This document shows positions 1-64,000 of a stretch of 64,000 nt of DNA, piece by piece. Each line of letters starts with the position of its first letter. Position 1 is the stretch's first letter. Below the pieces are notes generated by a model. The model did no database searches, was not told the origin of the DNA, and saw nothing but the letters and a program-made list of their open reading frames with translations. The stretch comes from Sphingomonadaceae bacterium (lineage in GTDB: Bacteria; Pseudomonadota; Alphaproteobacteria; Sphingomonadales; Sphingomonadaceae). The translations under genes were made by a program, and so were the position numbers. The stretch lies in assembly GCA_947476425.1 (NCBI GenBank), contig CANJQJ010000008.1:1-64000 (forward strand), written 5' to 3'.

Positions 1-999
<999 letters not shown>

Positions 1000-1004
1000 C
1001 TGGA

Positions 1005-1106
1005 CTCCCCTCCCTGCAAGGGAGGGGTTGGGGGTGGGTGCGAGCAACGCAGTTGCGAGCCACGCTCCGTTCAACCCACCCCAACCCCTCCCTGCTAGGG
1101 AGGGGC
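1005..1106. repeat. Family A palindromic repeat, full copy (atpD-atpC gap)
   Basis: Two inverted arms, each itself a small palindrome (CCCTCCCTGCAAGGGAGGGG on the left, CCCTCCCTGCTAGGGAGGGG on the right), flank a less conserved centre. The arms extend into GTTGGGGGTGGGTGCG and its complement, so the whole copy can fold into one long stem. The element fills almost the entire 120-base gap between atpD and atpC and sits inside a transcribed operon, where it could act as an mRNA-processing or stabilising hairpin (inference). Related copies lie near 15388, 29066, 37867, 60456 and 63586. Confidence 0.85.
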
Positions 1107-1119
1107 TAAGGAAGAAAAC

Positions 1120-1383
1120 ATGGCACTGCATTTCGAACTCGTGACCCCCGAACAGCTCATCCGCTCCGAAGACGTCCACATGGTCGTCGTTCCCGGCACC
1201 GAGGGTGATTTCGGCGTGCTCGAAGGCCATGCGCCGTTCATGTCGGTGATCCGCAACGGCGAGCTCTCGGTCTATCCGACAGCTGGCGGCACCCCGGTGC
1301 GCATCCAGGTCGAAGGCGGCTTCGCCGAGGTCAACGAAAAGGGCCTCGCCGTGCTTGCTGAAAAAGCCGGCGACGCGCACTGA
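1120..1383 (+). CDS. atpC: F1 ATP synthase epsilon subunit
   Basis: Epsilon subunit of F1, part of the central rotor stalk and an inhibitor of ATP hydrolysis. The protein is 87 residues. It keeps the N-terminal beta-sandwich domain, with the family signatures [20 protein letters not shown] at about residues 22-41 and the GGFAEV strand near residue 67. It lacks the C-terminal two-helix domain of longer homologues such as the E. coli protein; short forms are common in alphaproteobacteria. A purine-rich GGAAGAAAAC stretch just before the ATG supports the start. It follows atpD, as in most atp operons. Confidence 0.95.
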
Positions 1384-1547
1384 TTGCTGAAGGTCGCCTT
1401 AAGGCCCGTAGAGCGTGATTCCATAATTTGGCTACACAGGTGGCTAAATTTCATTCTTCGCGCCACAGCATGCCTCTGAGACGATTTAAACGGCATATCC
1501 GCTCGGCATCTGGGGCCGGCAGCGGCAAAACAGAAAAACTATATCGG

Positions 1548-1656
1548 CTCATCCTGAGGAGGGACTGAGCAATTGTCGAAGGCCCGTCTCGAAGGACCGC
1601 ACCGGAGCGTCCTTCGAGACGGGCCTTCGACAAGCTCATTGGCTCCTCAGGATGAG
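1548..1656. repeat. Family C palindromic repeat (full copy) in the 1384-1712 gap
   Basis: A long imperfect palindrome runs from CTCATCCTGAGGAGGGACTG to its complement ending CTCCTCAGGATGAG. An inner stem pairs GTCGAAGGCCCGTCTCGAAG with the complementary CTTCGAGACGGGCCTTCGAC. The element is about 109 bases. The rest of the 329-base gap between atpC and the convergent cupin gene shows no recognisable gene or terminator. The same sequence recurs, rearranged, inside the coding region near 13285-13437. Confidence 0.85.
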
Positions 1657-1712
1657 CAAGTTTCGGTTCGATGCATCAGAGCTCGTTGCCCGACTGGGTG
1701 AACCGCCGCTTC

Positions 1713-2162
1713 TCAATACGGCCTGCCATCCTTGTGCACATATCGATCCGTTGGCCCGTCAACATGGAGATCCACGTCGGGATAATGGCAATCCATTCCC
1801 GAATTGCGGCCGATCGCAACGAAGATGCAGGGTTTCGAACTCTCGTTGATGAGGTGATGCCCGTTCGGCACATTCTTCGGGAACGCGGCGCAATCGCCCG
1901 GTCCGAGGAGCGTGCGAGCGTCATCCTCGACGAGCACGGCCTCGCCGCTGATCATCACGACCAGCTCATCCTCGCCCTCATGCCAGTGACGTTGCGATGA
2001 CCACGCCCCGGGCTCGAGGCGAACATGGCGAACGCCGAAATCGGTCAGGCCGCCGGGTTCGGTGAGTGGTTTTTGCCACCGGCCAGCGACGTTTCGGTCG
2101 TAAGGTGCCGGGTAGCCGGTACGGTTGGTTTCGGGAATGGCGTCCAGATCGAGCTTCGGCAT
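1713..2162 (-). CDS. Cupin-domain protein
   Basis: A 149-residue single-domain cupin (small beta-barrel) of unknown substrate. Cupin motif 1 is visible as HWHEGEDELVVMISGEAVLV at about residues 59-78, with His and Glu residues suited to metal binding. Motif 2 is LGPGDCAAFPKNVPNGHHL at about residues 86-104. The frame stays open far upstream, but the ATG at 2162 is preferred: it starts MPKLDLDAIPE, has GGGAG about six bases upstream, and avoids running into dapE. The gene is divergent from dapE with about 42 bases between. Family members often bind small carbohydrates or metals, but nothing here fixes a substrate. Confidence 0.88.
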   Translation of the reverse strand: MPKLDLDAIPETNRTGYPAPYDRNVAGRWQKPLTEPGGLTDFGVRHVRLEPGAWSSQRHWHEGEDELVVMISGEAVLVEDDARTLLGPGDCAAFPKNVPNGHHLINESSKPCIFVAIGRNSGMDCHYPDVDLHVDGPTDRYVHKDGRPY

Positions 2163-2204
2163 GTTGCGCTCCCGCTTGGCATTTCGGGGTGACGAAGCTA
2201 CGCC

Positions 2205-3350
2205 GTGATGATGACCTCCGCAATAAATCCCGCCGACCCGGATCCCGTCGCGCTTCTGGGAAGCCTGATCGCCTGCCCGAGCATCACGCCCAACGATGCA
2301 GGCGCGCTGGACGTGCTCGGGGATGCGCTCCGCGCGATCCGATTTGAGGTCCACAGTTTCGTCGCTGGGGAAGCCCCGGACGGCCCCGTTCGCAATCTGT
2401 TCGCGACGCGTGGCTCGGGGGCACCGCATTTCGCATTTGCCGGGCATAGCGATGTCGTGCCGCCGGGCGATGGCTGGGCGGGCGATCCGTTCAAGCCGGA
2501 GATCCGCGGCGATCTGCTCTACGGGCGAGGCGCGGTCGACATGAAGGGGGCGCTGGCTTCCTTCGTCGGCGCGGCGGCCGATGTACGCGAGCATCGCGGA
2601 ACGCTCAGCCTGATCATCACCGGCGACGAGGAAGGCGCGGCGACCTACGGGACCGTTGCCCTGATGGAATGGATGGCGGAGCGCGGCATACGGCCCGACC
2701 TGTGCCTCGTCGGCGAGCCAACCTCGGTCAACCGGCTCGGTGATACCGTCAAGATCGGGCGGCGCGGTTCGGTGAATATGTGGATAGAAGTCGCGGGACA
2801 TCAGGGCCATGTCGCCTACCCCCACCTCGCCGATAATCCGATTTCACCACTGATCGCCGCATTGGCCGCGATCGATGCGATGGAACTCGACGAGGGATCC
2901 GACTGGTTCCAGCCGAGCAACCTTGAAATCACCGACATCAACGTCGGCAATGGCGCGACCAACGTCATCCCGGCCAAGGCCAGCGCGCGGCTCAATATCC
3001 GGTTCAATGAACTGCATCGTGGCACCGAGTTGGTCGAACGTGTGCGCGCGCTGCTTCCGGAAAACGCGACGCTCACAGCAAAGATCTCGGGCGAATCCTT
3101 CCTCACCGAACCCGGCCCGCTATCGGACATGGTCTCGGCTGCGATCGTCGCTGAAACCGGGATCACCCCCGAGCTATCCACCAGCGGCGGCACTTCGGAT
3201 GCCCGTTTTCTTTCGCGATTATGCCCGGTGGTGGAATTCGGACTGTGCAACGCGACGATGCACAAGCTCGACGAGGCCGTAGCGATCCCTGATCTCCACG
3301 CACTGCGCCGGATCTACGCTCGCATCATCCGCTCCGCGCTCGGCGCATGA
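2205..3350 (+). CDS. dapE: Succinyl-diaminopimelate desuccinylase
   Basis: Hydrolyses N-succinyl-LL-diaminopimelate to LL-diaminopimelate and succinate in the lysine/peptidoglycan precursor pathway. It is a di-zinc M20 metallopeptidase of 381 residues, the usual size. Metal-ligand motifs are in order: AGHSDVVPPGD near residue 80, RGAVDMKGALA near 110, the catalytic DEEG near 145, and GEPTS near 175. The C-terminal TMHKLDEAV contains the last metal-binding His. Three start codons are stacked (GTG 2205, ATG 2208, ATG 2211), so the first one to three residues are uncertain. The 3' end overlaps the convergent smr gene by 26 bases. Confidence 0.95.
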   Translation: MMMTSAINPADPDPVALLGSLIACPSITPNDAGALDVLGDALRAIRFEVHSFVAGEAPDGPVRNLFATRGSGAPHFAFAGHSDVVPPGDGWAGDPFKPEIRGDLLYGRGAVDMKGALASFVGAAADVREHRGTLSLIITGDEEGAATYGTVALMEWMAERGIRPDLCLVGEPTSVNRLGDTVKIGRRGSVNMWIEVAGHQGHVAYPHLADNPISPLIAALAAIDAMELDEGSDWFQPSNLEITDINVGNGATNVIPAKASARLNIRFNELHRGTELVERVRALLPENATLTAKISGESFLTEPGPLSDMVSAAIVAETGITPELSTSGGTSDARFLSRLCPVVEFGLCNATMHKLDEAVAIPDLHALRRIYARIIRSALGA

Positions 3351-3840
3351 TCACGTAAAGCGCGCCGGCCCCGCCGTGGCGCGGATGGGCGTTGCGGACG
3401 GCGGCGATATGCCCGGCGTGGCGCGAGCTAGCCAGCCAGTCGCCGATCGCCGCTCGGATCAGACCACGCTGATGCGGCGCCGGATCGCGCGGCGGCTTGC
3501 CGGTGATGATGAGCAGGACCCGAACATGATCGAGCACGGCGCGTTCGATCGCGTGATCGAGGACGCCATGCGCACTCGTGACGCTGTGGCCGTGAAGATC
3601 GACGGTGCGTTCAGGCATGACGACGCCTTTGCGCAGTCGGCGATCCCAGCCGCCATCGAGATGCTCGCCGGGCGGTGCTTGCCGCCTTGGCGCGGGTGCT
3701 TCGGTGGGGCGCGGCGCGGTCGCTCGCAAAGTTGGCAGGGAGAGCGGCCGAAGGGCCTGCTTGCCCTCCATCTGGCGAACGGTCGCAGTGACCTTCTCCC
3801 AGATGGTGTTTTCTTCAGGGCTGAGGCTGCGGCCCGCCAT
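3325..3840 (-). CDS. Smr-domain protein
   Basis: A 171-residue protein with a basic, proline-rich N-terminal half and a C-terminal Smr (small MutS-related) domain from about residue 80. The diagnostic TVDLHGHSV motif, the following ALDHA-like helix and the LLIITGKPPRD loop are all present, as is the late RNAHPRHGGAGALYVIMRR strand. Smr domains bind or nick branched DNA or RNA; the role of stand-alone copies like this is not settled. It starts inside the end of mltA (26-base overlap), so it probably belongs to one minus-strand transcript with the Tim44-like gene and mltA. Confidence 0.9.
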   Translation of the reverse strand: MAGRSLSPEENTIWEKVTATVRQMEGKQALRPLSLPTLRATAPRPTEAPAPRRQAPPGEHLDGGWDRRLRKGVVMPERTVDLHGHSVTSAHGVLDHAIERAVLDHVRVLLIITGKPPRDPAPHQRGLIRAAIGDWLASSRHAGHIAAVRNAHPRHGGAGALYVIMRRARSG

Positions 3841-5071
3841 TGCTGCCCCCGTTCAGACGCGCCACCGTTCCGACCGGCAGCAATATCCACGCTTGCCCGC
3901 GTCCCGACATGCCGCCTGCCGTCGTTCGGGCATCGTCCCCGGCACCCCAGAAGGTATCGAACCGATTGCTGCCCTTGATCGCACCGCCGGTATCCTGCGC
4001 AACCCAGAGACCGTTTGCCTCGGTCCGATCGAGGCTGAGGACAAGCGGCGCGCCAAGGGGCACGAAGGCCGGATCGGCGGCGACCGTCAGTCGTGGCGAG
4101 ACCGCCACGCCAAGCGCGCCGATCGGGCCTCCGCTGGTGAGTTCGCGGAAGAAGACGAAGCTTCGATTCTCAGCCATGACCGATCGGCCGCCATCGGGCT
4201 GGCTGCGCAGATAGGCCATGATGCCCTGCATCGATCCCTGCCCGACTGGCAATTGGCCACGATCGCGAAGCATCGCGCCGATGCCGGTATAATCGTGACC
4301 ATTCTGGCCATCATATCCGATGCGCATCACCGATCCGTCGGGCAGCCGCAAGCGACCGGAGCCCTGGACCTGAAGGAAGAAGAATTCGATCGAGTCTGCT
4401 GCCCAGGCGATTTCGAGACCCTTGTTGGCGAGGGCGCCGGTCTCGATCTGGGTGCGGTCGAAGTAGGGAATGAGCTGGTTCCCGTCGACCCGCCCATGAA
4501 TCTTCTTGCCCTTGAAGCTTTCGATGAAATCGCCGAGCTCGACGTCGATCAGATCGGGCGGGCGCCGATAAACCGGCACGTCATAGCCCGGCTGGCGAAA
4601 CCGCGAGCCGTTGATCTCAGGCTCGTAATAGCCGGTAGCGAAAGCCTTGCCGTCACCGATGACGGCAGTCTCGAAATAAGCGGTGAAAAAGCCGAGCGCA
4701 TTCTGGTCGGGCCAACTCGTCGCCATCGAACAGGCCGAAGCCCAGTCCTGCGGATTCGTCAGGCCTGACTGATCGGCGCGTTTCACCAGCACGGGGCAGC
4801 TGGTGCGAAAAGCCGCCAGAGCATCGCGCGCCTTGTCGGCGCCAACCCCGATTTCCGATAGCGCCGGACCGGCGACGACGCCCAGGGCACGCGCATTTAC
4901 CGCCGCTGCTGGCGCGACTGGTGGCAGGGGTTGCGGAACAGGTGCGGGCACGGGCGCAGGTCTCGTCGCCGCCGCGACGGGCGGCGGCGCTCCTGGCGCA
5001 TGCTCGGGAATGACAGCGCAGCCGGCGAGTGCAAATCCCAGGCCGACTGCGAACAGTGATAAGCGGATCAC
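3815..5071 (-). CDS. mltA: Membrane-bound lytic murein transglycosylase A
   Basis: Cleaves the glycan strand of peptidoglycan, leaving 1,6-anhydroMurNAc ends. It is a 418-residue lipoprotein: a short hydrophobic signal leads to the lipobox LAGC at residues 15-18, followed by a proline/alanine-rich linker to about residue 60. The MltA barrel domain (TGYYEPEINGSR, EIAWAADSIEFFFLQVQGSG) and the C-terminal 3D domain follow. The 3D domain carries the VAQDTGGAIKGSNRFDTFWG segment with its catalytic Asp residues. The start overlaps the stop of the Tim44-like gene by four bases (ATGA), so translation is probably coupled. Confidence 0.95.
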   Translation of the reverse strand: MIRLSLFAVGLGFALAGCAVIPEHAPGAPPPVAAATRPAPVPAPVPQPLPPVAPAAAVNARALGVVAGPALSEIGVGADKARDALAAFRTSCPVLVKRADQSGLTNPQDWASACSMATSWPDQNALGFFTAYFETAVIGDGKAFATGYYEPEINGSRFRQPGYDVPVYRRPPDLIDVELGDFIESFKGKKIHGRVDGNQLIPYFDRTQIETGALANKGLEIAWAADSIEFFFLQVQGSGRLRLPDGSVMRIGYDGQNGHDYTGIGAMLRDRGQLPVGQGSMQGIMAYLRSQPDGGRSVMAENRSFVFFRELTSGGPIGALGVAVSPRLTVAADPAFVPLGAPLVLSLDRTEANGLWVAQDTGGAIKGSNRFDTFWGAGDDARTTAGGMSGRGQAWILLPVGTVARLNGGSNGGPQPQP

Positions 5072-5715
5072 GCAGCCTCGTCGGTTTCGACCAGCACCCA
5101 GTTCGGATCGGACGCGCCGACATGGCGACTGAAAGTCCAGACATCGTGCGTCGGCACGGCATCGGTAAGCGAACCTGCTACCACATTGCCTGCGGCGTCG
5201 CGGGTGACCGCTGCGATATCGGCATCGAAGCGCACCGTGACGCTCGCCATCTGGCCGCTGAGCCGGGCATTGCCGATCACCGCTCGCTCGATCGTGACAA
5301 GGCGATTGTCCAGGACATGGCCCTGCTCCTTGCGATCGGCAATCGCCTGCGAGAAGGCATCGCGCACGTCGCCATCGACGAGACGTTCCAACTCAGCCTC
5401 ATCGCCGCGCCAGAAAGCTTCGAGGATCATGCGGTAGGCTGAGCGTGCCCCTTCAAGGAACCGCGTCGCATCGAAATTGCGATCGGCATCGGTGATCGCC
5501 CGAATTCCCGGCATCGCATCCGAATCGATCTGCGCATCGACCGATGCGGGATATGGCGCGGAATCGGTTTCCGGCGTCAGCGGGGTTGAAGGTCGAGCAC
5601 CGGGCTCTATCGTCTTGCCGATGGGCTGTTCATGGCCGGTCCGGCGGCCGAGAACGCTCCACAAGCGCAACGCGACCAACAGGAACACCATAGCTAGGAT
5701 GATAATCTCAGGCAC
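5068..5715 (-). CDS. Tim44/TimA-like membrane-anchored protein
   Basis: A 215-residue protein with one N-terminal transmembrane helix (IIILAMVFLLVALRLWSVLG, residues 4-23), a variable acidic linker and a C-terminal Tim44-like domain. That domain holds the stretch around FLEGARSAYRMILEAFWRGD (about residues 85-104), which matches the family pattern. Mitochondrial Tim44 tethers the import motor; bacterial relatives (TimA) are membrane associated and poorly characterised. It heads a minus-strand group with mltA and smr and is divergent from secB, a typical alphaproteobacterial neighbourhood. A role in envelope protein handling is an inference. Confidence 0.9.
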   Translation of the reverse strand: MPEIIILAMVFLLVALRLWSVLGRRTGHEQPIGKTIEPGARPSTPLTPETDSAPYPASVDAQIDSDAMPGIRAITDADRNFDATRFLEGARSAYRMILEAFWRGDEAELERLVDGDVRDAFSQAIADRKEQGHVLDNRLVTIERAVIGNARLSGQMASVTVRFDADIAAVTRDAAGNVVAGSLTDAVPTHDVWTFSRHVGASDPNWVLVETDEAA

Positions 5716-5879
5716 AGTAAATTCGATCCCTTCAGATCGCTACATAAGCATGACGGGGCTGGAGTTCAAATGCCGCATTGCACTTTAACTGGCGGCATTG
5801 CCCTTCGCCCGCCCCCCTGCTAGGCGCGCGGGCATCAACGGGCCGTAAAGGACCCAGACTGCTATAAAGGATCGCCCGC

Positions 5880-6386
5880 ATGGCCGAAGACCACGCCAAC
5901 CAGATGCCCGAGGCTCCGCTGTCGAATGGCGCCGATAACGGACCCCAGGTCGGGCTGATCGCGCAATATGTGAAAGACCTGTCGTTCGAGAATCCGAACG
6001 CGCCGATGGTCTACCAGTGGCAGGACCAGCCGCAGATCGACGTCCAGTTCAATATCGGCTCGCAAGGCGTCGGCGACGACGTGTTCGAAGTCGCATTGCA
6101 GATCAACGTCAAGGCGACCGTGGCCGACAAGACCGCGTTCCAGGTCGAGCTGCTTTATGCCGGGCTCATCGGCATCCGCAACGTGCCCGCCGACCAGATC
6201 CAGCCGCTGCTTCTTGCCGAAGCGCCGCGCCTGCTGTTCCCGTTCGCCCGCCGCGTGGTGGCGGATACGGTGCGTGATGGAAATTTCCCGCCGCTGATGC
6301 TCGAGCCGATCGATTTCGGCGCGCTCTATATTGCCCAGGCAGAGCAAGCGGCTGCGGCTGCCGGCGAGCCGGTCGGACAGGCTTGA
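5880..6386 (+). CDS. secB: Protein-export chaperone SecB
   Basis: Cytosolic tetrameric chaperone that keeps preproteins unfolded and hands them to SecA. It is 168 residues. Recognisable family segments are QYVKDLSFENPNAP near residue 29, the long beta-sheet region FEVALQINVKATV, and the ARRVVADTVRDGNFPPLMLE segment near residue 124, which contains the conserved NFPPLMLEPIDF of alphaproteobacterial SecB. The C-terminus is alanine/glutamate rich. The gene is divergent from the Tim44-like gene; the 164-base space between them probably holds both promoters. Confidence 0.96.
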   Translation: MAEDHANQMPEAPLSNGADNGPQVGLIAQYVKDLSFENPNAPMVYQWQDQPQIDVQFNIGSQGVGDDVFEVALQINVKATVADKTAFQVELLYAGLIGIRNVPADQIQPLLLAEAPRLLFPFARRVVADTVRDGNFPPLMLEPIDFGALYIAQAEQAAAAAGEPVGQA

Positions 6387-6492
6387 ACCAGCAGGCCAAT
6401 CCTCGCCGCAATGGGGCGGGGAATCTTGTGATGGATTGTGAGCGTGTGCCGCGAAACCGCGGCCGCGCCACGATTTCTGCAATCGCCGCCCT

Positions 6493-8058
6493 ATGAGCCT
6501 CGTCCGCAACAGCATCACAATCGGCGGCCTGACCCTGATCAGCCGGATATTGGCGCTGGTCAGGGATTCGCTGCAGGCGACTTACGTCGGCGCCGGATTT
6601 GCGTCCGATGCGTTCCTTGTCGCCTTCCGCCTGCCCAACATGTTTCGCGCATTTTTCGCGGAAGGCGCTTTTTCGGCAGCCTTTATCCCGATGTTCAACC
6701 GCAAGGTCGCCGAAGGCGGCAGCATGGATGCGGGCCTGTATTTCGCCGAGCGAGCGCTTTCGGTGCTGTTTCCAGTGCTGGTCCTGTTCACAGCGGCGTT
6801 GTTGATCGCCGCCTGGCCGGTCACCTGGCTGCTGTCGGGCGGATTTCATCATCCGACGCCAGCGCAATTCACCTTCGCGGTCGGCCTGTCGCGGATCACG
6901 CTCCCTTACCTTATGCTGATCTCGCTGGTCTCCCTTCTGGGGGGCATCCTCAATTCGATCGATCGCTTCTGGGTCAATGCCGCGGCGCCGATCCTGCTCA
7001 ATATCGCGATGATCGTCGGATTGTGGTTCTTCCACGGCGCCGACCAGTATGAGACCGCGCGAGTCCAGGCGATGACGGTGACTGTCGGAGGCGCGCTCCA
7101 ACTCGGCTGGCTGATGATCGCCTGCCGCCAGGCCGGGATCAGCCTGCGCCTGCGCTGGCCCCACTTCGACGTAGACATGCGCAACCTTCTCAAGCTCATT
7201 CTCCCAGCCGCAGCCGGCGCTGGCGCGGTCCAGATCAACCTGCTGATTTCCACCGCGCTCGCGGGTCGGCTGCTCGATCCGGGCGCGATATCCTATATTT
7301 ACTACGCCGATCGCCTGAACCAGCTCCCGCTCGGGCTGATCGGGATCGGGCTTGGCACGGTGTTGCTGCCGACGATTTCCCGCCTGCTCAACAGCGGCAA
7401 GCTCGACGAGGCGATGGAAACGCAAAATCGCGGAATCGAACTCGCCCTTTTCCTGACCTTGCCGGCAACGATCGCGTTCATCATCGCTGGCGAGCCGATC
7501 GTGCGCGGCCTCTTCCAGCATGGCGCGTTCACCTCAGTCGATACGGTGCGTTGCGCCTGGGCGCTCGCAGCCTTTTCGCTTGGGCTGCCATCCTACGTGC
7601 TGATCAAGGTGTTGACGCCAGGATTCTACGCCCGCGAGGATACCAGGACGCCGGTTCGCTACGCGATGCTCTCGATCGGCGTGAACCTTATCGGCAACCT
7701 GATCCTGATCCCCTGGATCGGTCATGTCGGCCCGCCGCTGGCGACGGCGCTGGCGTCGTGCCTCAATGTCTGGCTCCTTTATCGGGAGCTTTGCCGGCGT
7801 GGTCATTTCGAAGCGGATCAAAAGCTGCGACGCCGGGTGCCGCGCCTTGCCATCGCGACTTTGCTCATGGGCGCAACGCTCTTCGGGCTGGGCCCACTCG
7901 TCGCGCCATGGATGACTGGCCCAATCATGATACGCTTCGCTGCACTGGCCGTGCTCGTTGGCAGCGGAATGGCGATTTATGGCGTTGCCTGCTTCCTGAC
8001 CGGGGCCTTTCGAATCGCCGACCTCAAGGCGCTGATGCGAAAGCGCGGCACCGCATAG
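6493..8058 (+). CDS. murJ: Lipid II flippase MurJ (MviN)
   Basis: Flips the peptidoglycan precursor lipid II across the inner membrane. It is a 521-residue protein with about 14 hydrophobic segments spread over the whole length, characteristic of the MOP superfamily. The N-terminus has the family pattern [20 protein letters not shown], followed by ARDSLQA-like and [20 protein letters not shown] segments (about residues 45-64). The central [20 protein letters not shown] stretch (about residues 272-291) is also diagnostic. trpS follows within 40 bases on the same strand, so the two may be co-transcribed. Confidence 0.95.
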
Positions 8059-8095
8059 CTTGACGAACGGCTCCTCCTCCGCGAGAGACCCGGCC

Positions 8096-9091
8096 ATGAA
8101 CATGCGCGTCGTATCGGGCATCCAGCCCACCGGAAACCTGCACCTCGGCAACTATCTGGGCGCGATCCGCAACTGGGTCAGGCTCCAGGAAAAGAGCGAG
8201 TGCGTCTTCTTCCTGGCCGATCTCCACGCGATCACCGTCTATAACGAACCGGCAGTGCTTGCCGCGAATATCCGCGAGATGGCGGCGGCACTCCTGGCCG
8301 CAGGCGTCGATCCGGTCCGATCAATCCTGTTCCGGCAGGCGATGGTGCCCGGCCATGCGGAACTGGCATGGCTGCTGAACTGCACCGCCCGTATCGGCTG
8401 GCTCAACCGGATGACACAGTTCAAGGAGAAATCCGGCAAGAACCGCGAAGGCGCAAGCGTCGGGCTCTATAGCTATCCGGTGCTCCAGGCTGCGGACGTG
8501 CTGCTTTACAACGCCACGCACGTTCCCGTCGGCGAGGACCAGAAGCAGCATCTCGAGCTCGCGCGCGATATCGCCGCCAAGTTCAATACCGATTATGCGG
8601 TCGAACTGTTCACGGCACCCGAGCCGATGATCGGTGGCCCCGCCGCGCGAGTCATGTCGCTGCGTGACGGCACCGCCAAGATGTCGAAGTCGGACCCGTC
8701 GGAGGCCAGCCGCGTTCATCTCACCGATGATGCCGACACCATCCTGCAAAAAATCCGCAAGGCGAAGTCCGATTCCGAGCCCCTGCCCGCCTCGGTCGAG
8801 GAACTGGAGGGACGCCCGGAAGCGCGCAACCTCGTCGGCATTTTCGCTGCGATGGCCGATGAAACACCAGCGCAGGTGCTTGGGCGGTTTGCAGGCCAGG
8901 GCTTTGGTACGTTCAAGCCGGCACTTGCGGAATGCATCATCGAGGCGATGCGACCGATCACGGCTCGGCTCGAGGAATTTCGCCGTGATCCGGGCGAACT
9001 CGATCGAATACTGGCAGATGGAGCGGAACGCGCCCGCGCCATGGGTGCGGCAACGCTCGAAGGCGCATATCGGGCGATGGGCCTGCGCTGA
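8096..9091 (+). CDS. trpS: Tryptophanyl-tRNA synthetase
   Basis: Class I aminoacyl-tRNA synthetase that charges tRNA-Trp. The HIGH-type signature appears as [12 protein letters not shown] at about residues 11-22, and the KMSKS loop as [11 protein letters not shown] near residue 197. The frame is open back to a TTG at 8060, but the ATG at 8096 ([13 protein letters not shown]) gives 331 residues, the usual length, and has GAGAG about ten bases upstream. A second ATG two codons further in is also possible. Identification is certain; the exact start is slightly uncertain. Confidence 0.95.
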
Positions 9092-9124
9092 CGCGGCGCG
9101 GCTTGAAGTCGGAAAGGCCGGCTG

Positions 9125-10696
9125 ATGCGCGCCTTCTCCAACTTGCTCGACCGGCTGATCTACACGCGATCGCGTAACGCCAAGCTCGACCTGATCGCAG
9201 CCTATCTGCGCGAGACACCTGATCCCGATCGTGGCTGGGCGCTGGCGGCACTCACCGGCACGCTGGACCTGCGCGCGGTAAAACCTGCGGTAATTCGAGC
9301 GATTGTCGAGGAGCGCGTCGATCCTGCGCTGTTCGCGATGAGCTATGACTATGTCGGCGATTTGGCGGAAACGGTCGCGCTGATCTGGCCGACCGGCAGT
9401 GAAATCGACGATGCCACGCTCAATCTTTCAGCGGTAGTGGACCGCCTCTCCACGCTTGGCCGCTCCGAGGCTCCTGCTGCCCTCGCCGAGATGCTTGACC
9501 ATCTCGATGCCGCCGGGCGGTTCGCTTTGCTCAAGCTTGCCACCGGGGGCCTTCGGATCGGCATTTCCGCGCGATTGGCCAAGGTAGCGCTCGCACAGGC
9601 GTTCGGCCTCGATGTCGAGGCGGTGGAGGAAGTATGGCACGCCGTGCCCCCGCCGTTCCAACCGCTGTTCGACTGGGCCGAGGGGAGAAGCCGTCAGCCG
9701 GAGGCGGGTGAGTTGCCGGTTTTCCGGCCCTTCATGCTTGCCCATCCGCTAGAGGACGTGGTTGTTGACCTGGCTGATTATGCCGCCGAATGGAAATGGG
9801 ACGGCATCCGGGTCCAGATCGTCGGAACCGAACGCGAGACACGGCTCTACAGCCGTGCCGGCGACGATATCACTGGAAGCTTTCCCGACGTAGCTACCGC
9901 ATTCCGTGCGCGCGGGGTGCTGGATGGCGAACTGCTTGTGCGAGGCGACGTCCAGGGTGGCGAGGCAGCATCGTTCAATGCGCTCCAGCAACGCCTTGGC
10001 CGCAAGATCGTCTCGGCGAAGATGCTGACTGACTACCCCGCTTTCGTCCGCCTCTACGACATTCTCTTTGACGGGTCCGAGGATCTGCGATCGCTCCCAT
10101 GGTCCAATCGCCGGGTGCGACTGGAAGCCTTTGTGACGCCACTCGATCCCGAGCGTTTCGATCTTTCGGCGCTGATAGAAGCGGAAAGCTTCGAGGCACT
10201 CGCCGACCTCCGGATGGGCGCGCGCGATGCCGCGATCGAGGGCATCATGCTCAAGCGACGCGACAGCCCCTATGTCGCGGGTCGCCGCACGGGGCTTTGG
10301 TACAAATGGAAGCGCGATCCGCTCACCGCCGACTGCGTTATGATGTACGCCCAGCGCGGCCATGGGAAACGCTCATCCTATTATTCGGATTACACTTTCG
10401 GATGCTGGAACGAAGAGGGCGAACTGCTGCCCGTCGGCAAGGCCTATTTCGGGTTCACGGACGAGGAATTGAAATCGCTCGACCGCTTCGTGCGCAACAG
10501 CACGATCAATCGCTTTGGTCCCGTCCGCGAGGTCGAGAAGACGCTTGTGCTCGAAATCGCGTTCGATTCGATCCATGAATCCAAGCGGTATAAATCCGGG
10601 CTGGCGATGCGCTTTCCCCGGATCGCGCGAATCCGGACCGACAAGCCTGCCCATGAGGCGGATCGAATCTCGACTTTGCGCGCCATGATCGCCTGA
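9125..10696 (+). CDS. ATP-dependent DNA ligase (LigB/LigC-like, 'cisplatin damage response' type)
   Basis: A 523-residue ATP-dependent ligase with an N-terminal alpha-helical DNA-binding domain (to about residue 200), then the adenylation domain and an OB fold. Nucleotidyltransferase motifs are in order: motif I EWKWDGIRVQ near residue 220 (the Lys accepts AMP), YSRAGDDITGSFPDV, motif III VLDGELLVRG, motif IV EGIMLKRRDSPY, and motif V WYKWKRDPL. It has no LigD-type polymerase or phosphoesterase domain. Homologues often sit with an Mre11-like exonuclease and a helicase; neither is present here. Such enzymes are thought to serve DNA repair rather than replication. Confidence 0.92.
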   Translation: MRAFSNLLDRLIYTRSRNAKLDLIAAYLRETPDPDRGWALAALTGTLDLRAVKPAVIRAIVEERVDPALFAMSYDYVGDLAETVALIWPTGSEIDDATLNLSAVVDRLSTLGRSEAPAALAEMLDHLDAAGRFALLKLATGGLRIGISARLAKVALAQAFGLDVEAVEEVWHAVPPPFQPLFDWAEGRSRQPEAGELPVFRPFMLAHPLEDVVVDLADYAAEWKWDGIRVQIVGTERETRLYSRAGDDITGSFPDVATAFRARGVLDGELLVRGDVQGGEAASFNALQQRLGRKIVSAKMLTDYPAFVRLYDILFDGSEDLRSLPWSNRRVRLEAFVTPLDPERFDLSALIEAESFEALADLRMGARDAAIEGIMLKRRDSPYVAGRRTGLWYKWKRDPLTADCVMMYAQRGHGKRSSYYSDYTFGCWNEEGELLPVGKAYFGFTDEELKSLDRFVRNSTINRFGPVREVEKTLVLEIAFDSIHESKRYKSGLAMRFPRIARIRTDKPAHEADRISTLRAMIA

Positions 10697-10778
10697 AACA
10701 CATTCTGCGGTAGCCTTTCGGCGCGCGGCAAACTAGATAGCCGGGCATCCGACTCAAAGCACTGGAAAGAATTTCGCG

Positions 10779-11231
10779 ATGCGCATCGCTTTGGCATCCG
10801 ATCACGCGGCTATCGCGCTCAAGGCGGCCCTTGCCGACCATGTCCGCGATCTTGGCCATGAGCCGATCGATCTTGGCCCCGAAACCGCTGATTCGGTCGA
10901 TTATCCCGACTTCGGCTACAAGCTCGCCCAGGCAATCGCGTCAGGCGTCGCCGATCGCGGGATCGCGCTTTGCGGCTCGGGAATTGGCATTTCGATCGCG
11001 GTCAATCGCAACCCGGCGGCGCGCTGCGCGCTCGTTTCGGAGCCGCTTTCGGCGCGCCTGTCGCGCGAGCATAATGACGCGAACGTAATTGCGATGGGCG
11101 CGCGCCTGATCGGACCGGATATGGCAAAGGAATGCGTCAGCGTCTTCCTCGCCACCGAATTCGGCGGTGATCGCCACGCGCGCCGCGTCGCAAAACTTTC
11201 AAACCCACAAATCTCCGAACTTTCGGCCTGA
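10779..11231 (+). CDS. rpiB: Ribose 5-phosphate isomerase B
   Basis: Interconverts ribose 5-phosphate and ribulose 5-phosphate. It is 150 residues, the standard RpiB size. The N-terminus [11 protein letters not shown] carries the conserved Asp-His, and the active-site Cys lies in [15 protein letters not shown] at about residues 63-77. [14 protein letters not shown] near residue 104 is the other family signature. It sits 10 bases before glyA in the same direction, a common order in alphaproteobacteria (rpiB-glyA-nrdR), so an operon is likely. Confidence 0.95.
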
Positions 11232-11241
11232 AGGAGCCCGC

Positions 11242-12555
11242 ATGAGCACCCAAACCGCAACGCTGAGCGACGTCCAGCCCGACGGCTTCTTCACGCGTGG
11301 CCTCGCCGAGAGTGATCCGGCGGTCTTCGCCGGCGTTCGCCACGAACTCCATCGCGAGCAGAACCAGATCGAGCTGATCGCGTCCGAGAACATCGTTTCC
11401 CGCGCCGTGCTCGAAGCGCAAGGCTCGGTGTTCACCAACAAATATGCCGAGGGCTACCCGGGCAAGCGCTATTACCAGGGCTGCGCGCCGTCCGACGAGG
11501 TCGAAGCACTCGCCATCGAGCGTGCCAAGCAGCTGTTCGATTGTGGTTTCGCCAATGTCCAGCCGCATTCGGGTGCGCAGGCGAATGGCGCGGTGATGCT
11601 CGCTCTCACCAAGCCGGGCGATACCGTGATGGGCCTGTCGCTCGATGCCGGCGGGCATCTGACCCACGGCGCCAAGGCGTCAATGTCGGGCAAATGGTTC
11701 AATGCCGTGCAATATGGCGTTCGTCCGGACGATCACCTGATCGATTATGACCAGGTCGAACGGCTGGCCAGGGAGCACAAGCCAACCCTGATCATCACGG
11801 GTGGCTCCGCCTATCCGCGCCACATCGATTTCGCCCGGTTTCGCGCGATCGCTGACGAAGTCGGCGCGATGTTCATGGTCGACATGGCCCATTTCGCCGG
11901 CCTCGTCGCGGGTGGCGTACACCCCACTCCGTTCGGCCATGCCCATGTCGTCACCACGACCACGCACAAGACCCTGCGCGGCCCGCGCGGCGGCATGATC
12001 ATGACCAATGACGAAGCAATCGCGAAGAAGATCAACTCGGCAGTGTTCCCAGGCCTCCAGGGCGGACCGCTGATGCATGTCATCGCCGCCAAGGCGGTTG
12101 CATTCGGCGAGGCCTTGCAGCCTGATTTCAAGCTCTACGCAAAAGCCGTGGTCGAGAATGCGAAGGTTCTAGCGGGTCGCCTTAAGGAGCGCGGAGCCGA
12201 CCTGGTCGCAGGTGGCACCGATACGCATCTCGCGCTCGTCGACCTTCGCCCGCTCGGCGTCACCGGCAAGGATGCCGACGAGGCGCTCGAACGCTCGCAC
12301 ATCACTTGCAACAAGAACGGCATCCCGTTCGATCCGCTGCCGCCGATGAAGACCAGCGGCATTCGCGTCGGATCACCTGCCGGCACGACGCGTGGCTTCG
12401 GCGTTGCCGAATTCCGCGACATTGCCGACATGATCGCCGACGTACTCGAAGGATTGCGAACCAAGGGCGAGACCGGCGACCAGGCTGTCGAAGCGGACGT
12501 TCGCACGCGGGTCGCAGCGCTTTGCGCACGTTTCCCGATCTATCCGGGGCTGTAA
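11242..12555 (+). CDS. glyA: Serine hydroxymethyltransferase
   Basis: PLP enzyme converting serine and tetrahydrofolate to glycine and 5,10-methylene-THF, the main one-carbon source. It is 437 residues. The PLP-binding lysine lies in the invariant [14 protein letters not shown] segment at about residues 235-248. [14 protein letters not shown] and [14 protein letters not shown] are also typical. The frame is open upstream into rpiB, but the ATG at 11242 follows a good AAGGAG and gives the expected N-terminus. nrdR starts three bases after the stop, so the genes are tightly linked. Confidence 0.97.
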
Positions 12556-12558
12556 TCG

Positions 12559-13020
12559 TTGCGCTGCCCGTTTTGCGGCCATGAAGACAGCCAGGTAAAA
12601 GATAGCCGTCCCACCGAGGATGGGGCGGCGATCCGTCGTCGGCGGCAATGCGAAGGATGCGGCGCACGTTTCACGACGTTCGAGCGCATCCAGCTGCGCG
12701 ATCTCTACATCCTCAAGAAAGGCGGCGTCCGCCAGGCGTTCGATCGCTCCAAGCTCGAACGCTCGATCGCGATCGCCTGCCGCAAGCGCCCGATCGACCA
12801 GGACCGAATCGACCGGCTGGTCTCAGCGATCCAGCGTCAGATCGAGACCTCGGGCGAGAGCGAGATTCCGGCAGAATCTGTGGGCCAGATGGTAATGGAC
12901 GGCCTCAAGGCGCTCGACAGCGTCGCCTACATCCGCTTCGCAAGCGTCTACAAGGACTTCACCGAAGCGCGTGATTTCGAGGAATTCGCAGGCGCGGTGA
13001 AGGATGTGGGCGAGGCGTGA
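12559..13020 (+). CDS. nrdR: Transcriptional repressor NrdR (TTG start)
   Basis: ATP/dATP-sensing repressor of ribonucleotide reductase genes. It is 153 residues. The N-terminal zinc ribbon has CPFC (Cys 3 and 6) and CEGC (Cys 31 and 34), followed by RFTTFERI and the ATP-cone domain from about residue 46. The start is a TTG three bases after the glyA stop: no ATG lies near and the [18 protein letters not shown]-terminus is invariant in the family. Its stop overlaps the next gene's GTG start by four bases. The glyA-nrdR pairing is standard in alphaproteobacteria. Confidence 0.95.
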
Positions 13021-14147
13021 GCTTCTGGACCTACTTACTGCGGTGCGCGGACGGGAGTTATTACGTCGGGCATAGCGACAATCTCGAATTGCGCATTGCC
13101 CAGCATCAATCGGGCGAGATCCCCGGATATACGCATGACCGTCGTCCGCTTGAGCTGGTCTGGTCGGAAAATTTCCAGACGCGGGATGAAGCTTTCGCGG
13201 TCGAGCGGCAACTCAAGGGCTGGAGCAGGACGAAGAAGGAAGAACTGATCGGTGGTGATTGGGATTCGGTGCGCTCGTTGGCGAAGCGTGGCGTCCTTCG
13301 AGACGCGGCTTCGACAAGCTCAGCCGCTCCTCAGGATGAGCGGTTATGTGTAGATCCCGCTCCTCAGGATGATCCGTCGAATGCAACTCCCGCTCATCCT
13401 GAGGAGGGACCGAGCGAAGCCGAGGGCCCGTCTCGAAGCGGCCCCATCATCATCCTCGTCCGCCCCCAGCTCGGCCAGAATATCGGCAAGACGGCGCGCG
13501 CGATGCTCAATTTCGGCCTTACCGAGATGCGCATCGTCGCACCGCGCGATGGCTGGCCCAATCCCGATGCCAGCGCAGCCGCAAGTGGTGCCGATTTCGT
13601 GCTTGAGCGGGCCCAATTGTTCGACAGCGTCGCCGACGCCACCGCAGACTGCACGAATGTCTATGCCACCACGGTGCGCAGGCGCGGCGTGACCAAGCCG
13701 GTGTTGACGCCGGAGCAAGCAGCGCTGGCGATCCATCGGGAACCGGGCCGTTCGGCAATCCTGTTCGGGCCAGAGCGCTCGGGCCTGGAATCGGATGATG
13801 TCGCGCTTGCGCGGACCATCATCACGGTGCCGATCAATCCCGAGTTCGGGAGCTTGAACCTCGCGCAAGCGGTGATCCTGGTGGCCTATGAATGGTCGAA
13901 GAGCGAGAATCTTGCCCAGCCCCCGGTGACCGAGATCGAACCTCCTGCCCCCCAGTTCGAACTCGACGGTCTCGTCTCCCATCTCGAAACGATGCTCGAC
14001 AAGGCAGGCTATTTCTTCCCGCCCGATCGCACGCTGGTGACCAAGCGAATGCTGCGGACGTTGCTCACCAAGCCAGCCTGGAGCGCACAGGAAGTGCGAA
14101 CGCTTCGGGGCGTACTAACCGCATTCGAGAAACCGCATCCGCGTTGA
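13017..14147 (+). CDS. GIY-YIG domain fused to TrmJ-like RNA 2'-O-methyltransferase through a repeat-derived linker
   Basis: One 376-residue frame with three parts. Residues 1-89 are a small GIY-YIG nuclease-family domain of the UPF0213/YhbQ type ([20 protein letters not shown]). Residues 90-141 are the translation of a family C repeat and look like low-complexity filler. Residues 142-376 are a SpoU-family TrmJ/YjtD-like methyltransferase: [20 protein letters not shown], then the SAM-knot motifs [10 protein letters not shown] and [16 protein letters not shown]. The two domains are normally separate proteins (family knowledge). No stop or frameshift is seen across the junction. The GTG start overlaps the nrdR stop (GTGA). 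It could make a real two-domain protein, or the methyltransferase may also start internally. Confidence 0.85.
13285..13437. repeat. Family C repeat copies inside a coding region
   Basis: GTCCTTCGAGACGCGGCTTC, CTCCTCAGGATGAGCGG, a second CCGCTCCTCAGGATGA and an inverted CTCATCCTGAGGAGGGACCG follow one another, ending GGGCCCGTCTCGAAGC. These match the arms of the intergenic element at 1548-1656. The block looks like at least one and a half copies in opposite orientation. It is translated in frame as residues 90-141 of the GIY-YIG/TrmJ protein without a stop. Confidence 0.85.
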
Positions 14148-14149
14148 GT

Positions 14150-14452
14150 TCAGCGCTCGTCGAACGCCTTGAACTCATGCGCGATCGAGCCCTCGACCAG
14201 CGTCTCGAATAGCGCGGCTGCCAGTGCATCGGGAAATCCGGCCTCTGCCGCTGCGGCGCGGGCGTTTGCAATGACCTCGGCCTTGCGCGCCTCGTCACGG
14301 ACCATGTCGCGATCCGGTTTGATGCGTGCCGCCGCCTCGATGTAGCGCATGCGCTTGGCGAGGAGCTTCACGATCTGGACGTCGAGCGCGTCGATCGCGA
14401 TGCGGACTTCGGACATGTCGGTGCAGTCTTCGGCGGGAATCAGGCTCATCAT
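14150..14452 (-). CDS. Chorismate mutase (AroQ class)
   Basis: Small all-helical mutase that converts chorismate to prephenate. It is about 100 residues. The first helix has the AroQ pattern VRIAIDALDVQIVKLLAKRM (R..ID.LD..IV.LLA.R) with the following EAAARIKPDRDMVRDEARKA matching the second helix. The frame is open further upstream, but the ATG at 14452 or 14449 (MMSLIPAEDC) is a sensible start; a later start at MSEVRIA is possible. It is convergent with the GIY-YIG/TrmJ frame (2 bases apart) and divergent from rpsD. Some AroQ relatives act on isochorismate instead, so substrate is inferred. Confidence 0.85.
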   Translation of the reverse strand: MMSLIPAEDCTDMSEVRIAIDALDVQIVKLLAKRMRYIEAAARIKPDRDMVRDEARKAEVIANARAAAAEAGFPDALAAALFETLVEGSIAHEFKAFDER

Positions 14453-14645
14453 GTCCCTATAGCAGGCGCGGGAAGCTTGACTATCCGGCTTTGCGCGGCC
14501 ATAGGCGCCGCTTCGCAATTGGCCCCGCACCCCGGTGAAGCGGTGGCCCGGCGAACCGAAAGGTTCCAACCGAGCGGCATACCGGGATCGACGCTGCCCT
14601 CTCCCGAGGGTGGCTGACGTTGTAGCAATTGATGAAGGACTAATC

Positions 14646-15260
14646 ATGTCGAAGCGTAACAGCGCGAAGTACAAGCTTGATCGCCGGATGGGCGAAAATA
14701 TCTGGGGTCGTCCCAAGAGCCCCGTCAATCGTCGCGAATATGGCCCCGGCCAGCACGGCCAGCGCCGCAAGGGCAAGGTTTCCGATTACGGCATCCAGCT
14801 GCGCGCCAAGCAGAAGCTCAAGGGCTATTATGGCGACGTGACCGAGAAGCAGTTCAAGAAGGCCTATACCCAGGCAGCCGCGATGAAGGGCGATACGTCG
14901 CAGAACCTGATCGGCCTGCTCGAGCGTCGCCTCGATGCGGTCGTCTACCGCGCCAAGTTCACCTCGACGATCTTCTCCGCTCGCCAGCTGGTCAGCCATG
15001 GCCACATCCGCGTCAACGGCGTGAAGTGCAACATCGCGTCGCGCCTGGTGAAGCCGGGCGACGAGATCAGCCTCGGCTCCAAGGCGCAGGAAATGGCGCT
15101 TGTGATGGAAGCCCAGGGCCTCGCAGAACGCGATATTCCCGATTATGTCGCACAGGACGGCGCCGCGAAGGTGACCTACATCCGCGTGCCGTCGCTCGAC
15201 GAGGTGCCCTATCCGGTAAAGATGGAGCCGAACCTGGTCGTCGAATTCTATTCGCGCTGA
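14646..15260 (+). CDS. rpsD: 30S ribosomal protein S4
   Basis: Primary 16S rRNA-binding protein of the small subunit. It is 204 residues, the usual size, starting [20 protein letters not shown]. The central S4 RNA-binding domain reads [20 protein letters not shown] at about residues 114-133. The frame is open upstream to 14535, but the ATG at 14646 with AAGGA upstream is the family start. The 190-base leader before it contains short GC-rich inverted repeats (near 14600) that could be regulatory, though S4 leader elements in this group are not something I can confirm. A clear terminator follows. Confidence 0.97.
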
Positions 15261-15341
15261 TCCTCCGGCCCTGATCGTTCCGGATTTCTGGTCCGGAGCA
15301 AACCCAGGGCTTGCCGCAAGGCAGGATATCGGTGGACAAGA

Positions 15342-15372
15342 GGGCGGTCCTTCGGGGCCGCCCTTTTCCTTT
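15342..15372 (+). terminator. Rho-independent terminator after rpsD
   Basis: GGGCGGTCC pairs with GGGCCGCCC around a TTC-type loop, then TTTTCCTTT follows. It lies about 80 bases after the rpsD stop and ends that transcript. The rest of the 331-base gap to xthA is a family A repeat. Confidence 0.85.
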
Positions 15373-15387
15373 GTGTATTTCCAGACT

Positions 15388-15543
15388 CTCCCCTCCCTGC
15401 AAGGGAGGGGATGGGGGTGGGTGCGCGCGTCAGCGCGCCCAGGGACTCTTGTCCAAGCCAGCCGCAAGCATAGCCATGTCGGGGGCATCGAGCCCCCGCC
15501 ACGGCCTACCCACCCCCTGCCCCTCCCTTTCAGGGATGGGAGT
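15388..15543. repeat. Family A palindromic repeat, long copy
   Basis: Left arm CCCTCCCTGCAAGGGAGGGG followed by ATGGGGGTGGGTGCGCGCG; right arm CCCACCCCCTGCCCCTCCCT with TTCAGGGATGGGAG. The centre (about 80 bases) differs from other copies and contains a GGGGGCATCGAGCCCCC hairpin. It sits between the rpsD terminator and the end of xthA. Confidence 0.8.
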
Positions 15544-15591
15544 CAGAAGGCGCCTCCCGCCATCGCTGCGGGCGTGAGCGTGGGACGAAGC

Positions 15592-16368
15592 CTAGCGCAG
15601 CGTGATCCACACGGGAACGTGATCACTCGCCTTCTCGCGTGCGCGATAGTCGCGATCGATGCCTGCATTATCGAGCCGGTCGGCGGCGACGGGTGAGAGC
15701 AGGAAATGATCGATGCGGAAGCCGGCGTCGCGTTGCCATGCGCCGGCCTGATAATCCCAGAATGTGTAGGCCGGCCCAGTCGGCTGAAGCGTGCGAATCG
15801 CGTCGGTCCAGCCGGCATTGAGCAATCGCCGAAATGCAGCGCGGCTTTCAGGCTGCGACAGGGCGTCGTTGGCCATCGCCCGGGCCGAGAAGACATCATC
15901 GCGATGATCGGTGGGGATTACGTTATAATCCCCCGTCAGCACGACCGGCAGCTCGCTGTTCCAAAGCGACGCCGCATGTTCGATCAGCCGCTCCATCCAT
16001 GCCAGTTTGTAATCGAATTTGGGCCCCGGCTGCGGATTGCCGTTGGGCAGATAGATCGAGCCGATGACGACGCCATCCACTTCGGCCTCGATATAGCGGC
16101 TATGCGTGTCGTCCGGATCGCCGGGAAGCCCACGGCGACGCTCTATGGGATCATTGCCACGTGCGAGGATGGCGACCCCGTTGAAGCCCTTCTGGCCATG
16201 CCAGACCGCCCCATAGCCAGCAGCGCGAATATCCGCTTCGGGAAAAGTCTCGTCCGAGGATTTGAGTTCCTGGAGACAGGCGACATCCGGCGCGGTCTCT
16301 TCCAGCCACTCAATCAGGCGTGGCAAGCGGGCCTTGATGCCGTTGACGTTGTACGTTGCGATTTTCAC
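15592..16368 (-). CDS. xthA: Exodeoxyribonuclease III (AP endonuclease)
   Basis: Cuts at abasic sites and degrades one strand of duplex DNA in base-excision repair. It is 258 residues. EEP-family motifs are in order: KIATYNVNGIKARL at the N-terminus, the metal-binding LQELKS near residue 33, GDYNVIPTDHRD near residue 142 and the final SDHVPVWITL with the catalytic Asp-His. The frame is open further upstream, but a GTG at 16368 puts KIATYNVNG right at the N-terminus as in homologues; no strong ribosome site is seen there. It lies 14 bases after the Fe-S carrier gene, probably the same operon. Confidence 0.93.
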   Translation of the reverse strand: MKIATYNVNGIKARLPRLIEWLEETAPDVACLQELKSSDETFPEADIRAAGYGAVWHGQKGFNGVAILARGNDPIERRRGLPGDPDDTHSRYIEAEVDGVVIGSIYLPNGNPQPGPKFDYKLAWMERLIEHAASLWNSELPVVLTGDYNVIPTDHRDDVFSARAMANDALSQPESRAAFRRLLNAGWTDAIRTLQPTGPAYTFWDYQAGAWQRDAGFRIDHFLLSPVAADRLDNAGIDRDYRAREKASDHVPVWITLR

Positions 16369-16382
16369 GGAATGGGTGCTGG

Positions 16383-16715
16383 TCAGACCGAGAAGCTCGA
16401 CCCGCAACCGCAGCCCGAGGCGGCATTGGGGTTTTCGACCTTGAATGCCGCTCCACCGAGCGATTCAACGAAATCCACTCGCGCGCCGCGAACAAGATCG
16501 AGGCTGGTGGCATCGACGACCAACTGGACTCCGCCGCGTTCGGCGATCGTGTCATCGCCTTCGACGGAATCGGCGAGGCCGAATATATATTGGAAGCCTG
16601 CGCAGCCGCCTCCATCCACCGAAAGGCGCAATATGGCTGGCTTGCCCTGGCGCTTGGCAATCGCGGCCACGCGTAGCGCAGCGGATTCGGTGATATCGAT
16701 GGTTGTTTCGGTCAT
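16383..16715 (-). CDS. erpA: A-type iron-sulfur carrier (ErpA/IscA-like)
   Basis: Carries and inserts Fe-S clusters into target proteins. It is 110 residues from the ATG at 16715 (MTETTIDITESAALRVAAIA). The three conserved cysteines are present: one in VDGGGCAGFQY near residue 38 and two in the C-terminal ASGCGCGSSF. The open frame extends 12 codons upstream, but the chosen start matches family N-termini. ErpA versus IscA cannot be separated firmly by eye; isolated location away from an isc/suf cluster favours ErpA. xthA is just downstream. Confidence 0.88.
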   Translation of the reverse strand: MTETTIDITESAALRVAAIAKRQGKPAILRLSVDGGGCAGFQYIFGLADSVEGDDTIAERGGVQLVVDATSLDLVRGARVDFVESLGGAAFKVENPNAASGCGCGSSFSV

Positions 16716-16798
16716 GCCTGCCAAGATAGGCGCGATGCCCTCTCGCCGCAACGTCGCACGCGATGCTACCCGTTTTTAACCGGGGTTAGCCGGGAAAA

Positions 16799-17470
16799 TC
16801 AGTTTTCCGGGCCACCCAAGGCAACTTGCGTATCACCGACCTGCTGCATCGCGATCACATAGTCGGTAGCCTGGATGAACGGCGCCGGGTTGACCGCGCG
16901 GCCATCGATGCGGATTTCATAATGGAGATGGCTGCCGGTGGAACGTCCGGTCGAACCCATCAGGGCGATCAACTGGCCACGCTTCACTGGAGTGTTGGGC
17001 TTCACGATGATCCGCGAAAGATGCCCGTAGCGGGTTTCGATCGCCTTGCCGTGCGCGATTTCGACGAGATTGCCGTAACCGCCCATCCAGCCGGTGAATG
17101 AAACGACGCCATCTGCGGTAGCATAGACCGGGGTGCCGATCGGGGCTGCGAGATCCATGCCGGCATGCATCGCAGCGCTGTGACGGAAGGGATCAGTGCG
17201 CACGCCGAAGCCGCTGGTGTAGCTATACTCAGCGACCGGCTTGGCCGATGGAATGGCAACAACACCCTGGCCGATCTGGTCGAGCCGCTTCCAGCTATTG
17301 AAAATCGCCCGGAATTCCTGATCGCCTGCGGGAGCGGCGCTTGTCGTTGCGCCTTCTACCGGGAGATCGCCGCGGCTTACCGCAAGCGCTGGTGACGCAA
17401 TGGCCATTGAGGATAGGAACAGGGCAGTAACAAGCGATCCAACGCTATTCGGCAGAGCATTAATCAGCAT
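16799..17470 (-). CDS. Secreted M23-family peptidoglycan endopeptidase
   Basis: A 223-residue exported metallopeptidase likely to cut peptidoglycan cross-links or act as an amidase activator. Residues about 10-30 form a signal peptide ending SPALA. The LytM/M23 domain starts near residue 86 (SGFGVRTDPF) and carries both zinc-ligand motifs: HAGMD at about 102-106 and HLHYE at about 185-189. Catalytic HxH is present as SHLHYE. The 265-base upstream gap to the peroxiredoxin gene holds GTTAAC/TTAACC sequences loosely like CtrA half-sites, but no further gene. Confidence 0.92.
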   Translation of the reverse strand: MLINALPNSVGSLVTALFLSSMAIASPALAVSRGDLPVEGATTSAAPAGDQEFRAIFNSWKRLDQIGQGVVAIPSAKPVAEYSYTSGFGVRTDPFRHSAAMHAGMDLAAPIGTPVYATADGVVSFTGWMGGYGNLVEIAHGKAIETRYGHLSRIIVKPNTPVKRGQLIALMGSTGRSTGSHLHYEIRIDGRAVNPAPFIQATDYVIAMQQVGDTQVALGGPEN

Positions 17471-17735
17471 GCAATAATTCCTGGCGACCGTATATTTTTA
17501 TGCTTCGGAAGCAACGCACCGAAGATCGTTAACTGTTAAGTCGCTTTGGAAATAAGCCCCACCCCGCGACAGCCATCCTTCTGTGGTACCCCTCACGAGA
17601 CCGCAATAGATTGGGAAAATTCTTTCGTCAGACCGGCCCGCTCGCGCGCTGAGTCGTTGAACCGAGCCTTAACCACGCATCGAAAATAGCGTTTTACAGT
17701 TTGCGCCAACACGCAGCCGGTTTGATTCGCGGCAA

Positions 17736-18200
17736 TTATTTCAGTGAACGGGTAGCTGCCAGGACGGCTTCGGCATGACCCTTTACCTTCACCTTGCGCC
17801 AGATCTGCGCGGCGCATCCCTCGGCATCGAACAGGAATGTCGAACGATCGATACCCATATATTGCCGACCATATAGCGATTTTTCGACCCAGGTCCCGAA
17901 GGCCTCGCAAACGCTGCCGTCTGGATCTGTGACGAGGGGGTAAGCGATGGCGTATTTGGCGCTGAAATTCTGATGCCGCTTGGGCGTGTCCTTCGAAATG
18001 CCGACGATCGAGACTCCCGCCGTCGCGAAATCCGCAGCAAGGGCAGTGAAATCCTTCGCCTCGCTGGTGCAGCCCGGCGTGTCGTCCTTTGGATAGAAAT
18101 AAACCACCATCGGGCAGCGAACGGCCTCGGCAAGGCGAACCATGCTGCCGTCCATCGACTGAACCATCACGTCCGGAACCGGATCACCTTCTTCGAGCAT
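17736..18200 (-). CDS. bcp: Peroxiredoxin, BCP/PrxQ family
   Basis: Thiol peroxidase reducing hydroperoxides, 154 residues. The peroxidatic cysteine is in YFYPKDDTPGCTSEAKDF at about residues 38-55. The resolving Cys five residues later, found in E. coli BCP, is replaced (CTSEA-K), so this is a 1-Cys or distant-resolving type; another Cys lies in GSVCEAFGTW. The start at 18200 (MLEEGDPVPDV) has CAGGAG six bases upstream; an ATG two codons earlier is also possible. It follows glnE by 23 bases on the same strand, so it may share its transcript. Confidence 0.93.
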   Translation of the reverse strand: MLEEGDPVPDVMVQSMDGSMVRLAEAVRCPMVVYFYPKDDTPGCTSEAKDFTALAADFATAGVSIVGISKDTPKRHQNFSAKYAIAYPLVTDPDGSVCEAFGTWVEKSLYGRQYMGIDRSTFLFDAEGCAAQIWRKVKVKGHAEAVLAATRSLK

Positions 18201-18223
18201 GTTCATCTCCTGTTGGGCGGACG

Positions 18224-20974
18224 TTAGCCCAGCTTGGCAACGCGGCGCCATTCTATCGAAACGATCTCACGTGCCGCTTCCAGCGCGGCCACCAACGCCG
18301 GCCAATCGGCCTGTCCACAGGCCCGCGCTACGAGCGGCTTGCTGGAATCCGGCGGCTCGCTGGCATCCGGCGACACCAGACGCTGCGTGACAAGCATTCG
18401 TGTCAGCAGATTTTGCGCGTCGCCGATCGCCGCACTGAGCAGCCCGGCGTCCGCAAGCGCCTCCGCAGCTACATCCAGCCGGGTATCGAGACCCACATGA
18501 TGCGTCAGCTGGAGGACATGAATTGCAAATTCGCAATCGATCAGGCCACCTTCGGCAAGCTTGACGTCGTAGGGCCCCGCCGGCGGCTTGTGCTTTGCTA
18601 TGTCGGCACGCATCTTCACAGCGTCCGCGAGAAGCGTTTCGATGTCACGCGGGCGTTCCAGCGTTTCGGTGATGATTTTCTGCACGGCTTCGCATGCGGC
18701 GTCAGAGCCATAGATCGGGCGGGCGCGCGTAAGCGCCATATGCTCCCAGGTCCAGGCACCCTCCCGCTGATATTGAGCAAAACTGTCGACAGTGACGGCA
18801 AGTGGCCCCTGCGTGCCGGACGGACGCAATCTCGTATCGACCTCGTATAACGGGCCGGAAAACGTCGGCACGCTCAGCGCCGCGACGACGCGCTGGGCGA
18901 GACGGTTGAAATAGACAGTCGCGCCGATTGGCTTGCGGCCATCGGATTCGGCCTTGAAATCGCCCGTAAACATGAAGACGAGATCGAGATCGGAGGCATG
19001 GGTAAGCGCTCGTCCGCCCAGCCGTCCAAGGGCAAGGATGACGAGTTCACCGCCTGGCACGCGCCCATAGCTTGCTTCGAATTCGGCGATGGTAGCACGG
19101 GTCAGCACGTGCAAGGCAGCCTCTGCGACCCGGGCATAGCCTTGCGACACCGCGATTGGATCGGAGGCCCCTTCGATAATCTGGACACCAAGCGCGAACC
19201 GGCGCTCGCCGACGCGATGGCGAACGCGTTCGAGAAGCATCTGATAGTCGTCGCCCACCTCGGATTCTGCGAAGGCGGTCATCAATTCCGATACTGCCGG
19301 CGGTAGTTCGAGAGCCGTGGCGTCGATCAGGCCATCGAGCAGATTGGCACGTCTCGCGACAGCATCCGCCAGGGTTGGCGCATGGCTCAATATGTCTCCC
19401 AACTGTCGACCAAGCGCGGGCCGAGCCTCGATTAACCGGAACAAGTTAACGGCGGTCGGGAGGCGATTGACCAGGGCATCGAAGCGGGCAAGTGCCGCGT
19501 TGGGATCTGGCGCCTTGCCGAACTGCACGATTAGCGAAGGGAGCATTGCTTCCAGCGCTTCCTGGGCTGCCCTGCTGCGCAACGTACGGGCCTTCGCCTC
19601 GCGCCATCCTTCGATCCGCAGCCGCGCTGCCGAAGGATCCGAAAACCCGGCGGCGGCAAGCTGCGTCTCTAGCAGTTCTCCATCGATCAAAACCCCGTCG
19701 TCGGCATCTCCATCGAGTGAATCGTAGCAATTCCCGACCGCAGCGACGTGCGGTGCGAGGAGGTCGATCAGCTCCCCGCCGTCGCCCAAGCCGTGAAGCC
19801 GCGCGACATTGTCGAGCGCCGAAGTCTCGCGCGGAAGCTTATGCGTTTGCTGGTCGTTAACCATCTGCAGCCGATGCTCGATCGTTCGATAGAGCCGATA
19901 AGCTTGCGACAGCATATGCGCATCGTTCGCAATGATCCGCCCCGCATTTCCAAGCGCGGCCAGCGCATCCAGCGTCGCTGGTGCGCGCAGTGCGGGTTCA
20001 CGGCCGCCATGAATAAGCTGATGGATCTGTGCGAAAAACTCGACCTCGCGAATCCCCCCACGACCCCGCTTGAGGTCATAACCGGGTCCGAATTTCTGGC
20101 CCTGGGCGTGATGATCGCGAATCCGACGCGAAATCGAACGAATTTCGTGAAGAGCGCCATAATCCAGCGCTCGTCGCCACACGAAAGGCCGGATCGCGCC
20201 GAGAAAACGCTGGCCCAATTGGACATCGCCTGCACAGGCGCGAGCGCGAATGAACGCGGCTCGTTCCCACGGCAGCGCGCTCGATTCATAATAGCTGATC
20301 GCCGCCTCGATCGGCAGCGCGGGCGGAGTGACTTCCGGGGATGGCCTGAGCCGCAAGTCGACGCGAAAAACATAACCATCGCCGTCGCGATGCTGGAGCA
20401 ATTCGACGACCCGCTTCGCGACCCGCGTCGCTGCTTCGACCGGTTCCTCGCGCAGACGATGGGGCATCGTCTCAGGATCGAAAATAAGGATCGGATCGAT
20501 ATCCGACGAATAATTCAGTTCGCGGCTGCCATGCTTGCCGAGCGCCAGCGCCGCGAAACCGCGCGGTTCGGCATCCGGATAGCGCTCGCCAAGCGCCGCG
20601 CAAATCGCCCGGTTCAGCGCAAAATCCGCAAACTCCGACAGGAGTTTCACGACATTTTCGAAATCGAGCAAGCCGGCCAGATCGCCCAGCGCCACGCCCA
20701 ACGCAATGCGTTGGCGACAAATTCGCAGATTTCGACCCGTCTCGGCGAGCGGGAAATCAGTATTAATCGCGGATTTCAGCAGGTCGGCGACATGACCGGT
20801 AGCCACTATCGAGGCTATATCCGGGTGTTGCGAGACCAGGGCATGCAGAAAAGGGGCATGCCGAGCAATCCGGTCCAACGCATTCTCGACCTGTTTCATG
20901 GCATGCGTCACGTTCACCCAACGCCCATAGCCGAGCTGGATAAGCTTCGAAAGCCCCATGAAACCGCCCATCAA
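18224..20974 (-). CDS. glnE: Glutamine synthetase adenylyltransferase/adenylyl-removing enzyme
   Basis: Bifunctional regulator that adds AMP to or removes it from glutamine synthetase in response to nitrogen status through PII. It is 916 residues, close to the family norm. Two nucleotidyltransferase domains are visible: the N-terminal deadenylylating half with GKHGSRELNYSSDIDPI at about residues 147-163, and the C-terminal adenylylating half with GRLGGRALTHASDLDLVFMF at about residues 652-671. Central FGPGYDLKRGRGGIREVEFF is also typical. No frameshift is seen. The first in-frame ATGs are closely spaced, so the exact start is uncertain by up to about 25 codons. Confidence 0.95.
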   Translation of the reverse strand: MMGGFMGLSKLIQLGYGRWVNVTHAMKQVENALDRIARHAPFLHALVSQHPDIASIVATGHVADLLKSAINTDFPLAETGRNLRICRQRIALGVALGDLAGLLDFENVVKLLSEFADFALNRAICAALGERYPDAEPRGFAALALGKHGSRELNYSSDIDPILIFDPETMPHRLREEPVEAATRVAKRVVELLQHRDGDGYVFRVDLRLRPSPEVTPPALPIEAAISYYESSALPWERAAFIRARACAGDVQLGQRFLGAIRPFVWRRALDYGALHEIRSISRRIRDHHAQGQKFGPGYDLKRGRGGIREVEFFAQIHQLIHGGREPALRAPATLDALAALGNAGRIIANDAHMLSQAYRLYRTIEHRLQMVNDQQTHKLPRETSALDNVARLHGLGDGGELIDLLAPHVAAVGNCYDSLDGDADDGVLIDGELLETQLAAAGFSDPSAARLRIEGWREAKARTLRSRAAQEALEAMLPSLIVQFGKAPDPNAALARFDALVNRLPTAVNLFRLIEARPALGRQLGDILSHAPTLADAVARRANLLDGLIDATALELPPAVSELMTAFAESEVGDDYQMLLERVRHRVGERRFALGVQIIEGASDPIAVSQGYARVAEAALHVLTRATIAEFEASYGRVPGGELVILALGRLGGRALTHASDLDLVFMFTGDFKAESDGRKPIGATVYFNRLAQRVVAALSVPTFSGPLYEVDTRLRPSGTQGPLAVTVDSFAQYQREGAWTWEHMALTRARPIYGSDAACEAVQKIITETLERPRDIETLLADAVKMRADIAKHKPPAGPYDVKLAEGGLIDCEFAIHVLQLTHHVGLDTRLDVAAEALADAGLLSAAIGDAQNLLTRMLVTQRLVSPDASEPPDSSKPLVARACGQADWPALVAALEAAREIVSIEWRRVAKLG

Positions 20975-20992
20975 GTAATGCGTTGAAGGCGG

Positions 20993-21178
20993 ATGGGATT
21001 AAATGATCATTATACTCCGCCGCGAACTAGATCGTCCGAAACGCGTTTCGTCAGAGCAGCTGCCTTCCATCCACCGCAATCGCAGGGTGTGGGAGACGCG
21101 CTCCGCGCAGCATTTTCGCCAGACACTCCCAGGCTTCCGCCTGACATGGCGATATTGCTCGACCAGTTGAATCAATAA
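20993..21178 (+). CDS. Small NepR-like protein (tentative)
   Basis: A 61-residue frame filling the gap between glnE (divergent) and ecfG (convergent, 3 bases away). Its last 30 residues, VGDALRAAFSPDTPRLPPDM then AILLDQL, follow the layout of the NepR anti-sigma core, which in the nepR of this window reads VGDALRSIYQQTVDEDIPKE followed by FLDILGKL. The N-terminal half is variable and basic. A GAAGG lies just before the ATG, with tight spacing. If real it could be a second EcfG-binding protein; that is inference from similarity and location. Early codons are AT-richer than the neighbours. It could also be a non-coding coincidence. Confidence 0.55.
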   Translation: MGLNDHYTPPRTRSSETRFVRAAAFHPPQSQGVGDALRAAFSPDTPRLPPDMAILLDQLNQ

Positions 21179-21181
21179 AGC

Positions 21182-21814
21182 TCAGCTTCGATCGTTCTTC
21201 GATAGATCATCCACTTGGCCCATGATCTGCTGCAGGGCAGTTTGATCCGGATCGCGTTTATCCTCGCGCCGCGATGGAAGCTTGCCTTCGGAAAGCAAGG
21301 TCTCGAGGGCAACGCGACCGCGTGCCACGCGGCTCTTAATCGTGCCGACAGCGCACCCGCAAATATCAGCTGCCTCCTCATATGAGAAACCGCCCGCACC
21401 TACCAGGATCAGCGCCTCGCGCTGCGCCTGCGGCAAGTGCAGCAGCGCACGTTGCAAGTCGCCAAGTTCGATATGCCGGTCCTGGCCGGCCGGGGCAGCA
21501 AGGATCCTGTCGGCGGTTATTTCATCCCATTCGCCGCGAAAGCGCGCGCGGCGCATCTGGGACAGGAAAAGGTTGCGAAGGATGATGAAGGTCCAGGCAC
21601 GCATGTTCGTGCCGGCTTGGAAGCGCGTTCTTGCAGCCCATGCCTTCAGGAGTGTCTCCTGGACGAGATCGTCGGTAAGATCGCGATTGCCAGACAGCGA
21701 TCGGCCAAATGCGCGAAGATGCGGGATCACCTGTGCCAGTTCGAGCTTGAACTGCTCGTCTGACAGCGGCCGATGCTCCAACTCTCCCGGTGTTTCGTCG
21801 GGAAGTTCGCTCAT
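21182..21814 (-). CDS. ecfG: ECF sigma factor EcfG, general stress response
   Basis: The sigma factor of the alphaproteobacterial general stress response, 210 residues. Region 2 is clear (DLVQETLLKAWAARTRFQAG then RAWTFIILRNLFLSQMRRAR, about residues 49-90). Region 4 follows (LQRALLHLPQAQREALILVG, then EEAADICGCAVGTIKSRVAR, about residues 120-165). The N-terminus is acidic. The EcfG assignment rests on these regions and the nepR/phyR neighbours. It is the second gene after a consensus EcfG-type promoter, so it probably activates its own transcription. GGAAGGGAA lies before the ATG. Confidence 0.93.
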   Translation of the reverse strand: MSELPDETPGELEHRPLSDEQFKLELAQVIPHLRAFGRSLSGNRDLTDDLVQETLLKAWAARTRFQAGTNMRAWTFIILRNLFLSQMRRARFRGEWDEITADRILAAPAGQDRHIELGDLQRALLHLPQAQREALILVGAGGFSYEEAADICGCAVGTIKSRVARGRVALETLLSEGKLPSRREDKRDPDQTALQQIMGQVDDLSKNDRS

Positions 21815-21897
21815 TCGGTTGAATTCCCTTCCGTCGGGCCTGTTATCAACATCAAGCGAACCAGATAATGAACGGTTTCGAACGCAGAGTCATCGAT

Positions 21898-22032
21898 TTA
21901 TACTGACCCGCCGATAGCGATCATCGCGACGACCGCGAGCAGTAAAGAAATCGCGAGAACATATCGAACGACGTGTTCCGAGGAGCCGGCACGAGCTCGG
22001 GTGGCATCCACATGTTGTTCTGCGTCATTCAC
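21898..22032 (-). CDS. 44-residue single-pass membrane protein upstream of ecfG
   Basis: A very short frame starting at GTG (22032) and ending TAA, reading MNDAEQHVDATRARAG at the N-terminus. One hydrophobic segment runs from about residue 22 to 42 (VRYVLAISLLLAVVAMIAIG). GGGAGG lies about ten bases upstream of the GTG. It sits 35 bases downstream of a consensus EcfG promoter and 83 bases before ecfG, on the same strand, so co-transcription is likely. Function unknown; a small stress-induced membrane peptide fits the location. The overlapping ATG frame (36 residues) lacks such a helix and is less likely. Confidence 0.7.
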   Translation of the reverse strand: MNDAEQHVDATRARAGSSEHVVRYVLAISLLLAVVAMIAIGGSV

Positions 22033-22066
22033 CTGACGTGATCCTCCCGAAAATTTTCAGTTACGC

Positions 22067-22091
22067 AACGCGGCGAACTGCATCGGGTTCC
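22067..22091 (-). promoter_or_regulatory. Consensus EcfG-dependent promoter
   Basis: On the minus strand GGAAC, 16 bases, then CGTT: a perfect match to the general stress response promoter pattern GGAAC-N16/17-CGTT known in alphaproteobacteria. It lies just downstream of phyR's stop and 35 bases before the tiny membrane-protein gene that precedes ecfG, giving an auto-regulated operon. Confidence 0.8.
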
Positions 22092-22108
22092 CACTGTTCA
22101 GGTGCACC

Positions 22109-22902
22109 TCAGGCCGGCACGGTCGCCATGTCGAAAAAGAGCGCCTGTGAAATCGCAGCCTTCACAGTGGCGCGCTGGAAGGGCTTGGTGATCAGGAATG
22201 TGGGTTCCGGACGCTCGCCCGTAAGAAGTCGCTCAGGGAATGCGGTGATGAAAATTACCGGCACGCTGAATTGGGACAATATGTCCTTCACGGCATCAAT
22301 GCCTGAACTGTCATCGGCCAGCTGAATATCAGCAAGAATAAGCCCTGGTCGATTGGAGACCGCTTCGGCCACCGCCTCGTCCCGCGTGACTGCCACTGCT
22401 ACGACTTCATGTCCAAGGTCTCGAACGATCGTCTCGAGGTCCATCGCAATGATGGGTTCGTCCTCGATAACGAGAACGCGTGCGCGGGTCTGGCGCCCAA
22501 TCTCGGACAGGGCCTCGGTGACGAGATTTTCAACCTCCTGCGTCGTCGTCTCGATGAGATAGGCGGTGTCCTCGACGGTAAAACCCTCCATTGCCGTCAG
22601 CAACAAAGCCTGACGGGACAGCGGCGTAATTCTGGCAAGGCGAGCCCGCGCAATTTCTTCGTTCGAACTGGTGTGATCGTCGATAACACCACCGTCGATA
22701 TTGCTTGATCCCCAGATTCTCTGGAACGTCGAATACAGGCCCAGTCGCGGATCAACGTCGCTGGGGAAATCGCCTGGTGCTGCGACAATCGCTTCCAATG
22801 TCGCGCGGACTAAGCATCGCCATGCGATTGGGCGCCTGTCAGCGCGCGCGCATAGCGCCGCAGGAAGGGAAGATGCGGCGCGAGCCTCTGACCGAGCGAC
22901 AT
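22109..22902 (-). pseudogene. phyR: General stress response regulator PhyR, with a one-base frameshift
   Basis: PhyR is the anti-anti-sigma factor: phosphorylated, its sigma-like N-terminal domain captures NepR and frees EcfG. The N-terminus starts at ATG 22902 (MSLGQRLAPHLPFLRRYARA) and runs 30 residues to SHGDA, then meets TAG at 22810-22812. The rest (VRATLEAIVAAPGDFPSDVD and on) continues in another frame to 22109. The family has a Tyr between these pieces; the sequence shows GCT-TA-GTC where GCT-TAY-GTC is expected, so one base is missing. The C-terminal receiver is intact: VIEDEPIIAMD, the phospho-acceptor Asp in ILADIQLADD, and TKPF. Either a true null allele or a sequence error. Confidence 0.85.
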
Positions 22903-23043
22903 ATCTGCTGGTAACTCCCATCTAAACAAATGATAGCATGATGAGATGCGACCAGAATTGCAACATGGACGCGGTGTTTCCAACCGATCCGCCCCGCGCC
23001 GCATCCCAGACAGTTCAACAATGAACTGCTCTCACCATAGGCT

Positions 23044-23069
23044 GGAACCATCGACCGAGATTTTTGTTT
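23044..23069 (+). promoter_or_regulatory. Possible EcfG-type promoter for nepR (weak), in the phyR-nepR gap
   Basis: GGAAC at 23044-23048, 16 bases, then TGTTT: one mismatch from GGAAC-N16-CGTT. It is oriented toward nepR, about 145 bases upstream of its likely start. Nothing else is recognised in the 310-base space between phyR and nepR, and no matching site was found for phyR on the other strand. Confidence 0.35.
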
Positions 23070-23212
23070 CCATCGCCACGCAGGCATTTTATGCCGATAC
23101 ATGTCGTCCCTGGTCGAGGGTCTGCAGGATCGCATAGTGGGTCGGTTCAGCAACGACCTTAGGAATGGCATCCCGGAGCTCCCGCGGCCGGGACATTACG
23201 GGTTTCGAGGGG

Positions 23213-23404
23213 ATGGAAGTCTTGGCAGCAGATGACAATCAGGTGAAACGCAAGGCGCGTTCCAGCCGGTCTGCCAAGCTTGCCCAGGATGCTGAAAAGT
23301 CCCTGGACTTGCCCGTTGGCGATGCACTGCGTTCAATTTACCAACAGACCGTCGATGAGGATATCCCCAAGGAATTTCTCGACATCCTCGGCAAGCTCGC
23401 CTGA
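23213..23404 (+). CDS. nepR: Anti-sigma factor NepR
   Basis: Small helical protein that sequesters EcfG until phosphorylated PhyR displaces it. The core VGDALRSIYQQTVDEDIPKE followed by FLDILGKL occupies the last 30 residues and is typical of NepR. The N-terminal part is basic and flexible (NQVKRKARSSRSAKLAQDAE). Three starts are possible: ATG 23165, ATG 23213 (GAGGGG directly before it) and TTG 23222, which has GAGGGG at ideal spacing. The gene is divergent from phyR and separated from ecfG, whereas nepR-ecfG operons are the usual arrangement. Confidence 0.88.
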   Translation: MEVLAADDNQVKRKARSSRSAKLAQDAEKSLDLPVGDALRSIYQQTVDEDIPKEFLDILGKLA

Positions 23405-23512
23405 CTGGCGAGCATCCCCCGATGGCAACTACATCGGCACCCAAATTGCCGCAGACATTGGACGTTGAACATTTGATGCCCGAGCGCCCATTGCGCTTCT
23501 CGACTGGGCTCG

Positions 23513-24817
23513 GTGCAACTTCAAAACGAGGTTGCCGACGGTTTCGCGATGTTCGATCCCGATGGCAGGCTTATCTGCGCAACACCGCATTATTCCAACC
23601 TTTCTGCCTATTTTCCTGCCGATGATGGAACCTTCGGGGTTCGCCTCGTTGCGCCAAGGAAACTGGTCCGGACGAACATCGCGACCGGGAGCGGTGGCTA
23701 TTTTGGAATTGTCGAATTTTCCGCGAGACACGTAGCCGGGTTCATCCGACCGGCTACGGACGCGAAGATTGGAATCACGCTGAGGCAGGGCGGCCAGCTT
23801 ATCCCGCTGGCTACAGAGCGAAGCGACAATCCTATTGCGCGAATTATCCGGGTTTCCGTCCCCGTTGCAGGTGGCCAGTTCAGCCTGGAAATTCGCATGC
23901 CTATCAATCCGATAGGCGCACTTGAAATTCTGCTGATTCTCTTGCCGATCCTGATGTGGGCTTCCGGCGCCGTGATTGGGTGGTTCGTGGTCGAACGCCT
24001 GCTGTTGCATCCCCTGGGCCAAATGCAAAAGGCCATCAGCGCCTTCAACGCCGGCGATGGACCCTTGTTGATTCCGAAACTCAGGACGCCAGCCCTGGAG
24101 ATCAGCGCGCTCGGAGAATCCTTCTTGCATGCGACCGAAGCGCTCACCCGCCACGAGCGTGAACTCGCTGAAGCGCTCGCCCGCCAGAAGCTCCTGACGC
24201 GAGAGGTCCACCATCGGGTCAAGAACAACCTCCAGGTCGTTTCCAGCCTCATCAATCTTCATGCCCGCGGCGCCCAAGAGCCGCTCGTGACCGAAGCATA
24301 TTCCTCAATCCAGCGGCGAGTCGATGCTCTGGCGGTCGTTTATCGTAATTATTATGCCGAGCTTGAACAGAGTGTCGGCGTATCCTTGCGCACTCTGATC
24401 GGAGAGATTGCTTCCAATCTTCGAGCATCTAGCAATTCACCTGAGCGCTCCAGTGCCATCGGCCTCAATTTGATGACGGCATCCGCCAGTCAAGACAGTG
24501 CGGTCCCGATTGCGTTTCTGATTACCGAGATCGTCGAACTGATCATGCTGCGGGATCCAGCCGCTCCGATATCAATCAGCCTTGGTCCAATTCGTGACGA
24601 ACCCGAGCGAGCCTGTCTTTCGATTTCATCACCGGCCCTGATGGAATCAGCTTCGGCGGGAGCGCCCGCCGCCGAACGTTTTCAGCGAATCATTGGCGGC
24701 CTGGCGCGCCAGCTTCGTTCACACCTGGATCTCGACGTCGACGAAGGTCGATATACGGTTGAGATCCGCATTCTTTCGGACGTTGTCCCGATCGACCAGG
24801 ATAATGACTTGGTCTGA
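23513..24817 (+). CDS. HisKA_2-type sensor kinase of the stress locus, N-terminally truncated
   Basis: 434 residues from a GTG start. A periplasmic-like sensor segment (GFAMFDPDGRLICATPHYSN onward) leads to one membrane helix (LEILLILLPILMWASGAVIG, about residues 144-163), a HAMP-like linker and a HisKA_2 dimerisation domain with phosphoacceptor His in LTREVHHRVKNNLQVVSSLI at about residues 230-249. The C-terminal ATPase-like region is poorly conserved, as in other sphingomonad GSR kinases. Upstream, frame 23422-23625 encodes MATTSAPKLPQTLDVEHLMP and PLRFSTGLGA, which looks like the usual N-terminus before the first membrane helix. That helix and part of the sensor domain are missing and the join is out of frame, suggesting an internal deletion. 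Confidence 0.75.
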   Translation: MQLQNEVADGFAMFDPDGRLICATPHYSNLSAYFPADDGTFGVRLVAPRKLVRTNIATGSGGYFGIVEFSARHVAGFIRPATDAKIGITLRQGGQLIPLATERSDNPIARIIRVSVPVAGGQFSLEIRMPINPIGALEILLILLPILMWASGAVIGWFVVERLLLHPLGQMQKAISAFNAGDGPLLIPKLRTPALEISALGESFLHATEALTRHERELAEALARQKLLTREVHHRVKNNLQVVSSLINLHARGAQEPLVTEAYSSIQRRVDALAVVYRNYYAELEQSVGVSLRTLIGEIASNLRASSNSPERSSAIGLNLMTASASQDSAVPIAFLITEIVELIMLRDPAAPISISLGPIRDEPERACLSISSPALMESASAGAPAAERFQRIIGGLARQLRSHLDLDVDEGRYTVEIRILSDVVPIDQDNDLV

Positions 24818-24990
24818 AAAAATTCAACATGGCGAGGAACCGCTGTTGCTCAGGGACGTTTTCTTGCCCGGATAGTGATCTTCTTGCCCCCCCGCTCTCG
24901 CTATCCACTCATTGGGCCCGGATCGGACACCTCCCCCCAGGAATCCGGTCCGGGTCCATATTCATTTGGGCAAGCCTCTGAATTCAGGTC

Positions 24991-25016
24991 GGAACCTTTG
25001 CGCAACATCGCGCATT
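24991..25016 (+). promoter_or_regulatory. Possible EcfG-type promoter upstream of the entericidin-like gene
   Basis: GGAAC at 24991-24995, 17 bases, then CATT: one mismatch from the GGAAC-N16/17-CGTT pattern, 44 bases before the entericidin start. Weak by itself, more plausible because it adjoins the stress locus. The rest of the 242-base gap after the kinase shows no gene. Confidence 0.4.
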
Positions 25017-25059
25017 GATTGGCCGTTCGCCATGTGGCGTCTACAAGGAAGGATATCGA

Positions 25060-25194
25060 ATGCGCAAAATTCTTACCATCGCGATGATCGCTAGCGGTCT
25101 GATGGCCGCAGCGTGCAACACCGTCGAAGGTGCTGGCAAGGACGTGAAATCAGCGGGCACCGCGGTTTCCAATGCCGCTAACGACGCGAAATAA
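25060..25194 (+). CDS. Entericidin A/B-family lipoprotein
   Basis: A 44-residue small lipoprotein. It begins MRKILTIAMIASGLMAAACN, a signal peptide with lipobox AAAC ending at Cys 19. The mature part, NTVEGAGKDVKSAGTAVSNA, is the common entericidin pattern (NTV.G.GKDV...G.A...AA). AAGGA precedes the ATG. Entericidins are toxin/antidote-like lipoproteins in E. coli; in alphaproteobacteria such small genes are frequently stress induced. The possible EcfG promoter upstream fits that idea. Confidence 0.88.
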   Translation: MRKILTIAMIASGLMAAACNTVEGAGKDVKSAGTAVSNAANDAK

Positions 25195-25202
25195 CCCCAA
25201 AG

Positions 25203-25973
25203 TCAGGCGTCGGGCACTGCCGGTTGGTTGGTGCTCGAACGCTTGCGCTCGGTGAACCAGATCCCGATTATCGCAACTTCGTAGAGCAGCATCAGCGGAA
25301 TCGCGAGCAGCAGTTGCGACCCGATGTCGGGTGGAGTCAGCACCGCCGCTACAGCGAAGGCGCCCACGATCGCATAGCGACGGGCAGCTATCAGTTGAGG
25401 CCGGGTGACAACCCCACCGCGCTCGAGCAGCATCAGCAAAACCGGCAGCAGGAACGACAGTCCGAAACCGAACAGAAATTGCATCACGAAGCTGAGATAA
25501 TTTCCAACCCCTGGCAGCGCCTCCTGCTGCACGCCGCCCAGATCGCCCTGGAAGCCAAGCAAATAATGAAGCGCGACCGGGATCGCGACATAGTAAGCAA
25601 GGGCTGCACCGCTAATAAACAGCACCGGAGTAGCGAAGAGGAAGGGCAACAGTGCTCGCCTCTCGTTGCGGTAGAGCCCGGGCGCAACAAATTGCCAGAT
25701 CTGGTTGGCGATCACCGGGAATGCCAGCATCAACGCAGCAAAAAACGCGACCTTGATCTCGACGAAAAAGGCTTCGAAAATCTGGGTGTAGATCAGCTTG
25801 CCCTGCCCGGCCCTCAGCAGCGGATGGACCAGGAACGAAAAAATCGGCCTCGCAAAATAGAGGCAAACCGCGAACGCCAAGCCGAGCGCGGCCAGCGACC
25901 ATAGCAGCCGACGACGCAACTCCAGCAGGTGATCCAGTAACGGCGCGCGGCTTTCGTCGAGTTCTTCGTTCAA
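25203..25973 (-). CDS. tatC: Sec-independent (Tat) translocase subunit TatC
   Basis: Receptor for twin-arginine signal peptides in the inner membrane. It is 256 residues with six hydrophobic segments. The N-terminal LLDHLLELRRRLLWSL carries the conserved HL.ELR signature, and FFVEIKVAFFAALMLAFPVI is typical. The C-terminus is charged and short. The start overlaps tatB by four bases, so the three tat genes are one operon in the order tatA-tatB-tatC on the minus strand. Confidence 0.96.
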   Translation of the reverse strand: MNEELDESRAPLLDHLLELRRRLLWSLAALGLAFAVCLYFARPIFSFLVHPLLRAGQGKLIYTQIFEAFFVEIKVAFFAALMLAFPVIANQIWQFVAPGLYRNERRALLPFLFATPVLFISGAALAYYVAIPVALHYLLGFQGDLGGVQQEALPGVGNYLSFVMQFLFGFGLSFLLPVLLMLLERGGVVTRPQLIAARRYAIVGAFAVAAVLTPPDIGSQLLLAIPLMLLYEVAIIGIWFTERKRSSTNQPAVPDA

Positions 25974-26311
25974 CTCTTCTCTTCCGATGGTGCCGGTCCG
26001 GGCGAAGTGGCGGGCTCAGGCGAAGGCGCTGAGGGTTCGGCATGAATGGGCGAATATTCGGCCGCGATCGCCTCGGGGGGATGTTCAGCCATGATGCGCG
26101 CGTTTTCCGCTGCCCATTTCTTTTCCATCTCTTCCAATTCCGACTGACGCATCATCTCGTCGATGCCCGAACGGAAATGGCGCGCCATGCCGCGGGCCTT
26201 GCCAACCCAGTTGCCGACAAAACGCATGGCGCGCGGCAAATCCTTGGGCCCGATGACGACAAGCGCCACCAGGGCAACGAGCAACAGCTCGGTGGGCGCG
26301 ACATCGAACAT
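25970..26311 (-). CDS. tatB: Tat translocase subunit TatB
   Basis: 113 residues. One N-terminal membrane helix (FDVAPTELLLVALVALVVIG, residues 2-21) is followed by the characteristic GPKDLPRAMRFVGNWVGKAR amphipathic helix and an acidic, proline-rich tail. The Glu at residue 8 and the GP hinge distinguish it from TatA. It lies between tatA (25 bases away) and tatC (4-base overlap). Confidence 0.94.
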   Translation of the reverse strand: MFDVAPTELLLVALVALVVIGPKDLPRAMRFVGNWVGKARGMARHFRSGIDEMMRQSELEEMEKKWAAENARIMAEHPPEAIAAEYSPIHAEPSAPSPEPATSPGPAPSEEKS

Positions 26312-26336
26312 CGATCCTTATCCCCTTCGCCGGAGA

Positions 26337-26585
26337 TCAGCCCTTGGGCCGATCTTCCTCCATCGGGTGGAGGTTGCGATCGGGGTTGGGATCCATGTCG
26401 GGCTGGCTTTGCAGACGGGCGACCGGCGGCGGCGGAGGCGGTGCATCTTCCTCGGCGAGGCCCTTCTTGAAGCTCTTGATGCCCTTGGCGACGTCGCCCA
26501 TCATGTCGGAAAAGCGGCCTTTGCCGAACAGCAGCATGACCACGATACCAACAATAAGCCAATGCCAGAGGCTTAAACCGCCCAT
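26337..26585 (-). CDS. tatA: Tat translocase subunit TatA
   Basis: 82 residues. An N-terminal helix ([20 protein letters not shown]) and then the [20 protein letters not shown] segment identify TatA. The tail is acidic with a short polyproline run. TatA forms the pore-like oligomer during Tat export. It follows scpB on the minus strand with 27 bases between, in an order typical of sphingomonads. Confidence 0.94.
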
Positions 26586-26612
26586 TACGAATCTCCTCAG
26601 TGTTCCCTCTAT

Positions 26613-27191
26613 CTAGGCTTCGTCGGCGATAGTTTCCACCTCTAGCTGTTCAAGGGCGATATCGACCGGATCGAGGAGCCCTGCGGCGCGTAAATCATCG
26701 ATACCGGGCAGATCGCGGCGGCTCTGCAAACCGAAATGATCGAGGAACCCGCGCGTGGTCGCGAAGGTCAGCGGGCGGCCCGGAGCCTCACGACGCCCGG
26801 CGGGCCGCACCCAGCCGGCCTCCATCAGGACATCGAGGGTTCCCTTGGAGATCTGGACACCGCGTATCGACTCGATTTCAGCGCGACTGACTGGTTCGTG
26901 ATAGGCAATGATCGCGAGGGTTTCGATCGCGGCGCGACTGAGCTTCCTGGGATCTTCGCGCGTGCGGCGCAGGATGTGGGCAAGATCGGCGGAGGTTTCG
27001 AAATGCCAGCGGCCACCACGTTCAACGAGATTTATGCCACGCCCGGCATAATCCGACTCCAGTTTCGCCAAAGCCGGACGGAGATCGGTATCGATCCCGA
27101 TCACTGTCGCGAGATCGGCAAGCGACAGCGGGCTCTCGGCGGCAAACAACGCCGCCTCGATGGCGCGTTGAAGATCATCGGGTGCTTCCAT
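26613..27191 (-). CDS. scpB: Segregation and condensation protein B
   Basis: Winged-helix partner of ScpA in the SMC condensin complex. It is 192 residues from the ATG at 27191 (MEAPDDLQRAIEAALFAAES). Central family segments LSRAAIETLAIIAYHEPVSR (about residues 84-103) and IESIRGVQISKGTLDVLMEA are present. The frame remains open 105 codons upstream into scpA, but the ATG overlapping the scpA stop (TGATG) indicates translational coupling. Confidence 0.94.
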   Translation of the reverse strand: MEAPDDLQRAIEAALFAAESPLSLADLATVIGIDTDLRPALAKLESDYAGRGINLVERGGRWHFETSADLAHILRRTREDPRKLSRAAIETLAIIAYHEPVSRAEIESIRGVQISKGTLDVLMEAGWVRPAGRREAPGRPLTFATTRGFLDHFGLQSRRDLPGIDDLRAAGLLDPVDIALEQLEVETIADEA

Positions 27192-27991
27192 CAGCGGAGG
27201 GCCTTCAGCATGAGCGGCGCGAAATGCGTTTCCTGGGCCAGATCGGCCCGGCCAAGCCGAGCGAGTTCGAGCGCTGCGACGAAGCTCGAGGCAAGCGCGG
27301 AGCGGCGATAGGCGGGATCGGGCGTATCGGGGAGAAAATCCTCGAGGCGCATCCATTCGAAATGAACGCCGAGCATCTTCTTCAGTCGTTCGAGCGCCTG
27401 ATCGAGCGTGACCACCGAACGCCGCGCGACCATGTGGACAACCGGGGCGGTGCGGGCCTGGATCGAACCATAGGCGGAAATCAGATCGTAGAGATCGTCG
27501 GTCCATGCCGACTGGCGGATGACCTTGAGGCCTTCGGGGGCGCCGCGGAGGAAAATATCGCGGCCGATTCGATCCCGGCCCATCAACCGGGCACCGGCAT
27601 CGCGCATCGCATCGAGGCGCTGGAGGCGAAGCTGGAGGCGGAGCGCCAATTCTTCGGGGCTTGGATCGGCTTCGACATCGCGGGGGAGGAGCAGGCAGGA
27701 CTTCAGAAAGGCGAGCCAGGCGGCCATGACGAGGTAATCGGCGGCGATTTCAAGGCGGAGGGCTCGGGCATCCTCGATGAAGGTCAGATATTGCTCGACC
27801 AGCGCGAGGATCGATATTTCGCGAAGATCGACCTTCTGGTTCCGCGCGAGCATCAGCAGGAGATCGAGCGGGCCTTCCCAGCCGTCGAGCGCGAGGGTGA
27901 GGATTTCGTCGTTCACCGAATCACGCTTCCCGAGCTTATGGTCACACAAGTCACGCATTTCGTGACATAGAAGCAAAGCCAGGGGCGACAT
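27191..27991 (-). CDS. scpA: Segregation and condensation protein A (kleisin)
   Basis: Kleisin subunit of the SMC-ScpAB complex that condenses chromosomes. The N-terminal signature LTLALDGWEGPLDLLLMLAR then QKVDLREISILALVEQYL lies near residue 32, and the C-terminal winged-helix region (ALERLKKMLGVHFEWMRLED) is present. The open frame gives 266 residues, but the first 20-30 may not be translated: later starts are ATG 27958 and a GTG before NDEILTL. Stop overlaps the scpB start by one base. Confidence 0.92.
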   Translation of the reverse strand: MSPLALLLCHEMRDLCDHKLGKRDSVNDEILTLALDGWEGPLDLLLMLARNQKVDLREISILALVEQYLTFIEDARALRLEIAADYLVMAAWLAFLKSCLLLPRDVEADPSPEELALRLQLRLQRLDAMRDAGARLMGRDRIGRDIFLRGAPEGLKVIRQSAWTDDLYDLISAYGSIQARTAPVVHMVARRSVVTLDQALERLKKMLGVHFEWMRLEDFLPDTPDPAYRRSALASSFVAALELARLGRADLAQETHFAPLMLKALR

Positions 27992-28083
27992 GGCGTAATA
28001 TAATTACAGGCTGTTCCCCCGACCCTGCCCTCATCGAACGATTATGGCGCAGACCATGGGGTGTAGGACAGCAAAAAATGCCA

Positions 28084-28482
28084 TCAGCACGCGTGGCGGA
28101 TCATCGCCTTCATGCGATCAGCCTGCACCGCCCACGCCGCGCCATATTCAGGCTTCCACAGATCGCCCGCAGTCTCGGCGAGGGTCTCGATCAGGAGATC
28201 GACGGCATCGTCGAACGTCTCGGGCGGGATATTGCCGTAGCTGTGATGCGCCAGCACGGTTGAATCCACCGAATGCGGCACCCAGGTCTCGCCGACGCCA
28301 AGCGCCAGCAAATAATCGAGCATCTCGTTGACCATGGCACCCTGCGTAACGCGGGGATTGTAGAAGCTCGCCCGCTGCTCGGGATGCGCCTCGAAGAAAC
28401 GCTCGAAGAAGCGAGGCACGATATCCAGATCGGCCTCGGCGACAGCGCCAAGCGATTCCTCGAGCAATTCCCTGCTACCCAT
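28084..28482 (-). CDS. Globin-family protein
   Basis: 132 residues from ATG 28482 (MGSRELLEESLGAVAEADLD), which has GGGAG upstream; a GTG eight codons earlier is an alternative. The layout matches a small single-domain globin: PRFFERFFEAHPEQRASFYN near residues 22-41, and VLAHHSYGNIPPETFDDAVD near 81-100, in which HxSYG looks like the proximal haem His with the usual Tyr-Gly. Haem binding is likely but unproven, and the role (oxygen, NO or redox sensing) is unknown. It lies outside the usual nagZ-scpA junction and may be an insertion into that block. Confidence 0.75.
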   Translation of the reverse strand: MGSRELLEESLGAVAEADLDIVPRFFERFFEAHPEQRASFYNPRVTQGAMVNEMLDYLLALGVGETWVPHSVDSTVLAHHSYGNIPPETFDDAVDLLIETLAETAGDLWKPEYGAAWAVQADRMKAMIRHAC

Positions 28483-28656
28483 TATCGTCTCCCAAAGCTC
28501 GCGCACGCGCTCATGAAATGGCCGCGTTCCACCAATGAGGTATCTTCATTGCATGTTTCGAGCGGCGGGTAATTGCGGGATTCTCCCTAGAATCGGAACG
28601 GATCGGATAATCCGAAAGTTGTGGTGCCAGGAGTGTTTGCCCCAAAGGAGAAACTC

Positions 28657-29049
28657 ATGTCGCCCCGCCTCACGATATTCCTGATCGCAGCATCGGCCCT
28701 CGCCCTGCCCGCCTTTGCGCAAAGCATCAGCAGCAACCCAGCTGCCGACGCAGCCGAACAGCCGGTAACCCAATCATTGAACAACAGCGTTGCCGGACAG
28801 GCAGCGGCGACCGACGCAGCCAATAACGCGATGCAAAACCAGTATGAACTCGATCGCGCCGCATTCCGCGCCGAAGTCGCTACGAGGCATGCGAAGATCG
28901 TTGACGACCAGATGGCCTATGCCCGCCAGCAGGCCGCCTATGCCGACGCAATGGCCGCGTGGCGCCGCCAATCCGATGCTTGCAAGGCCGGTAGCATGGC
29001 GGCTTGCAAGGCGAGGACGCCGGTTCCCGCAGATTTTTATACGCCTTAG
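28657..29049 (+). CDS. Small secreted protein of unknown function
   Basis: 130 residues. Residues 1-21 are a signal peptide (MSPRLTIFLIAASALALPAF ending AFA), then a Ser/Ala/Asn-rich stretch and a charged helical region (RAAFRAEVATRHAKIVDDQM, then YARQQAAYADAMAAWRRQ). Two Cys lie in DACKAGSMAACKARTP near the C-terminus. AAAGGAG precedes the ATG. I do not recognise the family with confidence. A periplasmic location is inferred. It is divergent from the globin gene. Confidence 0.7.
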   Translation: MSPRLTIFLIAASALALPAFAQSISSNPAADAAEQPVTQSLNNSVAGQAAATDAANNAMQNQYELDRAAFRAEVATRHAKIVDDQMAYARQQAAYADAMAAWRRQSDACKAGSMAACKARTPVPADFYTP

Positions 29050-29065
29050 TCAAAAGCCAAGACTA

Positions 29066-29180
29066 CCCTCCCTACAAGGGAGGGGCTGGGGGTGGGTGCG
29101 CGCGTAGCGCGCTTCGGGATGTTGCATCTGGCCGCACCGCTCGACCCACCCCCAACCCCTCCCTGCCAGGGAGGGGAGTA
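29066..29180. repeat. Family A palindromic repeat, full copy
   Basis: Left arm CCCTCCCTACAAGGGAGGGG with GGGGGTGGGTGCGCGCG, right arm ACCCACCCCCAACCCCTCCC with TGCCAGGGAGGGGAG. It sits between the small secreted protein and the convergent nagZ, covering almost the whole gap, and could terminate either transcript (inference). Confidence 0.85.
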
Positions 29181-29189
29181 AGAAGGCCT

Positions 29190-30197
29190 CTACACCACCG
29201 CCAGCAAGGCGTCGCGGGCGGCTATCAGGGACGCCAGCGCTGGGATCTTCGGTGGGGATGCGATTGTTGCCATTGCGCGGTCGAGGCGAGCGCAGGCCTC
29301 GGGGCTGATGTCGTCGACGGCGGCGACGCAGGCCTGCATCTCGGCAAAATCGCCCGAGCAGTGGAGCGCGACGTCGCAGCCGGCGGCGATTGCGCCTTTT
29401 GCGCGGTCGCCGAAATCGCCCTTCAGCGCGTGCATGCCGAGATCGTCCGACATCAACAGGCCATCGAAACCAATTCGCCCGCGGATGATGTCGTGGATGA
29501 TACGAGGCGACAGTGTTGCGCAGTTTTGGGCGTCCCAGGCGGTGTAGACGACGTGAGCGGTCATCGCCATCGGCGCGCCCTTGAGCGCGATGAACGGCGC
29601 GAGATCGATTTCGAGTTGATCGAGCGGAGCATCGACCACCGGCAATTCGACATGGCTGTCTGACATCGCACGACCATGACCGGGGATGTGCTTGACCACG
29701 CCGACGACGCCCGCATCGCGGAGGCCCTCGATCACCGCGCGGCCAAGCGCGGCGACTCGGAGCGGCTCGGCACCAAGCGCGCGATCGCCGATGATGTCGT
29801 GCGCGCCGGGCTGGCGGACGTCGAGGAGTGGCAGGCAATCGACCGTGATGCCGACCTCGGCGAGCGTGAGGCCGATCGCGCGGGCATTCGCGCGGGCCGC
29901 TTCGATCGCTGACATGGGGGCGATCTCGTAAAGCGCATCGAACAGCTCACCCCTGGGAAATTCGGGCCAGACCGGCGGCTGCATTCGAGCGACGCGGCCA
30001 CCTTCCTGATCGATCAGGATGGGCAGATCGGCGCGGCCGGCAATCGCGCGAAGTTCGTCGGTGAGGGCGCGGAGTTGCGCACGATCGACGACGTTTCGCT
30101 TGAAGAGGATATAGCCGGCTGGATCGGCGGCACGGAACAGCGCGCGTTCGGATTCGGTCAGTCGGGTGCCGGAGAGGCCGAGGATGAGTGGGGTCAT
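29190..30197 (-). CDS. nagZ: Beta-N-acetylhexosaminidase (NagZ)
   Basis: Cytosolic glycoside hydrolase family 3 enzyme that removes GlcNAc from recycled anhydro-muropeptides. It is 335 residues. The family hallmark VVKHIPGHGRAMSDSHVELP lies at about residues 165-184 with the catalytic His of the KH(F/I)PGHG loop, and the nucleophile Asp is in GLLMSDDLGMHAL near 249. DQEGGRVARM near 63 is also typical. It belongs with the SPOR and argS genes on the minus strand, but a repeat-filled 199-base gap separates it from the SPOR gene. Confidence 0.93.
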   Translation of the reverse strand: MTPLILGLSGTRLTESERALFRAADPAGYILFKRNVVDRAQLRALTDELRAIAGRADLPILIDQEGGRVARMQPPVWPEFPRGELFDALYEIAPMSAIEAARANARAIGLTLAEVGITVDCLPLLDVRQPGAHDIIGDRALGAEPLRVAALGRAVIEGLRDAGVVGVVKHIPGHGRAMSDSHVELPVVDAPLDQLEIDLAPFIALKGAPMAMTAHVVYTAWDAQNCATLSPRIIHDIIRGRIGFDGLLMSDDLGMHALKGDFGDRAKGAIAAGCDVALHCSGDFAEMQACVAAVDDISPEACARLDRAMATIASPPKIPALASLIAARDALLAVV

Positions 30198-30256
30198 GTT
30201 GGCCTCATGCCTTCTCGGTGCACATTCGTCATCCCCGTTTCGTCATCGTTTTCCTC

Positions 30257-30351
30257 CGTCATCCCGGCGGACGCCGGGATCCACGTTGCGGTGGTGTCTC
30301 GATCGCTAGACCTGTGGGTCCCATGGATCCCGACTTTCGTCGGGATGACGA
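30257..30351. repeat. Family B palindromic repeat, full copy
   Basis: CGTCATCCCGGCGGACGCCG opens the left stem and GACTTTCGTCGGGATGACGA closes the right one; the middle carries CCTGTGGGTCCCATGGATCC, which repeats in other copies. About 95 bases between nagZ and the SPOR gene, followed by a shorter degenerate tandem tail to about 30390. Confidence 0.85.
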
Positions 30352-30396
30352 AACGGGTGGGCGGGATGACGAAACTGGTCGGGCGAGATCCCCGCC

Positions 30397-31164
30397 TCAG
30401 TTCACCACCGAACAGGCTTCGCCGGCGACCTTGAGCTTGGCGCAGATCGTGCCCGCTTGGCCGGCTGCGTTGGCGCGCAGGCGGTAGAGGGTCTTGTCGC
30501 CGACCGAAACGGCGACGGCACCATGATCGAGGCCAGTCAGGAAACCGAAGCGACCCGAGAGCTGTTTCCAGGCCTTGTTCGCCGAGGCTTCGCTAGAGAA
30601 GGCGCCGAGCTGGACCGAAGCGCCGCCGGCGGCGGCTGCGAAGGTCGCGGCGGGCTTTGGCGCGACCGGCTTGGGCGCGGGCTTGACCACCGGCTTCGGC
30701 GGCGGGGCAGCTTCGACCGCAGCGGTCTGCGTCTTGGCTGGTTTCGCTGGAAGTGCTGCCTTTACGGCTGGCTTGGGCGCCGGGGTGACGGGTGCCACCT
30801 CGGTGACCGGAGGTTCAGGGAGTGCCGAAAGATCGATCGAGGAGTTGACGTCCTTGCCGACACTTGCGCCGTACGCGACGTCGCCGGCGCCTTCGACCTT
30901 CATGCCGCCCGGCTGTTCGGGGGCTTCCTTGACCGGACCATCGGGCGCAGCAATCAGCGTGCCATCGCCACCGGCATTGTCGCGATTGCGAAGCCAGAAG
31001 ACACCACCGATGACGAGGCCGAGCGCAACGAGGCCGACGACGACTGCACCGATCAGGCGAGCGATCGAAATGCCGCCTTCATCATCATATTCGTCGACGG
31101 GTTCGAGCCATGGAAGCCGCTCCTCATCGTCCGACAAGTCCATCGACCGATTGAAATCGGACAT
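30397..31164 (-). CDS. SPOR-domain membrane protein
   Basis: 255 residues. A cytosolic acidic N-terminus precedes one membrane helix (LIGAVVVGLVALGLVIGGVF, about residues 37-56), a long Pro/Ala/Lys-rich periplasmic linker and a C-terminal SPOR domain (SVQLGAFSSEASANKAWKQL at about residues 180-199). SPOR domains bind peptidoglycan stripped of stem peptides at the septum, so a cell-division role is likely. Its start overlaps the argS stop by one base; argS, this gene and nagZ form the usual sphingomonad order. Confidence 0.9.
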   Translation of the reverse strand: MSDFNRSMDLSDDEERLPWLEPVDEYDDEGGISIARLIGAVVVGLVALGLVIGGVFWLRNRDNAGGDGTLIAAPDGPVKEAPEQPGGMKVEGAGDVAYGASVGKDVNSSIDLSALPEPPVTEVAPVTPAPKPAVKAALPAKPAKTQTAAVEAAPPPKPVVKPAPKPVAPKPAATFAAAAGGASVQLGAFSSEASANKAWKQLSGRFGFLTGLDHGAVAVSVGDKTLYRLRANAAGQAGTICAKLKVAGEACSVVN

Positions 31165-32900
31165 CAGTGCATCTCCTCTGCCGCTGCCACGCCCATTACG
31201 CTGAGGCCATTCCGGATAACCTGTCCGATCGCATCCGCCAAGACCAGCCGTGCACGACTGACGGCAGGATTATCCGAAATCAGGAAACGCCGGGCCGGAT
31301 CATCGTTCCCGCGGTTCCATAAAGCGTGGAATGCGGCAGCAAGATCGAACAGATAAAAAGCGACGCGATGCGGCTCGTGCGAGGTGGCCGCCTGCTCGAT
31401 AACGCGCGGGAATTGCGCGGCGAGCTGGATGATGGCGAGCTCCTCGGCGTCGAGCAGCGACAGATCGGGAGATGGATCCCGGCCTTCGCCGGGATGACGA
31501 AGGAGGTCAGCCTTGCGATGAAGCGAGCGAATGCGGGCGTGGGCATATTGGACGTAGAAGACCGGATTGTCCTTCGACGCCTCGACCACCTTGGCGAAAT
31601 CGAAATCCATCTGCGCGTCGGAACGCCGCGAAAGCATGGTGAAGCGGACGACATCCTTGCCGACTTCGCGAACGACATCGGCCAGCGTCACGAAATTGCC
31701 GGCGCGCTTGGACATCTTGAGCGGCTCGCCGCCACGCAGCAGGCGGACCATCTGGACGAGCTTGACGTCGAGCGGGACCTTGCCGTCGGTCAGTGCTGAG
31801 ACAGCTGCCTGGATACGCTTTACGGTTCCGCTATGATCCGCGCCCCAGATGTCGATGAGCTGGTCGGCATTGGCGGCCTTGCGGAAATGATAGGCCATGT
31901 CGGCGCCGAAATAGGTCCAGCTGCCGTTGGACTTGCGGATCGGGCGATCCTGATCGTCGCCGAAGCGGGTCGAACGGAACAGCGGGAGCTCGACCGGCTC
32001 CCAATCTTCCGCGACTTCGCCCTTGGGCGCCTCGAGGACACCGTCATAGACAAGATCGCGGGCGCGCAGAGTCGCCTCGGCGGCCTCGGGGAGCTTCTCC
32101 GCCTGCAACTCGGCTTCGGACGAGAAGACATCATGATGGATGCCGAGCAGCGCGAGATCGTCGCGAATCATCACCATCATCGCGGCAACGGCGCGGGTTC
32201 GGAACAGCACCAGCCATTCCGATTCGGGCGCACCGACGAAGCGGGCGCCATGTTCGCTGGCGAGCGCCTGGCCGATGGCGACGAGATAATCGCCGGGATA
32301 AAGGCCTTCGGGAATCTCGATCGTCTCGCCAAGCGCCTCGCGGTAGCGAAGGTGGACCGAGCGGGCGAGGACATCGACCTGGCCGCCGGCATCGTTGATG
32401 TAATATTCGCGGGTTACCGAATGGCCGCTATATTCGAGCAGGGTTGCAAGCGCATCGCCAACGACGGCGCCACGGCAATGCCCCATATGCATCGGCCCGG
32501 TTGGATTGGCCGAGACATATTCGACGTTGACGCGCTGGCCATGGCCCATCTGCGAACGGCCATAAGCGGCCCCGGCGGCGCGGATCGTCTCGAGTTCGGT
32601 GATCCAGGTGCGTGGCGAGAGGCGCAGGTTGATGAAGCCGGGACCGGCCACTTCGGCGGAGACGACGTCCGAGCGTTCGCCGAGACCTGCGGCGATCTTT
32701 TCGGCGAGCGCGCGGGGATTGGTCTTCGCGGGCTTGGCGAGGACCATCGCGGCATTGGTCGCCAGATCGCCATGCGCAGGATCGCGCGGCGGCTCGACTG
32801 CGACGTTGCGACGATCGAGTCCGCCCGGGAGGTCCCCGGTGGCTTCGAGCTTGTCGAGTACCGCGTCGATCGCGTCGGCAAAATCAGAATAGAGGGTCAA
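31164..32900 (-). CDS. argS: Arginyl-tRNA synthetase with a small repeat-derived insert
   Basis: Class I synthetase charging tRNA-Arg, about 578 residues. The HIGH motif lies in VSANPTGPMHMGHCRGAVVG near residue 120, and KMSKRAGNFV near residue 394 matches the KMSK loop. The likely start is a TTG at 32900 (LTLYSDFADAI as in homologues); an upstream TTG at 32951 would add 17 residues. Residues about 468-476 read RHPGEGRDP, a translated family B half-repeat inserted after LHRKADLL in the C-terminal anticodon-binding domain. It is the first gene of the SPOR-nagZ group. Confidence 0.92.
   Translation of the reverse strand: MTLYSDFADAIDAVLDKLEATGDLPGGLDRRNVAVEPPRDPAHGDLATNAAMVLAKPAKTNPRALAEKIAAGLGERSDVVSAEVAGPGFINLRLSPRTWITELETIRAAGAAYGRSQMGHGQRVNVEYVSANPTGPMHMGHCRGAVVGDALATLLEYSGHSVTREYYINDAGGQVDVLARSVHLRYREALGETIEIPEGLYPGDYLVAIGQALASEHGARFVGAPESEWLVLFRTRAVAAMMVMIRDDLALLGIHHDVFSSEAELQAEKLPEAAEATLRARDLVYDGVLEAPKGEVAEDWEPVELPLFRSTRFGDDQDRPIRKSNGSWTYFGADMAYHFRKAANADQLIDIWGADHSGTVKRIQAAVSALTDGKVPLDVKLVQMVRLLRGGEPLKMSKRAGNFVTLADVVREVGKDVVRFTMLSRRSDAQMDFDFAKVVEASKDNPVFYVQYAHARIRSLHRKADLLRHPGEGRDPSPDLSLLDAEELAIIQLAAQFPRVIEQAATSHEPHRVAFYLFDLAAAFHALWNRGNDDPARRFLISDNPAVSRARLVLADAIGQVIRNGLSVMGVAAAEEMH
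31474..31500. repeat. Family B half-repeat inside argS
   Basis: GGATCCCGGCCTTCGCCGGG followed by ATGACGA, an inverted repeat of the family B arm. It is translated in argS as the short insert RHPGEGRDP. A similar remnant (CGTCATCCCGGCG) lies just outside the gene at about 32959. Confidence 0.75.
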
Positions 32901-33102
32901 TTGGTGGAATCCGTTCGGGCTGTGCTTTGGCGGGCGCTTTAGCCGAACCAACCCGATCCGTCATCCCGGCGAAATCGGAGGGAAGTCTCGTTCGTATTTC
33001 GAAGCGGAAAATGCTGGAGCTCCCGGTTTTCCTGCAATGTCGGATGAAAATGGACCGAATATCTCCGCTGATTCGCAGCAGTCCTGAAAGTCCGAGCTTG
33101 CC

Positions 33103-33145
33103 GTTAACCAAAATTTTCCCCAGGAAAATGATGTGGCCGTTAACT
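33103..33145 (+). promoter_or_regulatory. Two GTTAAC boxes upstream of ftsZ (CtrA-like half-sites)
   Basis: GTTAACCAA at 33103 and GTTAAC at 33139, both preceded by CCG or GCCG, in the 339-base argS-ftsZ gap. The CtrA half-site consensus is TTAACCAT, so the first differs at one base. CtrA controls ftsZ in Caulobacter, but CtrA use in this organism is inferred. The remaining gap also holds a family B remnant at about 32959 and the ftsZ ribosome site GGGGAGAAG. Confidence 0.35.
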
Positions 33146-33239
33146 TTTCGCGTGCGTATGCCTGTGGCTTGAGGCAAGAATCCCCGCGAGCCTTATTCGC
33201 AGCCGTGGGTGCGACGGCGGAATACCGGGGAGAAGTTGC

Positions 33240-34709
33240 ATGACGATCGAGTTTATCCGGCCTGAAGTCGACGAGTTGAAGCCGAGGATCAGTGTCATCG
33301 GGGTCGGCGGGGCCGGAGGCAACGCGATCGCCAACATGATCGCATCCGACGTGCAAGGCGTCGAGTTCGTAGTCGCCAACACCGATGCGCAGGCGCTCAA
33401 CGCCAGCTCGGCTGACCAGCGAATCCAGCTCGGCATGAAGATCACGCAGGGCCTTGGCGCCGGATCGCGTCCGGAAATCGGCCGCGCTGCCGCCGAAGAG
33501 ACGATGGAAGCCATCGAGAAGGCACTCGACGGCGCGCATATGTGCTTCATCGCTGCCGGCATGGGTGGCGGCACTGGCACTGGCGCGGCGCCGGTCATCG
33601 CCAAGGCTGCGCGCGATCGCGGCATCCTGACGGTTGGCGTCGTCACCAAGCCGTTCAGCTTCGAAGGCAATCGCCGGATGCGCTCGGCAGAGAGCGGCAT
33701 CGAGGAATTGCAGAAGCATGTCGATACGCTGATCGTCATCCCGAACCAGAACCTCTTCCTGATCGCAAACCCGAACACGACCTTCAAGGACGCGTTCAAG
33801 ATGGCCGACGAGGTCCTCCAGCAGGGCGTTCGCGGCATTACCGACCTGATGGTCATGCCTGGCCTGATCAACCTCGACTTCGCCGACGTCCGTTCGGTCA
33901 TGTCCGAGATGGGCAAGGCGATGATGGGCACCGGCGAGGCATCGGGCGACAATCGCGCGATCGAGGCAGCCGAGAAGGCGATCTCGAACCCGCTGCTCGA
34001 CGGGGTGAGCATGAAGGGCGCGAAGGGCGTCATCATTTCGATCACCGGTGGCGAGGACATGCGCCTGATGGAGGTCGACGAGGCCGCCAACCACATCAAG
34101 GAACTGGTGGATCCCGATGCGAACATCATCTGGGGTTCGGCGTTCAACAATGATCTCGAGGGCAAGATCCGCGTCTCGGTGGTCGCCACCGGCATCGAGG
34201 CCGAGGTGATGACCCAGGCGGAACCAGCCAGCAAGGTGTTCACCTTCCCGGGCCGCAAGACCGAAGGCCTCGCGCCGACTGTGGATCCGGAGCCGGTTCA
34301 GTTCGTCGCTCCAGTCGCCGAGGCCCCGGTTTTCGCCGAGCCGATCGAGGCAGTTGCCGAGACTGCAGCCCAGCCAGTGGCGCAGGAGACCGCGCCGACG
34401 CTCGATCTCGACCAGATCGTGCCGGCTGCGGATCCCGATGAACTGCTGCTCGAGGACATGTCGATCCTGACTCCGGCGCCTTCGCCCAATCCGGTGCCAC
34501 CGACAGGCGGCACGCGTCCCTGGTTGTCGCGCAATGCGCAGCCTGCGGAAGCCGAGAAGCGCGGCACTCGCGACGGCGGCACGCTGTTCGAGCGGATGTC
34601 GAGCCTCGCGCGCGGCGCTGCCAAGGCGCAGGTCAACGAGGAAGATCCCCAGCAACCGCGCGATCCGCTGGATATTCCGCGCTTCCTCAATCGCCAGAAC
34701 AACCCCTGA
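33240..34709 (+). CDS. ftsZ: Cell division protein FtsZ
   Basis: Tubulin-like GTPase forming the Z ring, 489 residues. The N-terminal [12 protein letters not shown] and the tubulin signature [10 protein letters not shown] (about residues 103-112) are present, as is NTDAQAL. After the GTPase core (to about residue 320) a Pro/Ala-rich linker leads to the conserved C-terminal peptide [14 protein letters not shown] that binds FtsA and other partners. GGGGAGAAG lies before the ATG. Unlike the usual dcw order, no ftsA or ftsQ precedes it here; argS is divergent upstream. Confidence 0.97.
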
Positions 34710-34737
34710 TCAAAGACAGGATGGTCGTGGGACCGGC

Positions 34738-36348
34738 ATGGCAATGACGGTCCCATCGCTGTTGGCGGTGCTGCTGGCGGGTAGCGTCGCGCTGTTGCCT
34801 GCCCGGGCACAGGAGCTTCCGCAGGCGCCGTACCAGCCGGCGACGACGAGTCCGGTGGCGGCGGATGACGATTACGGCCTCGCGCTCAAGGCGACGCAGG
34901 CCAATGATCCAGCCGAAGCGCTCTCCCGCTACCTGAGGGTGATGGCGCGCGATCCGCATAATCTCGATGCGCTGACCGGGGCTGGCAAGGCAGCGCTCGA
35001 TATCGGCGACGCCAACGCAGCCGCGACCTTCTATGCGCGAGCGCAGGAACTCGCGCCGGGCAATCCGCGAATCAAGGCCGGGCTCGGATCGGCGATGGTC
35101 CAGCTCATGCAGCCGCGCGCGGCGCTCAAGCTGTTCGACGCGGCGGTTTCGCTTGGCGTGCCGATCGGCGACATCGCGTCGGATCGCGGGCTCGCCTACG
35201 ACCTGCGCGGCGACAACCGGAAGGCGCGGGCGGACCACGAGCTCGCGTTCAGGCTTCACCCTACCCCCGAGACGATCCGCCGCTACGCGGCTTCGCAGGC
35301 GATCGGCGGCGATTCGCTTGGCGCGATGGCAACGCTCGACGGGCTGCTGCGCAAGAAGGACAAGGCGGCATGGCGGATGCGGGCGTTCGTGCTCGCGATC
35401 GGCGGCGATGTGACGGGCGCCGACCAGTCGGCGCGCTCGGTGCTGTCGAAACAGCAGGCCGACGCGCTTCAGCCTTTCCTCAATCGCCTGGGCAAGCTGC
35501 GGCCGGAACAGCAGGCGGCCGCGATCCATTTCGGGCGATTCCCTTCCGACGGGCACGAGTATAGCGAAACCGAGCTCGCCGGCGCTGCTGGGATCAGCGC
35601 CCCCGCCCCGCCGGTCTCGAGCACGCTGAGCCGGGCGCAAGACAAGGCGCAGAAGGCGCGCGACATGCTCGCCGACGACCAGGGCGACGGTATCGAATCC
35701 GGTCCGCGGCCGCTCTCGGGGACGATCAAGGAACGCTACCGGCTGCCCAACGTGCTTTTTCCCGAGACCGATGCATCGCGGGCGCGGCAGAAGGAAATCG
35801 ACAAGGCCAAGGAAGACGCCGCCGCTGCGCGCGCTGCCGAGAAGAAGGCCGAGCAGGAACAGCGCGAGGCCGACAAGAAGGCAGCGAAGGAAGCGCGTGA
35901 CGCCGACAAAGCGAAGCAGGCCGACAAGGCCAAGCTGGCTGACAAGGCTGACAAGGCCAAGAATTCCAAGGACAAGGATGCCAAGGCAGCCAAAGACCCC
36001 AAGGCCGACAAGGCCGACAAGGACAAGGACAAGGACGCCAAGACCGACAAGGACAAGGCATCCGGCACGCCACGCAAGGGCGAGCGCTTCTGGGTGCGGA
36101 TCGCGACTGGTGCCTACAAGCCCGATCTCGGCAAGGAATGGACGAGGCTCAAGACCAAATACCCGGCGCTACTCGGTCGCTTCACGCCATCGACGACGCC
36201 GCTCAATCGTACCAACCGACTTATCGTGGGTCCGTTCAAGACCGACGACGAGGCGCAGGCTTTCGTCAACAAGGCATCGGGCATGGGCTTCGGGACGTCG
36301 CGGGTCTCGACGAGCGCTGGACAGGCAGTCGAGCGCATTGCCAACTGA
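34738..36348 (+). CDS. TPR and SPOR domain periplasmic protein
   Basis: 536 residues. A signal peptide (MAMTVPSLLAVLLAGSVALL to PARAQ) is followed by TPR-like repeats to about residue 250 (ALSRYLRVMARDPHNLDALT, ARAQELAPGNPRIKAGLGSA). A Lys/Asp/Ala-rich segment covers about residues 353-442, and a C-terminal SPOR-like domain begins near 450 (RFWVRIATGAYKPDLGKEWT). It may join the division apparatus at the septum; the ftsZ neighbour fits that. No clear ribosome site: ATG 34738 or 34744. It follows ftsZ by 28 bases. Confidence 0.85.
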   Translation: MAMTVPSLLAVLLAGSVALLPARAQELPQAPYQPATTSPVAADDDYGLALKATQANDPAEALSRYLRVMARDPHNLDALTGAGKAALDIGDANAAATFYARAQELAPGNPRIKAGLGSAMVQLMQPRAALKLFDAAVSLGVPIGDIASDRGLAYDLRGDNRKARADHELAFRLHPTPETIRRYAASQAIGGDSLGAMATLDGLLRKKDKAAWRMRAFVLAIGGDVTGADQSARSVLSKQQADALQPFLNRLGKLRPEQQAAAIHFGRFPSDGHEYSETELAGAAGISAPAPPVSSTLSRAQDKAQKARDMLADDQGDGIESGPRPLSGTIKERYRLPNVLFPETDASRARQKEIDKAKEDAAAARAAEKKAEQEQREADKKAAKEARDADKAKQADKAKLADKADKAKNSKDKDAKAAKDPKADKADKDKDKDAKTDKDKASGTPRKGERFWVRIATGAYKPDLGKEWTRLKTKYPALLGRFTPSTTPLNRTNRLIVGPFKTDDEAQAFVNKASGMGFGTSRVSTSAGQAVERIAN

Positions 36349-36389
36349 TCGGGTTTCCGCTTCGATCGGAATGACGTAACGAAGCGGCC

Positions 36390-37556
36390 ATGATGCTCCC
36401 CGCCCCTTATGCCGCCGATCCCGCCACCTCGCGCGGCCGCCTCCATCCACCGCGTGAAGGCGAGACGCGGGGGCCTCGCGATCCATTCCAGCGTGATCGC
36501 GATCGAATCATCCATTCGATTTCATTCCGGCGCCTGCGCCACAAGACTCAGGTTTTCGTCGCCCCCGACGGGGATCATTTCCGCGTACGCCTTACGCACA
36601 GCCTCGAAGTCGCGCAGATCGGGCGGACGATCGCGCGCTCGCTCGGGATCAACGAGGACCTGACCGAGGCGTTGTGCCTCGCGCATGACATCGGCCATCC
36701 GCCGTTCGGCCATGCCGGCGAGGATGCGCTCGAAGCGGCGATGGCGAGCGTCGGCGGGTTCGATCATAATGCACATACGCTGCGCACGCTCACCCGGATC
36801 GAGCAGGCCTATCCCGAACATGACGGGCTCAACCTGAGCTGGGAAACGCTCGAGGGCCTCGCCAAGCATAATGGCCCGGTGATGCGGCCAAACTGGGCGC
36901 TGGCTGAGATAGATGCCGGCTTTCCGCTTGATCTCCAGAGCTGGCCTTCGCTTGAGGCACAGGTTGCGGCGGTCGCCGACGACATCGCATATGACAATCA
37001 CGATATCGACGATGGGCTGCGCGCGGGATTGCTCTCGCTCGACGAAGTGATCGCGGTGCCGCTGGTGGCGATCAGCTGGGATCGGGTTCGCGCTCGATTT
37101 CCGGGCCTGCCCGCCGAGCGCCTGGCCCGCGAACTGGTGCGCGAGCAGATTGGCCTGATGGTCAACGATGTGATCGACGAGACCCGGCGGCGGATCGCTG
37201 CGATCGCACCACGCTCGGCGGGTGACGTTCGCCGGGCAGGACGGCCGCTTTCGGGATTTTCCGAAGCGATGGGCGAACAGGAACGTACGCTCAAGCGCTT
37301 CATGCAGGCCCGCCTGTACCACCATCCACGCCAGCAGGAGATTTCGGAGCGGGCGGCAATGATCGTGGCCGGACTGGCCGAGGCTTATATGGGGAAACCC
37401 GAGCTCCTGCCCGAGCATTGGCTTGACGACCTGCCCAATGACCAGCCCGGGCGCGGCCGTCATGTCGGGGACTTCATCGCCGGGATGACCGATCGCTACG
37501 CATTGTCGCGCTACCGGGAATTGATCGGGCCGATTTCGATGCCGGATGGGTTTTGA
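36390..37556 (+). CDS. dgt: dGTP triphosphohydrolase-like HD protein
   Basis: Hydrolyses dGTP (or other dNTPs) to nucleoside and triphosphate. It is 388 residues. The HD-domain metal site is visible: [20 protein letters not shown] at about residues 68-87 with the first His, then [20 protein letters not shown] at about residues 97-116 with the HD pair. Late [13 protein letters not shown] carries the second Asp. It starts 41 bases after the TPR/SPOR gene on the same strand. Cellular substrate is inferred from the family. Confidence 0.92.
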
Positions 37557-37588
37557 GACCGATATTAGACGGCCCAGGCGCCGTTCAG

Positions 37589-37598
37589 AATGGTTAAC
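37589..37598 (-). promoter_or_regulatory. CtrA-like half-site upstream of the Flp pilin
   Basis: The minus strand reads GTTAACCATT, containing TTAACCAT, an exact CtrA half-site match. It lies about 90 bases before the flp start, in the 129-base space after dgt. Flp pilin genes are CtrA-regulated in Caulobacter (pilA); here it is inference. Confidence 0.45.
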
Positions 37599-37685
37599 GG
37601 AGAATAGGATTTGGTCGTTTCCAAAACTAAACGAATTATTATCTAATTCGAATTAATTCCTTCGTGTTATAGCGAAGGATATATC

Positions 37686-37847
37686 ATGCACATCATTCTC
37701 GAATTGTTCAGAAACAGTCGCGGTGCGACCGCGATCGAATATGGACTGATCGCAGCATTGATTGCGGTTGCCGCGATCAGCGCGATGTCGAAACTGGGTG
37801 GCAAGGTATCCACGACGTTCAACAATGTCAGCGCCAATCTGAAGTAA
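37686..37847 (+). CDS. Flp/Fap-type type IVb pilin
   Basis: A 53-residue prepilin. A short leader (MHIILELFRNSRG) is followed by the cleavage-type junction and hydrophobic N-helix ATAIEYGLIAALIAVAAISA. The G|A..IEYGLIAALIAV pattern is diagnostic of Flp pilins, cut by the TadV/CpaA prepilin peptidase. The short C-terminal tail is SKLGGKVSTTFNNVSANLK. No tad/cpa secretion genes are in the window, so the machinery must be elsewhere. AAGGA lies before the ATG. Confidence 0.9.
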   Translation: MHIILELFRNSRGATAIEYGLIAALIAVAAISAMSKLGGKVSTTFNNVSANLK

Positions 37848-37866
37848 GCAACGATTGCCGTCGAAA

Positions 37867-37984
37867 CTCCCCTCCCTGCAAGGGAGGGGTTGGGGGGTGG
37901 GTGCGCGCGTCTGCGCGCTCCGGGGGTGTTTCATCCAGCCGCGAGGTTAGACCCACCCCTGCCCCTCCCTGCCAGGGAGGGGAG
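37867..37984. repeat. Family A palindromic repeat, full copy
   Basis: Left arm CCCTCCCTGCAAGGGAGGGG then TTGGGGGGTGGGTGCGCGCG, right arm CCACCCCTGCCCCTCCCTGC with CAGGGAGGGG. It lies 20 bases after the pilin stop and occupies the first part of the 311-base gap before rplM; the remainder holds the rplM promoter and leader. Confidence 0.85.
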
Positions 37985-38068
37985 CAAGAAGGCACTGCCC
38001 TTACTCAACGTTGAGGGATAATTTCTCTACAGGTAATATGGTACCTCTCGAAAAACTGTCGGTTTCGC

Positions 38069-38097
38069 TTGACTTCAGGCACCTCCTCACGCATTAG
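38069..38097 (+). promoter_or_regulatory. Likely sigma-70 promoter for rplM-rpsI
   Basis: TTGACT at 38069-38074, a 17-base spacer, then CATTAG at 38092-38097, about 60 bases before rplM. The -35 is one base from consensus; the -10 is weaker, as is usual in alphaproteobacteria. Confidence 0.5.
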
Positions 38098-38107
38098 CCG
38101 GCCGTCA

Positions 38108-38131
38108 GCGCGTCCCTCGCTTGGGGCGCGC
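38108..38131 (+). other. Hairpin in the rplM leader
   Basis: GCGCGTCCC pairs with GGGGCGCGC around TCGCTT, and a T-rich run (GCTTTGTTTTG) follows. It resembles an attenuator and could bind r-protein L13 or control read-through; no known family is recognised. Confidence 0.4.
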
Positions 38132-38158
38132 GCTTTGTTTTGAAGAGGTCCGAGCTCC

Positions 38159-38638
38159 ATGAAGGCGCTTCTCAAGACCACCAAGTCGGTCAAGCCGGCT
38201 GAGGTGGAAAAGAAATGGCATATTATCGATGCCGATGGTCTGGTCGTCGGGCGCGTTGCCTCGATCATTGCCAATATACTGCGCGGCAAGCACAAGCCGA
38301 GCTTCACCCCGCACGTCGATTGCGGTGACAATGTCATCGTCATCAATGCGGAGAAGGTTCGCTTCACCGGCCGCAAGATGGGCAACAAGATCTATTATCG
38401 CCACACCGGCTATGTCGGCGGCATCAAGGAAACGACCCCAGCCAAGATCCTGGCCGGCCGCTTCCCGGAGCGCGTGCTTGAAAAGGCAGTTGAGCGCATG
38501 ATCCCCCGCGGCCCGCTCGGCCGCGAGCAGATGCGCCACCTGCGCGTCTTCAAGGGCACCGAGCATCCGCACACCGCCCAGAACCCTGAAACTCTCGACG
38601 TCGCGGGCATGAACCGCAAGAACAAGGTGGGTGCCTGA
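38159..38638 (+). CDS. rplM: 50S ribosomal protein L13
   Basis: Early-assembly large-subunit protein, 159 residues. Typical segments are [20 protein letters not shown] at about residues 19-38, the [20 protein letters not shown] segment, and [20 protein letters not shown]. The start codon follows GAAGAGG. The last base is shared with the rpsI start (TGATG overlap), the standard L13-S9 pair. Confidence 0.97.
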
Positions 38639-39156
38639 TGTCTGACACCGATACCCGTCAATCGCTTTCGGACCTGGGCACGCTGACCCAGGACGCCGAC
38701 CTCGCCGAAACCGGCACCGGTACGCCGATCGTTGCCCCGATGCCCCTGCGCGAGCAGATCATCGATGCGCAGGGTCGCGCTTATGCAACCGGCCGACGCA
38801 AGGACGCGGTCGCTCGCGTCTGGATCAAGCCGGGCACCGGCAAGGTCGTCGTCAACGGTCGCGACCAGGAAGTCTATTTCGCACGTCCGACGCTGCGTCT
38901 CGTCATCAACCAGCCGTTCGTCGTCTCCGAGCGCGAAGGCCAGTATGATGTGATCGCAACCGTCAAGGGCGGCGGTCTTTCCGGCCAGGCCGGTGCAGTC
39001 AAGCATGGCATTTCGCAGGCGCTGACCCGCTACGAGCCGGTGCTTCGCGCCCCGGTGAAGAGCGCAGGCTTCCTCACCCGCGACAGCCGCGCGGTCGAGC
39101 GCAAGAAGTACGGCAAGGCGAAGGCCCGTCGTAGCTTCCAGTTCTCGAAGCGCTAA
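38638..39156 (+). CDS. rpsI: 30S ribosomal protein S9
   Basis: Small-subunit protein whose C-terminal tail reaches the P site. It is 172 residues. The N-terminus (to about 45) is an extension typical of alphaproteobacteria. The S9 core begins at [20 protein letters not shown] near residue 47, and the C-terminus ends [11 protein letters not shown], a close match to the invariant basic tail (KKARKA.QFSKR). It is translationally linked to rplM by the one-base overlap. Confidence 0.97.
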
Positions 39157-39178
39157 GCGGTTCTATCGACAAAGAATG

Positions 39179-39208
39179 GCGGCTCCGGGAAACCGGGGCC
39201 GCTTTTTT
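39179..39208 (+). terminator. Rho-independent terminator after rpsI
   Basis: GCGGCTCCGGGAAACCGGGG then CCGC forms a GC-rich hairpin, followed by TTTTTT, 20 bases after the rpsI stop. Confidence 0.85.
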
Positions 39209-39260
39209 GTGTGTGGGGCAGTGGGAGGAGTCGGGGGGCGATTTCTGGTGAGCAGCGATT

Positions 39261-39545
39261 TCAGCGCGATTCGACAGCCAGCACAATCACCGCAACGAAC
39301 AGCATCGCCATACCGGTCAGAAAAGTCCGATCGGCCCAGGTTTCGCAGCGGCTCGGTTCCGGCTCCGCGCGCAGGGCAAGGTAGGAGAGCAAACAACTGA
39401 GACTGAGCAGTATAGCCGCACCCCACGCAACCTCGTCGGCGAAGCTGTTACGTGCCGCGCGCGAGACATTGAGACCAGCGATGATCACGAGCGCGATACC
39501 AAGCAGATTGGAGGCGGCGTTCAGAATGTGCTGGTGTCTTGGCAT
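39261..39545 (-). CDS. Small three-helix membrane protein, unknown function
   Basis: 94 residues. Three hydrophobic segments are visible: residues about 10-27 (ASNLLGIALVIIAGLNV), 40-59 (WGAAILLSLSCLLSYLAL) and 75-91 (LTGMAMLFVAVIVLAVE). I do not know a function. Similar small proteins occur in sphingomonads. It lies between the rpsI terminator and tRNA-Gly. The N-terminus MPRHQHILNAAS looks natural. Confidence 0.65.
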   Translation of the reverse strand: MPRHQHILNAASNLLGIALVIIAGLNVSRAARNSFADEVAWGAAILLSLSCLLSYLALRAEPEPSRCETWADRTFLTGMAMLFVAVIVLAVESR

Positions 39546-39603
39546 AATCCGCTATCGTTGGACAAAAGCGTAAGCGAACGCCTCGTCGTACGTCTTCATA
39601 GAG

Positions 39604-39677
39604 TGGAGCGGGTAGCGGGAATCGAACCCGCGCGTACAGCTTGGGAAGCTGTCAGGCTACCATTACATCATACCCGC
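39604..39677 (-). tRNA. tRNA-Gly (anticodon CCC)
   Basis: Read on the minus strand it starts GCGGGTATGATGTAATGGTA and folds as a cloverleaf: acceptor GCGGGTA/TACCCGC with an encoded CCA, anticodon stem ACAGC/GCTGT with loop TTCCCAA (anticodon CCC), and T-arm GCGGGTTCGATTCCCGC. It reads GGG codons. Length 74 including CCA. Confidence 0.92.
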
Positions 39678-39724
39678 GGCAGCGACGTCGCTCTCATAGC
39701 ATGGGAAACGCGGCCTGCAAGCGC

Positions 39725-41302
39725 TCAGCGGCGGTCCTTGGTCGCGGAGAAGCGGATCGCTGGGTGGCGACCCTGGACGTAGTTCAATTCCCACATGTCC
39801 TTGGCCATGAAGACCGGCGCGCCATCGCGATCCTCGGCGAGGGCACTGCGGAAGAGGCCCTTGAATTCCTCGAGTTGCTTGTCGTCGTCAGCAGCGATCC
39901 AGCGCGCGGTATCCCAGGGCGAGGCCTCGAAACCGGCGTCGACCTTATATTCGGCCTCGAGCCGCGAGATCAGCACGTCGAGCTGGAGCTGGCCGACGAC
40001 GCCGACGATCCATTGCGAGCCGATCGACGGATGGAAGACCTGCATGATCCCCTCCTCCGCCATGTCGTTGAGAGCATTGCGGAGCTGCTTGGTCTTGGTG
40101 GGATCGGCGAGACGGACCCGGCGCAGGATCTCGGGGGCGAAATTGGGCAGGCCAGTGAAGCGGATCGCCTCGCCTTCGGTGAGCGTGTCGCCGACGCGGA
40201 GCGTGCCGTGATTGGGAATACCGATGATGTCGCCGGGAAAGGCTTCCTCGGCGAGTTCGCGCTCACGGGCGAAGAAGAGGATCGGGCTGTGGACCGCGAT
40301 CACCTTGCCGGTGCCGACCTGGGTGAGCTTCATGCCGCGCTTGAACTTGCCCGAGCAGAGCCGCATGAACGCGACGCGATCGCGATGCTGCGGGTTCATG
40401 TTGGCCTGGACCTTGAAGACGAACCCGGCGACCGAAGCCTCCTCGGGGGAGACGTCGCGCGGTTCGCCGGGCTGGGGGCGCGGCCCGGGGGCGAAGTCAG
40501 CGATCGCGTCGATGAGCTGTTCGACGCCGAATTCCTTCAGGGCCGAGCCGAAATAGACCGGGGTGAGATCGCCGTTGCGATAGGCGACCGGATCGAAGTC
40601 GGAATAGCCCGCGACGGCGAGTTCGGCCTCTTCGCGAAGCTGGTTGACCGCATCGGCGGAAAGCAGGCGATCGAGATCGGGATCGTCGAGGCCACCGACC
40701 GGGACGCTGTCGCCCTCGAACGCTCCCGTGGCGTCTGCGGCAGGGCGATGGAGTGCGTTGCGGGCGAGATCGTAAATGCCCTCGAAGGTGCCACCCATGC
40801 CGACCGGCCAGCTCATCGGGCAGACGTCGAGCGCGAGCGCGTCGGCGACTTCGTCGATCAGTTCGAACGGGCTCCGGCCTTCGCGATCGACCTTGTTGAT
40901 GAAGGTGATGATCGGGACCGATCGCATGCGGCAGACCTCGAACAGCTTGCGGGTCTGCGCCTCGATGCCACGCGCGGCGTCGATCACCATGACCGCGCTG
41001 TCGACCGCAGTGAGCGTGCGATAGGTGTCTTCGGAGAAATCCTCGTGCCCCGGGGTATCGAGCAGGTTGAAGGTGATGCCCTGGCGTTCGAAGGTCATCA
41101 CCGAGGAGGTGACCGAGATCCCGCGCTGCTGCTCGATCTTCATCCAGTCCGATCGGGCGCGGCGATTCTGGCCGCGCGCCTTGACCTCGCCGGCAAGGTG
41201 AATCGCGCCACCGGCAAGCAGGAGCTTTTCGGTGAGCGTGGTCTTGCCCGCATCGGGGTGGGAGATGATCGCAAAGGTGCGGCGGTCGGAAACGGTCGTC
41301 AT
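39725..41302 (-). CDS. prfC: Peptide chain release factor 3
   Basis: GTPase that recycles RF1/RF2 from the ribosome. It is 525 residues. The G1 loop SHPDAGKTTLTEKLL is near residue 14, QRGISVTSSVMTF marks the switch region, and DTPGHEDFSEDTYRTLTAVD (G3) and FINKVDREGR (G4) follow. The open frame has an ATG at 41359, but the ATG at 41302 (MTTVSDRRTFAIISHPDAGK) fits the family. It lies 48 bases downstream of tRNA-Gly on the same strand. Confidence 0.95.
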   Translation of the reverse strand: MTTVSDRRTFAIISHPDAGKTTLTEKLLLAGGAIHLAGEVKARGQNRRARSDWMKIEQQRGISVTSSVMTFERQGITFNLLDTPGHEDFSEDTYRTLTAVDSAVMVIDAARGIEAQTRKLFEVCRMRSVPIITFINKVDREGRSPFELIDEVADALALDVCPMSWPVGMGGTFEGIYDLARNALHRPAADATGAFEGDSVPVGGLDDPDLDRLLSADAVNQLREEAELAVAGYSDFDPVAYRNGDLTPVYFGSALKEFGVEQLIDAIADFAPGPRPQPGEPRDVSPEEASVAGFVFKVQANMNPQHRDRVAFMRLCSGKFKRGMKLTQVGTGKVIAVHSPILFFARERELAEEAFPGDIIGIPNHGTLRVGDTLTEGEAIRFTGLPNFAPEILRRVRLADPTKTKQLRNALNDMAEEGIMQVFHPSIGSQWIVGVVGQLQLDVLISRLEAEYKVDAGFEASPWDTARWIAADDDKQLEEFKGLFRSALAEDRDGAPVFMAKDMWELNYVQGRHPAIRFSATKDRR

Positions 41303-41467
41303 GGCCGAGCCGCTAAGGCATTTGCCATCGGGATGGAAGCGCGATGCGCTGCCGGGCATAGGTTAGCGGGCCATTTACCATCAATCATGAACGCGGCTTA
41401 AAGATTGGCCATGCTATGCCGTTCTCAGGATGAGAGCTGTGCTTCACAGCCGCCGGAGGACCGAAAA

Positions 41468-41941
41468 ATGGCTTCGAGCAGGATCAGGGTGTTCATCATC
41501 GATGATTCGCTGACGATCAGGGCAATGATCTCGACGATCCTCGAGCGCCATCCACGCATCAAGGTAGTCGGCATTGCTGCCAGCGCGGAAGAGGCGGACG
41601 TGATGCTGCAGCACCTGGTGCCCGATGTCGTGCTGCTCGATATCAAGCTGCCAGGCATGAATGGCCTGCAATTCCTGCGCGAGCTGCGGCGCTGGCTCGA
41701 CAAGCCGATAATCATGCTGTCGGCGCTGATGAAGCCGGGATCGCCCGAGCGGATCGAGGCGATAAGGCTCGGCGCTGCGGGCGCCTTCTACAAGGCGCAT
41801 ATCCTCGGCAATTCGGACGTGCTGATCGGAATGATCCTCGATGCGGCCGCGGGACGGCTCAACATCGAGATGGACGAGATGCACCTTCCGCCGCCGGTGC
41901 TGGGCGGTACAGCGACGGAGATGTTGCCGAGCTTTGCCTGA
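41468..41941 (+). CDS. Receiver-only response regulator
   Basis: 157 residues, a CheY-like receiver with a short C-terminal tail. FIIDDSLTIRAMISTI holds the acidic pair, VVLLDIKLPGMNGLQFL holds the phospho-acceptor Asp (about residue 57), and MLSALMKPGSPERI carries the Ser and a shifted Lys-like region (usual Lys near residue 103 not obvious). The N-terminal half resembles the receiver of CheB. No output domain is present, so it may act as a phosphate relay or regulator by protein contact. GGAGG lies nine bases before the ATG. Confidence 0.85.
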   Translation: MASSRIRVFIIDDSLTIRAMISTILERHPRIKVVGIAASAEEADVMLQHLVPDVVLLDIKLPGMNGLQFLRELRRWLDKPIIMLSALMKPGSPERIEAIRLGAAGAFYKAHILGNSDVLIGMILDAAAGRLNIEMDEMHLPPPVLGGTATEMLPSFA

Positions 41942-41949
41942 ACCCCGCT

Positions 41950-43299
41950 TCAGCGCATGAGGACGAGTTCTTCCGCCATCGACGGATGAAGCGCGACGGT
42001 ATCGTCGAACGCCTGCTTGGTGAGCCCGGCCTTGACTGCGATCGCCGCGGCCTGGAGGATTTCGGGCGCATCGGGGCCGATCATGTGGAGACCGAGGACG
42101 ACATCGTTTTCCGGATGCACCACCATCTTGTAGAGCGCGCGTTCGTGGCGATCGGCGAGCACATTCTTCATCGGGCGAAAATCCGAGGTGAAGATCTTGG
42201 CGCTGCCATATTGATCGCGCGCCTGCTTTTCGGTGAGGCCGACGCCGCCCATCGGGGGATGGCTGAACACAGCGCTAGGGATCGCGGCATAATCGACCTG
42301 GTGGGGCTTGTTGCCGAAAATCGTGTCGGCAAAGGCCTGAGCTTCGCGGATCGCGACCGGGGTGAGCTGGACTCGATCGGTGACATCGCCGATCGCGTAG
42401 ATGCTCGGCACCGAGGATCGATTATCGGCATCGACCTTGATCGCGCCATTCTTGCCAAGCTCGACGCCGGCGGAATCGAGGCCGAGCCCATCGGTATTCG
42501 GATTTCGCCCGATCGCGAACATCAGCATGTCGGCGGGAAGCGGATCGCCGCTGCCGACATGGACGAGCAGGCTGCCATCCTCCTGCTTCTCGATCTTCTT
42601 GAAGGGCGCGTTGAAACGGAAGTCGATGCCCTTTGACACCGAGATCTGGAGCAGGCGATCGCGGATCTGCGTATCGTAGCTGCGCAGGATGGTATCGGAT
42701 CGGTTGACGATCGTGACATGGCTGCCGAAGCCGTGGAAAATTCCCGCAAACTCATTGGCGATATAGCCGCCGCCAGCGATGACGACACGCCTGGGAAGCG
42801 ATTCCAGGTGGAACGCCTCGTTCGACGTGATGCCGAGTTCGGAACCGGGGCAGTCCGGGCGTACCGGCCAGGCGCCGACCGCGATGAGGATGATGTGAGC
42901 GCTGATCTTGCGGCCGCTCGCCAGGGTGACCTCGTTGGGGCCCGTAATGGTGGCGCGTTCGAGGAATCGTTCGACTTTATTGTTGTCGAGTGTCTGGGTG
43001 TAGAGGCCCTCAAGGCGGGTGACCTCGTCCTGCACGGTATCGCGCAGGCGCGGCCAATCGAAAGCGCAGGGCTGTGGAACGTCCCAGCCGAAGCGGCTGG
43101 CATCGCGCAGGTCCTCGGCGAAATGGGCACCGTAGACGAGCAGCTTCTTGGGAACGCAACCGCGGATCACGCAGGTGCCGCCGACGCGAAACTCCTCGGC
43201 GACCGCGACCTTGGCGCCATGCGCTGCAGCCACCCGCGACGCGCGGACGCCGCCGGAGCCGGCGCCGATGACGAAGAGGTCGTAATCATATCTGGTCAT
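41950..43299 (-). CDS. gor: Glutathione-disulfide reductase
   Basis: FAD/NADPH enzyme that keeps glutathione reduced. It is 449 residues. The N-terminal FAD loop is VIGAGSGGVRASRVAAAHGA, and the redox-active disulfide is in GGTCVIRGCVPKKLLVY near residue 40. VVIAGGGYIANEFAGIF is the NADPH Rossmann motif and FSHPPMGGVGLTEKQARDQY begins the interface domain. The C-terminal catalytic His-Glu is HPSMAEELVLMR. The start at 43299 gives the family N-terminus. Confidence 0.94.
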   Translation of the reverse strand: MTRYDYDLFVIGAGSGGVRASRVAAAHGAKVAVAEEFRVGGTCVIRGCVPKKLLVYGAHFAEDLRDASRFGWDVPQPCAFDWPRLRDTVQDEVTRLEGLYTQTLDNNKVERFLERATITGPNEVTLASGRKISAHIILIAVGAWPVRPDCPGSELGITSNEAFHLESLPRRVVIAGGGYIANEFAGIFHGFGSHVTIVNRSDTILRSYDTQIRDRLLQISVSKGIDFRFNAPFKKIEKQEDGSLLVHVGSGDPLPADMLMFAIGRNPNTDGLGLDSAGVELGKNGAIKVDADNRSSVPSIYAIGDVTDRVQLTPVAIREAQAFADTIFGNKPHQVDYAAIPSAVFSHPPMGGVGLTEKQARDQYGSAKIFTSDFRPMKNVLADRHERALYKMVVHPENDVVLGLHMIGPDAPEILQAAAIAVKAGLTKQAFDDTVALHPSMAEELVLMR

Positions 43300-43330
43300 G
43301 AACTGGCAGTTCCTTCGCGGTCCTCGGGGT

Positions 43331-44842
43331 TCACTCCCCTGCCCCAAACGCACGCGCGATCAAAGCCCTTGTCGAGGCATCGAAGCGTTCGGTGCCGTCG
43401 CTGTCGATCGACCGGGCGATTTCCTTGCCGAGCTCGACGCCGAACTGGTCGAAGGGATTGACGCCAAGCATCACCGCGTTCGCGAATACGCGATGTTCAT
43501 AGAAGGCGAGCAGCGCGCCGAGCGTGGCCGGATCGACTGCGTTGAGGAGCAATGTCGTAGAGGGCCGATCGCCCGAATAGGCGCGCGCCGGATCGGGATT
43601 GGCCTTGCCCGCCATCAGCGCCGCGCCCTGGGCGAAGCAGTTGACGAGCAGCTGGCGGTGGTGCGCCTCGTCGAGCACATGATCGGTTTCGATCGCTGCA
43701 ATGAACTCTACCGGTACCAGATGCGTACCCTGGTGGAGCAGCTGGAAGACGGCGTGCTGGGCATCGGTGCCGACCCCGCCCCAGGTGATCGGCGCGCTCG
43801 GCACGTCGAGCGGCTCGCCCGATGCAGTGACGCTCTTGCCGTTCGATTCCATCTCGAGCTGCTGGAGATAGGAGGGCAACAGCCGCAGCCGCTCGTCATA
43901 AGCGAAGACGGCGCGGGTCTGGGCGTTGCGGACGACGGTGTAATAGAGATCGATGAACGCAGCGAGCACCGGAGCGTTGCGGCCCAGCTCGGAGTAGCGG
44001 AAATGACGATCCATCGAGGCGGCGCCTTCGAGCATTGCCTCGAACGCATCCCAGCCGAGCGCAAGCGCGATCGGGAAGCCGATCGACGACCACAGCGAAT
44101 AGCGGCCGCCGACGCTCTCCGAGAACGGCAGCACGCGGGTTTCATCGACACCCCATGCCACCGCCTTGTCCGGGCTCGCGGTAAGCGCGATCACCTGGCC
44201 ATAGGGATCCTCGACCCCGGCCTCCTGCATCCAAGCAAGCACGCTGGCGGCGTTCAGCATGGTTTCGGTGGTGGTGAAGGTCTTGGACGCGACGACGAGC
44301 AAGGTCGCGGCTGGATCGCAATGCGCGAACGCCTCCTCGAGCGCCGCTCCGTCGACATTTGAGACCACCCAGGTTTCGTAGCGACCGGCATCGCGGCCTA
44401 GCGCATCGATCACGAGCTTTGGCCCAAGCGCCGATCCCCCGATGCCGACATGGAGAATATGGCGGATCGGACCAAGCGCCTCGGCTTCGATCGCATCGAT
44501 CAGGGCACGCATGCGGCTGTGGAATTGCTGGGCCCGGGCGACGCTCTCAGGCGCACCCTGCCCCCGTTCGGCACTATGCTCGGCTGCGCGATCCTCGGTG
44601 ACGTTGACGTGAGCACCAGCGAAAAGAGCGTCGCGCTTTTCCTTGAAGCCACCTTCGATCGCGAGCGTAGAGAGCTTTTCGATCATCGAAGCCGGAAGAT
44701 GGGTCTTGGAAAAATCAAAGCGGATTCCCGACTCCTCGATGGTCATCCGCGAGACGCGATCCGGTTCGGCTTCGAACAGGCCAGTGAGGGTCGAACTGCC
44801 CCCCGCGAAAATTCCACGCAACTGTTGTGCCACCGTCGACAT
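43331..44842 (-). CDS. pgi: Glucose-6-phosphate isomerase
   Basis: Interconverts glucose 6-phosphate and fructose 6-phosphate. It is about 503 residues from ATG 44842. Signatures are ILHVGIGGSALGPKLVIDAL near 130, the SKTFTTTETMLNA segment near 195, GGRYSLWSSIGFPIALALGW, and the C-terminal FDQFGVELGKEIARSI. An ATG eight codons further upstream is possible. It follows gor on the minus strand (31 bases). The AT-rich 281-base gap to the next gene (44843-45123) holds no recognisable feature. Confidence 0.95.
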   Translation of the reverse strand: MSTVAQQLRGIFAGGSSTLTGLFEAEPDRVSRMTIEESGIRFDFSKTHLPASMIEKLSTLAIEGGFKEKRDALFAGAHVNVTEDRAAEHSAERGQGAPESVARAQQFHSRMRALIDAIEAEALGPIRHILHVGIGGSALGPKLVIDALGRDAGRYETWVVSNVDGAALEEAFAHCDPAATLLVVASKTFTTTETMLNAASVLAWMQEAGVEDPYGQVIALTASPDKAVAWGVDETRVLPFSESVGGRYSLWSSIGFPIALALGWDAFEAMLEGAASMDRHFRYSELGRNAPVLAAFIDLYYTVVRNAQTRAVFAYDERLRLLPSYLQQLEMESNGKSVTASGEPLDVPSAPITWGGVGTDAQHAVFQLLHQGTHLVPVEFIAAIETDHVLDEAHHRQLLVNCFAQGAALMAGKANPDPARAYSGDRPSTTLLLNAVDPATLGALLAFYEHRVFANAVMLGVNPFDQFGVELGKEIARSIDSDGTERFDASTRALIARAFGAGE

Positions 44843-45123
44843 CACCGGCTCCTTGATCGGGCGCATCCAGCGGTAACCCTAATCGTTCGCGACGTCCGAT
44901 GCCAAGCCTTCCGCCGCACTGCGAGATGTTCGATTTCGTACTCTAAAATATAAATATAGATCAAGATCCAGCCAATGCTGCGACACTTTCGAATAATAGA
45001 TATAATCCGCTTGGTAACCATCATATATCTATAGTATCAATTCATCGGGGAATAGTTTTCAGAATATTGTTACGTGAGTGTTATAATAAATGTCGCATCC
45101 ACGCAAAGCGATCGAATAGCGGG

Positions 45124-46710
45124 ATGACAAATATGGCTATCAACACGGGTATGGACTTGGGAGCTGGATTTGACCGGTTCCAGTGCATGGTAGATGCCGT
45201 CAAGGATCACGCGATGTTCGTCGTGGATGCGGACGGGCATGTCATGAACTGGAATAGCGGAGCCGAGCGCTTCACCGGATATTCCGAACTGGAAATATTG
45301 GGCCGGCATTTTTCACGTTTTTATTGCCAGGATGACGTCGACGACGATTTGCCTGCGCGCATATTGGCGACCGCACGCGATGAAGGGCGGTTTGAATCGT
45401 CGCGATGGCAGGTTCGCAAGGACGGCAGCGCGTTGTGGGCTGATATCGTCGCAACGCCGATCGTGCGCGACGGCGTTCTTATCGGTTACGTCCAGATTTC
45501 TCGCGATCTCACGGAGCGAGTGAAGATCGAGGAAGAACTGGTGGCCGCGCGCCAGACGGTTCTCCAGGCGCAGGAGGCCGAAGTGCTCGGCAGACTGACT
45601 TCCGGAGTGGCGCGCGATTTCAGCGCGTTGATGACGTCGCTTCGAACGAGTGCAGATCACCTCGCCCACGCCGGCAATTCCGAAGAACGACGAATCCGCC
45701 ACAAGACCGTCGCCGAGACAATCGACCAGGCCTCGACACTTGCGGCACAATTGCTCACCTTTGCGCGACGCCAGCCATTGCGGCCCGAACCGTTCGACAT
45801 CGTCGAAATCCTGCTGGCAATCCGGCCATTGCTCCAGGCGATGCTGGGCGAGCGCGTCACATTGCGGATGCAGCTCACGCCCGAACTGGTGCGCATCGAC
45901 ACTGATCGCCATCAATTCGAGGCGGCGATCATCAACCTTGTCGTCAATGCGCGCGACGCGATCACCCAGGCGCGCGACTTCGGCACGGTATGGATCAATA
46001 TCGGGCCCGGTAGCGCGCCGCCCAAGCTATCGGGCGAGATCCACCACGATGGTCCGTTCGTTGCGATCTCGGTTATCGACGACGGATCGGGCATTGCCCC
46101 GGAGATTGCGGATTCGATCTTCGAGCCCTTCTTCACGACGCACGGCGATACACAAGCAAGCGGGCTCGGACTTTCGCAGGCGCGCGGCTTCGCGCGACAG
46201 GCGGGGGGCGACATCAGCGTTGCGAACAAGCCCGACGGTGGCTCGGTATTCACACTGGTGCTGCCGCGCGTGGTGCAACGCGTGGTCACGCCGCTGACGG
46301 TGCAGGCGACATCGGCGGATCTTCCCGCCCCTTCGATCCGTGGCTCTATCCTGCTGGTGGAGGATAATGACCGCATTGCCGAGGTGGCGATCGAATTACT
46401 CCAGGATATCGGGCTCGACTGCGTCTGGGCACAGGATGCGGAAGAGGCACTTGCAAAGCTCGACGCATCTGACTCGGCGTTCGACCTCGTGCTGACTGAC
46501 GTGGTGATGCCGGGAATGAGCGGAATCGCGCTTGCCCGGGCAATTTCGGTCCGCTGGCCGGACCTGCCGGTGATCCTGACCAGCGGGTATAGCGACGATC
46601 TGACGACTGGCCATGGCGGCGATTTCGACATGATCCAGAAGCCCTACCATCGAAACGTGCTGATGAGCGCGATCAAGCGCCATCTTGTGCCGGGGCGGAC
46701 GGCAGCCTGA
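45124..46710 (+). CDS. Hybrid PAS-kinase-receiver protein with phosphoacceptor His replaced by Arg
   Basis: 528 residues. A PAS domain (about residues 15-130; MFVVDADGHVMNWNSGAERF, then a PAS-PAC pattern QVRKDGSALWADIVATPIVR) is followed by a HisKA-like region, an HATPase_c domain and a receiver. The ATPase boxes look sound: N-box INLVVNARDAI, G1 IDDGSGI, G2 ASGLGLSQARGFARQ. The receiver has LVEDND, LTDVVMPG and QKPYH. The H-box, normally VAHDFNNLL, reads VARDFSALM at residues 162-170, with Arg 164 in the phosphoacceptor place. The protein may be a pseudokinase. ATG 45133 is an alternative start. Confidence 0.88.
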   Translation: MTNMAINTGMDLGAGFDRFQCMVDAVKDHAMFVVDADGHVMNWNSGAERFTGYSELEILGRHFSRFYCQDDVDDDLPARILATARDEGRFESSRWQVRKDGSALWADIVATPIVRDGVLIGYVQISRDLTERVKIEEELVAARQTVLQAQEAEVLGRLTSGVARDFSALMTSLRTSADHLAHAGNSEERRIRHKTVAETIDQASTLAAQLLTFARRQPLRPEPFDIVEILLAIRPLLQAMLGERVTLRMQLTPELVRIDTDRHQFEAAIINLVVNARDAITQARDFGTVWINIGPGSAPPKLSGEIHHDGPFVAISVIDDGSGIAPEIADSIFEPFFTTHGDTQASGLGLSQARGFARQAGGDISVANKPDGGSVFTLVLPRVVQRVVTPLTVQATSADLPAPSIRGSILLVEDNDRIAEVAIELLQDIGLDCVWAQDAEEALAKLDASDSAFDLVLTDVVMPGMSGIALARAISVRWPDLPVILTSGYSDDLTTGHGGDFDMIQKPYHRNVLMSAIKRHLVPGRTAA

Positions 46711-46768
46711 AGCGTGCCGAATTGCCGGCCGCATCAGGCCGGGATGGAAATGAAGTTGACTTGGATAA

Positions 46769-46852
46769 CGTCATCCCAGCGCAAGCTGGGATCTCCCTAC
46801 CCTTTTTCGGGAACGAAGGAGAAAAGAGATTCCAGCTTTCGCTGGGATGACG
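46769..46852. repeat. Family B palindromic repeat, full copy (variant)
   Basis: CGTCATCCCAGCGCAAGCTG opens, and CAGCTTTCGCTGGGATGACG closes. The middle differs from the other copies. It fills much of the 218-base gap before rnc. Confidence 0.8.
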
Positions 46853-46928
46853 ATTCAATTCGTTGCTATCCCGCTCTGGAACGAGGCGCCTCTCGACCGC
46901 GCGGCTGCTTTGTGGGATGGGCGTCGGG

Positions 46929-47597
46929 ATGAGCAAGGATGAACTCGCCGGCTGGATTGCAACGGTTCTCGCGCACGACCCGGCGGATCCCCGGCTGTTC
47001 GCGAGGGCACTGACGCATTCGAGCCATGGCGACGCCAATTACGAGCGGCTCGAGTTTCTGGGCGATCGAGTCCTCGGGCTCGCCATCGCCGACTGGCTCT
47101 ACGAACGCTATGCCGACGAAGCCGAGGGCAAGCTCGCCCATCGGTTCAACGGATTGGTGTCGCGCGAGGTCTGCGCCGAGATCGGGCGCGACATCGGCGT
47201 GCAGCGCTGGCTGAAACTTGGGCGCCAGGCGCTCGACGACGGGGTTTTCGAAAGCGACAATGTCGTCGGCGATGCAGTCGAGGCGTTGATCGGGGCGCTT
47301 TATATCGATGGCGGCATGGAGGCGGCACGGCGCTTCATCCGCGCGCAATGGGCGGAGCGGATCGACGGGCAGCGCCAGCCGCCCAAGCATCCCAAGGCCC
47401 GGCTGCAGGAACTCGCGGCGGCGAAGAACCGGAAACCGCCGGCTTATACGATCGTGGACCGGTCCGGCCCCGACCATCGCCCGCGCTTCACGATCAAGGT
47501 GAGCGTCAATGGCATGGGCGAGGCCGAAGGGACCGGCACTTCGCGGCAAGAGGCGGAGACCGTCGCTGCCAAGACGTTATTGGAGAAACTGACTTGA
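46929..47597 (+). CDS. rnc: Ribonuclease III
   Basis: Double-strand-specific RNase in rRNA maturation. It is 222 residues. The RNase III signature NYERLEFLGDRVLGLAIADW at about residues 39-58 holds catalytic acidic residues, and DAVEALIGALYID near 116 holds the rest. A dsRNA-binding domain covers about 152-222 (KARLQELAAAKNRKPPAYTI). The frame is open upstream; ATG 46929 (MSKDELAGW) is preferred. It overlaps era by four bases. Confidence 0.95.
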   Translation: MSKDELAGWIATVLAHDPADPRLFARALTHSSHGDANYERLEFLGDRVLGLAIADWLYERYADEAEGKLAHRFNGLVSREVCAEIGRDIGVQRWLKLGRQALDDGVFESDNVVGDAVEALIGALYIDGGMEAARRFIRAQWAERIDGQRQPPKHPKARLQELAAAKNRKPPAYTIVDRSGPDHRPRFTIKVSVNGMGEAEGTGTSRQEAETVAAKTLLEKLT

Positions 47598-48502
47598 ATG
47601 AAACGATAAGCGGCCAGAAATGCGGCCTCGTCGCGGTGCTCGGAGCGCCGAATGCGGGGAAATCGACTCTGGTCAACGCGCTCGTCGGCCAGAAGGTCGC
47701 GATCGTCAGCCCAAAGGCGCAGACGACGCGGACTCGGCTGATGGGGGTGGCGATCGCCGGCGATACGCAGCTGCTGCTGGTCGATACGCCAGGCATTTTC
47801 GCGCCGCGTCGGCGGCTCGACCGCGCGATGGTCGCGGCGGCGTGGGGCGGAACGCAGGATGCCGACCTGATCGCGCTGGTAATCGACGCCAAGACCGGGA
47901 TTTCATCGAAGATCGACGCGCTGATCGACGGGATCAAGGATCGGCCGGAGCGCAAGATCGTGATCCTCAACAAGGTTGATATCACCGCCAAGGAAAAGCT
48001 CTTCGAACTCGCGACGAAGGTTCAGGACGCGCTTGCGCCCGAGGAAATCTTCATGATCTCGGCAACGACCGGCGACGGCGTGGCCGGGCTGAAGGCGGCA
48101 CTTGCCGGGCGAATGCCCGAAAGTCCGTGGCATTTCCCCGAGGACCAGGTTTCGGACGCGACCGACCGGATGCTTGCCTGCGAAGTGACGCGCGAGCAGC
48201 TTTACCTGCAGCTTCATGCCGAACTGCCCTACGACTCGGCGGTCGAGATCGAAAAATACGAGGAGCGCAAGGATGGCTCGGTGGCGATCCACCAGCAGAT
48301 CCTGATCGCGCGCGACAGCCAGAAGGCGATCATCCTCGGCAAGCGCGGCGCGCGGCTGAAGGAAATCGGCAGCAAGGCCCGGGAAGAACTTGCCGGATTG
48401 CTTGGGCGCAAGGTGCATCTGTTCCTGCACGTCAAGGTGAACCCGAAGTGGGAAGAGGATCGCGGGGTTTATCGCGATATCGGACTTGACTGGGTCGAGT
48501 AG
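47594..48502 (+). CDS. era: GTPase Era (TTG start)
   Basis: GTP-binding 30S assembly factor. It is 302 residues. G1 GAPNAGKSTLVNALVG is near 18, G2 TTRTRLMG, G3 DTPGIF and G4 NKVD follow. A KH domain lies at the C-terminus (ILIARDSQKAIILGKRGARL, then KEIGSKAREELAGLLGRKVH). The start is a TTG overlapping the rnc stop (TTGA). The rnc-era pairing is standard. Confidence 0.95.
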   Translation: MNETISGQKCGLVAVLGAPNAGKSTLVNALVGQKVAIVSPKAQTTRTRLMGVAIAGDTQLLLVDTPGIFAPRRRLDRAMVAAAWGGTQDADLIALVIDAKTGISSKIDALIDGIKDRPERKIVILNKVDITAKEKLFELATKVQDALAPEEIFMISATTGDGVAGLKAALAGRMPESPWHFPEDQVSDATDRMLACEVTREQLYLQLHAELPYDSAVEIEKYEERKDGSVAIHQQILIARDSQKAIILGKRGARLKEIGSKAREELAGLLGRKVHLFLHVKVNPKWEEDRGVYRDIGLDWVE

Positions 48503-48632
48503 GCATCACCCTTGAAGTGTAGGATTTGACCTATTATATGAGAAATGCCGGCGACGAGTCGGCTCTTTCTCATTGTTGATTCGGATTGCCGGGCTTCACC
48601 CCCCCGCTTTCGTCATCCCGGCGGAGGCGCCG

Positions 48633-48848
48633 TCAGGCCCAGCGTTCGAGCGTGTAGTCGAGCATGTCGCGCGCGGCGGCGAGGACTCGGGCGTTGGCCT
48701 CGAACGCCTGCTTGCTCGCCATCTGGTCGACGAGTTCGGTGGTGATGTCGGTGGTCGGCGCGTTGGCGGCGACGCGGGCCGCGCTCGCATCGAAGCGCAT
48801 CGTGCTGGCACGTATGCCCTGGGCGGCGGTCGAGAAGGCCATCAACAT
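48633..48848 (-). CDS. Orphan mini flagellar rod-like protein
   Basis: 71 residues. The N-terminal MAFSTAAQGIRASTMRFDAS and VAANAPTTDIT resemble the flagellar rod/hook N-terminal motif (S.A..G..A...R.D..A.N.AN..T). The C-terminal TELVDQMASKQAFEANARVL resembles the flagellar rod C-terminal motif (E.V.MI..Q.AYEAN...). The middle is missing, so it looks like a compacted FlgC/FlgG-type protein. No other flagellar gene is nearby. Its stop adjoins a family B remnant (about 48612-48632). Confidence 0.65.
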   Translation of the reverse strand: MLMAFSTAAQGIRASTMRFDASAARVAANAPTTDITTELVDQMASKQAFEANARVLAAARDMLDYTLERWA

Positions 48849-48883
48849 CCCGGCAGTGTGACAGGTGGGCGCTTAGCAAGCTC

Positions 48884-50302
48884 TCAAGAGGAAGCGTTAA
48901 TCGTGCGGAAGGCATCGAGCGCGCGTTCGCGGGCGGCGCGGTGGCCGATGAGGGGTTCGGGGTAGGCGCTGGTGTCGACCTCAGGGACCCAGCGGCGGAT
49001 ATAGGCGGCGGCTTCGAACTTGTCGGCCTGCGCGAGCGGCGCCATGATCCGGTAGAAGGGCGCGCTGTCGATGCCGGAGCCAGCGGTCCACTGCCAGTTC
49101 TGCGCATTGGCGGCATAATCGGCATCGACCAGCGTATCCCAGAACCAGCGCTCGCCGCGGCGCCAGTCGACAAGCAGGTGCTTCACCAGGAAGCTTGCCG
49201 CGATCATGCGGACTCGGTTGTGCATCCAGCCGGTCGACCACAGCTCGCGCATTCCGGCGTCGACGAGCGGGTAGCCGGTGCGGCCTTGCGTCCACGCGAC
49301 GAAGCCGGGCTCGTCATCGTGCCAGGGAAAGGCATCGAAGGCGGCGCGACCGTTGTGATCGCCGTAATCGGGGAACATGTCGATGACGTTGTTGGCGAAA
49401 TCGCGCCAACCGATCTGGCGTAGATAAGGCTCTGCAGCGGCGCGCGCGTGAGCAGCGCATTGCCACCAGACCGTGGCTGGCGAGATCTCGCCGAAGTGGA
49501 GATGGGGCGAAAGGCGGGACGTGCCGGGGATCGCCGGGTAGTTGCGATCATGATCGTAACGCGGGATTGCCGGGAGGAAATCGCGGAGTGCCGCGCGGGC
49601 GCCGGCCTCGCCCGGGGTCCAGTTGGAGAAGCCGGTGGCCCAGTCGGGGTTGGTCGGGAGGAGGTTCCAGTCGGCGAGGGAGTCGGACCATATTTCGTCA
49701 TCCCGGCGGACGCCGGGATCCACGATGCGGTGGTCCCTCGATCGCGAGACCTGTGGGTCCCATGGATCCCGACTTTCGTCGGGATGACGAGGTGGGGCGT
49801 CGGGATGAAGATCCGGAATGGCGAGCGGCTTTGCGGGTGGCATCTGCTGCTTGAGGGCCGTCCACCACGGGGTGAAGATGCGGTAGCGGCCGCCGGTGGC
49901 GGTGCGGACGCGATCGGGGGGTCCGAGGAAATTGCCGTCATGGAGTTGGAGATCGAGGGTAAGCGCGACTTCGGATTCGGCGGTTTTCCACCAGGGCTCG
50001 TAGTGGCGGAGTGCGTGGACGCGGTTGGTGCCGAGTTCGGCGGCGAGTTTGGCGAGCTCGGCGGAGGCGCGGCCGCCGCGGAGAATCAGGCGGACGCCGT
50101 GTTCGGCGAAGGCCTCGGACAGCGCGGCGAGGCTGTGGTGGAGCCACCAGCGCGAGGCGGCCCCCATGCGGCGATCGCCCGGGGTTTCATCGTCGAGGAT
50201 GTAGACGGGGACGACACGCCCCTCCCCCGCCGCGGCGACCAATGCGGGCTGGTCGGCGAGGCGGAGGTCCTGGCGGAGCCAGAGGATGACGGGGGTGGTC
50301 AT
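48884..50302 (-). CDS. phr: Deoxyribodipyrimidine photolyase with a repeat-derived insert
   Basis: DNA photolyase/cryptochrome family, 472 residues from ATG 50302 (MTTPVILWLRQDLRLADQPA). The antenna-binding domain is N-terminal and the FAD domain C-terminal: TSRLSPHLHFGEISPATVWW at about residues 260-279, FPWHDDEPGFVAWTQGRTGY, and MHNRVRMIAASFLVKHLLVD then WQWTAGSGIDSAPFYRIMAP are hallmarks. Residues about 171-203 (RHPDESRDPWDP and on) are the translation of a complete family B repeat inserted in frame, in the interdomain linker. The insert seems tolerated: no stop. Confidence 0.92.
   Translation of the reverse strand: MTTPVILWLRQDLRLADQPALVAAAGEGRVVPVYILDDETPGDRRMGAASRWWLHHSLAALSEAFAEHGVRLILRGGRASAELAKLAAELGTNRVHALRHYEPWWKTAESEVALTLDLQLHDGNFLGPPDRVRTATGGRYRIFTPWWTALKQQMPPAKPLAIPDLHPDAPPRHPDESRDPWDPQVSRSRDHRIVDPGVRRDDEIWSDSLADWNLLPTNPDWATGFSNWTPGEAGARAALRDFLPAIPRYDHDRNYPAIPGTSRLSPHLHFGEISPATVWWQCAAHARAAAEPYLRQIGWRDFANNVIDMFPDYGDHNGRAAFDAFPWHDDEPGFVAWTQGRTGYPLVDAGMRELWSTGWMHNRVRMIAASFLVKHLLVDWRRGERWFWDTLVDADYAANAQNWQWTAGSGIDSAPFYRIMAPLAQADKFEAAAYIRRWVPEVDTSAYPEPLIGHRAARERALDAFRTINASS
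49696..49790. repeat. Family B palindromic repeat inside phr
   Basis: The same 95-base element as at 30257 and 60312: CGTCATCCCGGCGGACGCCG at the start and GACTTTCGTCGGGATGACGA at the end. It is translated within phr as residues about 171-203. Confidence 0.85.
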
Positions 50303-50318
50303 ATGATCGTCAATCAAT

Positions 50319-50346
50319 CGTCATCCCGACGAAAGTCGGGATGACG
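50319..50346. repeat. Family B minimal palindrome
   Basis: CGTCATCCCGACGAAAGTCG followed by GGATGACG forms a tight hairpin in the 83-base gap between korB (convergent end side) and the phr start; possibly a single-arm deletion derivative. Confidence 0.75.
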
Positions 50347-50385
50347 AAGAGGAGGCGTCGGGATGACGGGGCCGAGATCGGCGCT

Positions 50386-51399
50386 TCAGGCCTCGACGGT
50401 CCAGTTCTGGCCCTTGGCGATGAGGGCCTGGAGATCGGGCTTCTTGCCCTTGGCGGCGGCGGCGTTTTGTTCGACGACGGCGCTTTCGAAAGTCGGCGCG
50501 GGGTTCTGGTAGATCACGCCGAGCGCGATCGGCAGGCCCTGGTCGACTCGCATGTCGACGAGCATATGGGCGATGCCGCGATTATTCTCGTCATGGACGA
50601 GGACGCCTGCGGCCTGCCAGTTGCCGTCGACGACATCGACGACGTGCAGGTGGAGATCGATTCGATCGAGCGCGATGCCCATGGTGCCGCCGTTGAAGAG
50701 CATCGGCTTGCCATGTTCGACCCAGAGCTGGTTCTCCGCCGCGTTGGGCTTGGCAGTGAAGGGCGCGAAGACGTCGTCATTGTAGACGATGCAATTCTGG
50801 TAGATCTCGACGAAGCTGGTGCCGCGATGGCCGTGCGCGGCCTTGAGGACGTTGCCGAGATTCTTGTGGGTATCGATGCCGCGCGCAACGAAGCGCGCGC
50901 CCGAGCCGAGCGCGAAGGCGCAGGGCGTGACTGGGCGATCGACCGAGCCGAACGGAGTCGAGGGCGAGCGCGTGCCGACGCGGCTGGTCGGCGAATACTG
51001 GCCCTTGGTGAGCCCATAAATCTCGTTGTTGAACAGCAGGAACTGGCAATCGAGATTGCGACGGATGAGGTGCATCGTGTGGTTGCCGCCGATCGACAGC
51101 GCATCACCGTCGCCAGTGATGATCCACACGTCGAGTTCCGGATTGGCAAGCTTGACGCCAGTCGCCACCGCCGGCGCGCGGCCATGGATGGTGTGGAAGC
51201 CGTAGGTTTCCATATAATATGGGAAACGCGACGAGCAGCCGATGCCGGACACGAACACGGTCTTTTCAGGGATCGCGCCGATTTCGGGCATGATGCGCTG
51301 GACGGCCTTGAGGATGGCGTAATCGCCGCAGCCCGGGCACCAGCGCACTTCCTGGTCGGTCTCGAAATCCTTGGGCGTGAGTTTGGTCATCTCGTTCAT
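50386..51399 (-). CDS. korB: 2-oxoacid:ferredoxin oxidoreductase beta subunit (KorB-like)
   Basis: TPP-binding subunit, 337 residues. VRWCPGCGDYAILKAVQRIM near residue 18 and GDGDALSIGGNHTMHLIRRN near 90 carry the thiamine-diphosphate and Mg binding residues. It pairs with korA through a one-base overlap. The likely substrate is 2-oxoglutarate, or another 2-oxoacid, oxidised with reduction of ferredoxin. Ferredoxin partner genes are not in the window. Substrate is inferred from the family. Confidence 0.9.
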   Translation of the reverse strand: MNEMTKLTPKDFETDQEVRWCPGCGDYAILKAVQRIMPEIGAIPEKTVFVSGIGCSSRFPYYMETYGFHTIHGRAPAVATGVKLANPELDVWIITGDGDALSIGGNHTMHLIRRNLDCQFLLFNNEIYGLTKGQYSPTSRVGTRSPSTPFGSVDRPVTPCAFALGSGARFVARGIDTHKNLGNVLKAAHGHRGTSFVEIYQNCIVYNDDVFAPFTAKPNAAENQLWVEHGKPMLFNGGTMGIALDRIDLHLHVVDVVDGNWQAAGVLVHDENNRGIAHMLVDMRVDQGLPIALGVIYQNPAPTFESAVVEQNAAAAKGKKPDLQALIAKGQNWTVEA

Positions 51400-53270
51400 C
51401 AGCTGAGCGCCTCTTCGATCGCGGCCTCGATTTCCGCGATGCGGAAAGGCTGGCCGGAAACCTTATTGAGCGGACGGGCGTCGACCAGATACTGGTCGCG
51501 AAGCACGGTCTTGAGCTGGCCGGTGTTCATCTCGGGGACGATCACCTTGCCGAAGCTCCGGAGCAGATCGCCCAGGTTTTTCGGCAGCGGCCAGATGTGG
51601 CGAATGTGGATGTGGGCAACGTCGAGGCCCTTGGCACGCGCACGGCGGACGGCCTGGTGGATCGGGCCATAGGTCGAGCCCCAGCCGACGAAAACCAGCT
51701 TGGCGCCTGCTTCGCCGAGATCGACCGCCTGATCGGGGATCGAATCGGCGATGCCGGCAACCTTCGCCTGGCGAAGATCGGTCATCGCCTGGTGATTGGC
51801 CGGGTTATAGTCGATGTGGCCGGTATCCACCTGCTTCTCGATGCCGCCGATGCGATGGATCAGGCCGGGCGTGCCGGGCTTGACCCACGGGCGGGCGAGC
51901 TTCTCGTCGCGGCTGTAGGGGCGGAAGCCACCATCGGGGACGTGATCGAGGAACGTAACCGGGAAGGGCTCGTAGGTCGACATGTCCGGCACCTTCCACG
52001 GCTCGGCCGCGTTGGCGATATAGCCGTCCGTGAGCAGCATGACCGGGGTCATGTACTGAGTCGCGATGCGAACCGCCTCGATCGCGCAATCGAACGCGTC
52101 GGACGGCGAGCGCGCCGCGATGACGGGCAGCGGCGCATCGCCGTTGCGGCCATAGACCGCCTGGTAGAGATCGGACTGCTCGGTCTTCGTCGGCAAGCCA
52201 GTTGAGGGGCCGCCGCGCTGCGAGTTGATGATGACGAGCGGCAGCTCGGTCATGATCGCGAGCCCCATCGCCTCGCCCTTGAGCGCGATGCCGGGACCCG
52301 ACGAGGAGGTGATGCCAAGCTGGCCCGCATAGGAAGCGCCGATCGCAGATGCGATCGCGGCGATCTCGTCTTCCGCCTGGAAGGTGGTGACGCCATATTC
52401 CTTGTACTTCGACAGATTATGCAGGATCGCCGAAGCCGGAGTGATCGGATAGCCGCCGAAGAACATCGGCAGGCCGGCAAGCTGAGCACCGGCGACGAGA
52501 CCGAGCGCGATGCTGTCGCTGCCAGTGACGGTGCGGTAGAGGCCGGGTTCGGCTTCAGCCTTGGCGATATGGTGCTGCTTGAGCGGGCCGGTGAGCTCGG
52601 CAGTCTCGCCATAGGCGTGACCGGCGTTGAGCGCGGCGATGTTCGCATCGGCAAGTGTCGGGTTCTTGGCAAACTTGGCCTTGAGCCACTCGATGATCGG
52701 TCCGCGCTCGCGATCGAACATCCAGAGCGCGAGCCCAAGCGTCCACATATTCTTGCAGCGAAGCGCTTCCTTGTTGCCGAGGCCGAAGGGCTTCACCGAG
52801 TCGAGCGTAAGCTGCGAGATGTTGAAACCGAGAAGCTGCCACTTCGCGAGCGAATCGTCGGTGAGCGGCGAGACGGCATAGCCGGCCTTGGCGAGATTGC
52901 GCGGGCCGAATTCGCCTTCGTCGGCAATGATCAGGCCGCCCAGCCGGAGACCCGACAGATTCGACTTGAGCGCCGCCGGGTTCATCGCGATCAGCACGTC
53001 GGCCATGTCGCCGGCGGTATCGATCGCTTCCGATCCGAAGTTGATCTGGAAGGCCGACACGCCGAACAGCGTGCCTTGCGGCGCGCGAATCTCGGCTGGG
53101 AAATCCGGGAAAGTGGCGAGATCATTGCCCGCCAGCGCGGTCGACAGCGTGAACTGCCCCCCGGTCAGCTGCATGCCGTCGCCGCTGTCGCCCGCAAAAC
53201 GGACGACTACGGCTTCCTCATTCGGATGCGCGGTCGTTTCGGTATTCACGTCACGTGCGGCGGTAGCCAT
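51399..53270 (-). CDS. korA: 2-oxoacid:ferredoxin oxidoreductase alpha subunit, gamma-alpha fusion (KorA-like)
   Basis: 623 residues. The N-terminal gamma-like domain (VVRFAGDSGDGMQLTGGQFT near residue 23) is fused to the pyruvate/2-oxoacid alpha domain (MFFGGYPITPASAILHNLSK near residue 270, then QAEDEIAAIASAIGASYAGQ). This fused layout is usual for the KorA of aerobic bacteria. It heads the korAB pair. Aerobes with this enzyme often also carry an OGDH complex; no OGDH gene is visible here, so redundancy cannot be judged. Confidence 0.9.
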   Translation of the reverse strand: MATAARDVNTETTAHPNEEAVVVRFAGDSGDGMQLTGGQFTLSTALAGNDLATFPDFPAEIRAPQGTLFGVSAFQINFGSEAIDTAGDMADVLIAMNPAALKSNLSGLRLGGLIIADEGEFGPRNLAKAGYAVSPLTDDSLAKWQLLGFNISQLTLDSVKPFGLGNKEALRCKNMWTLGLALWMFDRERGPIIEWLKAKFAKNPTLADANIAALNAGHAYGETAELTGPLKQHHIAKAEAEPGLYRTVTGSDSIALGLVAGAQLAGLPMFFGGYPITPASAILHNLSKYKEYGVTTFQAEDEIAAIASAIGASYAGQLGITSSSGPGIALKGEAMGLAIMTELPLVIINSQRGGPSTGLPTKTEQSDLYQAVYGRNGDAPLPVIAARSPSDAFDCAIEAVRIATQYMTPVMLLTDGYIANAAEPWKVPDMSTYEPFPVTFLDHVPDGGFRPYSRDEKLARPWVKPGTPGLIHRIGGIEKQVDTGHIDYNPANHQAMTDLRQAKVAGIADSIPDQAVDLGEAGAKLVFVGWGSTYGPIHQAVRRARAKGLDVAHIHIRHIWPLPKNLGDLLRSFGKVIVPEMNTGQLKTVLRDQYLVDARPLNKVSGQPFRIAEIEAAIEEALS

Positions 53271-53432
53271 TGCCTTTTGCTCTCCATTTTCGCCCGGCCT
53301 CCCTAACGCCGCCTACCACCGCGGCAAAGGTAGAAAATTATGGCGTGCATCCAGCCTGGCTTGGGCAGGATTGTCCTGTGATCGATATGAGAGACTTGAT
53401 CAACGCTTACAACCGGGCAATGCGGTTTTTCG

Positions 53433-54383
53433 ATGTTACATATGAATCTTTCCGCTGAACTTCAGTCCGATGCCCGCGCCTTCCTGCTTTGGCTGAACGG
53501 CCATGCGGGTCCGCGGGTCCACCAGGTCTCGCCGCAGGAGGCCCGGCGGATGACGCGGCGGATGCACGAGCGCTGCGAACCGGCGATCGGATCGCTCGCG
53601 GTGATGCGCGACATTCGCATGGAAGCGCACGGCGCGGCGATCGATGTGCGCCTGTTCGACAGCATGGCGGCGCGCGGGCCGGGGCCAGTGCTGGTCTATT
53701 ATCATGGCGGTGGCTTCGTCGTAGGCGACCTCGATACGCATGCGCCATTGTGCGCGGAAATCGCACGGCAGACGGGATTGCCGGTGGTGGCGGTCGATTA
53801 TCGGCTGGCGCCCGAGCATGCCTGGCCTGCAGCGCCCGAGGATGCCGAGGCGGCGGCGCGGTGGATCGCGGGCAGCCCCGAGGCGCTTGGCCTCGACGTG
53901 GCCGGGCTGGTGCTGGCGGGTGACAGCGCCGGCGGGACGCTGACGATCGTGACCGCGCTGGCGCTGGTCGATTCGCCGGCTGCGGTGCCGGTCCGGGCGA
54001 TCTGGCCGATCTATCCGGCGGTGAGCCCCGGCACGCGTTTCCGCTCGTTCGATCGCTATGGCGAGAATCACATGCTCGATCGGGAGTCGCTTGCCTGGTT
54101 CTACGGCCATTATGCAGCCGACGTCCGCAACTGGCGAGCAACGCCGATCCGGCGATCGCTGGCGGGTCTACCGCCGACGCTGGTGCTGACTGCGCAATGC
54201 GATCCGCTCGTCGACCAGGGGCGCGCCTTTGCGGAGCAATGCGAGGCGGCCGGGGTGCGAACAGTCTACCGGGACGCTGCGGGGCAGATCCATGGCTTCC
54301 TGACGTTGCGGAAATCAATGCCATCGGGCGAGGCCGAACTGAGCGCCTGCACCGATATCCTCAAGGAGTTGCTCGCGTCATGA
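53433..54383 (+). CDS. Alpha/beta hydrolase (hormone-sensitive-lipase/esterase type)
   Basis: 316 residues. The oxyanion-hole motif HGGGFVVGD lies at about residues 91-99 and the nucleophile elbow GDSAGG at about 164-169. The acid and His follow in QCDPLVDQG near 253 and GQIHGFL near 287. It is a family IV-type carboxylesterase; the substrate is unknown. ATG 53442 is an alternative start and no clear ribosome site is seen. Its stop overlaps the rppH start (ATGA). Confidence 0.9.
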   Translation: MLHMNLSAELQSDARAFLLWLNGHAGPRVHQVSPQEARRMTRRMHERCEPAIGSLAVMRDIRMEAHGAAIDVRLFDSMAARGPGPVLVYYHGGGFVVGDLDTHAPLCAEIARQTGLPVVAVDYRLAPEHAWPAAPEDAEAAARWIAGSPEALGLDVAGLVLAGDSAGGTLTIVTALALVDSPAAVPVRAIWPIYPAVSPGTRFRSFDRYGENHMLDRESLAWFYGHYAADVRNWRATPIRRSLAGLPPTLVLTAQCDPLVDQGRAFAEQCEAAGVRTVYRDAAGQIHGFLTLRKSMPSGEAELSACTDILKELLAS

Positions 54384-54862
54384 CCGATACCGCCACCCTG
54401 CCCTATCGCCCCGCCGCTGGCATCATGCTGATAAATGCCGAGGGCATGGTGTGGGTCGGCCAGCGCATCGACAACACTCTTGAGGCCTGGCAGATGCCGC
54501 AGGGTGGGCTCGACAAGGGCGAGGACGCGCTTGAGGGCGCGTTTCGCGAGCTGGAGGAGGAAACCGGCATCCCTCGCTCGCTGGTCGAGGTGATCGCGCA
54601 ATCGCGGCAGGAGCTGCATTATGACCTGCCCGCAGAGCTGGTCGGCAAGCTCTGGAAGGGGCGATATCGCGGGCAACGGCAGACATGGTTCCTGATGCGA
54701 TTCCTCGGGAGCGATGCGGATATCGTGCTGGAAACATCGCATCCCGAATTCCGGGCGTGGCAGTGGATCGAGCCGCGCCGACTGCCGGAGCTGATCGTGC
54801 CGTTCAAGGTGGCGCTCTATCATGCTGTGCTCGAGGAATTCGGGGCTCATCTCGGAGGCTGA
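54380..54862 (+). CDS. rppH: RNA pyrophosphohydrolase (Nudix)
   Basis: Removes pyrophosphate from 5' ends of mRNA to start decay. It is 160 residues. The Nudix box reads GGLDKGEDALEGAFRELEEE then TGI, at about residues 40-62 (G.....E....RE..EE.GI). YRPAAGIMLINAEGMVWVGQ near the N-terminus and the late TWFLMRFLG fit RppH. Start at ATG 54380 overlaps the hydrolase stop; the upstream open frame is out of context. Confidence 0.93.
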   Translation: MTDTATLPYRPAAGIMLINAEGMVWVGQRIDNTLEAWQMPQGGLDKGEDALEGAFRELEEETGIPRSLVEVIAQSRQELHYDLPAELVGKLWKGRYRGQRQTWFLMRFLGSDADIVLETSHPEFRAWQWIEPRRLPELIVPFKVALYHAVLEEFGAHLGG

Positions 54863-54910
54863 GATCGGGCGCACCCTTGCGCGCGCCTAGCCCTCTGTTA
54901 GGCTGCCCTC

Positions 54911-56092
54911 ATGAGCGGTCACCTTACTGCGATTGAAAGTGCGGCGCTGGAAAGCATCGCGATCGGGCCAATGCTCGACCAGGTCGTCGGCTGGGCCAAT
55001 ATCAACAGTGGATCGCGCAATATCGCCGGGCTTGATGCGGTGGCGGGCCTGCTGGCGGAGGCGTTCTCGGTGCTGCCGGGGGACATGGCGCTGGTCGATC
55101 CGGCGGAGGCGGGTTGCGGGCGCAACCTCCATTTGACGGTGCGGCCACAGGCACCGGTGCAGCTGCTGCTGACGGGTCATATGGATACGGTGTTCGCGGC
55201 GGATCATGCGTTCCAGGCGGTTGGTGCGGTGGATGCACTTGGCGTGATCGGCGGACCGGGCATCGCTGACATGAAGGGCGGGCTCGCCGTCATGCTCGCG
55301 GCGTTGCGCGCGGTCGAAGCGTCCCCGCTTGCCTATCGCGTCGGATATGAAGTGGTGCTGAATTCCGACGAGGAAATCGGATCGCCCGGCTCCTCGCCAC
55401 TGATCGCGCGGGCGGCGCGGGGCAAGGCGGCAGCGCTCACCTACGAGCCGAGCCTGCTGCCCGATGGGACCTTCGCCAGCGCGAGACCGGGCAGCGGGAA
55501 TTTTGCCGCCACGGTGCAGGGCAAGGCGGCGCATGCCGGACGCAATCCGCAGGACGGCCGCAATGCGCTGGTCGCTGCGGCCGATCTCGCGTTGCGGCTC
55601 GCACGCGCGGTGCGGCCAGGGCTTTCGGTGAACCCGGCGAGGATGGAGGGCGGCGGGCCCGATAATGTCGTGCCGGAGCATGCAGTGCTCCATTTCAATG
55701 TGCGTCCACTGACGCACGAGGACGAGGATGCTGCACGCTCGACGATCGCGGATGCGATACGCGAGGTCGGCAAGGTTCATGACGTCGTCATCCGGCTCGA
55801 GGGCAAGTTCGGACGGCCGCCAAAGCCATTCGACGCGCGGACCGAGCGGCTGTTCGAGCTGGTGCGCCGCTGTGGCGCGGACCTCGCGCTGCCGATCGCC
55901 TGGAAACCCGGTGGCGGCGTGTGCGACGGCAATAATATCGCTGCGTGCGGGGTGCCGGTGATCGACACGATGGGCGTTCGCGGCGGCGCGATCCATTCGG
56001 CCGACGAGTTTCTCATCGTCGAAAGTCTTGGGGAACGAGCGTGGCTATCGACGCTCGCGCTGCTGCGACTGGCCGGAGGGGAATTGCCATGA
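54911..56092 (+). CDS. M20-family hydrolase linked to the AST genes
   Basis: 393 residues, a zinc-dependent M20/peptidase-carboxypeptidase G2-type hydrolase. Motifs: LLTGHMDTVF near 86 with the first His-Asp, GPGIADMKGG near 115, NSDEEIGSPGSSPLI near 153 and the AAHAGRNPQDG dimerisation loop near 205. Its stop overlaps the astA start. Since astA and astB follow, it may act on a succinylated intermediate and substitute for AstE (inference from position). The family also includes glutamate carboxypeptidases. Confidence 0.88.
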   Translation: MSGHLTAIESAALESIAIGPMLDQVVGWANINSGSRNIAGLDAVAGLLAEAFSVLPGDMALVDPAEAGCGRNLHLTVRPQAPVQLLLTGHMDTVFAADHAFQAVGAVDALGVIGGPGIADMKGGLAVMLAALRAVEASPLAYRVGYEVVLNSDEEIGSPGSSPLIARAARGKAAALTYEPSLLPDGTFASARPGSGNFAATVQGKAAHAGRNPQDGRNALVAAADLALRLARAVRPGLSVNPARMEGGGPDNVVPEHAVLHFNVRPLTHEDEDAARSTIADAIREVGKVHDVVIRLEGKFGRPPKPFDARTERLFELVRRCGADLALPIAWKPGGGVCDGNNIAACGVPVIDTMGVRGGAIHSADEFLIVESLGERAWLSTLALLRLAGGELP

Positions 56093-57102
56093 AAGTCGTT
56101 GTGCGCGCCTCCCGGCCAAGCGATCTCCCAGCGCTGTACGAAATGGCGAAGCTAGCCGGGCCGGGTTTCACCAACCTGCCAGCCGATCGCGTGGTGCTCG
56201 GCGCAAAGCTGGCGCGATCGGCAGCGGCCTATGGCAAGACCGTCGATGAACCGGGCGACGATTGCTATCTGCTGATCATGGAGGATGTCGAGCGCAACAA
56301 GGTGATCGGCACCGCGCAGATATTCTCGCGGATCGGCCAGACCTGGCCATTCTACAGCTATCGCATCGGCGTGCTCAGCCAGGTCTCGACCGAACTGGGG
56401 CGAACCTTTCGGGCCGAGATGCTCAACCTGACGACTGACTATGAAGGCAGCACCGAGGTGGGCGGCCTCTTCCTCCACCCGCGCGAACGGGCGGGCGGGC
56501 TTGGCATGCTGCTCGCACGGAGCCGCTATCTCTTCATCCGCCAGCATCGCGCTCGCTTCGCCAACCGGGTGATCGCTGAACTGCGCGGGATGATCGACGA
56601 GGCCGGCGCTTCGCCCTTCTGGGATGGGCTGGCTGGGAAGTTCTTTGGCATGTCGTTCCAGGAGGCGGACACGTTCAATGCCTCACATGGCCACCAGTTC
56701 ATCGCCGACCTGATGCCCAAGCATCCGATCTACACGGCAATGTTGCCCGAGAATGCGCGGCTGACGATCGGGCGACCACATCCGGGCGGGCGGGCCGCGA
56801 TGCGGATGCTGGAGAATGAGGGCTTCAGGTTCGAGGGCTATATCGACATCTTCGATGGCGGGCCGACGATGGTGGCGGATACCGATTCGATCCGATCGGT
56901 TGCGATGGCGCACGACGGCGTGGTGACGGCTATCGACGGAACGGGCGGCGTGGCCTCGATCGCGGCGGCGGGGCGGCTGGCTGATTTTCGAGCCAGTCTC
57001 TCCGAGGTCGATGCCTGCGTGGATGGCGTGAAGATCGATGGCGATGCCGCAGGGTTGCTTGGCGTCACCACCGGCGACGAGATCGTGCATGTCCCGCGGT
57101 GA
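56089..57102 (+). CDS. astA: Arginine N-succinyltransferase
   Basis: First step of arginine succinyltransferase (AST) catabolism: arginine plus succinyl-CoA to N2-succinylarginine. It is 337 residues. It starts MKVVVRASRPSDLPALYEMA, with the AstA-type FYSYRIGVLSQVSTELGR and EVGGLFLHPRERAGGLGMLL (about residues 124-143) acyl-CoA-binding stretch. The C-terminal region (PALVAD-like) is present. It overlaps the M20 gene by four bases and astB by 14. Confidence 0.94.
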   Translation: MKVVVRASRPSDLPALYEMAKLAGPGFTNLPADRVVLGAKLARSAAAYGKTVDEPGDDCYLLIMEDVERNKVIGTAQIFSRIGQTWPFYSYRIGVLSQVSTELGRTFRAEMLNLTTDYEGSTEVGGLFLHPRERAGGLGMLLARSRYLFIRQHRARFANRVIAELRGMIDEAGASPFWDGLAGKFFGMSFQEADTFNASHGHQFIADLMPKHPIYTAMLPENARLTIGRPHPGGRAAMRMLENEGFRFEGYIDIFDGGPTMVADTDSIRSVAMAHDGVVTAIDGTGGVASIAAAGRLADFRASLSEVDACVDGVKIDGDAAGLLGVTTGDEIVHVPR

Positions 57103-58345
57103 GGTAGAGATAAACTTCGACGGGATCATCGGCCCCACGCACAATTATGCCGGGCTGAGCCTCGGCAATCTTGCTGCGACGAACAATGCCGGGGACGTCT
57201 CGCATCCACGCGCAGCGGCATTGCAGGGCATCGCCAAGATGCGGTCCAACATAGCGTTGGGGCTGCACCAGGGCATATTGCTCCCGCACCCGCGACCCAA
57301 TCATGACTGGCTCGCCAGCCTTTCTAAGGACATGGCCTCGGCGAGCCGAGCACTGCAGGCCAACGCCTTTTCCGCCTCGGCAATGTGGGCCGCCAATGCC
57401 GCGACGGTGTCCCCGGCATCCGATACCGCTGACGGAAAATGCCACCTGACGGTCGCCAACCTCGTGACGATGCCGCATCGCAGCCACGAATGGCCGTTCA
57501 CGCTCTGGCAGCTCGAGCTTGCATTCGCCGACTCGCATTTCAGGGTGCACCCGCCAGTGCCGCCACCGTTCGGCGACGAAGGGGCCGCCAATCACATGCG
57601 GATGGCGGCCGACCATGCGGGGCCCGGGATCGAGATCTTCGTCTATGGCGAGACCGGCGGCCCCTTCCCTGCCCGCCAGCATGTCGAGGCAAGCCGGGCG
57701 ATCGCGCGACGCCATGGCCTCGATCCTGAGCGCACGCTGTTCGTGCAGCAATCGCCAGAGGCGATTGCGGCTGGCGCGTTCCACAATGACGTGGTGGCGG
57801 TTGCCGACGGGCTGACGCTGTTCGCGCATGAGCAGGCGTTCGCCGCCAAGGAAGGCTTTTATACCGATCTCAGGCGCCTGCTGCCCGAAGTGCGGATCGT
57901 CGAGGTGCCTGCTGCGGCGGTGAGCCTCGCAGACGCGGTGCGGAGCTACATGTTCAATGCGCAACTCGTGACGCCGCCGGGGGGAGCCCAGGCGCTCATC
58001 CTGCCCCGCGAAGCACGCGAAAACGGGCCGGCATGGGCTTGGCTGGAACAAATTCTTCGCGGAAACGGTCCGATCCGGCAGGCGCATATCGTCGACGTGC
58101 GCGAGTCCATGGCCAATGGCGGTGGCCCGGCATGCTTGCGGCTGCGCGTGGTGGCTGATCCGGCCTGGGTCGATCCGCGCTTCCTCATGGACTCACATAA
58201 ACTCGATCTTATAGCCAACGTGGTTACCCGTTACTGGCCCGAAACAGTTCGTCAGCATGATATTGGTGATGAAAAAATCTGGGAAAATTCGGAACTTGGT
58301 TGGTTAATGCTGATGAAAGAGCTTCAGGTTAACGCTATTTTATGA
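57089..58345 (+). CDS. astB: N-succinylarginine dihydrolase
   Basis: Second AST step: succinylarginine to succinylornithine, CO2 and two ammonia. It is 418 residues. It starts MSRGEVEINFDGIIGPTHNY, with AGLSLGNLAATNN. Catalytic segments include NLVTMPHRSHEWPFTLWQLE, the FHNDVVAVADG His near 232, and NGGGPACLRLRV near 350 with the nucleophile Cys. The start overlaps the end of astA. astC, astD and a classical astE are not in the window. Confidence 0.94.
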   Translation: MSRGEVEINFDGIIGPTHNYAGLSLGNLAATNNAGDVSHPRAAALQGIAKMRSNIALGLHQGILLPHPRPNHDWLASLSKDMASASRALQANAFSASAMWAANAATVSPASDTADGKCHLTVANLVTMPHRSHEWPFTLWQLELAFADSHFRVHPPVPPPFGDEGAANHMRMAADHAGPGIEIFVYGETGGPFPARQHVEASRAIARRHGLDPERTLFVQQSPEAIAAGAFHNDVVAVADGLTLFAHEQAFAAKEGFYTDLRRLLPEVRIVEVPAAAVSLADAVRSYMFNAQLVTPPGGAQALILPREARENGPAWAWLEQILRGNGPIRQAHIVDVRESMANGGGPACLRLRVVADPAWVDPRFLMDSHKLDLIANVVTRYWPETVRQHDIGDEKIWENSELGWLMLMKELQVNAIL

Positions 58346-58425
58346 GATGATGGTGTTAAGAGACTTACGATCGAAGAGGCAATACTCGCTCCTCGACCAT
58401 CGTTCGGATTAGCACAGGCTCGTAC

Positions 58426-59496
58426 GTGATGTGGCTTGAAGGAAGGGATCGGACAGTGCCGGCTGCAAGCGCACAAATGACGCCGCCGGGTGGAACTGGC
58501 CCATGGCGGAAACTGTATGAGGAGATCGGCAAGATTCTCTTCGAGAATAGTCTTGAGCCAACGCCCCAGAATTTCGACGTCTGCCATCGCTACCTGACGG
58601 CCAATGACGGTGAACTCAACAGCCAGGTCGAACGCGCACTCAAGGCGGGCGGGCTCACCGCAGTATCGGTTGCCTCGATCATCGCGCAGCGCAGCGTCGA
58701 GATCAGCGCCGACGACCTTGGCCAGATGGCGACTGGCGCGCAATCGCAGCTCGACCAGATCATGACCATCGTCAAGCGATCGGGCGACGATGTCCGAAGC
58801 TATGGCGACAAGCTCGAGGAAAACCACGCCGCCTTGAGCGACCCCGAGACCAGCGCGCAGACCGTGGTGGACTTGGTCACGCTCACGCGCTCGATGATCG
58901 AGAAATCGCGCGAGGTGGAAGACAAGCTGCGTCATTCCGCGGACGAGATCACCGCGCTGCGCAACAATCTTGCCGAGGCACGCAAGCGCGCTGACACCGA
59001 TCCGCTGACCGGACTGCCAAATCGCGGCAGCCTCGACAAGCGCCTTGCCGAGGAAATCTCCAAGTCGCGCACCGATGGTTCGCCATTGTCGATCGGCATC
59101 GTCGATATCGACAAGTTCAAGGTGATCAACGACACGCATGGCCATCTGGTCGGCGACGAGGTGATCAAGTTCGTCGCATCGCTGCTCCAGAAGAAGGACG
59201 GCGACCGCGTGTTCGTGGCGCGCTTCGGCGGCGAGGAATTCGTCATGGTGTTCGAAGGCGTCGATCCAGTGACTGCGGCCGCCGAGCTCAATGAGATTCG
59301 TGAGCGGCTGTACAAGCTCGAGCTCAAGAATAACTCGACCGGGGCCAAGCTTGGCCGCCTGTCCTTCTCGGCAGGCGTCGCGGAACTCACCGGGCGCGAC
59401 GGCAGCTCGGGCGTGCTCAAGGCAGCCGACACCGCGCTCTACCGTGCGAAGAATGACGGACGGAACCGGGTCTATATCGCCGATCCATCCGAATAA
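58426..59496 (+). CDS. Diguanylate cyclase (GGDEF)
   Basis: Makes cyclic di-GMP. It is 356 residues. An N-terminal helical region without a recognisable sensor domain runs to about 165, then a coiled-coil-like stretch (REVEDKLRHSADEITALRNN) leads to the GGDEF domain: DPLTGLPNRGSL near 189, the active site FGGEEF at 267-272. There is no RxxD inhibitory site in the usual place five residues before GGEEF, so product inhibition may be absent. No membrane segment is seen. The start at 58426 follows a region with no strong ribosome site. Confidence 0.9.
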   Translation: MMWLEGRDRTVPAASAQMTPPGGTGPWRKLYEEIGKILFENSLEPTPQNFDVCHRYLTANDGELNSQVERALKAGGLTAVSVASIIAQRSVEISADDLGQMATGAQSQLDQIMTIVKRSGDDVRSYGDKLEENHAALSDPETSAQTVVDLVTLTRSMIEKSREVEDKLRHSADEITALRNNLAEARKRADTDPLTGLPNRGSLDKRLAEEISKSRTDGSPLSIGIVDIDKFKVINDTHGHLVGDEVIKFVASLLQKKDGDRVFVARFGGEEFVMVFEGVDPVTAAAELNEIRERLYKLELKNNSTGAKLGRLSFSAGVAELTGRDGSSGVLKAADTALYRAKNDGRNRVYIADPSE

Positions 59497-59636
59497 GCTC
59501 GCCGACGTCCCGCAGACTTGCGCGTCATCTCGGCTCGCTATCCTACCTGTTCAACGCCCGTTAAGCGCCAGCGTGACAAAGATTGCGCGATGAACCAGGA
59601 TGTTGCACATCGAAGGCAACGAGAGGATCGAGGATC

Positions 59637-60269
59637 ATGACGATTGCCCGACGGTTTCTTACGCTAACCGCACCACTGCTGCTGCTTGGGCTGAGCGCCT
59701 GCGCAACGCCGTTCAGTGCGGATGTGTCGCGTTTCCAGGTAATGCCGGCGCCGGAGGGACAAAGCTTCACGATCCAGTCGAACAATCCCAAGCTGCAGGG
59801 CGGCCTGGAATTCGCGCAATATGCTGCACTGGTTCGCGATGCGCTGCAGGCCAAGGGCTATCAGCCGGCTGCGACAGTGCAGTCGGCCACGCTGGTGGTG
59901 AACCTCGATTATGGCGTCGACCAGGGGCAGCCCAAGACCGTTACGCACTATGGCAGCGCACATTTCGGATGGCCCTATTATGGCGGCTTCCACCATGGCT
60001 ATCGCTGGGGCTGGTACGACCCGTTCATGTTCGACGCGTTCGATTATCCCGAGATCGATACCTATACGCTTTATACAAGCCATCTCGAGATGACGATCAA
60101 CCGGACCAGCGATGGCGAACGCCTCTTCGAAGGCAAGGCCCGCGCGCGTTCCACTGACGACAGCCTGCCAAAGCTCGTGCCGAACCTCGTCTCGGCGATG
60201 TTCACGAATTTCCCGGGCCGTTCGGGCGAAGAAGTGAAGATCACGGTTGCGCCGGAGCCGAAGAAGTAA
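59637..60269 (+). CDS. DUF4136-type lipoprotein
   Basis: 210 residues. Signal peptide MTIARRFLTLTAPLLLLGLS with lipobox LSAC (Cys 22). The rest contains the DUF4136 pattern: FAQYAALVRDALQAKGYQPA near 63 and the late LEGKARARS-like segment, FPGRSGEEVKITV. A Gly/Tyr/Trp-rich loop (GWPYYGGFHHGYRWGWYDPF) occupies about 116-135. Envelope location inferred; function unknown. AGGATC lies before the ATG. Confidence 0.85.
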   Translation: MTIARRFLTLTAPLLLLGLSACATPFSADVSRFQVMPAPEGQSFTIQSNNPKLQGGLEFAQYAALVRDALQAKGYQPAATVQSATLVVNLDYGVDQGQPKTVTHYGSAHFGWPYYGGFHHGYRWGWYDPFMFDAFDYPEIDTYTLYTSHLEMTINRTSDGERLFEGKARARSTDDSLPKLVPNLVSAMFTNFPGRSGEEVKITVAPEPKK

Positions 60270-60311
60270 GGGCTGCTTGCGCTAGGTTGGTTTGGATTTC
60301 GTCGCACAGGC

Positions 60312-60406
60312 CGTCATCCCGGCGGACGCCGGGATCCACGATGCGGAGTTCTTGCGATCGCGATAGCTGTGGGTCCCATGGATCCCGACTTTCGTCGGGA
60401 TGACGA
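60312..60406. repeat. Family B palindromic repeat, full copy
   Basis: CGTCATCCCGGCGGACGCCG to GACTTTCGTCGGGATGACGA as at 30257 and 49696. It lies in the DUF4136-dnaA gap. Confidence 0.85.
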
Positions 60407-60455
60407 AGGTGGGCGTCGGGATTACGAATGTGCGCGTCGGGATGACGGAGTGCTT

Positions 60456-60490
60456 GACCCACCCCGACCCCTCCCTGCCAGGGAGGGGAG
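60456..60490. repeat. Family A half-copy
   Basis: GACCCACCCCGACCCCTCCC then TGCCAGGGAGGGGAG: the right arm of family A only, directly beside the dnaA stop and next to a family B copy. Confidence 0.75.
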
Positions 60491-60495
60491 ATACC

Positions 60496-61926
60496 TCAGC
60501 CTTCGAGTTGGCGCATCAGCAGACGGACGTCGGCGTCGAGTTCAGCGTCGGTGGCGCGCAGCTTTTCGATCTGGCGGACAGCGTGGATGACGGTGGTATG
60601 GTCGCGTCCGCCAAAGCGGCGGCCGATTTCGGGAAGCGAGCGCGGGGTCAGCTGCTTGGCCAGGTACATGGCGATCTGACGCGGGCGGGCGACTTCGCGG
60701 GCGCGGCGGGCGGAGCTCATCTCAGCCTGGCGAATCCGGAAATGATCACAGACGCGGCGCTGGATTTCGTCGATCGTGACCCGGCGCTGGTTGGCACGCA
60801 GCACATCGGCAAGCGTGGCCTGCGTGAACTCCATGTCGATCGGCTTGCCCGAGAGCATCGCGTAAGCGACGACTCGATTGAGCGCGCCTTCGAGCTCGCG
60901 GATGTTCGCACTGATCCGCCGCGCAAGGAACATGACCACTTCCTGCGGGACCGACGCTTGCGGCATCGCTTCGAGCTTCTTGGTGATGATGTTGAGGCGA
61001 AGCTCGAAATCGGCGGGGTTGACGTCGGCGACGAGGCCCCATGACAGGCGCGAGAGGATGCGGCTTTCGATACCGTCGAGATCCTGCGGCGAACGATCGG
61101 CGCTGATCACGAGGCGACGGCCAGCCGAGATCAGCTCGTTCATGGTGTGGAAGAATTCTTCCTGGGTCGATTCCTTGCCGGCGATAAACTGGACGTCGTC
61201 GATCATCAGCACATCGGCCGAGCGCAGCCACTGCTTGAAGCTGAACGTGTCCTTCGCGCGCATCGCGGCGACGAACTCGAACATGAATTTCTCGGCAGAC
61301 ATGTAGACGACTCGTGCGCCGGGCTGGCGAGCGAGATAATCCTGCCCGATGGCGTGCATGAGATGCGTCTTGCCCAGCCCGGTGCCGCCATGGAGGAACA
61401 GCGGGTTGAACGCGAGCGCACCGCCCTCGGCAACGGTTCGTGCCGCGTTGTAGGCGACCTCATTGGCCTTGCCGACGACGAAGCTGTCGAAACTGTAGCG
61501 CGGCTCGAACGGAGTCGATTCGCTGGCGGTGATGATCGGGGCGGCAACGGGCGCTGCGACGGACTGTACCGTCTCGCCATCCGACGCGATCGGGCGAGTG
61601 CCGTCGACGGAGCCGTCGACGATGAGCGTCCGGACGCCGGGCAGCATGGCACGCCACGCCTGGAGGAGATGATCACGGAAATGGGTATCCACCCAATTGG
61701 CCGTGAAGCTCGACGGCGCACACAGGCGAAGCTCGCCGGATTCGTCATCGAAGCTGTCCAGCGTCAGGGGCTTGAGCCACCCGTCGAAGGTCCGCGCGCC
61801 GATGCTCTTGCGCAAGCTCGTGCGAATCGCGACCCAGGCCGCTTCGGCCGGAGTCGCGTGCCCGGCATCCGAATCCGCCCCCGCGTCGTCGGATAAACGA
61901 TCGTTGATTTGGACAATCCTCGTCAC
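60496..61926 (-). CDS. dnaA: Chromosomal replication initiator DnaA
   Basis: Initiator ATPase that opens oriC. It is 476 residues from a GTG at 61926 (VTRIVQINDRLSDD); an ATG at 61983 would add 19. AAA+ motifs are present: Walker A LHGGTGLGKTHLMHAI near 185, Walker B VLMIDDVQFIAG near 247. Domain IV ends GGRDHTTVIHAVRQIEKLRA, a perfect DnaA signature. It is followed by rpsT, mutM and ubiE, the usual alphaproteobacterial dnaA region. Confidence 0.95.
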   Translation of the reverse strand: MTRIVQINDRLSDDAGADSDAGHATPAEAAWVAIRTSLRKSIGARTFDGWLKPLTLDSFDDESGELRLCAPSSFTANWVDTHFRDHLLQAWRAMLPGVRTLIVDGSVDGTRPIASDGETVQSVAAPVAAPIITASESTPFEPRYSFDSFVVGKANEVAYNAARTVAEGGALAFNPLFLHGGTGLGKTHLMHAIGQDYLARQPGARVVYMSAEKFMFEFVAAMRAKDTFSFKQWLRSADVLMIDDVQFIAGKESTQEEFFHTMNELISAGRRLVISADRSPQDLDGIESRILSRLSWGLVADVNPADFELRLNIITKKLEAMPQASVPQEVVMFLARRISANIRELEGALNRVVAYAMLSGKPIDMEFTQATLADVLRANQRRVTIDEIQRRVCDHFRIRQAEMSSARRAREVARPRQIAMYLAKQLTPRSLPEIGRRFGGRDHTTVIHAVRQIEKLRATDAELDADVRLLMRQLEG

Positions 61927-62268
61927 GCCCACCCCAGGTTCCCCATTGAAATTCCCCCGTTTACCTTGCTTTCGGCTCGGCATACGCAATCGGGCGACGA
62001 AATCGCCGCTCGTACTCACCACTAGCTTTCAGCAACGCCCCGGAGAGATTCGTTCCCAGCGCGAAGGGCATTTATGAAGAGGATCCGGCTACGATCAAGG
62101 GCCGAAAATGTCACAGAAGCGAAATATTACGCTTGACACCAAGAAGCTCGGAAATTCGGCGATTGGACTACAGATGCTTGTTTTTATTCGCCAATTGCGG
62201 GCATCCGAATTTCGTTCCTACGCGCGAATCGCGGACTATCCTAGGTTTCTCAATAATCTGCCGCGGGC
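61927..62268. other. dnaA-rpsT gap, no feature recognised beyond the terminator
   Basis: About 340 bases upstream of dnaA. I see no TTATCCACA-type DnaA boxes, AT-rich unwinding block or gene. It presumably contains the dnaA promoter on the minus strand. An in-frame reading on the plus strand (from 62108) looks like shadow sequence. Confidence 0.5.
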
Positions 62269-62298
62269 AAAAAAATCCGCCGGCGGTTGGCCGGCGGA
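62269..62298 (-). terminator. Rho-independent terminator after rpsT
   Basis: On the minus strand TCCGCCGGCCAACCGCCGGC then GGA forms a strong hairpin, followed by TTTTTTT; it ends 30 bases after the rpsT stop. Confidence 0.88.
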
Positions 62299-62327
62299 AT
62301 TAAACCTGGATCAAGCCCTTAAAAGGC

Positions 62328-62591
62328 TCAACCGAGAGCGGAGACCCGCTTGGTCAGGCGCGAGAATTTACGCGACGCCGTATTCTTGTGAACGACGCCC
62401 TTCGAGACGCCGCGCTGAAGCTCAGGCTGCGCCGCAGCGAGCGCTGCCGAAGCGGCAGCCTTGTCGCCGGTGGCGAGCGCGAGCTCGACCTTCTTGATGA
62501 AAGTACGGATGCGGCTGACGCGCGCGCCGTTGATTTCAGCCCGTCGGTCATTACGACGGATGCGTTTTTTTGCCTGCGGCGTATTCGCCAT
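62328..62591 (-). CDS. rpsT: 30S ribosomal protein S20
   Basis: 87 residues. It starts [20 protein letters not shown], the S20 N-terminus, and keeps the helical bundle pattern ([20 protein letters not shown] then [17 protein letters not shown]). It lies between mutM and dnaA on the minus strand, the common alphaproteobacterial order. Confidence 0.97.
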
Positions 62592-62697
62592 AATGCCCGA
62601 ACCTCTGAACGATGTAGATGGCAGCGCGAACTATAAGCCCGCCCCGGAAGTCGCGCTCCCTAAACAGGAAGGGCGCAGCGGTCAACCATTACACGCT

Positions 62698-63510
62698 TCA
62701 CTTCTGGCATTTCGGGCAGAAAAAGGTCGATCTTCCACTATCGACCCGGCGCGATACGATCGTGCCACACGGACAGGCTTCGCCTTCGCGCCCATAGACG
62801 CGCCATTGTTTCGAGAAATAGCCGAGTTCGCCGTCGGGTCGCGCATAATCCCGAAGCGTCGAGCCGCCCGCTTCGATCGCGGCGGCGAGTACGTCGCGGA
62901 TCGCCTCGACGAGGCGCGCAAGGCGAGGCCTGGTGATCCGACCGGCGGCCTGAGTCGGTGAAATGTGGGCGAGATTGAGCGCTTCGCAGACATAGATGTT
63001 GCCGAGCCCGGCAACGATGCGCTGATCGAGCAGCATCGCCTTGATCGGCGCCACGCGGCCTTTGAGGGCACGGGCGAGATAAGCGACATTGAAATCGGGC
63101 CCGAGCGGCTCCGGTCCAAGCGCGAGGAAGGGGCCGAACGTGGGTAAAGCGGCGGTCTCGACAAGATCGAGCGAGCCGAATCGACGGGGATCGTGGAGCG
63201 CGAGGCTGCGCCCCTCCCCTGTCCGGAGAATCAGATGATCATGCGGCCCGATTCCCTCCGGATCCACTCGCCAGCGTCCCGACATGCCGAGATGGAAGAT
63301 CAAAGTGTCGCCGCGATCGGTATCGATCAGGCCGTATTTGGCGCGGCGCGACAGGCCGGTGACAGTGGCACCGGTGAGCCGCTGGCGAAGATCGGTAGGG
63401 ATGATGCGACGCAGGTCGGCGCGACGCGGGTTGACCTCGTCGAGACGCTGTCCATCCAGCACGGAAGCAAGGCCGCGTACGGTGGTTTCGACTTCGGGGA
63501 GTTCGGGCAT
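62698..63510 (-). CDS. mutM: Formamidopyrimidine-DNA glycosylase
   Basis: Excises 8-oxoguanine and FaPy. It is 270 residues. The N-terminal catalytic Pro-Glu is in MPELPEVETTVRGLA. LGNIYVCEALNLAHI near 176 and the C-terminal zinc finger CPCGTIVSRR...FFCPKCQ with four Cys are present. It is divergent from ubiE. Length and motifs match MutM rather than Nei. Confidence 0.95.
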   Translation of the reverse strand: MPELPEVETTVRGLASVLDGQRLDEVNPRRADLRRIIPTDLRQRLTGATVTGLSRRAKYGLIDTDRGDTLIFHLGMSGRWRVDPEGIGPHDHLILRTGEGRSLALHDPRRFGSLDLVETAALPTFGPFLALGPEPLGPDFNVAYLARALKGRVAPIKAMLLDQRIVAGLGNIYVCEALNLAHISPTQAAGRITRPRLARLVEAIRDVLAAAIEAGGSTLRDYARPDGELGYFSKQWRVYGREGEACPCGTIVSRRVDSGRSTFFCPKCQK

Positions 63511-63585
63511 GGCTTGTCGCTAGGATCGAACTGGCGGAGCCGCAAGGGCGAGGTGCCATTTGATTGCGTTGAGCTCGCTTCGCTC

Positions 63586-63622
63586 GCACCCACCCCCAAC
63601 CCCTCCCTTGCAGGGAGGGGAG
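63586..63622. repeat. Family A half-copy
   Basis: CACCCACCCCCAACCCCTCC then CTTGCAGGGAGGGGAG in the mutM-ubiE divergent gap: a single arm of the family A element. Confidence 0.75.
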
Positions 63623-63682
63623 ATTCTTTGACAACCCGGCAAGGTACTTCCACCTCAAACGATCAGGCTCTAGAGGCATCCC

Positions 63683-64000
63683 ATGGAAACCGTATCTTTC
63701 GGCTATACCGAGGTCAGCCCCGAGGAGAAGACCGCCCGCGTCGGCGAGGTCTTCCGCAATGTAGCCTCGCGCTACGACGTGATGAACGACGCGATGTCGG
63801 GCGGGATGCATCGGCTGTGGAAGGATCGCTTCGTCCGCCGCGTGAAGCCGCGCAGCGGGGAGACGATCGTCGATCTTGCAGGCGGGACGGGTGACATCGC
63901 CTTCCGGCTGGCGAAATCGGGGGCACAGGTGACTGTTGCCGACATCAATCCGGCAATGCTCGACGTCGGCAAGGAACGCGCTGCCAAGCGCGGCATCGAG
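63683..64000 (+). CDS. ubiE: Ubiquinone/menaquinone methyltransferase UbiE (3' end outside window)
   Basis: C-methyltransferase of quinone biosynthesis. The first 106 residues are visible. METVSFGYTEVSPEEKTARV then FRNVASRYDVMNDAMSGGMH are typical, and the SAM-binding motif I is IVDLAGGTGDIAFRLAKSGA near 62. The frame is open to the last base of the window. ubiB is expected next but lies outside. Confidence 0.95.
   Translation, partial: METVSFGYTEVSPEEKTARVGEVFRNVASRYDVMNDAMSGGMHRLWKDRFVRRVKPRSGETIVDLAGGTGDIAFRLAKSGAQVTVADINPAMLDVGKERAAKRGIE

Follow-up and report, generated by a model that had tools for sequence, protein, structure and literature searches.

The locus poses the question of whether the short frame between glnE and ecfG in a member of the Sphingomonadaceae encodes a second NepR-like small protein, and on which partner such a protein would act. 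The window, i.e., the whole stretch of 64,000 nucleotides analysed in this study, holds this frame within a series of general stress response genes (Table 1). A sequence-only reading had proposed two NepR-like proteins with one EcfG, and had regarded them as a noteworthy branch of the general stress response. Judged by its sequence, the frame very probably represents nepR2 of this sphingomonad.

Table 1. Features of the nepR2 locus, in coordinates of the window
Feature	Position	Strand	Remarks
glnE, conserved neighbour of nepR2	18224..20974	-	start codon uncertain
EcfG-type promoter of nepR2 (candidate from sequence)	20960..20984	+	GAAAC-N16-CGTT; ends 8 nt before ATG
nepR2 (very probable)	20993..21178	+	61 aa; ATG 20993, TAA 21176-21178
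ecfG, general stress response sigma factor	21182..21814	-	Sigma70_r2 and Sigma70_r4_2 matches
Small ORF with one hydrophobic stretch (by eye)	21898..22032	-	position of Fr1 #1446, by gene number
phyR, split over two frames	22109..22902	-	break near 22813-22816; PhyR_sigma-like and Response_reg matches
EcfG-type promoter before nepR	23044..23068	+	GGAAC-N16-TGTT
nepR, canonical anti-sigma factor	23165..23404	+	PF18557; start codon uncertain
HisKA_2 histidine kinase	23513..24817	+	position of Fr1 phyT; N-terminal part missing
Entericidin-like small ORF	24991-25194	+	PF08085, 35.2 bits; place of Fr1 #1442, by gene number

The frame and its kinship to NepR

The nepR2 frame is divergent from glnE and convergent with ecfG, ending 3 nt before the ecfG stop (21182, other strand). 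It contains the core VGDALRAAF...LPPDMAILLDQL, in which the linker between the two halves is one residue shorter than in NepR. In an alignment of the window protein with 16 relatives, G34, A36, L37, and R38 (window numbering) are invariant, and P27, L55, and L56 are nearly so.

Searches with the 61-aa frame as a single sequence found no match in Pfam, NCBIfam, or PDB; in the Pfam search the protein did not reach the PF18557 cut-off. The canonical nepR scored 28.9 bits against that cut-off of 25.7 and is the sole PF18557 match at E 0.001 in the source genome. Among 17 NepR2 members scanned, three matched PF18557, all weakly; the best of them (E 0.015) would still fall below the cut-off, judged against the score of nepR. 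The family thus appears to be missed by Pfam, at least for these 17 members.

Profiles gave a different result from PF18557. A NepR2 profile was built from 16 relatives, with the window sequence excluded; the relatives came from locus L002, from the first genome search, and from the regions adjoining ecfG in the 30 top-scoring ecfG loci, one of which is that of the window. When the 1447 stop-to-stop frames of at least 20 aa in the window were scored with this profile, the nepR2 frame ranked first (51.7 bits, E 4.7e-15), followed by the canonical nepR (24.7 bits, E 1.2e-6); the third frame reached only E 0.53. A profile of 53 relatives' canonical NepRs ranked nepR first and the nepR2 frame second (16.3 bits, E 8e-4), with the third frame at E 0.95. 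Profile homology between the window protein and NepR is thus present in both directions. None of 5000 shuffled versions of the nepR2 protein equalled the real score (16.4 bits), and the top shuffle scored 9.2.

Structural and profile-profile comparisons agree. A NepR2 profile that included the window, run against PDB (177,635 sequences), had a single match at E up to 1, namely 2LFW_B (E 4.2e-5), whose record reads NepR anti sigma factor. Their alignment requires one single-residue gap in the linker, so that the core described by the sequence-only reading, in NepR order and one residue shorter, is found in the profile as well. With hhalign, NepR2 (33 rows) matched NepR (53 rows) with a probability of 97.9, and 60 column shuffles gave at most 2.4. 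Keeping two NepR-like rows (loci L108 and L109, see below) changed the values to 97.4 and 98.1, with shuffles of at most 14.1. The proposed HMM comparison with the NepR family therefore bore out the relationship, by profile-profile comparison and by the NepR profile, with the exception of PF18557 itself. A regular-expression tally of the distance separating the core halves was ambiguous and was set aside.

NepR2 and NepR (PF18557; 2LFW_B) thus share a core of two parts, G-x-A-L-R-x-x-[FY] followed by LL-x-x-L, as well as an EcfG-type promoter. They differ in the linker, in the lack of a Pfam match for the window protein, and in place, NepR2 lying beside glnE and NepR lying divergent from phyR. 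Two further differences, in the -35 box and in the distance from promoter to start codon, are described below.

Conservation among relatives

A first single-sequence search covered 59 genomes, none of the same genus as the source; apart from the window, three sequences matched below E 0.001, and many others were weak matches. Synteny around ecfG was used instead. A pattern scan of genome contigs found one relative, L002, whose ecfG frame is 82% identical to that of the window. In a family search with EcfG, 166 of 199 genomes matched at 1e-60. From the 64 best-scoring ecfG loci outside the source genome, 60 were examined (G090, G166, G024, and G132 were left out). A frame was accepted if it was NepR-like, faced ecfG, lay no more than 400 bp from where the ecfG match ends, and had a profile E up to 0.05.

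Such a facing frame occurs in 35 of the 60 loci, some of the matches being weak, as this threshold allows. When each frame was scored with itself left out, 33 of the 35 resembled the NepR2 profile more than the NepR profile. The other two, in L108 (4047-4280, +) and L109 (5187-4789, -), fit NepR better than NepR2 and were excluded from the NepR2 count; each of these NepR-fitting frames stands in the place of nepR2 and has a GGAAC promoter. By the rule used, neither locus has a separate nepR. In view of this, of the fit to NepR, and of the GGAAC box, the frame may be the NepR of these strains, and nepR has perhaps moved into the place of nepR2 in their genomes.

In L120 a NepR2-like frame overlaps the end of ecfG and so lies outside the facing-frame rule. 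In eight more genomes (L063, L064, L074, L078, L090, L093, L100, and L113), nepR2 is found elsewhere and no glnE adjoins ecfG. Taken together, the facing NepR2 frames, L120, and the eight displaced genes place nepR2 in 42 of the 60 genomes by these criteria; weaker candidates in L076, L098, and L115 were left uncounted. The same criteria find no nepR2 in the remaining 18 genomes, of which two have a NepR-like frame at that position. Ten nepR2 loci of this displaced kind (L130-L139, including G090 and G166) were read, and glnE adjoins nepR2 in nine; the tenth (G034) starts at the contig start. Where ecfG lies apart, nepR2 thus tends to stay with glnE. In G090, ecfG stands at a contig end, so that nepR2 and ecfG may be neighbours there too.

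A count of 67 of the 199 family genomes with a profile match at E 0.01 was rejected as a measure of NepR2, because its matches mix NepR2 with canonical NepR. In wider samples, matches at E up to 1e-8 occurred in at least 25 of 296 order genomes and at least 2 of 289 class genomes (source genome included), which are lower bounds as 22-23 candidates were scored per genome. All of these matches fell within the window's own family, the order sample being given without the number of its genomes from outside that family. NepR2, described in one strain, is hence indicated as a family of proteins in many members of this bacterial family.

Promoter and start codon

The sequence G-N-AAC-N16/17-[CTG]GTT was found upstream of the facing frame in 32 of 35 loci, compared with 6.2% of random windows from the same loci; it is absent upstream in L070, L083, and L085. 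A looser promoter scan matched 33 of the 35 loci against 6.9 expected. The first possible start (in-frame ATG or GTG) follows the -10 box at 8-9 nt in 28 of the 32, and at 3, 10, 11, and 11 nt in the others. Among these 32 loci, 23 carry C at position two of the -35 box and 7 carry A; the remaining 2, L108 and L109, carry G. For the NepR2 loci alone, a promoter of the type G(C/A)AAC-N16/17-CGTT was present in 30 of 33, never with G, and 26 of these 30 have the 8-9 nt spacing. The pattern also occurs at 7 of the 10 further nepR2 loci.

The canonical nepR of the same loci differs. Its promoter was matched in 39 of 53 cases within a longer search window, GGAAC made up 39 of 41 matches, and the first in-frame start codon follows the promoter by 6 to 146 nt. 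Hence, the -35 box is G(C/A)AAC for NepR2 and mostly GGAAC for NepR, and only the start codon of nepR2 stands at a fixed short distance from its promoter. NepR2 can thus be recognised by its location next to glnE together with an EcfG promoter that precedes the start codon by 8-9 nt.

The conserved predicted promoter suggests that nepR2 may be under EcfG control in the window. Given the usual distance between a -10 box and the transcription start site, the transcript would begin near the ATG. A distance of 8-9 nt between -10 box and start codon suggests a leaderless message, and on this spacing the nepR2 mRNA is probably leaderless. A literature search for leaderless mRNA in connection with EcfG returned nothing on point, and the word leaderless does not occur in the main text of the paper on Sphingomonas melonis Fr1 (PMC6599016).

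The conservation also bears on whether the frame is a gene at all. A chance frame between glnE and ecfG might be suspected from its shortness, from the lack of a single-sequence match, and from frames of similar length on the other strand. Against this stand the conserved sequence, place, promoter, and start spacing, as well as dN below dS in all 8 pairs of related loci (pairs chosen by the author, with dS often saturated). We find a chance origin scarcely credible, and it is refuted as far as sequence allows. Conservation in relatives, which the sequence-only reading had named as one point on which its proposal could fail, was found at all these levels, and its second NepR-like small protein beside ecfG proved to be a real frame, related to NepR by profiles, by shuffling, and by the 2LFW_B match.

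Partner and mode of action

NepR2 was named in 2019 as gene #1448 of Sphingomonas melonis Fr1, where it adjoins ecfG (#1447) (Gottschlich et al., PMC6599016). According to that paper, Fr1 carries one EcfG, and NepR2 belongs to the EcfG regulon, with a stress induction slightly under the paper's cut-off. Knockout of Fr1 nepR2 raises the general stress response and overexpression lowers it; PhyR co-precipitated with NepR2, and the authors suggest that NepR2 may form no complex with EcfG (PMC6599016). The Fr1 series runs phyT #1443, nepR #1444, phyR #1445, #1446, ecfG #1447, nepR2 #1448; #1446 is strongly EcfG-dependent, and #1442 is a small secreted protein (PMC6599016).

The window order nepR2-ecfG-small ORF-phyR-nepR-kinase-entericidin matches Fr1 #1448 to #1442, the Fr1 order being read from gene numbers. 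Among the residue changes reported for Fr1 NepR2, those of L31 and F35 mattered, and those of R32 and M46 had no effect (PMC6599016). These four residues correspond to L37, F41, R38, and M52 of the window protein, with one constant offset; as changes of R32 and M46 were without effect in Fr1, their two matches say little about function. The window protein and Fr1 NepR2 therefore have in common the place by ecfG, the gene-number order, the NepR-like C-terminal core, and the spacing of four residues. EcfG control was shown in Fr1, whereas the window offers an EcfG-type promoter sequence. Unlike in Fr1, phyR and the kinase are damaged in the window, and the likeness is one of gene order and residue positions. 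From the similar gene series and residue spacing, we take the frame as a NepR2 orthologue and its mechanism as competition for PhyR.

Comparable proteins are known elsewhere. In 2016, Methylobacterium NepR homologues were described that bind PhyR but no EcfG (PMC4814048): in M. extorquens, no interaction with an EcfG protein was seen for any of the three homologues, and PhyR was bound by two. One protein of this species, MexAM1_META2p0735, is likened to the window protein by description only; it is NepR-like with an EcfG-type promoter, bound PhyR, had no EcfG binding found, and had a negative effect (PMC4814048). NepR2 of Sphingopyxis granuli TFA shares the name, the NepR likeness, and an EcfG-type promoter (PMC7083833). 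Unlike the window gene, it lies upstream of ecfG1 in one operon with a 4 bp overlap (PMC7083833), and because of this different place the two may be distinct genes despite their common name.

These findings allow two modes of action to be weighed. The protein could be a second true anti-sigma factor that binds and sequesters EcfG directly, as NepR does; a NepR-like core beside ecfG would suit this, and the lowered response upon overexpression in Fr1 would fit too (PMC6599016). By contrast, Fr1 NepR2 and EcfG proved unstable upon co-expression, whereas the pair of NepR and EcfG did not (data not shown by the authors), and NepR2 pulled down PhyR (PMC6599016). The M. extorquens homologues, which failed to interact with EcfG (two of the three binding PhyR; PMC4814048), and the linker one residue shorter than that of NepR also speak against direct sequestration, which we regard as unlikely. 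By analogy with Fr1, PhyR rather than EcfG is the likely target of NepR2. The earlier proposal was thus right in kind: a second NepR-like protein does lie beside ecfG. Two NepR-like proteins with one EcfG are no new branch, having been published for S. melonis Fr1 in 2019 (PMC6599016), and the likely target is PhyR.

We therefore consider it highly probable that the frame is nepR2, the orthologue of Fr1 #1448, and that it serves as an EcfG-driven, PhyR-binding brake acting by negative feedback. Free EcfG would transcribe nepR2 from the promoter in Table 1, giving an mRNA that starts at or next to the ATG. NepR2, with its two short NepR core motifs, would dock on the sigma-like domain of PhyR and compete with NepR for it; NepR could then recapture EcfG, and the response would be turned down. 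The gene, its NepR kinship, its conserved place, and its conserved promoter sequence are established here; from the Fr1 work we infer PhyR binding, the negative effect, and the lack of a stable EcfG complex. Counted against this reading are the missing single-sequence match to PF18557, the 18 of 60 genomes without nepR2, and a PhyR partner that is frameshifted in the window. Such a brake would be transcribed by the very sigma factor it restrains and, if its mRNA is leaderless, could need no ribosome binding site. The kind of protein was already known; this study adds the breadth of the family, the tie to glnE, the fixed distance from promoter to start, and the occurrence of the brake beside a broken target.

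The damaged phyR and kinase

The phyR of the window, already suspected to be broken, is indeed split. When compared with PhyR of L079, residues 1-30 lie in frame -2 and residues 30-264 in frame -1, joining near 22813. PhyR stands in a single frame in 59 of the 60 relatives' loci; in L087, no PhyR match was found in its stretch. No second PhyR was found in the source genome, where the other PF22233 match lies in an ECF sigma factor that lacks a receiver domain. A literature search for a phyR pseudogene in the Sphingomonas general stress response found nothing on point.

The neighbouring kinase is damaged as well. It aligns from residue 77 of the 512 residues of the L079 kinase (counted from its RLSTG), and lacks the N-terminal part that includes the first membrane helix of relatives. 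A remnant, MPERPLRFSTGLG, is present in another frame from 23476. With this remnant only some tens of bases upstream, the intervening stretch of the kinase is missing and not merely diverged. By motif, the kinase N-terminus is in frame in 24 of 60 relatives. Among the remaining 36, a kinase match is lacking in two; the others are off-motif, mostly in frames of more than 500 aa and some near 350-430 aa, so that the window is not alone in having a kinase shortened at its N-terminus.

As phyR is broken in this assembly, the brake may have lost its target. With both phyR and the kinase damaged, nepR2 could be an intact but idle relic of a general stress response that is being lost in the lineage, a reading compatible with a PhyR-binding brake. 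The split of phyR, which is a single frame in 59 of the 60 loci of relatives, the kinase without its N-terminus, and the failure to find another PhyR in the genome all point in this direction. On the other hand, no damage is seen in nepR2, ecfG, nepR, or their promoter sequences, and the observation comes from one genome, in which the phyR break may be real decay or partly an assembly error. Overall, the loss of the response is possible but doubtful. A still bolder reading, to which we give very little weight, is that the lineage lost PhyR as a working switch and kept NepR2 for another purpose, e.g., direct or conditional control of EcfG; the partner switch would then have been rewired around a brake run from a leaderless EcfG promoter. 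An intact brake beside a broken target would, provided the break is real, offer a natural way of testing whether NepR2 acts solely via PhyR.

Neighbouring genes and side observations

Two other genes of the locus also have EcfG-type promoters. The small ORF at the position of Fr1 #1446, which has no Pfam match, is preceded by a perfect GGAAC-N16-CGTT promoter (22091-22067, -), and the entericidin-like ORF by GGAAC-N17-CATT.

Some of the profile hits in relatives fall inside ecfG frames. EcfG frames with a NepR-like N-terminal extension, with alignments shown for both, were found in L103 (5329-4451, -) and L108 (5148-4363, -); an EcfG of this form is mentioned for M. extorquens (PMC4814048). 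NepR2-profile matches were also seen in L140 (3629-3069, -) and L142 (2305-2940, +), in stretches with no glnE or ecfG match; in L142, an EcfG-type promoter lies 30 nt before the first start codon.
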